28,876 nucleotides of DNA from a virus, in IMG/VR virus record IMGVR_UViG_3300020406_000020, positions 1-28,876 of that record; one strand, given 5' to 3'. Below, piece by piece: positions 1 through 28,876 of this stretch; the stretch's first letter is position 1; every line of letters begins with the position of its first letter. The position numbers and the translations under genes were made by a program. The notes under the pieces are model-generated. The model made no database searches. It worked only from the letters and a program-made list of their open reading frames with translations, and had not been told where the DNA came from.

Positions 1-661
1 ATCCTTGTCCACCTGATATCTTATCATCTGGATCAAACATATCTTGCGAAGCATATGTATGGTTAGTACAAACTAAACCAACATTGTGACTACCGAACAT
101 ATTTACACAATTTCTAACAAGTGCTGTCAGTGCCTTAGGTTTTCTTCCCATATCACCTTTCATATCACCCTTGTCAAATTGATCAACATCTGTTGGAGTT
201 AACAACATACCTAAACTATCTATTACAAATAAAATTTTAGGTTTGTCTTCCATCTCACGATAATCTTTCATAAATGTGCTAATTGTTTTAGCAACATCAT
301 CAATCATACTCATGCTTAATTTAAGTAGTTTCTTTTCATCTGTATCTACACCAAGTGCTTTTAACCAAGTTTCATCTAAAGCATTTTCACTATCAATTAA
401 GACAACAAAAATATCTTTCTCTTGGGCGTGTTTTACAATGTTACCACTTACAAAATAACTTTTACCTGCACCCGACTCTCCAGCGAATACAGTTACTTTT
501 CCTAGTGGAATACCTTTGTCAAATTCTCCACTTATTAAATAGTTTAATGCATAACTTCCTGTTGAAATCCAATCAGTTGGATCATTAAAGCCGATGCTTA
601 AACCATGTATACTTTTCGTAATATCTTTACGAAATTTACTTACATCAAACGGTTTTCCCAT
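1..661 (-). CDS. uvsX: UvsX RecA-like recombinase (3' end beyond window)
   Basis: This is the N-terminal 220 residues of the T4-type strand-exchange recombinase, which pairs single-stranded DNA with a homologous duplex in phage recombination and recombination-dependent replication. I translated the minus strand from ATG at 659-661. The frame is open to the left edge, so the C-terminus is missing. A Walker A motif GESGAGKS lies at residues 61-68, and a Walker B-like strand ILFVIDSLGML lies in the middle of the visible part. The N-terminus MGKPFDVSKFRKDI and the segment IGFNDPTDWISTG are typical of the marine T4-like UvsX. A GGAG box about 10 nt upstream supports the start. It follows gp32, its functional partner, on the same strand, with a hairpin between them. 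The identification is secure. Confidence 0.95.
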   Translation of the reverse strand, partial: MGKPFDVSKFRKDITKSIHGLSIGFNDPTDWISTGSYALNYLISGEFDKGIPLGKVTVFAGESGAGKSYFVSGNIVKHAQEKDIFVVLIDSENALDETWLKALGVDTDEKKLLKLSMSMIDDVAKTISTFMKDYREMEDKPKILFVIDSLGMLLTPTDVDQFDKGDMKGDMGRKPKALTALVRNCVNMFGSHNVGLVCTNHTYASQDMFDPDDKISGGQG

Positions 662-684
662 AAATTAATTTCTCCATAAATTAA

Positions 685-708
685 GGAGACGACATATATG
701 CCGCCTCC
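685..708 (-). terminator. Hairpin between gp32 and uvsX
   Basis: Read on the minus strand, GGAGGCGGC and GUCGUCUCC pair completely (allowing G-U) around an AUAUAU centre, followed by UUAAUUUAU. The same stem is broken by A-C mismatches on the plus strand, so the structure belongs to the minus-strand transcript. It lies just after the gp32 stop and before the uvsX start. It could be a terminator or an mRNA-stabilising or processing hairpin, because the U-tract is imperfect. Confidence 0.6.
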
Positions 709-720
709 CTTTAGTTTATA

Positions 721-1716
721 TTACTTCTGTCTTGAACGAATCATTGCCAAGATATCTTCAGCACGTTGTCCTGAATCACCTGACTTTGGTGTTTCGACAG
801 GAGCATCTGCAACTGCGTCAGTAGTTTTAGCAGGTTCTACTGGTGCAGTTTCTGTTGCAGTTGTCTGACTAGTTTCAGCAGTTACCTTTTCAGGTGTTAC
901 TGTTTTTGCATTACCACTGTCTGGTAATTGCACTCCTGAAGGTCTAAAGTACTGGGAGTACTTTTCACTATCATATGCTTTACCATCAACACTATCTTCA
1001 AACATTTGTTTGATTATACCAACTTCTGCCTCATTTGGTTTCTTAGGTAAGAAATCATTTAAGTCATAAAGTCCATATGTGCTAATTGCATTATTTTCTA
1101 CTTCTGTAAGAGCAGATTCTTTTCGTGCCCAATTAGAAGTTGAATAATCCGCATATCCGCCTTTAGAAGTTTTCACAACACGGAAATCAATTCCTTTGTT
1201 GTAATCTGTTGGAAGTTCTTCCATATCAGGATCCATCAAACTTGCTTTTATAATATTAAACAGTTGTGGTCCCATAATAAATCTACGAACAGGATTCTCT
1301 GGAGATTCTTCGTCTAGTGGATTTTCACGGACGAAGCCTTGAAATACATAAGATTTCTTTTTCCAATACTTACGACCCATGTCCTCTAAAGAACTATCTT
1401 TAAACCATGGTCTCACTTCTGCAAGTATAGGACAAGATCCTACAGGTTCCCACATCTCCATACAAGGAACTTGAACAGTAATAGGTTTACTATCTACTTG
1501 TCCTTTTATTCCTTGGAACGGTAAACGAATCATTGCTCGTTCGGCCCAGAAAAATGTGTTGCTTGAATTTGAATCAGGAAGAAATCTTAAGGTAGCCGTT
1601 GTACCTTCTGAAATATTCCAATGTGGGTAAATTGCGTTATCGCCGCCGCTTTTTCCGCCTGATGAGCGGGTGTCTTGTGCTTGTAACTTTGCACGGATTT
1701 CAGCCAATGTTGCCAT
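721..1716 (-). CDS. 32: gp32 single-stranded DNA-binding protein
   Basis: A 331-residue protein matching T4 gp32 (301 residues), which coats single-stranded DNA at the replication fork and recruits UvsX and other replication proteins. The OB-fold core lies roughly at residues 25-235, with family-typical stretches such as HWNISEGTTATLRFLPD and TFFWAERAMIRLPF. From about residue 265 it becomes a Thr/Ala/Pro/Glu-rich linker and ends in an acidic-then-basic tip. The tip is the region that in T4 contacts partner proteins. C85 and C95 keep the Cys-x9-Cys spacing of the T4 zinc site, but I do not find the third Cys or the upstream His in the equivalent places. The start is supported by an AGAGAGG stretch upstream. 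A late-type motif and a TTGACA-type promoter precede it, consistent with expression in several phases. uvsX follows downstream. Confidence 0.93.
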   Translation of the reverse strand: MATLAEIRAKLQAQDTRSSGGKSGGDNAIYPHWNISEGTTATLRFLPDSNSSNTFFWAERAMIRLPFQGIKGQVDSKPITVQVPCMEMWEPVGSCPILAEVRPWFKDSSLEDMGRKYWKKKSYVFQGFVRENPLDEESPENPVRRFIMGPQLFNIIKASLMDPDMEELPTDYNKGIDFRVVKTSKGGYADYSTSNWARKESALTEVENNAISTYGLYDLNDFLPKKPNEAEVGIIKQMFEDSVDGKAYDSEKYSQYFRPSGVQLPDSGNAKTVTPEKVTAETSQTTATETAPVEPAKTTDAVADAPVETPKSGDSGQRAEDILAMIRSRQK

Positions 1717-1793
1717 AATATATGCCTCTCTTTTTGCCTAGTTTAGTTATTAATATTGCCAAGATAGCAATCTCTACTCATTGCTAACACTAA

Positions 1794-1801
1794 TATTTAT
1801 A
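1794..1801 (-). promoter_or_regulatory. Late promoter of gp32 (TATAAATA)
   Basis: An exact match to the T4 late consensus TATAAATA on the minus strand. It would start RNA near 1788 and give a leader of about 72 nt before the gp32 ATG. Confidence 0.7.
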
Positions 1802-1856
1802 TGATTAGTTAATTTTGTATAATTTTCTGAATCTTCAATACTAATGCAGTTTCTTA

Positions 1857-1886
1857 AATGTAACATCTTTGTTTCTCTAATGTCAA
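1857..1886 (-). promoter_or_regulatory. Sigma70-type promoter upstream of gp32
   Basis: A perfect -35 box TTGACA (1881-1886) is followed 18 nt later by TACATT (1857-1862). It sits immediately downstream of the U-tract that ends the structured RNA. It would give gp32 its own early or middle start independent of the RNA gene. The -10 box is only a fair match. Confidence 0.5.
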
Positions 1887-1896
1887 CCATTTTATT

Positions 1897-2130
1897 AAAA
1901 AAATTTCAACTGCGGCTTGGAGGGCCTTGCTGTGAACTCACCCCCAACTTTCGAATAGCAGATCACATCTATATTTTGCAAGGTTTAGATATGAAATTTA
2001 CTCGAACCACCTCCTCTTAAACCTACCCACTCGGGCGCCTAAAAAGAATTAGTGTGCGTTACCCCTCTGCCGAAGAGTTGTTCCGCCACAAGCACAAAGA
2101 GTTAATTAGACTCAATGTTGCAGTTGAATA
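1897..2130 (-). ncRNA. Stand-alone structured RNA, about 230 nt, unknown family
   Basis: This stretch has no plausible ORF and is clearly richer in G and C than its surroundings. On the minus strand the 5' end UUCAACUGC (2128-2120) is perfectly complementary to GCAGUUGAA (1913-1905), and the second arm is followed at once by seven U (1903-1897). The RNA is therefore closed by a 9-bp terminal stem that also serves as a terminator. A good TTGACT/TATATT promoter lies just upstream. Inside, local helices can be drawn: UGUGC/GCACA enclosing UUGU-GGCGGA-ACAA and CUCU-UCGGC-AGAG; GCCC-GAGU-GGGU; AGGUUUA/UAAACCU; AGAU-GUG-AUCU; and UUGGGGG/CCUCCAA (one G-U). I could not match it to tRNA, tmRNA, RNase P, SRP RNA, 6S RNA or a riboswitch I know. 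A long gp32 leader is the alternative, but the U-tract and the second promoter argue for an independent RNA. Confidence 0.7.
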
Positions 2131-2135
2131 TCTAT

Positions 2136-2164
2136 AATATATATGAATTGAAAACCAAAGTCAA
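2136..2164 (-). promoter_or_regulatory. Sigma70-type promoter of the structured RNA
   Basis: -35 TTGACT (2159-2164), a 17-nt spacer and -10 TATATT (2136-2141). It predicts an RNA start at about 2128-2131, exactly at the first base of the terminal stem. Confidence 0.7.
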
Positions 2165-2184
2165 CCAGAAAATTAACTTTTTTA

Positions 2185-2217
2185 AAAAATAATATAAAAT
2201 ACCCAGTAAATGAGTAT
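2185..2217 (-). terminator. Rho-independent terminator of the accessory operon
   Basis: On the minus strand AUACUC (2217-2212) pairs with GGGUAU (2204-2199, one G-U) around a 7-nt loop, followed by a UUUAUAUUAUUUUUU tract. It lies about 60 nt after the stop of the last accessory gene and closes that operon before the RNA gene promoter. Confidence 0.65.
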
Positions 2218-2257
2218 CAGGCCCGTATATGGCCCTTATATTTGCGTTTATGACCCC

Positions 2258-2266
2258 ATTATAACA
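2258..2266 (-). promoter_or_regulatory. Possible extended -10 promoter
   Basis: TGTTATAAT on the minus strand matches the extended -10 element TGnTATAAT exactly, but there is no convincing -35 box. If active, it would make only a short transcript (about 65 nt) that ends at the terminator at 2185-2217. It may be a chance match in AT-rich DNA. Confidence 0.3.
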
Positions 2267-2276
2267 GGGTTATACG

Positions 2277-2666
2277 TTATAGTTTGCCTTGTTTACGCAT
2301 TTCAGAACGGATTTTTGTAGCACTAATATCATGTATCTCTTTACCTAAATCATGTTCTGTAAATGTATATCCTACCCCTCTGCCATAACTAATATCAACA
2401 ATATTAGGAACTTGCATTGTAATATATTCAATATTTGCAGTATATCCATGTTTTGCTAATTGTTCATTTATGTTAAGTGCAATAGTTGTAAAATCAAAAG
2501 GATTATCATCATTGCCCATACCAGCATCAACACCTTCGACGTCCCTAACCATTATAGCAACTTGTCCTGTTTTTTCTAATGCTTTTTTAAAAAGTGCAGT
2601 ATGTCCGTCATGCCACGGTTGCCATCTTCCTAGCATCTGCACTGTTGGTTTTTTTAAACTAAACAT
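2277..2666 (-). CDS. HxGH nucleotidyltransferase (NMNAT/cytidylyltransferase-like)
   Basis: A 129-residue protein of the HUP-type nucleotidyltransferase superfamily, whose members transfer a nucleotidyl group from NTP to a small molecule. The ATP-binding motif GRWQPWHDGH (residues 13-22) corresponds to the GRFQPFHxGH of NMN adenylyltransferases, and ISATKIRSEM near the C-terminus matches the second nucleotide-binding motif (ISxTxIR). It is shorter than most NMN adenylyltransferases (about 170 residues). Its first 8 bases overlap the end of the APS-kinase-like gene, so the two are translationally coupled. The family alone does not fix the substrate. NMN is one option. The neighbouring APS-kinase-like gene makes a sulfate-activating role (ATP-sulfurylase-like, same superfamily) an attractive but untested inference. 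It is the last gene of the accessory operon. Confidence 0.8.
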   Translation of the reverse strand: MFSLKKPTVQMLGRWQPWHDGHTALFKKALEKTGQVAIMVRDVEGVDAGMGNDDNPFDFTTIALNINEQLAKHGYTANIEYITMQVPNIVDISYGRGVGYTFTEHDLGKEIHDISATKIRSEMRKQGKL

Positions 2667-3084
2667 TCTTTTTTTCCATATAGTTTTTTACTACATCACT
2701 TAATTGTGAATGTGTATCATTAAACCATGTAGCAACATGGTAATTACATTTTGTTGGTTTTTCAAACATTCTGTTTGTATCTTCATATCTTCCTTCTTTA
2801 ATTGTATCCATCCATACAGTATAATCTGGGTCAAACTCTGCTCGTGCATTTTCAGTAGGACATATGAAATCTGCAACTGCAATTTTACCTGCCATTACAA
2901 CACCATCTGCTAAATGACGCATTCTTTGTGCTTGTCGCATCCTACCACCTTGTGTGAAATCCCAGTCATCATATCTTGTTCGCACTTCATCTGCATTAAT
3001 ATGAACACCACCAATTAATTCTGCAAAAGGTTTTGCAAGTGTAGTTTTACCGCTTCCAGGTAAACCAAATATTAAAATTTTCAT
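2659..3084 (-). CDS. Adenylylsulfate (APS) kinase-like protein
   Basis: A 141-residue P-loop kinase. The Walker A GLPGSGKTT is at residues 7-15. NADEVR at 30-35 takes the place of the DGDxVR of APS kinase. DFICPTENAR at 72-81 corresponds to the FxSPYRxxR segment, and NRMFEKP at 104-110 to the motif near the C-terminus. APS kinase phosphorylates adenylylsulfate to PAPS, the sulfonate donor. The protein is shorter than CysC (about 200 residues), so another small phosphoryl acceptor is possible. An AAGGAG box lies upstream of the ATG. The start overlaps the previous stop (ATGA) and the end overlaps the next gene, so all three genes form one coupled unit with the sulfotransferase-like and nucleotidyltransferase genes. 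Confidence 0.75.
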   Translation of the reverse strand: MKILIFGLPGSGKTTLAKPFAELIGGVHINADEVRTRYDDWDFTQGGRMRQAQRMRHLADGVVMAGKIAVADFICPTENARAEFDPDYTVWMDTIKEGRYEDTNRMFEKPTKCNYHVATWFNDTHSQLSDVVKNYMEKKNV

Positions 3085-3722
3085 ATTGCTCCTTTACGAC
3101 TACTTGCTAATTTAATTGTTTCATCAAGTTCTGATTCTGCTTGTGATATATATTTTGTGTTTGCATCTGTTGATAATATTTTTAAAAGTTTTGTATCATC
3201 TATTGTAGTTTCAACAGGTAACAAACCTATTTCTTTTTCTAACCAATTTAAATAATTTAATTTATATAGATATAACAGTTCTTGACTTGCAAAAATTGTT
3301 TTGTGATTTGATATTATATTGTTAATCTGTTTAATAAAAAAAGAGGTAGTATGTTTACCTCTTACTCTTTGTTGTTGTAATTTAATTATATTACTATCTC
3401 TACCAATTATTACAAATTGTACTTCTGCATACTTACTTGCTTCTTTTGTAAATTTTTTGTAACTTGGAATTGTTTCTGCTCCATCATCAAAATAAGGACA
3501 ACTAATACTTGTAACAAAATGAAAACTTTGTTTCCAATCAAATTCATTTAATTTTTTAGGATTTTTCCAATAGTCTGCAAAAGGTTCTAAATCATGTCCT
3601 TCCCAATATTTTTCCTGTAGACTGGGCCATGCAAAAATATTTCTATTTTGTCCTAGTGCTTTGCTGAATAAATGATTACCACTGCCTTGTGGTCCTGTCA
3701 TTATTGTTAATATTGGTTTCAA
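3081..3722 (-). CDS. Sulfotransferase-like P-loop protein
   Basis: A 213-residue protein with TGPQGSGNHLFSK at residues 9-21. This P-loop variant resembles the 5'-phosphosulfate loop (PKSGTTW type) of sulfotransferases more than a normal GxxxxGKT kinase loop, because the Lys follows later. A segment after strand FVIIGRDSNI, with Arg and Ser, could be the 3'-phosphate-binding motif. I infer a PAPS-dependent sulfotransferase, supported by the APS-kinase-like gene directly downstream, but the similarity is weak and an unknown P-loop enzyme is possible. The start appears to be TTG (overlapping the previous stop as TTGA) with GGGGT just upstream. An in-frame ATG seven codons later lacks a ribosome-binding site. 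The target is unknown; a cell-surface or virion glycan would be a reasonable guess. Confidence 0.5.
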   Translation of the reverse strand: MKPILTIMTGPQGSGNHLFSKALGQNRNIFAWPSLQEKYWEGHDLEPFADYWKNPKKLNEFDWKQSFHFVTSISCPYFDDGAETIPSYKKFTKEASKYAEVQFVIIGRDSNIIKLQQQRVRGKHTTSFFIKQINNIISNHKTIFASQELLYLYKLNYLNWLEKEIGLLPVETTIDDTKLLKILSTDANTKYISQAESELDETIKLASSRKGAI

Positions 3723-3919
3723 CGTTTACCCCATTTTACTAGATTCCATAAACGTTCATGTATATAGAATGCAACTGTATTGGCTGTTAACTGAATTACT
3801 GCAATAGAACCACTGATAGTTAAATCTCGTAGTATTGCATAACTGATTAAAAATAGACAAATAGTTCCTGTTAATCTCCAAGATACAGTTTTTACAAGAC
3901 TTCTTAACCTAGTGTCCAT
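3719..3919 (-). CDS. Small DUF2061-like inner-membrane protein
   Basis: A 66-residue protein with two predicted membrane helices (about residues 17-31 and 36-54). The N-terminal segment SLVKTVSWRLTGT and the middle of the protein match the DUF2061 family of small membrane proteins of unknown function. From memory, this family is sometimes found beside sulfate-activation genes in marine bacteria; I cannot verify that here. The gene overlaps the end of the oxygenase gene by 16 bases and touches the sulfotransferase-like gene, so it belongs to the same operon. It is too small and has too few helices to be the missing TctB subunit of the transporter (about 150 residues and four helices). The basic ends would sit in the cytoplasm. 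Confidence 0.7.
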   Translation of the reverse strand: MDTRLRSLVKTVSWRLTGTICLFLISYAILRDLTISGSIAVIQLTANTVAFYIHERLWNLVKWGKR

Positions 3920-4650
3920 ACCGTATCACGTGATCCGTTAGCAATAATTTCTCTAGTCTTTTCAGATTTTAATCCTGTAATTTGTATACTTGGTCTAGCA
4001 AAATTACTTGCGTTTGCAGTTGCGTGTGGTACATTGGGCCAATCAAATATATGTGCCTCTCCGGCTTTCCAGTTTTGATAAATGTAAGTTCCATACATAT
4101 AAAATTGTCCTGGTTTCCAATCATCTAAAAAGAATGTGATTCTACAAACTTGTTCAGGATCTTCTGGACAACGATCCCATAACTTATCAATATGATAGTT
4201 AAACATTTGTCCAGTGAGTTGCGTATGACAACGTACTTTAAATTCTTTGTTATCGCCTATTACTCCAAAATGTTCTTTCATTTTAAGTAATGTAGGATAT
4301 TCTTCTAGTTCATCTATCATATTTGTTAGTTCAAGTTTTTTTGGATCACCACCACCTTGTGCTATATCATATTCCTCTTGCTCTAGCATAGGAGATTCTT
4401 TTGGTGATGCACCATAAAATTTTCTTGTTTGCCAATTAATAGATTTAGTACTATTTTCAACTAGTCTATCTCTTTCTTCTTGCCAAGACTCAGGATTATC
4501 AAATCGACCAAGTATTTTGAACCAATCGCCTTCATTATCGTTTATTTTATCATCAAAGTGATATTCACTATGTGCGACTGTCCAGTCCCAATTTGATTTA
4601 AACTTATCAGGACTTTGTAATTCTTTTTGCCAATTTGTTTGATGTTTCAT
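3904..4650 (-). CDS. 2-Oxoglutarate/Fe(II)-dependent oxygenase
   Basis: A 248-residue protein with the iron facial triad and cosubstrate residue of the 2OG oxygenase fold: H153 and D155 in NYHIDKLWDR, H209 in DWPNVPHATANAS, and R219 in ARPSIQITGL, which would bind the 2-oxoglutarate carboxylate. Such enzymes hydroxylate proteins or small molecules using O2 and 2-oxoglutarate. The spacing resembles aspartyl/asparaginyl hydroxylase-like members. T4-like marine phages often carry 2OG oxygenases of unknown target. The gene starts 1 base after the TctA stop and overlaps the DUF2061-like gene at its end. A CATAAATA late-type motif lies within the tail of tctA. The substrate cannot be told from the sequence. 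Confidence 0.8.
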   Translation of the reverse strand: MKHQTNWQKELQSPDKFKSNWDWTVAHSEYHFDDKINDNEGDWFKILGRFDNPESWQEERDRLVENSTKSINWQTRKFYGASPKESPMLEQEEYDIAQGGGDPKKLELTNMIDELEEYPTLLKMKEHFGVIGDNKEFKVRCHTQLTGQMFNYHIDKLWDRCPEDPEQVCRITFFLDDWKPGQFYMYGTYIYQNWKAGEAHIFDWPNVPHATANASNFARPSIQITGLKSEKTREIIANGSRDTVWTLG

Positions 4651-4651
4651 T

Positions 4652-6157
4652 TTATGTATAATCCAATCCTTTATCTTTTCTCACTAAACTATTTATGAAT
4701 ATGCCTACTGCAATAACAATACATATTAGGAAGATAGGATGATTACTAAAACTAAATAATTCTCCCCAACGAAATCCTTCCATTGAAGTTAATCCTGGCT
4801 TCCATTGTTTATATCCATACAACTGTAATGTTCCCCAAAAGTATTCATCAATTTTAAATGCTACAACATAGGCAACAAGAATCGCTGGTCTACTAATATT
4901 AAAATACTTACATACACAACCAATTGCACTCAATATTGTAAGTAGTGCCAAGTCTTCCCAGCCTCCTGTGTATTGCATATTTGCATAAATTATAACTGCT
5001 AAAATAAATGAAGCATAAATCCAAAAAGGAACTTCTAATACTTTAAGAATATATTTGTATAAAAATATACTTAATAATGCTACACCTATTGTACCAAAAA
5101 TATATCCAAATGCTAAACTATTTGTAAATTTAATATCCTTTAACAAATCTGGTGTGCCAATTTCCATACCAAAATACATACATATTGCCATAACCATAGC
5201 CGCAAATGGTGCCGCAGGAATACCAAACAAACAAGCAGGTATCATACTAGATACTTTTTGTGCATTGTTGGCTCCTTCACAACCTAATAATCCTACAGGG
5301 TTTCCTTCACCAAAAGGTACTTCTTGTTTTTCTTTGTGTGCCGCTTTTGTGGCACCATAAGCCAAAAAGTCTCCTACTGCTCCTCCTACACCTGGAAGTA
5401 GTCCAGTAACAAACCCTATTAATCCACCACGCATCATATCACGCCAGTGTTTTCTAACGTCACCAAAACCTTGTTTCAATCCATCAAAGTAATTTCCTTC
5501 CAATGGTGGTGCCGCTGATTTTAAATTTTTTCTAAATCCGTCTAATAATTCTGGAACTCCAAATAGTCCTGATAGTAAAACAACCATTCCAATTCCATTT
5601 TGTAAATATTCCCAACCAAATGTTAGTCTTGGATTACTTACAACGTCTTCGCCAACCATACCCACTGCTAGTCCAAATATGATTGCACAAATACTTAAAA
5701 ATACATTTTTACTTGCCACAAAACCTACACAGGCTAGGGCCATTGTCATGAAGCCCAGAAACTCTGGACGTCCAAATAATACTATAATTTTTCCATAATA
5801 AGGAAGTAAGAAGAAAGTTAGTGCCGCGAATACAACTCCATTAAATGTTGAGTCAGCAATAGCAATACCCATTGCTCTTGCGGCTTGACCTTTCTTTGCC
5901 ATAGGATAACCATCAATAACACAAGCCGCAGTAGTACTTGCACCTGGGATACCTGTTAAGATACTTGTATAACTATCTGCACTGGCACAACTTGCCACGA
6001 TTGCAGTAAGAAAGACTAATCCAAGATATGGATCAGCCATAAAATATGCTCCCATGCTAAAGACAGTTATCAGGGCGGTAGTTACACCTGCAATAGGTAT
6101 AATACCAACCAGCATTCCATACATGGTGCCGATTAAAGCCCAGATAACATATTCCAT
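4652..6157 (-). CDS. tctA: TctA-type permease of a tripartite tricarboxylate transporter
   Basis: A 501-residue, very hydrophobic protein with about 11-12 membrane segments, full length for the TctA family. Family motifs are present in order: GMLVGIIPIAG near residue 14; GIPGASTTAACVIDGYPMAK with KGQAARAMGIA around residues 68-100; GLLPGVGGAVGDFLAYG around 253-269; and GIPAAPFAAMVMAICMYFGM after residue 310. TctA is the large membrane subunit that, with TctB and the periplasmic TctC, drives ion-coupled uptake of citrate or other carboxylates. An AAGGG box precedes the ATG. It is 12 bases after tctC, as in bacterial tct operons, but no tctB is present. The phage permease would have to work with a host TctB, with another small subunit, or alone. 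A transporter permease is an unusual cargo for a phage. Confidence 0.93.
   Translation of the reverse strand: MEYVIWALIGTMYGMLVGIIPIAGVTTALITVFSMGAYFMADPYLGLVFLTAIVASCASADSYTSILTGIPGASTTAACVIDGYPMAKKGQAARAMGIAIADSTFNGVVFAALTFFLLPYYGKIIVLFGRPEFLGFMTMALACVGFVASKNVFLSICAIIFGLAVGMVGEDVVSNPRLTFGWEYLQNGIGMVVLLSGLFGVPELLDGFRKNLKSAAPPLEGNYFDGLKQGFGDVRKHWRDMMRGGLIGFVTGLLPGVGGAVGDFLAYGATKAAHKEKQEVPFGEGNPVGLLGCEGANNAQKVSSMIPACLFGIPAAPFAAMVMAICMYFGMEIGTPDLLKDIKFTNSLAFGYIFGTIGVALLSIFLYKYILKVLEVPFWIYASFILAVIIYANMQYTGGWEDLALLTILSAIGCVCKYFNISRPAILVAYVVAFKIDEYFWGTLQLYGYKQWKPGLTSMEGFRWGELFSFSNHPIFLICIVIAVGIFINSLVRKDKGLDYT
4690..4697 (-). promoter_or_regulatory. Possible internal late promoter (CATAAATA)
   Basis: CATAAATA on the minus strand lies inside the 3' end of tctA. 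It would start RNA near 4684, 34 nt before the oxygenase ATG. It resembles the other late motifs in the window, but it lies in coding sequence, so a chance match is possible. Confidence 0.4.
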
Positions 6158-6169
6158 AGGTCTATTCCC

Positions 6170-7225
6170 TTACTTTAATAGTTCGGGCTTGTAGATTGAT
6201 GGGAAGCCGTATGCTTCTTGATTCCACTTGACTGCATCTTTAAGAGCTTTTTCTGTAATCAAAGATTTCAGTGCCGCTAATAATGATGGTCCATCTTGGA
6301 TCCAAGGATACTCGCCTGTCTTTGCATAGATCTCTGCACTAGCAACTGGATCATTAATCATTTCAGTTACAGCCGCTTTAACTTTTGCCGCATTTGGATT
6401 TCCTTTATTCATCCAAAGTGATTTTTGGATTGCATCTCTCCAATTACGAGTAAGTTTGTATGCATTATATAAATCACCTGATGGCTTCTCGCCCCATAGT
6501 TTTTCATATACATCTTCAAACTGTGTGTTAGGAAAGTTTGGATCTGGAATCTGCACATTGTTTTCTAAATCAAGAATACCATGTGTGAACCATAGTTCAT
6601 TTTCTTCAATGCCTTCGTAGAAACGTTTCCAAGCCGCTGGTGATTCACGTGCTACATCAAATTCGCCGTTTTTAAAACCAAGACGTTTTTCTCCGCCTGA
6701 TACACCATTAACCCAAATTACACGTTCTCTCCAACACTTTAGATAATCATCTACAGTGTTGTTACCTTGAGGTCCGCAAAGTAACATAGCAACTGCCGCC
6801 GCATCTGGTTCAAACCCTGATCCGCCTGCTATAGTCCATGTTCCTTCTTTTTCTTTTGCTCCAAAGTGTTTGCCAAGAACAATATCATTGTTCATTGAAC
6901 CAATTAACTCATAGTCAAAGTAGTTGTAATCAACTTTGTCTAATAAGTATGATACACCATTACCTCCATGTGCAACCATAATTGTTTTGTCATCAAAACG
7001 TAGGCTGTTATGGAATTTATTAAATCCAGGGATATCTCTTGCTCCTGGAATATGGCGTACCACTACTGGTTCTCCAATAAACTTTTCTAAGTTCTTTGCA
7101 ATAATTTCGCTCCATACTGAAGTACCTTTGCCAGGTGCTTGTGGAACAATTAAAGTATAATCAGCAAATGCTGAAGTAACAATACCTAATGAAAGTATTG
7201 CTGAAAGTAGTAGTCTTTTAAACAT
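6170..7225 (-). CDS. tctC: TctC-type periplasmic solute-binding protein
   Basis: A 351-residue protein with a clean Sec signal peptide (MFKRLLL, hydrophobic core, then SAFA with cleavage expected after A21). The mature start DYTLIVPQAPGKGTSVWSEIIAKNLEK matches the opening of the TctC/Bug family, where the first strand is followed by a GGxxD-like loop and a helix. FIGEPVVVRHIPGA corresponds to the conserved strand and G-A loop. Two cysteines about 15 residues apart (CGPQGNN..KCW) could form a disulfide. The protein would sit in the periplasm, bind a carboxylate and deliver it to TctA. It is slightly longer than the family norm (about 300-325). An AAGGAG box lies 8 nt before the ATG. It is the first gene of the accessory operon and has an unusual 200-nt leader. 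Confidence 0.9.
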   Translation of the reverse strand: MFKRLLLSAILSLGIVTSAFADYTLIVPQAPGKGTSVWSEIIAKNLEKFIGEPVVVRHIPGARDIPGFNKFHNSLRFDDKTIMVAHGGNGVSYLLDKVDYNYFDYELIGSMNNDIVLGKHFGAKEKEGTWTIAGGSGFEPDAAAVAMLLCGPQGNNTVDDYLKCWRERVIWVNGVSGGEKRLGFKNGEFDVARESPAAWKRFYEGIEENELWFTHGILDLENNVQIPDPNFPNTQFEDVYEKLWGEKPSGDLYNAYKLTRNWRDAIQKSLWMNKGNPNAAKVKAAVTEMINDPVASAEIYAKTGEYPWIQDGPSLLAALKSLITEKALKDAVKWNQEAYGFPSIYKPELLK

Positions 7226-7262
7226 TAATATACTCCTTGTTTATGTTTAATATAAAAACAAG

Positions 7263-7278
7263 CCTAGTAACTACTAGG
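7263..7278 (-). other. Hairpin with U-tract in the tctC leader
   Basis: On the minus strand CCUAGU and ACUAGG pair around a 4-nt loop and are followed by CUUGUUUUUAUAUU, about 38 nt before the tctC ATG. It is a weak terminator-like or attenuator-like structure inside the leader. It could limit read-through into the accessory operon. Confidence 0.45.
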
Positions 7279-7316
7279 AAAAGTCTAATAATATGTCGGG
7301 AGATTTTTTGTGTGTG

Positions 7317-7332
7317 TTTTTGTTAACAAAAA
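7317..7332. repeat. 16-bp perfect AT-rich palindrome
   Basis: TTTTTGTTAACAAAAA reads the same on both strands and lies in the middle of the tctC leader. It could be a protein-binding site or part of a leader structure. AT-rich DNA makes such palindromes fairly likely by chance. Confidence 0.4.
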
Positions 7333-7395
7333 AGTCCAGAATCTGTGCTATCATTTTCTTTACTCTTGTTTTGATTGGTTTATTACCAAGTTTCT

Positions 7396-7416
7396 ATCCA
7401 AGTATTGCACTTGGAT
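7396..7416. repeat. 8-bp inverted repeat at the start of the tctC leader
   Basis: ATCCAAGT and ACTTGGAT are perfect complements around ATTGC. If transcription starts near 7425 from the late motif, this hairpin forms almost at the 5' end of the tctC mRNA, where it could protect the message. Confidence 0.45.
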
Positions 7417-7430
7417 TATTTTGATAATAA

Positions 7431-7438
7431 TATTTATG
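7431..7438 (-). promoter_or_regulatory. Late promoter of the accessory operon (CATAAATA)
   Basis: CATAAATA on the minus strand is the only late-type motif between the 1014-residue protein gene and tctC. It predicts a start near 7425 and a 200-nt leader, far longer than for the other late genes here. It overlaps the left arm of the 12-bp hairpin at 7433-7460. Confidence 0.5.
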
Positions 7439-7460
7439 CTAGATGTTTATCTAGCATAAA
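7433..7460 (-). terminator. 12-bp perfect hairpin after the 1014-residue protein gene
   Basis: TTTATGCTAGAT and ATCTAGCATAAA are perfect complements around a 4-nt loop, ten bases after the stop at 7470. There is no good U-tract behind it, so it may act as an mRNA 3'-end protector rather than a true terminator. It overlaps the late motif for the next operon. Confidence 0.5.
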
Positions 7461-7469
7461 AAATAGGTA

Positions 7470-10400
7470 TTATTTTAAGCCTGAGAGGTATAATATTTCA
7501 TCAATTAGATGTTGACCAACTTCATCTTCGTCTCTACGTTTGCCAATATCGTCAGCATCATATTTGTCTTTATATTTTGATTCACCAACATCATACTGAA
7601 ACAATTTGCTATATACTTCTGGGTGGTATTTTTTAATTGCATATTTTATTTCACCCATAAAATCTTCTCTTGGTGAAGTATCTTGCGGACCGTTATACAT
7701 AGTGCCAACAATATCATTGCCATCTGCATCAGGCTTGTTCATAAGTTTTGTTAAAGCCTCAATTTTATCTTCAAGGTCACCAATATTTGTATATTGGTAA
7801 TCATAATCCCCATCAGCAAGTTCTTTTTCAATTTCTATATCACTCATGCCTTTTGCTTTAAGTTCCGCTTTCTCTTGAGCTTCTTCGTCATAGTATTCTT
7901 TTTGATCTTTCTTTAGATAATTGAAAAGTTTTTCAAGTCCTGGCTTAACCATATCTAATGTAACATTATCACGATCCAATTCTTCGCTTACTGCTTTTGA
8001 TTCATCGTATTGGTCTTGTATTTCTTTTTTAATTTTATCGTATTCATCTTTACTTGCAGGATATTTTTTAGCAAATTCTTCTTTGCTCATGCCTTCTTCA
8101 ACATCTTGCATCATGTCTTTGTAATAACTTTCTTTTATTTCTGCTTCTGGTAAGTCACCATGTTTAATAATAAAGTCTAAATCTTCGTCATTAAAGTCTT
8201 TGAATACTTCATACATATCAGCCATTTCTTTTCTATCAGTCTTGCCATGTTTAAAAGCATCAACAGCCATTTGTACTTTATCTTTTTCTTCTTCTATTGG
8301 CATTGAAATTTCTTCTTTAATGCCTAAATTTTGCATAACTTCTCTTACCATTATTGCCATATCGCTTGAACCAATTTCTTCCAATGGTGCATTAAATTCA
8401 GCAACATCTTCAATAGCATTCATTAATTCTTGCATTGTGTGATTTTTAAGAACTTTGTCCATTGTTACTGGACTTGCAGTTAAACGCCATTTAATTGCAT
8501 CAGCAATTTCATCTATTTCTTCTTGAGTTGCATCACTACGGTAGCCTTCTGTTTGTTTCTTTTCATCTGATGTATCACCAGTTACTTTATATTTTTTACC
8601 ATCAACTTCAAATTCAGTTTTTCCTGCCTTGATTGCATCTCTTCTAGCATCAATGAATTTATTACCTTCTTCAACTTCGGCTTCGTCTACACCATTATAA
8701 TTATCGTAAAATTTTTCTGCTTCTTTATCATCAGCATTAGGACCACCATGTTTTTTCATAAAGTCTTCTTTGCTCATGTTTTCAGCATCTGTTTCCATTG
8801 CTCTTTTAACTGCACCTTCTGAAGTGGGTGCTGATGTACCTTTGAATTTATTGTTGATAGCCATTATCTTGCCTACTAGATCTGCATCAATATCATAGTT
8901 TTCTATATTTCTACTAATCCAGTCTGAAATAATTGGTCTTGCGTCTGCGTTTGGATCTTTGTCTCCGGCATCTCCTAGGTCATCGAATAACTCATCATCA
9001 CCAATAATGCCGTACATTGAACCAGTTGCATTTTCGCCTTCAGCACCGAGGGGTAGTGCATCTGCCATAATACTTTCTAGTTCGTTTACTGATTCTGCTG
9101 AATCTGGAATAGCCCAAGTACCTTCAGATAAATTGTTCATATAATCTTCAAACTGTTCATCTTCCGCTTTTAATTTTTTCTTTGCTTTAGGCTCAATAAT
9201 ATCTACATTGCCTTTTAAGTATTTTGAAGCAAGTTGATATGCCGCCTTTTTAGCCGCCATGTCTGGATTATCTATATCTAATGCCTTCTCAGCCATTTGA
9301 TCAATACCCATTGCTACTTCATCATCTACTGATCTTCTTGCCAGCGATACTAAAATTTTGTTTACAATGCCATCTGATGGATTCTCAGATGTTTTTTTAT
9401 TTTTAATAACATTGTTTTTAATCATTTTTACATAATCTTTTATTTCTTGATCATCTACTGGATCTGGAAATAATTCAAGTTTGGCACTTGGATCTTTAGC
9501 AAAATCCATTGCCGCCTGAATTCTATTTTCTTCTACTTTCATTTTATTCATCCCTCTAGCCAAACTTGGCAACACTGTATCTACAATATTGTCTTTTTCG
9601 ATACGCATTAAATTACTTCTAATATTATCTAAGTCTGCTTGTTCTATATCATCTGTAATTGGTTTATATTGTTCTGTATAATTTTTATAGCCTTTTGGTC
9701 TGGCTATTGTTTTTAATGTTTCTCTGACACCTTGATATCTAGAACGTGCTTGTTCGATTATTTTCTTTGCTTCATCTATGTTAGCAAAATTATCTGCACG
9801 TCTAAAAGCCTTTATGAATTTTTGTAAGTCATATGCTTCTTGCGTTAGTTCGTGTATGTGTTGTCCAATATCGTCTGTAATTAGTCCACCATTATTGTAG
9901 TGTTGAGCAACGGCTCTACCTGCTATTAAACTTTTAAAAGGAAGTCTAACTCTTTCGCCTGAAGAATCTTCAACATATAAATGATGAATATGTCTAGTTC
10001 TTGCTCCGCGTTTATCTTCATCTACAGGTGTAGTATGTTTAATAATTAAACGGACACTTTCGCCAAACGTTTGATATGAAGTTTTCAATGTTCCAGTTAA
10101 CTTACTTTCAAACTTTACTTCTGATTGGTCGTAACTATTATCGTTTTGTTTAATATAAGCATAATCAGTTTTATCTAATTGTTGCTTTCCTATGTTACGC
10201 ACATCAAAATTCATTAAATTTCTTTTTGCAAAATAACGTAATTCTTTTAAAAAACTGTACCATTCTTTTTTATCATCATAACTCATGCTTTCAGCAATAT
10301 TTGTATTATAATAAATTACTAATGAATTTGGATCAACAATATTTGCAGTAACACTACCATAACTTTTACCACTTCCACCATATTCTAATGTGAAAATTCT

Positions 10401-10514
10401 TCCTTTAGCAGGTTCAACCGTGCTAATTGCTTGACTGTCTGCTAGAGTCAGTTTCGTAAACTTCTTGGCTAAAATGCCATGTAAATCCTGTGCTACTTTA
10501 TCATGTATTTGCAT
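7470..10514 (-). CDS. Large acidic protein of unknown function (1014 residues)
   Basis: I do not recognise a characterised family. The N-terminal third (about 1-330) looks like a folded domain, with segments such as EYGGSGKSYGSVTAN and RHIHHLYVEDSSGERVRL. The rest is strongly acidic, rich in helices and probably partly coiled-coil or disordered. It includes two similar lysine/acidic units that begin MSKEDFMKKHGG and MSKEEFAKKYPA, each followed by an acidic stretch and a Tyr-rich helix. The C-terminus ends LIDEILYLSGLK, similar to short motifs in two other proteins of this block. Its place directly after gp17, in the late structural block, suggests a virion or prohead component. An AAAAGG box about 11 nt upstream supports the ATG. 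The composition fits an internal head or scaffold-like role, which is inference only. Confidence 0.75.
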   Translation of the reverse strand: MQIHDKVAQDLHGILAKKFTKLTLADSQAISTVEPAKGRIFTLEYGGSGKSYGSVTANIVDPNSLVIYYNTNIAESMSYDDKKEWYSFLKELRYFAKRNLMNFDVRNIGKQQLDKTDYAYIKQNDNSYDQSEVKFESKLTGTLKTSYQTFGESVRLIIKHTTPVDEDKRGARTRHIHHLYVEDSSGERVRLPFKSLIAGRAVAQHYNNGGLITDDIGQHIHELTQEAYDLQKFIKAFRRADNFANIDEAKKIIEQARSRYQGVRETLKTIARPKGYKNYTEQYKPITDDIEQADLDNIRSNLMRIEKDNIVDTVLPSLARGMNKMKVEENRIQAAMDFAKDPSAKLELFPDPVDDQEIKDYVKMIKNNVIKNKKTSENPSDGIVNKILVSLARRSVDDEVAMGIDQMAEKALDIDNPDMAAKKAAYQLASKYLKGNVDIIEPKAKKKLKAEDEQFEDYMNNLSEGTWAIPDSAESVNELESIMADALPLGAEGENATGSMYGIIGDDELFDDLGDAGDKDPNADARPIISDWISRNIENYDIDADLVGKIMAINNKFKGTSAPTSEGAVKRAMETDAENMSKEDFMKKHGGPNADDKEAEKFYDNYNGVDEAEVEEGNKFIDARRDAIKAGKTEFEVDGKKYKVTGDTSDEKKQTEGYRSDATQEEIDEIADAIKWRLTASPVTMDKVLKNHTMQELMNAIEDVAEFNAPLEEIGSSDMAIMVREVMQNLGIKEEISMPIEEEKDKVQMAVDAFKHGKTDRKEMADMYEVFKDFNDEDLDFIIKHGDLPEAEIKESYYKDMMQDVEEGMSKEEFAKKYPASKDEYDKIKKEIQDQYDESKAVSEELDRDNVTLDMVKPGLEKLFNYLKKDQKEYYDEEAQEKAELKAKGMSDIEIEKELADGDYDYQYTNIGDLEDKIEALTKLMNKPDADGNDIVGTMYNGPQDTSPREDFMGEIKYAIKKYHPEVYSKLFQYDVGESKYKDKYDADDIGKRRDEDEVGQHLIDEILYLSGLK

Positions 10515-10530
10515 ATTACTATTTACCTTT

Positions 10531-12105
10531 TTAAACTAATAATGTGGGCATGGGTTCGACGATTTCATCCAAATCGTCCCTTAAAAGCTCATCAATACCA
10601 GCATCATACTTCTTTAGAAGCATACTCATACGCACTGCTAGTACCATAGACATAACTAAATCATCAGTTTCTCCTGGTCTTGCTTGATAACTACTACCCA
10701 CAGCCACAAACGATTTCAATTCTGAAATTAAGTTTCTACTGTTAATTTTTAATCTTTTTGTTTCAATTAATGCTTTAAGTTTAGCACAGGCAGATATTTT
10801 GGATTTATGTGTCGTATTAAATCCTTTTCTAAATCTTTTAGAATTGCCATGTGCTTTAGGTTCACTTAAAAAGAACCCAGGTATATTCTCTTCTCCTATA
10901 TCTTGTATTGTAACTAGAGCCGCTTCACCCAACGTATTATTTTCTACACTATAATAAATGTTATTTGGTTCATCAATACATTGTACAATATATTCCCCTA
11001 TTTCTTTTAAAATTTTTATTTGTGCCGCAATAGGAGTTTTATTGTGCATAAACTCTGCTACTTGTTCTAATGATGGCATTTCAATAACTTGTATAGCCGC
11101 ATTGTCTCCACCAGTGCCTAAACTAGGATCTAAACTAATTAAGTATATTGATCCTTTCTTTGGCTTTCTAAACCATCTTACTTGACCTTGTCTATTAATC
11201 GGATCAAGTGCTTCCATTTCTGCTAAACGTGTGCCGTTAATTAATGTTTCATCAAATATAATTGGTTCACAATCCATCTCACGTTTAAAACGTTCGTCGC
11301 CTATTCTTCCTAATTCATCTTTTGCCCATTGCTCATCTCTATCAGGATGTTCTTGCCATAATGCTTTAAAGCCGTGGAAGCCATTTTGTCCTACACCACC
11401 TTTTAGTGGATTTCCATATTCGTCTATTGTTTTATTTGCTTCAGTCCATAGCAACCAAAATTGATCTTCATCACTGTTTGGTGTACTTGTTATAATTGCT
11501 TTACCACCTGTTGCTAGTGTAGGAGATATACTTGTCCAAAATTCTCTTGCAATGGTAGGTCTAACAAACGCAAACTCATCACAGTATAGTAAGGTAATAC
11601 TCATACCTCTTCCTGTGTTTTCTGTTGTTGCTTGTGCTACTATTCTACTTCCATTTTCAAATTCAATTGAACCTTTATTGTAACTAGTTACTCCTGCTCT
11701 AATATGATCAGGCATTAATTCATAAGCATATCTAATTTTTTGCATAATTTCTTGAGCACCTGCGTATTTGTGTGCCGCAATTAATATTGTACTATCAGGA
11801 ACAAACATAGCATACCACAATAAGTATCCAGCCGCGGTTGTAGTTTTTCCCATTTGTCTACTCAATAAATTAATACTAAATCTATATGTGTGATAACTTT
11901 GAACTAATGTGTCTTGAAATTTATAAGGCTTGTACAACATTTTACCTTCTACAGGATGTTGTATATGAAAAAAATTACCCATAAAATGAGCAGGACCTGT
12001 TTTAGGATCTGCACATTCTTTAAAATCTAATAATTCTTTTTCTGTCCAGCGAACTTTCTGGTGAGGCTTTTTTATTAATACGCCGTCTAAACTTTTACTA
12101 ACCAT
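10531..12105 (-). CDS. 17: Terminase large subunit gp17
   Basis: A 524-residue DNA-packaging motor and nuclease, close in length to T4 gp17 (610). The ATPase domain has Walker A SRQMGKTT (82-89), Walker B LLYCDEFAF (172-180, D176/E177) and the coupling motif STPN (207-210). The C-terminal RNase H-like nuclease has D326 in SLDPSLGTGGDNAA, E388 in VENNTLG and D481/D482 in ETDDLVMS. Together these cut concatemeric DNA and pump it into the prohead through the portal. The gene has its own GATAAATA late motif 26 bases upstream, and only a weak GAGA box. The small subunit gene gp16 lies upstream, separated by three other genes, unlike T4, where 16 and 17 are adjacent. Confidence 0.97.
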   Translation of the reverse strand: MVSKSLDGVLIKKPHQKVRWTEKELLDFKECADPKTGPAHFMGNFFHIQHPVEGKMLYKPYKFQDTLVQSYHTYRFSINLLSRQMGKTTTAAGYLLWYAMFVPDSTILIAAHKYAGAQEIMQKIRYAYELMPDHIRAGVTSYNKGSIEFENGSRIVAQATTENTGRGMSITLLYCDEFAFVRPTIAREFWTSISPTLATGGKAIITSTPNSDEDQFWLLWTEANKTIDEYGNPLKGGVGQNGFHGFKALWQEHPDRDEQWAKDELGRIGDERFKREMDCEPIIFDETLINGTRLAEMEALDPINRQGQVRWFRKPKKGSIYLISLDPSLGTGGDNAAIQVIEMPSLEQVAEFMHNKTPIAAQIKILKEIGEYIVQCIDEPNNIYYSVENNTLGEAALVTIQDIGEENIPGFFLSEPKAHGNSKRFRKGFNTTHKSKISACAKLKALIETKRLKINSRNLISELKSFVAVGSSYQARPGETDDLVMSMVLAVRMSMLLKKYDAGIDELLRDDLDEIVEPMPTLLV

Positions 12106-12130
12106 AATTATCTCTATTATATATGTATAT

Positions 12131-12138
12131 TATTTATC
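12131..12138 (-). promoter_or_regulatory. Late promoter of gp17 (GATAAATA)
   Basis: GATAAATA on the minus strand. It predicts a start near 12125 and a 20-nt leader before the gp17 ATG. Confidence 0.65.
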
Positions 12139-12159
12139 GGTTTAAAAATGGCAGGAATA

Positions 12160-12375
12160 TTAATAAGGTTTTTCGCCAGTGAGATGGGGTCTCGCAAACC
12201 AAAGTTTAAACCAGTCTTTATCACCTGGTTTAATATTTCTTTGTTTTTGTATTTGGGAAAGTTTATTGGCAATTTTGCCAAAGTTTTCAGGAACATAGGG
12301 AGTCAGTTTATAATCACCGACTCCCGCTAATTTTCTTAATTCATTTAATTCTTTTTCAAATGCCTTGTCAGCCAT
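12160..12375 (-). CDS. Small protein of unknown function (71 residues)
   Basis: A short basic-and-acidic protein. It opens with MADKAFEKELNELRKLAGVG, an amphipathic helix ending in LAG-V, and closes with aromatic residues (DWFKLWFARPHLTGEKPY). The helix resembles DLARILDLAGIG in the neighbouring acidic protein, so both may carry the same docking motif. It starts 8 bases after the stop of the upstream gene with no clear ribosome-binding site, so translation is probably coupled. I do not recognise the family. The position between packaging genes suggests a late role. Confidence 0.65.
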   Translation of the reverse strand: MADKAFEKELNELRKLAGVGDYKLTPYVPENFGKIANKLSQIQKQRNIKPGDKDWFKLWFARPHLTGEKPY

Positions 12376-12383
12376 AATGAAAA

Positions 12384-13781
12384 TTACATATCGCTTAACA
12401 TTTTTGCCAGTTTTTGCTCTAAGTCAACTGCCAATGGGTTGTCGCCTGGATATTCTTTCTTGTACATTTTTTTTGGACCGTTTAAGCCGCCTGACATCTT
12501 GTTTAGTTGTGTGTCTGTGTCGAAGTAATCTTCGTCCGGAGAGTTACTATACTCGTCAAGTTCAACTTCGCTAGTTGCCTCTGCTTGAGCCTGTTCGTCT
12601 GCCTTTTTAACTTCTTTGCCTATTCCAGCGAGGTCCAAAATTCTCGCCAAATCTTCGACAGCAACTTCAACTGTATCTTTTTGGTTATTTTCCATTTCTT
12701 TTTCCTCACTGTTTATAGTTTTTGTTTTTCCTTCATCAAAATATCCCATAATACTATTAACTTGCTCGTCGTCAATACCGTATTTGCCCATGATAGTTTC
12801 AATTTCGTCAAACATACCTCTTGTAATCGGACTTGATGCCATAAATTTTTCCATATCGCCTTCTTGCCATTCCATGTCACTTTCGTAGCCATTCTTTTCA
12901 TTGAAAGCCATATATTCGTCTTGGTCATATGCATCAGACATAATGCCTGAATTTAATTTAGCCTGCAAATATCCGTTAGGTAAATCGTCGCCGTTTACAC
13001 CTGTATATTTTTCATACTTTGCTACCCAGTCCTCTACTTCAATTTGAGCTTGTTTCATACCACCTTCGTTAACTGATTCAGTATCTTCTATTTTTGGTGA
13101 TCCATCATAATTTTTAAGAGGATCAGGAACAATACTGTTTGCTCTTTCAATGACGTCTTGTAACATCATTATTGCTTTATTCATTGTAGTAAGTTGATCT
13201 GTTAAGTCACCAGCACCTGTGGCACCTGGCATTGAATCAGTTTTTCCTAATAATCTAATATCTTTAGCAACGTCATCAACTTTTCTTTGTAATTCTCCTA
13301 AGCGATGAATTTTGTATCCATCAAATTTATCTTCTTCAACAGATTCTTGATTATGAGATGAATCCATCTGTTGTGCTTTCTTAATATAATCCATTAACTC
13401 ACCATATGATAATCTTTCTGGATCTTTTCCATCTTTTTTTGCTAACTCTTTTGCTTTTTCTTTGTGATAATGACTATCACCTGGTGTTTTGTTTTCTCTA
13501 ACACCTTCAATTTCTTGTACGTCAGACATAATTTGATCTAAATGCATAGCAATACTATCTAATGACTCGTCACTTAAATTCATCTCTTCAGCCATTCTTT
13601 CAAAATCGCCAATCATTTTTCTAAGGTTAGCTCTACCTTTTTCACTTATTGCTTCATTAGTTTCAGATTCAAGAGATAATGCTTTCATAACTGCTGGTTG
13701 CTTATTCATTTCTTTTTTAACATCCATAGGCTTTTTCTTATTTGTCTGAACGTTTTCTAATGCGTCAAGTATATCTCTCAT
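12384..13781 (-). CDS. Acidic protein of unknown function (465 residues)
   Basis: A strongly acidic, mostly helical protein with no recognisable enzymatic motif. It has a predicted coiled-coil region around residues 40-95 and 160-215, several disordered acidic linkers, and the helix motif VEDLARILDLAGIG at about residues 376-389. The C-terminus is lysine-rich, followed by DLEQKLAKMLSDM. The composition and the location between gp16 and gp17 suggest a prohead core or internal head component, but I cannot prove this. An AAGG box 8 nt upstream supports the ATG. It is not homologous at sight to the T4 scaffold gp22. Confidence 0.7.
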   Translation of the reverse strand: MRDILDALENVQTNKKKPMDVKKEMNKQPAVMKALSLESETNEAISEKGRANLRKMIGDFERMAEEMNLSDESLDSIAMHLDQIMSDVQEIEGVRENKTPGDSHYHKEKAKELAKKDGKDPERLSYGELMDYIKKAQQMDSSHNQESVEEDKFDGYKIHRLGELQRKVDDVAKDIRLLGKTDSMPGATGAGDLTDQLTTMNKAIMMLQDVIERANSIVPDPLKNYDGSPKIEDTESVNEGGMKQAQIEVEDWVAKYEKYTGVNGDDLPNGYLQAKLNSGIMSDAYDQDEYMAFNEKNGYESDMEWQEGDMEKFMASSPITRGMFDEIETIMGKYGIDDEQVNSIMGYFDEGKTKTINSEEKEMENNQKDTVEVAVEDLARILDLAGIGKEVKKADEQAQAEATSEVELDEYSNSPDEDYFDTDTQLNKMSGGLNGPKKMYKKEYPGDNPLAVDLEQKLAKMLSDM

Positions 13782-13794
13782 TTTCTTTACCTTA

Positions 13795-14382
13795 CTAAAT
13801 TTTTATTTCTTTGCCTTTTTTTGCAACAGGACTTTTTGATGGTTTCATTTTCTTTTCAACTTCTTCAGCATACTTCTCTGCTAAAGAATATTCTGGAGTT
13901 TCTTTGTTACTTGCTAAATCTTTTAACAAATTTTCATTATACTTGTCTCCAAAATGATCATCTGCTTTAATTTCTTCTTTGTTTGTTAATTCAGGATTTA
14001 ATAATCTTGTTTCGTATTCTTTACCTTGCTCTTCTAAATTCTGTTCTCTTGCAATTTCGCCTGGATCATTTGGATTTAAAACAATTAAATGTGAACCATG
14101 CATACCTGCATATTCAACTAATTCATTTCTTAACATTTCAACAGTTGTTGGATAAGAAACAGTTACGTCTAATATACTTACTTCTGAATTCTTTAGAGTT
14201 TGAAAATCCATTGGGTGCTCTTGGATTGGTGTTACTTTTGGCTTAGACATATCTTTTAAATTATATTTGCCAACTGCCATTTCTAATCTATCAAGTTGTC
14301 CATCAGTTAATTCACCTGCATACTTGATTCGGAACTTATATTCCTTAATGTTTTCCATTAAATATTGTTTAAATGTTTTCAT
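13795..14382 (-). CDS. Possible internal head protein with capsid-targeting-like N-terminus
   Basis: A 195-residue protein. I chose ATG at 14382 rather than an earlier in-frame GTG because AAGG sits 8 nt before this ATG. The N-terminus MKTFKQYLMEN resembles the T4 capsid-targeting sequence of internal proteins (MKTYQEFIAEA in IPIII, as I recall). It includes an L-x-E site of the kind cut by the prohead protease gp21. After this comes a folded region (about 10-110) with EYKFRIKYAGELTDGQLDRL and VEMLRNELVEYAGMHGSHL, then a charged tail ending in KKGKEIKI. The function is unknown. It has its own GATAAATA late motif and lies between gp16 and the acidic proteins. If the targeting reading is right, the processed protein would be packed in the head. 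Confidence 0.65.
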   Translation of the reverse strand: MKTFKQYLMENIKEYKFRIKYAGELTDGQLDRLEMAVGKYNLKDMSKPKVTPIQEHPMDFQTLKNSEVSILDVTVSYPTTVEMLRNELVEYAGMHGSHLIVLNPNDPGEIAREQNLEEQGKEYETRLLNPELTNKEEIKADDHFGDKYNENLLKDLASNKETPEYSLAEKYAEEVEKKMKPSKSPVAKKGKEIKI

Positions 14383-14408
14383 AAATCGCACCTTCTGATT
14401 ATAATATA

Positions 14409-14927
14409 TTATTTATCCTTTGATAGCAGTTTTTCTAACAATGCATTACGGTCTAAAACCACTGCATCACCATCTTCTTGTACACCATTTTCCTTATCAT
14501 GCCTTGCTTGTACTTGGTCTAACCTTGCTTTCTGCAACTGCAACTGTATCATTTTTAATTTTCTGTCAACTTTAGCACCTTTGGCATTTAATGCCGTGTC
14601 TAATAAACGTGCCGCAGTATTAAATATCTCTCCAGCATACCTGGCTTCTACGTTCATTCCAAGATCCATTAAGTTTTGAAATTCATTTCTGGCTGTAGTG
14701 GCAATGTCGTCCATCTCCGTATCATTTAAAGACAAGTCTTTTACCATTGGCAATGCTTCATCAATCTTATCTGCTTTTGCTATTGCTCTTTGTATGTCTT
14801 CTGGAGTATGTTCTGGCTTAGGTTGTTCAACAGGTTGAGGTATAACTTCCTTTTTATCATCTTCTTTATCAACGTTAACGTCTTTAGCCGATGCCATATT
14901 TAATAAATCTTCTAATTTTTTAGTCAT
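14409..14927 (-). CDS. 16: Terminase small subunit, gp16-like
   Basis: A 172-residue protein, close to T4 gp16 (164). The N-terminal third is charged and likely flexible. The central part (about 75-145) forms two long helices, RNEFQNLMDLGMNVEARYAG followed by a second ending KMIQLQLQKARLDQVQ. This is the coiled-coil hairpin that lets gp16 assemble into rings and stimulate the gp17 ATPase. A short C-terminal helix ALLEKLLSK ends it. Sequence similarity to T4 gp16 is limited, so the call rests on length, architecture and position near gp4 and gp17. A TAGGA box lies just before the ATG, and a GATAAATA motif precedes it. Confidence 0.65.
   Translation of the reverse strand: MTKKLEDLLNMASAKDVNVDKEDDKKEVIPQPVEQPKPEHTPEDIQRAIAKADKIDEALPMVKDLSLNDTEMDDIATTARNEFQNLMDLGMNVEARYAGEIFNTAARLLDTALNAKGAKVDRKLKMIQLQLQKARLDQVQARHDKENGVQEDGDAVVLDRNALLEKLLSKDK
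14410..14417 (-). promoter_or_regulatory. Late promoter (GATAAATA)
   Basis: GATAAATA on the minus strand overlaps the end of gp16. It predicts a start near 14404 and a 22-nt leader for the 195-residue protein. Confidence 0.6.
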
Positions 14928-14958
14928 TTTATCCTACCAAATTATATGCTAATATAAT

Positions 14959-14966
14959 TATTTATC
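14959..14966 (-). promoter_or_regulatory. Late promoter of gp16 (GATAAATA)
   Basis: GATAAATA on the minus strand overlaps the gp4 stop codon. It predicts a start near 14953 and a 26-nt leader. Confidence 0.6.
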
Positions 14967-15399
14967 TTTTTCCAGGTTTGTGAAAAATATCATCTTCTGT
15001 GACTATTCTAAATATTAAATTTTGTTGTTTACACCAAAGTCTTGCCGCCTCCCATTTTGCCATATTTTGAATAGTCTTTGCTTGTGTTATCTTATTTCTA
15101 CCAGACATACTTAAATTTGTTTCTTTTTTCGGTTTAATTTCTATTACTTCAGCACGTTTACCTCCGTTTTTATCTTCATAGATTACTAAAAAGTCTGGAA
15201 CATATATTGTATTTCTATTATTTAAAGGATTTTTGTAAGGTATCTTTACTGATTCACTAGCCCAATGAATAACTCCTGGATGGTTATCGCAAAATTGCAT
15301 GAATGCCCATTCCCAACTACTTCTATATGTAGGATTTTTAAGTCCAGCATACTTGCTAGGATTTTTTATAACGTATTTGCCTTGAGCATATTTTGCCAT
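14962..15399 (-). CDS. 4: Head completion protein gp4
   Basis: A 145-residue protein (T4 gp4 is about 150) required to finish DNA-filled heads before tail joining. The sequence shows a nuclease-type arrangement: E30 in RSSWEWAF, D69 in YVPDF, and E87 and K89 in VIEIKP, the PD-(D/E)xK order. The family segments YRSSWEWAFMQFCDNHPGV and IPYKNPL are clear. The likely role is trimming or protecting the DNA end at the portal. It starts 10 bases after the preceding gene, with AAGG 8 nt before the ATG. Identification is good. The nuclease activity is inferred from the residues. Confidence 0.85.
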   Translation of the reverse strand: MAKYAQGKYVIKNPSKYAGLKNPTYRSSWEWAFMQFCDNHPGVIHWASESVKIPYKNPLNNRNTIYVPDFLVIYEDKNGGKRAEVIEIKPKKETNLSMSGRNKITQAKTIQNMAKWEAARLWCKQQNLIFRIVTEDDIFHKPGKR

Positions 15400-15408
15400 G
15401 GCTTTACC

Positions 15409-15786
15409 TTAATACAAAATATTACGAGCAAAATATGTGCTAGGTGCATTTGTTTTGTTAAAGCCAAGTATACTTGTATTTGCTCTAGTTTGATTAATTA
15501 AAGAAACTAATGCTTGTTGTATATCCGATATACCATAATCAGTAAAGTCTTCGATTAAACTCATAGGTGACACATCATGCAAGTTAGCAATTTGTATCAC
15601 TGTATCTGTTAAACCATTTGCTACTGTTTCAGAATTATCAGTTTTTTTAAGAAAAAATCCTCTTATTGCTTCAAACTCATTTGGATTGACTACAGTTTCT
15701 GCTCTTGGTGTATTATAAGAATTAAAAAACTGTTGAGTAGTTACAGTTTTTCCATCATTATCTTTTGGTGGTAAATTAGTTGCCAT
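15409..15786 (-). CDS. Conserved small structural-block protein (125 residues)
   Basis: A 125-residue protein that I associate with a family seen in marine T4-like phages just after the tube genes, with no known function. It has the pattern FFNSYNTPRAE near residue 20, then FEAIRGFFLKKT, then a helical region ending in RANTSILGFNK and a final ARNILY. The helical middle and lack of catalytic motifs suggest a structural or assembly protein of the tail or head. It starts 4 bases after the tube-like protein's stop, with GGAG 9 nt before the ATG, so the two are probably co-translated. Confidence 0.65.
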   Translation of the reverse strand: MATNLPPKDNDGKTVTTQQFFNSYNTPRAETVVNPNEFEAIRGFFLKKTDNSETVANGLTDTVIQIANLHDVSPMSLIEDFTDYGISDIQQALVSLINQTRANTSILGFNKTNAPSTYFARNILY

Positions 15787-15789
15787 AAA

Positions 15790-17292
15790 TTAAATCTCCA
15801 GTCCGCCTTTTTTGAAATACGAACTACTATTACTTATGTTACTATAACTTGGTGCTTTTACGCCTGGGAAGCCTCCTGAAGGATTGGCTTTTAATGAACT
15901 TCCAATTCCGTTCTGTGCATCTTTAATTGCATCAGGAAGATTTGATAATCCTTGATTAAATCCATCTATTGCTTGTGGTAAGTTTGCATTTAATTCTTTT
16001 TGTGCTTGTGCTAGATCAGAATTAAATCTTGTTTGAAACTCTGCACTGTTTACATGGGTACTGATATTATTTAAACCAGGCCCAAATAATGATTGTAACG
16101 ATGATGGAACATTTTGATTCAGTTGTCCTGTCATGCCTCCAAGATTATTTGTTAAACTTTGTAATTTTGCACCTGCACCACCAACAAAGGATTGTAACTT
16201 ATCTGCTAATGGGCCTATTTGTACTGGTCCACCATTACTAAACACACTTTGTGATGCACTAGGTATCTGATTTGAACCACCAGGAATAGCATTTACTTTT
16301 GGAACATTAGGTAAAGGATTACCACCTGTTGACTTACTGTTTGGAAAACTAAAATCTCCAATTGGATTTTTGCCTCTTAAGGCGTTCATTGCCGCACCAG
16401 TAAGTTCTGATTTTAACATACTTTTTAAGTTAGCACCTTTTAAATTTTTTGCACCTCTTAAACCTGTTACAACTGCGCCTGCAATATTGCCTCCTGCCAA
16501 ATCACTTCCGATGCTACCTACTGCATCAACAATGCCACCAGGGCCTAGTATACTTGTTGTGCCTCCACCTTGTGGTGTTAAAGGACTAGGAGCAGTATCA
16601 TAATGTGTAGTACCAAATCCTGCAGGACCGTCACCAGCAATAAGACCTGATTTGTATTTTACAGTTTCAAATCTTACAGTCATTCTATGTTCTAGTACGC
16701 CTGCCGCGTCTGCGTAATCATGTGAGTCGTGATCAAATGTTTCAATATATGGATTTACTAACCAGTACTCCGTATATTTTTTTTGATATAAACTATAAAT
16801 TTTTATCGCACGGAAAAATTGATCTGTATTTCTATCTAATCCCCATTGTTGAGCTCTACTTAACATAGGAGAATATGTATCTTTGTATGAATATGTGCCT
16901 GCAGATTCGTATTGGGGATCATTGTTATAGTAGGCATAATAGGCATACCACATATTTCTAATAACATCACTGTTATCATCATGGAAAGTTATGGTAACAG
17001 GATTATAATTTATCTTGTTATGATGGTATCTTTTTCTATTATATTGATTGTGTTCTACAAGTTCAAAAGAATATTTAGGCAACTCAACGTTTTTAACTAA
17101 AAAACTTGCCTCAGTATTTTCACTTCCAGAAAATGTAAATCCCAAGCCAGGGTTAACTTGGAATACTACATGAAATAGAAACTTATGTTTAGGTGATAGT
17201 CTAAAGTTGCCGTCAACAAATGTTCGTGATGCGTGTTTAAAGTCACGAATATTATCTCCGGTAGCAAGAGCCTTTAGAAAAGAGTTTAACAT
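15790..17292 (-). CDS. Second tail-tube-like (gp19-fold) protein with Gly-rich C-terminus
   Basis: A 500-residue protein. The first 220 residues follow the tail-tube pattern: KHKFLFHVVFQVNP, then FLVKNVELPKYSFE, NYNPVTITFHDD, IRNMWYAYYAYY and a final strand MTVRFETVKYKSG. These match the order of elements in gp19 next door and in T4 gp54 and gp48, the tube initiator and cap. The remaining 280 residues are rich in Gly, Asn, Ser and Pro with short hydrophobic helices and would be flexible. A baseplate-tube initiator or cap-like role is plausible. A tape-measure-like role for the tail cannot be excluded. An AAGGAG box 8 nt before the ATG supports the start. It follows gp19 by 27 bases in the same operon. 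Confidence 0.7.
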   Translation of the reverse strand: MLNSFLKALATGDNIRDFKHASRTFVDGNFRLSPKHKFLFHVVFQVNPGLGFTFSGSENTEASFLVKNVELPKYSFELVEHNQYNRKRYHHNKINYNPVTITFHDDNSDVIRNMWYAYYAYYNNDPQYESAGTYSYKDTYSPMLSRAQQWGLDRNTDQFFRAIKIYSLYQKKYTEYWLVNPYIETFDHDSHDYADAAGVLEHRMTVRFETVKYKSGLIAGDGPAGFGTTHYDTAPSPLTPQGGGTTSILGPGGIVDAVGSIGSDLAGGNIAGAVVTGLRGAKNLKGANLKSMLKSELTGAAMNALRGKNPIGDFSFPNSKSTGGNPLPNVPKVNAIPGGSNQIPSASQSVFSNGGPVQIGPLADKLQSFVGGAGAKLQSLTNNLGGMTGQLNQNVPSSLQSLFGPGLNNISTHVNSAEFQTRFNSDLAQAQKELNANLPQAIDGFNQGLSNLPDAIKDAQNGIGSSLKANPSGGFPGVKAPSYSNISNSSSYFKKGGLEI

Positions 17293-17319
17293 GGATATAC
17301 TCCTTAAATTAAAAAAGTA

Positions 17320-17937
17320 TTATCCAGTTACCACCTCACCAATAGTTCTAGCAACTGTTGAACCAACTCCAGCACCTAATGGTGTTTGTACTGCATTGTC
17401 AAAACGTACTGACATTGTTATTGTTGCTGGCTCTGAAGTAGCATAGTTCAAATCGTTATAGTTTACGTTTTGAATCATACAACCATATAATTCCCAAGTT
17501 TCTAGTGTATTTGGTGCTGATGCTCCGTTACCGCCGTCTAAGATTTCACAACGTGTGATAAATTTATAATCGATACCTGACGCCGCACTTGACTGCTCCA
17601 TCATATCGAATTGTTTTTGTACTTGTTCACCAACAAGTTTTGAAACTTGTCCTGAACTATCATCACGCATATTGACTGTGACAGCCTCCCAAGTGTGTTT
17701 ACCTTGGATGTATACTTTACTGTTATAGATATCTATTGGCAACTCTTCAAAACTTACTGAAGGTCTTGTGAAATCCATAACTTGTTTTGTTAGTTCACTT
17801 CTTGGAGTTGAAACACCGAAGTTCTCAAAACTCACACGGAAGCGATACTTTAATTTTGGCATTAACAGACCTTGAGCTGACGCTGATTGGTCACTTGCTA
17901 AAGGTACTGTAAATTTACTTAATGAACTTACTGACAT
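17320..17937 (-). CDS. 19: Tail tube protein gp19
   Basis: A 205-residue tail tube monomer, slightly longer than T4 gp19 (163). It stacks as hexamers to form the inner tube through which DNA passes. The order of strands is clear: LKYRFRVSFENFG, then FTRPSVSFEELPIDIYNSKV, WEAVTVNMRDDSSG and LETWELYGCMIQNVNYNDL, ending ATITMSVRFDNA. It lies between the sheath gene and a second tube-like gene, the expected place. An AGGAG box and an ACTAAATA late motif lie just upstream. Identification is secure. Confidence 0.92.
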   Translation of the reverse strand: MSVSSLSKFTVPLASDQSASAQGLLMPKLKYRFRVSFENFGVSTPRSELTKQVMDFTRPSVSFEELPIDIYNSKVYIQGKHTWEAVTVNMRDDSSGQVSKLVGEQVQKQFDMMEQSSAASGIDYKFITRCEILDGGNGASAPNTLETWELYGCMIQNVNYNDLNYATSEPATITMSVRFDNAVQTPLGAGVGSTVARTIGEVVTG

Positions 17938-17961
17938 ATTATTTTGCTCCTGCTTCTATAT

Positions 17962-17969
17962 TATTTAGT
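17962..17969 (-). promoter_or_regulatory. Late promoter of gp19 (ACTAAATA)
   Basis: ACTAAATA on the minus strand. It predicts a start near 17956 and a 19-nt leader. It shares the CTAAATA core with the gp18 promoter. Confidence 0.55.
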
Positions 17970-18007
17970 CGCTTTATTTTCCCTGTTATTTCTCCACAGA
18001 GGCCCTA

Positions 18008-21000
18008 TTAAATAGAGCCTGTGTTTTGAATACGAACTGGTATAAAGATAAATTCAACTGCCTTCACAGGCTCTATTGCTATATCAATATATAATTCGTT
18101 TCGATCGATACGGTCATTAGTATTGTTTGTTTCATCACATACTACCAAGTAATCGTAAAGACCACGTTTTGCAACTAAATCATTCATTAATTGCTCAACA
18201 ACTTGTTTTACTTCATCACGTGTTAACTTATCGTTTGGCTCAAATACAAATGGTTTTGTAATTTCTGCTAAACGTTCACGAATATAAGCAGTAAGTCTTG
18301 CAACGTTGATTCTATCCAACGCACTCGCCGTAGCCGTTCTTGTTTTGTTACCGTAGTTTAATATTCCATTTCCTGGGAAGAATGCAATAGGGTTTACACT
18401 GTTTTCGTATAAAGTATCTCTTAAAGATTCTCTTACACCTACACTTGTAAATTCACCTGTTGATTCATCTAGGAAACCTAATCCTGTAGCATTGTCAACT
18501 ACACCACGTCTTGTACCTGCTGGTGCAAACCATGGGAAACTAGCATCATCTGAACGTATCAGTGTTCTTAACATCATGTGTGATGATGGAACCATAATAC
18601 TGTTTCCGTTTAAGTCTGTTGTGATACCACTTGGATAAAATAAACCTAAGTATGTATCAGCAGTTACCAAGCCGTTGTCATTGTTATCAGTTGCTAGTGC
18701 AGAGTTAGTTGCCCAGTTTTGAATGTCTGTGCTATTTGCCGCTAGTCTGAATGGTGCGTCAGCAATGATAAAACCAGTGTTACGTCTATCGTTGTTTAGT
18801 GCTACCATGTTTTGTATCAATTCTGAATATCCAGGTGTTGATAATACGTTAAAGTTTCTTTGTTCTTCACGTAATTCAGCACTTGTATCAATTGTACTTT
18901 TCATAGCCGCTACAACTACACGACGTACTGCATTTCTACCCATAAACGGTGAACCGTCATTTTGTAGTCCTGCTTTACTTACCCAAGCATCTTTCTCTGT
19001 TGGTAATGTTTGTCCAGGAAAGTTTGTTGAGTTAAAGTAATCTCTTTTGAACTCTTTTACATTGTTACTACTACGTCTTGTATTGAATAGTATCATACCA
19101 CGTGGGTAGTTAGCCGCTAATGGACAATCCAAATCAATTGTATCATTTGTTAATAATGATTTAATTGTTGGGACCGTTCCTGTGATTACATCTGTTGTTG
19201 TATCACCCATGTAACGTGCATCTGCAAAGAGTACGCCATCTTCACTAGTTTGGTCTGTGTTATCTATTAATACCCATTTATCTTCACCGTCAACTTGCTC
19301 CCAACGATAAATTTTTGGATAATTTTCTAAATCCATTGTACCAATCCATAGGTCACCATATACTAGTGCAGTGCCATCACTTTGTTGTGAAGGTGCAGTT
19401 GCACTTACTAATGGTCCATCTGGACTTGTGTTGGATAAATCAAAACCTCTGGCATCAGTAGTTACGTTTTGATAACCTTTCCAGTTTGATCCGTCATGCA
19501 TCAATATGTCAACTTCATTAGTTACATTATGATACCATAAACGACCATTTGCTGGATTAGTTGAAGGTTCAATACTACCAGCAGTATATGTTAACTGTTG
19601 GAAGTTACTCAAAACTAAATTTCCAGTTGTGCTACCTTCTCTTATATAAGTGTTAGCAGTTGTGAAACCCATTTTAGCCAATGGTGTACTGTTAGTGTTA
19701 GCAAGTATCATTGTACCACCTAAAGAGTGTGTTAATGTTACTTGACCACCAGTTGATAGACTTGCAGTTACATATGAAATATTTGCATTGTTAATATCAT
19801 TAACTATACCTGCGTTTGTGGCTACTGTACAAGAAATATTAGTTGTTGTTACTGTGGCTGTGCCTTTTCCTGTAGAAGTAATATTAAATGCATCACCGAC
19901 CTGTATGCCAGTTGTTGCAGTACCTGTTACTACTGTTTCGCCTTTAACTTTTCTTTCATATATTTTATATAATGCAAATCCACTTGAATTTGTAACTGAC
20001 TGGACATATACTGTACCTGCTTCAATATTTAATCCGCCGCCTATTGAATCTAAACCGTATATTGCGTGTCTTTCGCCTTTGTACACATTCACTGTTTTTG
20101 CAACAAACTTGCCTAATGCTGAACTATACTCACTAATATCAAATTTTGCACCGTTGTTTGGACTTGTTGTTTTGATCCATACACTTCCTGTTGGCGCTGG
20201 AGATGAATCATTAGTTTTCCAAGTCGGTACTGATGTATGTGGGTCATGTACTACTGAAATAACATAGTACGTTGCCGCTGGTATACCAATATCAGTTAAT
20301 GCTGAACCAGAAACATTTGCAACAACAATTCTGCCACTTGGAGTGTTTGATGCTCCGTAAATAACAAGTTTGTTGTTAACTACTCCAGCAGTAACACCTA
20401 ATATATTTTGTGCATTAATATCTGCCGCCGCTTGAGTAAATGTTGTTCCTGTCATAGATACTGTAGTTCCGTTAAAACTAATCTGATCACCGATAGATAC
20501 ACTACCGCTTGATACAGTACCAGTAATTGTTGGAACTGCCGCAAACCAATCAGATGTTCCAAGTGCTTTCCATCCTGTTGCAGTTCTTACACTAATAATA
20601 TTATTTGTGTCAGTTGCATTAATGGCATAGTCACCTGCTTTTCCAATACTTGCAATCGGTACATTGCCTGTAATCTGTGAACTATCTGTTATAACTGTTG
20701 GTACTTTGTTTGTAAATTTTTGTGTTGAAGCATTCCATTCAAAAATACCATATTTTGTTAAAGCAGTATTAAACCAATGTGTACCGTTAGACGGTTTTGC
20801 AGTTGGTCTTCCTGCTTGTCCTACAAGTTCTCCTAAGTCTATGTCTGCTCTTACAATGTATGCTCTATTACTTGCACCTAACATTGAGTATGCCGCCATT
20901 AAACCATATTCGTTTAATTCATAGCCATGTAGTGGAGTACCTGTTGTACTTTTGTAGAATGTAGGCTCACCAAATGTAGAAACAAGTTCTCTCTGTGAAC

Positions 21001-21184
21001 CAATTAAATAAGTTTTTTCTGCATTTATTTTTGCAGTACCACTAGCCGTTCCGCCAGTAGTTGTAGGATCGGATTTATCCTGGGCCGTAGCAATCACCAA
21101 CATTGGTACAGTACCTACTGCGGTACTGGCATATTGTGATTCGTCAACGACTTTTACTTCTATTCCGGGTGAAATAAGCGCCAT
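18008..21184 (-). CDS. 18: Tail sheath protein gp18, enlarged
   Basis: A 1058-residue contractile sheath protein; T4 gp18 is 659. The N-terminal arm MALISPGIEVKVVDESQY and the fold up to about residue 120 are typical, and the C-terminal 400 residues hold the conserved sheath core (PRGMILFNTRRSSNNVKEF, SELIQNMVALNNDRRNTGF, and TDLNGNSIMVPSSHMMLR) and the closing strand. Between them, residues 125-645 are a large insertion. It is made of short W/Y-rich hairpin units (near 127-160, 184-210, 329-365, 540-570 and 600-640) and two Thr/Gly-rich units (about 218-307 and 417-513) that look like copies of one another. The insertion would decorate the sheath surface. The start has GAGG upstream and a GCTAAATA late motif. 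Confidence 0.95.
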   Translation of the reverse strand: MALISPGIEVKVVDESQYASTAVGTVPMLVIATAQDKSDPTTTGGTASGTAKINAEKTYLIGSQRELVSTFGEPTFYKSTTGTPLHGYELNEYGLMAAYSMLGASNRAYIVRADIDLGELVGQAGRPTAKPSNGTHWFNTALTKYGIFEWNASTQKFTNKVPTVITDSSQITGNVPIASIGKAGDYAINATDTNNIISVRTATGWKALGTSDWFAAVPTITGTVSSGSVSIGDQISFNGTTVSMTGTTFTQAAADINAQNILGVTAGVVNNKLVIYGASNTPSGRIVVANVSGSALTDIGIPAATYYVISVVHDPHTSVPTWKTNDSSPAPTGSVWIKTTSPNNGAKFDISEYSSALGKFVAKTVNVYKGERHAIYGLDSIGGGLNIEAGTVYVQSVTNSSGFALYKIYERKVKGETVVTGTATTGIQVGDAFNITSTGKGTATVTTTNISCTVATNAGIVNDINNANISYVTASLSTGGQVTLTHSLGGTMILANTNSTPLAKMGFTTANTYIREGSTTGNLVLSNFQQLTYTAGSIEPSTNPANGRLWYHNVTNEVDILMHDGSNWKGYQNVTTDARGFDLSNTSPDGPLVSATAPSQQSDGTALVYGDLWIGTMDLENYPKIYRWEQVDGEDKWVLIDNTDQTSEDGVLFADARYMGDTTTDVITGTVPTIKSLLTNDTIDLDCPLAANYPRGMILFNTRRSSNNVKEFKRDYFNSTNFPGQTLPTEKDAWVSKAGLQNDGSPFMGRNAVRRVVVAAMKSTIDTSAELREEQRNFNVLSTPGYSELIQNMVALNNDRRNTGFIIADAPFRLAANSTDIQNWATNSALATDNNDNGLVTADTYLGLFYPSGITTDLNGNSIMVPSSHMMLRTLIRSDDASFPWFAPAGTRRGVVDNATGLGFLDESTGEFTSVGVRESLRDTLYENSVNPIAFFPGNGILNYGNKTRTATASALDRINVARLTAYIRERLAEITKPFVFEPNDKLTRDEVKQVVEQLMNDLVAKRGLYDYLVVCDETNNTNDRIDRNELYIDIAIEPVKAVEFIFIPVRIQNTGSI

Positions 21185-21241
21185 ATTTTTTACCTCGCAA
21201 AATTCTTTATGTAATTATTTCATATTACAAGTTTGTTATAA

Positions 21242-21249
21242 TATTTAGC
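21242..21249 (-). promoter_or_regulatory. Late promoter of gp18 (GCTAAATA)
   Basis: GCTAAATA on the minus strand. It predicts a start near 21236 and a 52-nt leader before the gp18 ATG. Confidence 0.55.
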
Positions 21250-21273
21250 AAAAAAACCCAAAAAGGGCTCTTT
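21250..21273 (-). terminator. Hairpin with U-tract upstream of gp18
   Basis: On the minus strand AAAGAGCCC and GGGUUUUUU pair (with G-U) around five U and run into the seven-U tract. It could stop transcripts coming from dNMP kinase just before the gp18 late promoter. The pairing is mostly A-U, so it is a moderate candidate. Confidence 0.45.
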
Positions 21274-21305
21274 ATCAACCACATTGTTAATCGCCTTTAA
21301 AGAGC
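21267..21305. repeat. 8-bp inverted repeat before the plus-strand late promoter
   Basis: GCTCTTTA (21267-21274) and TAAAGAGC (21298-21305) are perfect complements around 23 bases. They lie between the divergent late promoters for gp18 and the zinc-cluster gene, a place where an operator or an anti-sense barrier could act. It overlaps the hairpin at 21250-21273. Confidence 0.4.
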
Positions 21306-21309
21306 ACCA

Positions 21310-21317
21310 TATAAATA
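21310..21317 (+). promoter_or_regulatory. Late promoter (TATAAATA), plus strand
   Basis: A perfect TATAAATA on the plus strand, only 5 bases before the ATG at 21323. By the T4 rule, RNA starts about 6 bases after the motif, so the transcript would begin at or next to the start codon. Confidence 0.65.
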
Positions 21318-21322
21318 CAAAT

Positions 21323-21670
21323 ATGAAAACTAGGCCCATTTGCGTTAAATGTAAGAAGAAGCCAGCCGCTATAAATTATAAAAAAGGTGAAAAGGTGTAC
21401 TATCGCCGTATGTGTGATAGTTGCAATAGAAACTTTGTAAGAAAACCTAAACTAACTGTTTGGGCAAAGGCTGGATATAAGAAGAAAACTCAGTGCGAAA
21501 ATTGTGGCTTTAAAGCAAAATACTATGATCAATTAGAAGTTTACTTTATTGATGGTAACTTAATTAATATCAAGCATAGTAATTTAAAAACTGTTTGTTT
21601 AAACTGTATGACAGAGTTAGGTCATACTGGGTGGAACGTTAAGAAAGGTGATTTAGTACCAGACGTTTAA
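21323..21670 (+). CDS. Small zinc-cluster protein with degenerate HNH motif
   Basis: A 115-residue protein with two Cys4 clusters: C7/C10 with C31/C34, and C58/C61 with C92/C95. The second half follows the HNH endonuclease layout (LEVYFIDGNLINIKHSNLKT then VCLNC), but the two histidines expected before IDGN are Tyr and Phe. It therefore keeps the fold and probably lacks nuclease activity. It may bind DNA or RNA instead. I place the start at ATG 21323, where a perfect late promoter lies immediately upstream and no ribosome-binding site is present. A longer frame upstream would run through the promoter and is unlikely. Its last 32 bases overlap the convergent dNMP kinase gene on the other strand. 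Confidence 0.75.
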   Translation: MKTRPICVKCKKKPAAINYKKGEKVYYRRMCDSCNRNFVRKPKLTVWAKAGYKKKTQCENCGFKAKYYDQLEVYFIDGNLINIKHSNLKTVCLNCMTELGHTGWNVKKGDLVPDV

Positions 21671-22271
21671 GTTCATCTAATGTGCTATTGTTTTCAATAA
21701 TCACATCAAAATCTTTATCTTCACTTACCCAACGCCATTCACTAGGATGTACGTCTGGAAATACTACCTCCATGGTATGCATTTCAGAAACGTGTTCCCA
21801 ATGCTTATTTACATTCTCAGCAGTGGCCCACCATAGCGGAACTTCACCTCTACGAACTTGCCATACTTTTCCTTGTAATTCTTTAATTAACTTAATTTCG
21901 TTAGGAAAACGTACATCTGGTATTACCCAATTTGTTTTAGGATTTTGTAAAATTTTTTGTTTAACTAGACTAATCCATATGCCATCATAGAAGCCATCTC
22001 TCATACATTCAGTGCCAAACTCTTGTAACACTAATCTTGGAGTAATCTTACGACCAGTCTCTTTTGACCAGTATTTGTCTTCTTGTTCTCTCCATTTTCT
22101 ACTGCTATCAGTATCGCCTTCAAGCATAGCTCTATCCCAACCAAATACAGTTGCGACACCATCTTTAAGTTTATCAGCAAAACTAATTTTTGAGAAGTTG
22201 TGTTCTTTGACTAATAAATCTGCAACTGTTCCTTTGCCAGATCCTATTAATCCGCATATTCCGATTATCAT
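21639..22271 (-). CDS. 1: Deoxynucleoside monophosphate kinase gp1
   Basis: A 210-residue P-loop kinase matching T4 gp1, which phosphorylates dGMP, dTMP and hydroxymethyl-dCMP or related dNMPs to supply DNA precursors. The Walker A GLIGSGKGT is at residues 7-15, followed by FSKISFADKLKDGVATVFGW, the family signature near residue 30, and the LID-type region RKWREQEDKYW. WVIPDVRFPNE holds the Asp-Arg pair typical of the family. The P-loop is so close to the N-terminus that the start at 22271 cannot be moved far. There is no ribosome-binding site, and a TTGACA/TAATAT promoter ends just before the ATG, so the mRNA may be leaderless. The promoter type suggests early expression. Confidence 0.92.
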   Translation of the reverse strand: MIIGICGLIGSGKGTVADLLVKEHNFSKISFADKLKDGVATVFGWDRAMLEGDTDSSRKWREQEDKYWSKETGRKITPRLVLQEFGTECMRDGFYDGIWISLVKQKILQNPKTNWVIPDVRFPNEIKLIKELQGKVWQVRRGEVPLWWATAENVNKHWEHVSEMHTMEVVFPDVHPSEWRWVSEDKDFDVIIENNSTLDELKRLVLNHLS

Positions 22272-22277
22272 ATTATT

Positions 22278-22306
22278 ATATTACTGTAAAATAACAGTTT
22301 TGTCAA
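22278..22306 (-). promoter_or_regulatory. Sigma70-type promoter of dNMP kinase
   Basis: -35 TTGACA (22301-22306), a 17-nt spacer and -10 TAATAT (22278-22283). The expected start falls on or next to the ATG at 22271. Confidence 0.6.
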
Positions 22307-22313
22307 GTAACTT

Positions 22314-23069
22314 TTAACCAATTACCCAAGTCAAAGGCATTTGGCTATCAGTGTAGTTGTAAAGGTCTTGTTCAAGTTTTTCTAACTCTGCTTGTGCTTC
22401 TGCCTTAAGAGCATCACCATTTAATGAAGTTCCGCCTTGTGGACCAGCGATTGTGGCAAATTTAGACCTTGCTTCGCCTAACATAAACTTACAACGTGCT
22501 AGTGTATAATCATACATCCAGTTCTTGCAACGTGTATCAATTAATAATGTTACGTCAGGTTTCTCATTATACATCCAAAGTAAAATATTTTCTCCAGATG
22601 CTCTTACTTTTCTAATAATTGTTAACTTTTTACTAACTGGTTCAAATGTAAAGTTAATATATCCACCAAACATACGAGCAGTAAGTTCTTGGTATTGTGT
22701 AAACATTTCATAGGTAGCAAGTCCACCTAATCTACCTGCTTGTAACAAGTATGTGTTTACATAGCCTGCTTCAAAAGGTTCGAATAAAGTTCCTGTATTA
22801 GCACCTGTACCACCTGTACTTCTACGAAATACTTCTCTAACCATTTGTACTTGGTTAGGCAAAATGTATTCGTTTTGGTCTGCCACTAATTCTAAGAAGC
22901 CATAACTTTCTTCAACTGCATTAGAACTTTTTTGTCTATATACATCAAATGACTTTTGTAATGCTATTTCGTAATGTTGTGGGTCTAATTCAACTTCGAC
23001 CATGCCTCCGCCAAGACTGGCTTTTACATAATCAAATACTTTATTCTTTTCTGTTGCTAAATCCGCCAT
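22314..23069 (-). CDS. 13: Neck (head completion) protein gp13
   Basis: A 251-residue protein similar in size to the gp13 of marine T4-like phages (T4 gp13 is 309). gp13 and gp14 close the head portal and dock the tail. The N-terminal pattern FDYVKASLGGGMVEVELDP followed by HYEIALQKSFDVYRQKSSN is the conserved start of the family. FGGYINFTFEPVSKKLTIIR and WMYDYTLARCKFMLGEARS mark the middle and end. I chose ATG at 23069, three codons after the first possible TTG, because AAGGA lies 9 nt upstream and an AATAAATA late motif gives an 18-nt leader. A gp14 assignment is excluded by the plus-strand gene at 24509, which fits gp14 better. Confidence 0.75.
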   Translation of the reverse strand: MADLATEKNKVFDYVKASLGGGMVEVELDPQHYEIALQKSFDVYRQKSSNAVEESYGFLELVADQNEYILPNQVQMVREVFRRSTGGTGANTGTLFEPFEAGYVNTYLLQAGRLGGLATYEMFTQYQELTARMFGGYINFTFEPVSKKLTIIRKVRASGENILLWMYNEKPDVTLLIDTRCKNWMYDYTLARCKFMLGEARSKFATIAGPQGGTSLNGDALKAEAQAELEKLEQDLYNYTDSQMPLTWVIG

Positions 23070-23091
23070 GCGATACAATCCTTATTATATA

Positions 23092-24360
23092 CTATTTATT
23101 AATTTTCAGTAGGATTGTCTGTTCATTGATTCTACCATTTAACTTGGTTTCTACTGCATTAATTGTATCCATATACTTTTTTAGTAGTACTTTGCCTGAG
23201 TTTTTAAAGGAAGATAATTGGTCTTTTGGCTTTCTTAATGTCTTTTGTATACTAGTACCATTATAACCTGTGATTGTAGTTCCTTTAATGCTTAATCCTG
23301 ATCCTTCACGTTGTTGCCCAGTGGGATCAATGTTTGTAGCAATATACTTTCCTATCTTACGAGTTTTAGTATTGTATACCCATAACTCACTACATCCTGG
23401 TATTTCAATAGGATTTGCACTTACTAATCCTAGAGTAGAATCTTCTTTCTGATATTTTAATTTTGCAATAAGTTTTTCTTTTGCCACTGGCTTACGTTTT
23501 CTAGGTTTACGATTTTGCTTTCCAGTTTCAATCAACATACTACAAGCCTTATCTATTTGAGAATAAATTTCTTGCCACTTTTTCCTTCCATTCTTGGAAA
23601 TATTACTGTATGCTTCTATTAATTGTTCATAGTCATCATTTTCTAACTTTGGCCCATTTAGTTCATTCATTTCATCTAAATTTGGTTTATAATATTCTTT
23701 TATAATTTTTGCATGAGCAGGTTTAGCCTGTTGTTTACGAAGAATACTTAATGCATTAAACTTCTTCATATCAAACTTTTCAATATCCTGCGTTGCTTCA
23801 TCAAGGAAGTTTTCTATTTCATATGTAAGATTAATAGCAGATATTTTTAATCTGTCTTGTATTGAAAGTGTTGGACCGCCAACATACTTAACTTGTTTTT
23901 CAACCTCAAAGCCTTTCTTTTTTAATTTGTCTTTTCCAACGCCAATGGCTTCATCAACGTGCTTTCTCACAAAATCTTCAGGATTAGATTGACCACCAAT
24001 TACACCAGGTAAAGTATCTAAAAATTTATCATACTCAGGATGAAAAGTTGGCATACCTCTTAATAAAGAACAACATATACTCGATACTGCAATATTAGTT
24101 CTCCAATCTTCAGCCGCCTTAATGGCTTTGATATCTTCTTTATTATAACCATTTGCCTTCATCCATTCTATAACTTTAGGCTTTAAGTCTTTTGCTTGGT
24201 AGAAATAATTGTAATATGTACTGGCACGTTGTTTTTCTTTATGGAATTTTTCAATAGGCCAGGACTGCCAATCGTCCCATACTGGTTCCGGGCCTGTAAA
24301 TGATTCATCCGCAAACTTTGGTTTTCTAGGCTTACTAGCCTTTTTGCGTGGTATTTTCAT
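23092..24360 (-). CDS. Basic conserved phage protein of unknown function (422 residues)
   Basis: I do not recognise a characterised family, although the segment ASTYYNYFYQAKDLKPKVIE followed by WMKANGYNKEDIKAIKA looks like a conserved helical domain seen in marine T4-like phages. The N-terminus is very basic (MKIPRKKASKPRKPK) and the middle contains another basic stretch (KQNRKPRKRKPVAKEKL), so nucleic-acid binding is plausible. The C-terminal 110 residues include ELWVYNTKTRKIGKYIA, probably a beta-rich domain. I start it at ATG 24360, with AAGGA 7 nt upstream. Frames further upstream would cross the promoter and the opposite gene. A TTGACA/TATATT promoter suggests early expression, unlike its structural neighbours. 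Confidence 0.75.
   Translation of the reverse strand: MKIPRKKASKPRKPKFADESFTGPEPVWDDWQSWPIEKFHKEKQRASTYYNYFYQAKDLKPKVIEWMKANGYNKEDIKAIKAAEDWRTNIAVSSICCSLLRGMPTFHPEYDKFLDTLPGVIGGQSNPEDFVRKHVDEAIGVGKDKLKKKGFEVEKQVKYVGGPTLSIQDRLKISAINLTYEIENFLDEATQDIEKFDMKKFNALSILRKQQAKPAHAKIIKEYYKPNLDEMNELNGPKLENDDYEQLIEAYSNISKNGRKKWQEIYSQIDKACSMLIETGKQNRKPRKRKPVAKEKLIAKLKYQKEDSTLGLVSANPIEIPGCSELWVYNTKTRKIGKYIATNIDPTGQQREGSGLSIKGTTITGYNGTSIQKTLRKPKDQLSSFKNSGKVLLKKYMDTINAVETKLNGRINEQTILLKINK
23093..23100 (-). promoter_or_regulatory. Late promoter of gp13 (AATAAATA)
   Basis: AATAAATA on the minus strand overlaps the stop of the upstream gene. It predicts a start near 23087 and an 18-nt leader that contains the AAGGA box. 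Confidence 0.6.
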
Positions 24361-24418
24361 GGATATTCCTTTTGCCAAGTTTTTCTCCTGTGTACCTTTA
24401 TATATGCAAATACAATTA

Positions 24419-24446
24419 AATATACTATGTTTATGCAATTTGTCAA
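24419..24446 (-). promoter_or_regulatory. Sigma70-type promoter of the 422-residue protein
   Basis: -35 TTGACA (24441-24446), a 16-nt spacer and -10 TATATT (24419-24424). The box is preceded by ATGG exactly as in the gp32 promoter, giving the shared string AAAATGGTTGACA. Confidence 0.7.
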
Positions 24447-24479
24447 CCATTTTCTGTAATTTAAGCAATTTACTTTTGT

Positions 24480-24487
24480 CATAAATA
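24480..24487 (+). promoter_or_regulatory. Late promoter of gp14-gp15 (CATAAATA), plus strand
   Basis: CATAAATA on the plus strand. It predicts a start near 24493 and a 16-nt leader that contains the AGAGG ribosome-binding site. It is divergent from the early promoter at 24419-24446. Confidence 0.65.
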
Positions 24488-24508
24488 CTACAAAGAGGTA
24501 AGATTGTA

Positions 24509-25699
24509 ATGCCAAAACTATCCATGTGGAAACCAGAGAAGTCCAAAGATTACACGTTTCATGACAATAGAATACGTGAAATGTTTACTGTGGGCGGTAC
24601 TGGTGTAAACGTACATAAATTTTTAGGTGCTGACACAAGTAACAATGACGGAAGTGATAAAACACAACCATCTTATGCTACTCAGTCCGAAAAAAATATT
24701 CAAGATTTATTATTTTTAGAAAACAGAGATCGCAAATATGATACATCTGTCTACAATTTACGAGGCATTTATAACGTTCAAGACATAGATTTTGACTTAA
24801 CACAATTTGGATTATTTTTACAAAATGATACTTTGTTTATTAGTTTTCATCAGTCAGATATGATCAATAGTTTAGGAAGAAAATTAATTAATGGTGATGT
24901 GTTAGAGCTACCTCATATGAGAGATTTTTATCCTTTAGACTCAGATTTACCAGCCGCATTAAGAAGATATTATGTAGTGCAAGATGGTAATAGAGCGGCA
25001 GAAGGATTTAGTCCAACATGGTATCCACATATTTGGAGAGTAAAATGTACTCCACTTGTAGACTCACAAGAGTATAGATCAATATTTGATCAAACTGCTA
25101 AAAAGCAAGACGGTACAGAAGTTAGTGGTACAGATAACAAATTAAAAGACCTATTAAGCACATACAAAAAAGAATTAGAAATTAATACAAAAATAATTGA
25201 AGAAGCAGAAAAAGAAGTTCCAAAAAGCGGATATGATACAAGTTCTTTCTTTGTTGTTCCTACAGAACGTGATGGTACGCCAGTAGACAATGAAGAAGAT
25301 AGTGCTGATACAACTACCGTAGGTGCTAGTAGCACACTTGTAACTGCTGATGAAATACCAATTACTCCAAGAGCAGAAGGATATACAGGATACCTTACAG
25401 GAGATGGTGTTGCGCCAAATGGATATCCTGTTACACCTGGAACAAGTTTTCCAACCAGTCCAACAGTTGGAGATTATGTATTAAGATTAGATTATAAACC
25501 AAATCGTTTATTTAGATATGATGGCAATCGTTGGGTTAAAATTGAAGATGCAGTAAGAACAAATACAACAGGTGGACAAGGTAGTACCCAAAAAGATAAT
25601 TTTGTTAACAATACTGGTACATACACAGATGAAGACGGCAATACTAAAAAGACAAGACAACGTTTAAGTGATGCACTGACGCCTGAGGAAGATGTATAA
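24509..25699 (+). CDS. 14: Neck protein gp14
   Basis: A 396-residue protein. The first 195 residues match the gp14 neck protein of marine T4-like phages: MWKPEKSKDYTF near the start, then IQDLLFLENRDRKYD (64-78), LRGIYNVQDIDFDLTQFG (84-101), NGDVLELPHMRDF (128-140) and GFSPTWYPHIWRVKC (166-180). gp14 works with gp13 to join head and tail. T4 gp14 is 256 residues. The extra 140 residues here include a charged helix (about 210-238), a Thr/Ser linker and a W/Y-rich unit at about 313-346 (GDYVLRLDYK then LFRYDGNRWVKIED). An AGAGG box 10 nt before the ATG fits this start. The stop overlaps the gp15 ATG (TAATG), so the two are coupled. Confidence 0.85.
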   Translation: MPKLSMWKPEKSKDYTFHDNRIREMFTVGGTGVNVHKFLGADTSNNDGSDKTQPSYATQSEKNIQDLLFLENRDRKYDTSVYNLRGIYNVQDIDFDLTQFGLFLQNDTLFISFHQSDMINSLGRKLINGDVLELPHMRDFYPLDSDLPAALRRYYVVQDGNRAAEGFSPTWYPHIWRVKCTPLVDSQEYRSIFDQTAKKQDGTEVSGTDNKLKDLLSTYKKELEINTKIIEEAEKEVPKSGYDTSSFFVVPTERDGTPVDNEEDSADTTTVGASSTLVTADEIPITPRAEGYTGYLTGDGVAPNGYPVTPGTSFPTSPTVGDYVLRLDYKPNRLFRYDGNRWVKIEDAVRTNTTGGQGSTQKDNFVNNTGTYTDEDGNTKKTRQRLSDALTPEEDV

Positions 25700-27090
25700 T
25701 GGCTAGACAATTTTTTTATGATAACCAAGTTAGAAGATTCTTATTGCAATTTGTAAGATTGTTTAGTAATTTTCAAGTTGAAATGGGTGCACCAGATTCT
25801 AGTGGCAATAGAGATTTAGTTACAGTGCCTGTAATGTATGGTGATATGAGTCGTAACGTTGCTCAAATAATGCGTGAAGCATCTGAGAACAAAGTATTAA
25901 GTACACCGAGAATGACTTGTTACATACAGAATATGGCATACAGTAGAGAACGTGTGCAAGAACCAAATTTTGTAGATAAACTTCATGTAAGACAAAGAAA
26001 ATATAATGAGAGTACAAAAACATATAGTCGTACACAAAGTAATGCAGTAACAGTTGAAAGACATATGCCAGTTCCCTATGACTTAAAATTAAATTTAGAC
26101 ATATGGACATCAAATACAGAAATGAAATTACAATTAATGGAACAAATATTATGTTTGTTTAATCCTGCATTAGAAATACAAAGCACAGACAACTATGTTG
26201 ACTGGACTAGTTTAAGTTTAGTAGAATTAGAAGATATTGCTTTTAGTTCAAGAAGTATTCCTGTTGGTACTGAAGATCAAATAGATATTGCAACATTAAC
26301 TTTTGGTATGCCTATATGGTTAACTATGCCTGCTAATGTCAAGAAGATGGGTGTGATACATAAAATTATTAATAGTGTATATGATGGAAGTGGAGATCTA
26401 GTAGCATCTGTATCAGATGATAATTTAGTATTAGGTACTAGATTAGGTATAACTCCAGGACGTTATGGTGCAATATTATTAAATGGACAAGCAGAACTTG
26501 TTGACCATGGAGCAGAATCAATTACCGATACATTAGATACAACTGTTATTTCCAAAGGTAATAATAAGAAGCCAAGTTGGCGAGCAGTATTAGAACAATA
26601 TGGTCCAATCAATCCTGGTATTACACAAATAAGATTTATACAAGAAAGTGGAGCAGAGGTTGTAGGAACCATTGCATATCACCCAGCAGACCCTCATATC
26701 CTTCTTGTAACAGTTGATACAGATACAATACCCACTAATACACTAACTGCCGTAGATGCTATTATAAGACCCTCTAAAGCAACTAGCACTACCGTTTTAA
26801 AGACAGTAGGAAAAAGATATTTGATATTAGAAGATATTGGAGATTCTAGTAATACTGACGGAGCAGATTTTTGGAAAAGCAATACTAACGTAGATTTTAT
26901 TGCTAGTGCAAATGATATTATACAATGGGACGGTTCACAATGGACTGTTTCTTTTGATGCTAGTGCAACATCAGAAACAAATTATGTTACAAATGCAACT
27001 ACAGGTATCCAATATAAATGGAATGGCACACAATGGCTAAAAAGTTTTGAGGGAGAATATCTTCCAAAAGATTGGCGTGTAGTTGTTTAA
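25699..27090 (+). CDS. 15: Tail sheath terminator gp15
   Basis: A 463-residue protein; T4 gp15, which caps the sheath and joins tail to neck, has 272. The N-terminal 240 residues match: FFYDNQVRRFLLQFVRLFSN followed by VTVPVMYGDMSRNVAQIMRE, YDLKLNLDIWTSNTEMKLQL, LFNPALEIQ and LTFGMPIWLTMPANVKKMGV. The extra C-terminal 220 residues are beta-rich and end with two W-rich units (about 405-416 with QWDGSQW, and 433-451 with YKWNGTQW) and the closing EYLPKDWRVVV. The gene starts on the last base of the gp14 stop. Its last 4 bases overlap the convergent gene at 27087. Confidence 0.88.
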   Translation: MARQFFYDNQVRRFLLQFVRLFSNFQVEMGAPDSSGNRDLVTVPVMYGDMSRNVAQIMREASENKVLSTPRMTCYIQNMAYSRERVQEPNFVDKLHVRQRKYNESTKTYSRTQSNAVTVERHMPVPYDLKLNLDIWTSNTEMKLQLMEQILCLFNPALEIQSTDNYVDWTSLSLVELEDIAFSSRSIPVGTEDQIDIATLTFGMPIWLTMPANVKKMGVIHKIINSVYDGSGDLVASVSDDNLVLGTRLGITPGRYGAILLNGQAELVDHGAESITDTLDTTVISKGNNKKPSWRAVLEQYGPINPGITQIRFIQESGAEVVGTIAYHPADPHILLVTVDTDTIPTNTLTAVDAIIRPSKATSTTVLKTVGKRYLILEDIGDSSNTDGADFWKSNTNVDFIASANDIIQWDGSQWTVSFDASATSETNYVTNATTGIQYKWNGTQWLKSFEGEYLPKDWRVVV

Positions 27091-27854
27091 CGCCAGTTGT
27101 AGTGCAAGTTTACTCCTAGATCCATATCACTAATAAACTTATAATAATCTAACTTACTAACATTTTTACACCAATTCCATTCATCTGGAAATGCGTAGGA
27201 TGGATTTGGATGTACCCAATGAAAATTTGTTTCTTGATATGCATCAAAAATTGTTTTCATATGTGCTATCCATTTGCCATCATGTGATGAATCTGTTGAT
27301 GCCGGATAATTAGGAGTATCTGCATAAACATTATTTGTAATTTCAGGATCAAGTTGATTATCGAAACCAATTAAATATATTTCTTTATGTTTGTCAAAAC
27401 AAGCAAGATAAGTTGCTACTGTTCCTGAATTATAAAAACTTAAATTCTGTGGTATTAAATAAAATCTTCCTGGATACTTAACAACATTCCTTGCAGTTGT
27501 ATATACAATATTATTATCAGGATAATCAGTTTTGGATATTTCTTCTACCATTGAATCTTGTATTGCTACAAGAAAACTTGCTTTCATATCTCTATATAAA
27601 GCATTACAACCATATGTTTGAATTCTTTTACTTGCTAATAATCCTCCACTATGATTTTCAATCATGTGAAGTCTAAACTGATCCCTAACTCTACTTGTAC
27701 CGTTACCAACAATTACTGCATAACCTCTATGGTCATCATTCATAATTGTTCTTGGTACCCATTCACGGTCTTCTACTCTTTTACCGTCTTTAATTTCTAT
27801 ATTATGAATTACAAATTCACCTTCGTAATCATTTGAATAAAAAGGAAGTTTCAT
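27087..27854 (-). CDS. Rossmann-like protein, possibly DUF115/MptE-like
   Basis: A 255-residue protein with no secure family. The middle contains YAVIVGNGTSR, then IQTYGCNALYRD, FLVAIQDSMVEEI and finally VATYLACF and EIYLIGFD. This order of a GNGxS loop, a G-C-N-A segment and a later strand ending in GFD resembles the DUF115 (MAF_flag10/6-hydroxymethylpterin diphosphokinase-like) group, where related proteins handle sugars or nucleotides. I offer this only as a fold-level guess. It starts on the last base of the fibre gene's stop (TAATG), with no separate ribosome-binding site, so it is coupled to the fibre gene. That coupling suggests a role with the fibre, for example glycan modification. 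Confidence 0.6.
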   Translation of the reverse strand: MKLPFYSNDYEGEFVIHNIEIKDGKRVEDREWVPRTIMNDDHRGYAVIVGNGTSRVRDQFRLHMIENHSGGLLASKRIQTYGCNALYRDMKASFLVAIQDSMVEEISKTDYPDNNIVYTTARNVVKYPGRFYLIPQNLSFYNSGTVATYLACFDKHKEIYLIGFDNQLDPEITNNVYADTPNYPASTDSSHDGKWIAHMKTIFDAYQETNFHWVHPNPSYAFPDEWNWCKNVSKLDYYKFISDMDLGVNLHYNWR

Positions 27855-28876
27855 TACACTACTATTTCTGCTATTTTAATTCCTGTATTTAAATTTTCTT
27901 CTATTGCTTTGCCTACTACACATATTGCATTAGGTAATGCACTTTCTTGTGCAAGAGCCACACCAGTACCTGGAATAGGACCTGAAACAATTATGTCACC
28001 TTTGCGTACTGGGCCATCAATTTTACAAGGAACTCTGCCTCTTAATGCTACTGCTACTCCATCTGCGTCACTGTTCATTAAATGTGCTGGGTTAGTTGAT
28101 ACTACTCCTGCAACTCTATGATCAGCCATAATTTTAGTTGTTGTAACTTCTTTGTCTCCACCAAAGATTAAAACAGTACCAGGCTCATAAATTTCATCAC
28201 TAGCATAAATTTCTGCCAAGTCAGCATATTGAGCCGATGTTGCAGTACCACTAAACACACCACTTGCTAAAGTAATACCACTTGAATTAAATGTTGTATG
28301 TGTTGCATTGTCTAAAGTAAGTGTTGCTGATCCAGTGCCAGTATCAGTTACTGCTAATGTGCTGTCACCTTGTGATATTGAGTTGGTTGCGATACCAGAA
28401 AGTCCACTGCCATCACCTGTGTATGAAGTTGCATCTACACTGCCATTAACACTTAAACTTGTGCCGTTCAATAATTGGAAACTATCGCTTCGTAATCTTG
28501 CAACAACAGTATTTGATCCTGCTTTTCTGACGGCATATTCTATTATTCCATCTTCCGTACCATCACTTGCATCTAAAACTTTTGCCGTCATTTTTGCATA
28601 GACTGTACTTTGTCCTACATCATTATCGCCTTTAAATTTTATTTGTCCTAAATAATCACCATCATATACTGTGCCATTTTTATCTCTAGTAAGTGTAATT
28701 ACAGGTCCTGCATTACTATCATTAGTGGTATCTGTAAGACTTGCTCCGTCACTCTCTGCCGTAAAGGCTCCGCTTACAGTAGCAAAACTAATGTTTCCTG
28801 ATCCATCTGTTACCAGTGCTTGTCCATTTGTTCCGTCTGCACTTGGCAAAGTGTAAACTTCATTAATTGTTACTGC
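27854..28876 (-). CDS. Tail-fibre-like structural protein (5' end beyond window)
   Basis: The visible 340 residues are the C-terminal part. The frame is open to the right edge (reading AVTINEVYTLPSADG before the first possible TTG), so the start is outside. The N-terminal part is Thr/Ser/Gly/Asp-rich beta repeat of the fibre type, with LSVNGSVDATSYTGDGSGLSG as a typical linker. The last 115 residues are a compact domain (YADLAEIYASDEIYEPGTVL, DHRVAGVVSTNPAHLMNS, GRVPCKIDGPVRKGDIIVSG) seen at the ends of many marine phage fibre and structural proteins. It may relate to C-terminal chaperone or self-cleaving domains, which I cannot confirm. It probably mediates host recognition. The DUF115-like gene follows with a 1-base overlap. 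Confidence 0.8.
   Translation of the reverse strand, partial: AVTINEVYTLPSADGTNGQALVTDGSGNISFATVSGAFTAESDGASLTDTTNDSNAGPVITLTRDKNGTVYDGDYLGQIKFKGDNDVGQSTVYAKMTAKVLDASDGTEDGIIEYAVRKAGSNTVVARLRSDSFQLLNGTSLSVNGSVDATSYTGDGSGLSGIATNSISQGDSTLAVTDTGTGSATLTLDNATHTTFNSSGITLASGVFSGTATSAQYADLAEIYASDEIYEPGTVLIFGGDKEVTTTKIMADHRVAGVVSTNPAHLMNSDADGVAVALRGRVPCKIDGPVRKGDIIVSGPIPGTGVALAQESALPNAICVVGKAIEENLNTGIKIAEIVV

Follow-up and report, generated by a model that had tools for sequence, protein, structure and literature searches.

A distant manA relative upstream of gp32 in a phage contig

The manA RNA motif (RF01745) was described by Weinberg et al. in 2010 (PMC2864571). The function of manA RNAs has not been established since that description, and they are annotated as cis-regulators. 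A regulatory RNA next to gp32 has a precedent in phage T4, where the autoregulatory leader of gene 32 sits upstream of gp32. Other structured phage RNAs, GOLLD and ROOL, often lie near tRNA genes and have no known role (PMC7567579). A 2020 survey of pelagimyophages that used Riboswitch Scanner reported no regulatory RNAs (PMC7029224).

Here, we analyse a structured RNA upstream of gp32 in a marine phage, IMG/VR record IMGVR_UViG_3300020406_000020; the window is the whole stretch of 28,876 nucleotides (positions 1 to 28,876), to which all coordinates refer unless another contig or genome is named. Judged from sequence comparison, this RNA is a distant, previously undetected relative of the manA motif, connected to it via intermediates. 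The window variant extends the manA family to phages without an Rfam match above cut-off; the cultured SAR11 phage HTVC008M is one of them.

Locus and transcription signals

The gene-free gap upstream of gp32 is exactly 560 bases long (1717-2276), as a preliminary description of this DNA had stated. That description had also recognized the structured block; its features are all present, but the strand, left unstated there, is the minus strand (the RNA runs from about 2128 to 1905). The flanking genes are all on the minus strand too. The main features of the locus are as follows.

721-1716, minus strand: gp32 single-strand DNA-binding protein (PHROG 1192, E = 7e-69)
1857-1886, minus strand: second promoter-like site, TTGACA-18-TACATT, presumably that of gp32 (consensus match)
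1897-1903, minus strand: U7 tract after P1a, a possible terminator, unconserved (sequence)
1905-2128, minus strand: manA-like structured RNA, about 224 nt (fold, covariation, profile and covariance-model matches)
2136-2164, minus strand: sigma-70-like promoter of the RNA, TTGACT-17-TATATT (consensus match)

The promoter of the RNA had been read correctly (2164-2136, minus strand), as had the perfect 9-bp stem joining the two ends: the -10 element ends 7 bases before the first base of this stem, P1a, and the position of the sigma-70-like promoter places the predicted RNA start at that base. A promoter occupies the equivalent position in the related loci L002, L129, L167, and L235, and a 12/12 consensus match lies just upstream of the RNA in HTVC008M. 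In these five and the window, the -10 element ends 7 to 8 nt from the RNA start, and the spacing to P1a is near-constant in the gp32 branch. At the other end, the seven U reported to follow the second arm directly are present, but a single A (1904) separates the P1a 3′ arm from the tract (1903-1897), which is missing in L001, L002, L129, and L228. The TTGACA promoter said to follow the U-tract was recovered at 1886-1857, and L001, L002, and L167 carry promoter-like sequence at the same place.

The gp32 leader itself (1717-1800, minus strand) contains a small hairpin-like sequence, ATTGCTATC..GGCAAT, that is kept in L001 and L002 and may be a translational operator. Elsewhere in the window, 4652-7225 on the minus strand holds a TctA family transporter gene (Pfam TctA, E = 1e-85) and, next to it, a 351-aa ORF that resembles its TctC-type binding protein and is a candidate for it; such a TctA-type transporter pair would be unusual auxiliary metabolic genes for a phage contig.

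Fold and covariation

The minus strand folds with -75.9 kcal/mol (z = -3.49), a value equalled by none of 200 shuffles, and the plus-strand fold is weaker (z = -2.50). From 5′ to 3′, the RNA comprises the following parts.

2120-2128, minus strand: P1a 5′ arm, UUCAACUGC, of the terminal stem (sequence; compensating stems in relatives)
2095-2117, minus strand: P2 hairpin, 2117-2111/2101-2095 (two-sided changes in 5 of 7 pairs)
2089-2093, minus strand: P1b 5′ arm, GCUUG, partner 1919-1915 (two-sided changes in 3 of 5 pairs)
2056-2086, minus strand: P3/P4, consisting of GCG/CGC, a conserved internal loop GAAYA/AA, and a stem-loop with UUCGGCAGAG
2015-2047, minus strand: P6a (2047-2044/2018-2015) and P6b (2035-2033/2028-2026) (two-sided changes in 4 of 7 pairs)
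1954-1998, minus strand: P7 (1998-1996/1956-1954), enclosing P8 (1994-1987/1970-1963)
1920-1945, minus strand: P9, GGGGG/CCCUC, after conserved GAAAGUUG (both alignments)
1915-1919, minus strand: P1b 3′ arm, CAAGC (covariation, nine-sequence alignment)
1905-1913, minus strand: P1a 3′ arm, GCAGUUGAA (sequence; compensating stems in relatives)

Where the window has the 9 bp of P1a (TTCAACTGC, 2128-2120/GCAGTTGAA, 1913-1905), compensating stems stand in L001 (ACAACUAAC/GUUAGUUGU), L129 (CUACACAC/GUGUGUAG), and L167 (CAACGCAC/GUGUGUUG); the diverged arms still pair in the window and in L001 (ACAACTAAC/GTTAGTTGT). Across nine window-group sequences, 8 helices with 39 pairs were paired in 99.1% of cells, a share biased upwards because the structures were drawn partly from the same alignments. 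By the firmer measure of two-sided changes, 16 of the 39 pairs varied on both sides (52 cells), and sliding the partners by 1 to 3 columns left 34 to 50% paired and 0 to 3 pairs with such a change. An alignment of 13 sequences from two subfamilies, which adds P7, gave 98.1% paired cells (subject to the same bias), with 16 pairs and 62 cells changed on both sides, compared with 33 to 54% and 1 to 5 pairs in slid controls. Alignments A2 and A4, whose subgroups were misaligned or shortened, were excluded from the structure counts.

Among individual helices, two-sided changes occur in one of the three P3 pairs and two of the four P4 pairs in the nine sequences, and in all three P7 pairs across subfamilies; P8 variation is one-sided only in the nine-sequence alignment. 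An unguided helix search put P2, P4, P6a, and P1b at its top ranks. As comparative evidence, the covariation is decisive that the structured RNA is real, and here the compensatory changes strongly support the preliminary description.

The P6b tetraloop is GAGU in the window and NANU in most relatives. P7 adjoins a conserved AGUA/GAA that resembles a loop E motif; AGUA opposite GAA beside P7 is a better fit than a tRNA-like T-loop reading of GGUUCGAGUA, which was dropped. In P3, a UAA/GAN reading gave way to the more cautious one of a conserved internal loop, because A2078 is paired with U2061 and C2077 with G2062. The P4 loop may form a pseudoknot with a conserved GUUG, a possible pairing in which one side hardly varies.

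Relatives and the link to manA

Two relatives found via gp32 homologs, L001 and L002, carry the same block at the same place and have retained the promoter site. Their identity to the window is 98% over a core of about 171 nt, compared with 85% for gp32 DNA and 65 to 68% for the 5′ arm. Motif scans of viral contigs placed the RNA at more than 130 loci in varied gene settings, and a profile recognizes it in 139 fetched loci and records (55 after near-duplicate removal). The 3′-motif scan ignores the 5′ element, yet most loci so found carry it. Chance pattern matches at L084, L090, L092, L128, and L137 were thrown out. Blastn searches of annotated phages, run with the window copy of the RNA and with eight others, diverged or related, returned nothing related. 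In 84,980 prokaryote genomes (species), the 5′-motif pattern had no match and the 3′ motif had 48, none with a full-length profile match; most of those listed look coding, and several appear FKBP-like by eye. Because exact patterns miss diverged copies and two gamma-proteobacterial manA RNAs have been reported (PMC2864571), we do not claim that the superfamily is confined to phages.

Compared with Rfam, the window reaches no family at gathering, and at E ≤ 10 in 651 bases only chance matches appear, with manA absent; ARAGORN and Rfam give no tRNA or tmRNA match in the window. To that extent the RNA is unassigned, as the preliminary description had called it. This label did not stand once intermediates were compared, through which the RNA is homologous to manA. 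Among 16 further loci compared with Rfam, L199 (58.8 bits) and L216 (55.3 bits) exceed the RF01745 gathering cut-off of 55.2 bits; at looser settings, L151 (53.2 bits), L175 (51.4 bits), and L148 (46.6 bits) fall just below it. An nhmmer profile built from 13 manA-side sequences finds the window RNA with E = 0.012 in 2 Mb and, iterated once with no window-group members, near full length with E = 1.1e-16 in the window. From the opposite direction, R1, a covariance model built on the window group and the Pam3 group, recovers L199, L148, L175, and L216 at full length with E-values from 7e-15 to 2e-11 (L199, 6.6e-15; L216, 2e-11); a chance match of R1 at E = 0.001 (L137) means that weaker E-values need care. 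The classical manA RNAs in P-SSM2 and P-SSM4 escape R1, and the RF01745 model misses the window RNA and its near relatives; the homology therefore rests on the intermediates. As the window fails the Rfam cut-off, we call its RNA a manA-like relative and not an RF01745 member.

When the covarying helices are set against the Rfam structure line by eye, the order of 5′ hairpin, long-range stem, core, and 3′ hairpin matches manA. The middle domain, which has a canonical branched form in P-SSM2 and P-SSM4, consists of P6a/P6b only in the window, and L151-type intermediates have an extra hairpin. The distribution is marine and phage: viral contigs and the cultured HTVC008M, P-SSM2, and P-SSM4. RF01745 matches P-SSM4 with 184 bits and P-SSM2 with 182 bits. 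Its match to HTVC008M is weak (25.9 bits, E = 6.8e-6), and R1 matches this Pelagibacter phage with E = 7e-14. Hypothetical ORFs overlap the manA-like RNA in HTVC008M (NC_020484, 4993-5163) and P-SSM4 (NC_006884, 164884-165057) and may be false gene calls.

Several related contigs hold further RNA features. A permuted tmRNA lies at 2638-2906 (plus strand) of L185 (RF04321, 64.8 bits), a phage contig that also carries the RNA as well as tRNA genes, and a tmRNA at 3192-3468 (minus strand) of L189 (50.5 bits). L088 has a group I intron at 347-539 (minus strand; RF00028, 70.7 bits) in a tRNA array beside the RNA. In the contig of L097, a tRNA-array phage, a second weak R1 match (G010:C1:6737-6841, plus strand; 21.7 bits, E = 9e-5) stands directly behind the first, perhaps through a duplication or a long insertion.

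Independent RNA or leader

We consider it probable that this manA relative is a compact phage noncoding RNA with its own promoter, predicted to act as an independent molecule that binds a partner. Transcription from that promoter would begin with the first P1a base and yield an RNA closed by P1a/P1b, bearing P2, and with a core of P3/P4, P6a/P6b, P7/P8, and P9. A separate promoter behind the RNA apparently serves gp32, and the folded RNA most likely acts alone during infection, binding its partner and not switching gp32.

The downstream gene is gp32 in the window, L001, L002, L167, L235, and HTVC008M, and it varies even inside the window group, where gp32 (window, L167), a head maturation protease (L129), or an unknown ORF (L163) follows. 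Near the RNA of L083 lies a terminase small subunit; in L153 the RNA precedes uvsX with a terminator between them, and some subfamilies sit in tRNA arrays. Promoter-like sites occur just upstream in 11 of 45 loci versus 5.7% of random positions, and terminators behind the RNA in 7 of 45 versus 1%, descriptive rates given that the loci are related and hand-picked; 34 of the 45 are without a consensus promoter and 38 without a terminator. The intrinsic terminators between RNA and gene are those of L148, L153, L154, L171, L175, L212, and L224. In P-SSM2 and P-SSM4, the RNA follows a TTGACA...TATAAT promoter by eye. We favor an RNA that stands alone and probably acts in trans, rather than the published cis reading, in view of its own promoters, the terminators found in some subfamilies, the tRNA-array sites, and the changing downstream genes. 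The mixed settings are best explained by a self-sufficient RNA that can sit at any site where a phage promoter is able to transcribe it.

The lack of a consensus promoter or terminator at most loci speaks against a stand-alone RNA, as do the leader-like positions of the L098-L146 group and of P-SSM2. The alternative is cis control of the downstream gene by a leader, either a riboswitch or a protein-binding one, as proposed for manA in 2010 when the motif was classed as cis-regulatory and a possible switch (PMC2864571). Such a leader would account for the RNA of the large L098-L146 group, which immediately precedes the ribosome-binding site of a gene like Pam3 gp33, and for the one 16 nt before purL in P-SSM2. 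In HTVC008M, where the RNA stands directly before gp32 as in the window, the 73-nt gap shows no obvious second promoter by eye, so the RNA could belong to the gp32 leader there. The preliminary description had counted a match to a known cis-regulatory leader continuing into gp32 against an independent RNA, and the manA homology together with this HTVC008M arrangement amounts to part of such a match. We nevertheless judge a leader to be rather unlikely, given the gp32 promoter-like site behind the RNA in the window (with similar sequence in L001, L002, and L167), the terminators that part RNA from gene, the copies in tRNA arrays, and the unrelated downstream genes.

Autoregulation of gp32 through a target site in this RNA, in the manner of the T4 gene 32 leader, would fit the six loci with gp32 downstream, but it is very improbable: the same RNA type precedes unrelated genes (L129, L163), and the window RNA would fall outside a transcript from the gp32-proximal promoter. 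That the fold is accidental, or that the block is coding or acts at the DNA level, as the moderate fold z-score and the small ORF calls across the RNA in HTVC008M and P-SSM4 might suggest, is scarcely credible, being refuted by the covariation in both alignments and at odds with the lack of any minus-strand ORF of at least 50 aa across the RNA in the gap 1717-2276.

For the stand-alone RNA, a broader reading can be put forward tentatively: manA-type RNAs may be a widespread, phage-borne class of free-standing structured RNAs, trans-acting during infection, and not leader switches, with the Rfam family one branch of a far more diverse superfamily and the window RNA another. The variety of gene neighbors and the presence of separate transcription signals speak against one single cis role, and a cultured phage-host pair makes the cis/trans question testable.

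Among described systems, the T4 gene 32 leader shares with the window RNA a place upstream of gp32, but the window fold is much larger and many of its relatives stand without gp32. GOLLD and ROOL are far larger than the window RNA, which has no match to either in Rfam; the size given for a similar RNA of ICP1 is about 800 nt. With manA, the window RNA shares the 5′ hairpin (P2), the long-range stem (P1b), an internal loop with GAA opposite UAA, a branched middle, a terminal hairpin with GGU-A...CC, and the marine phage distribution, and L199, L216, L151, L175, and L148 form a bridge by matching both the Rfam model and R1. It differs from manA in its extra terminal stem P1a, in a different P7/P8 region with AGUA/GAA, apparently in being without the canonical P-SSM2-type branched middle domain, in lying below detection by the Rfam model, and in having its own promoter-like site and a second one for gp32.
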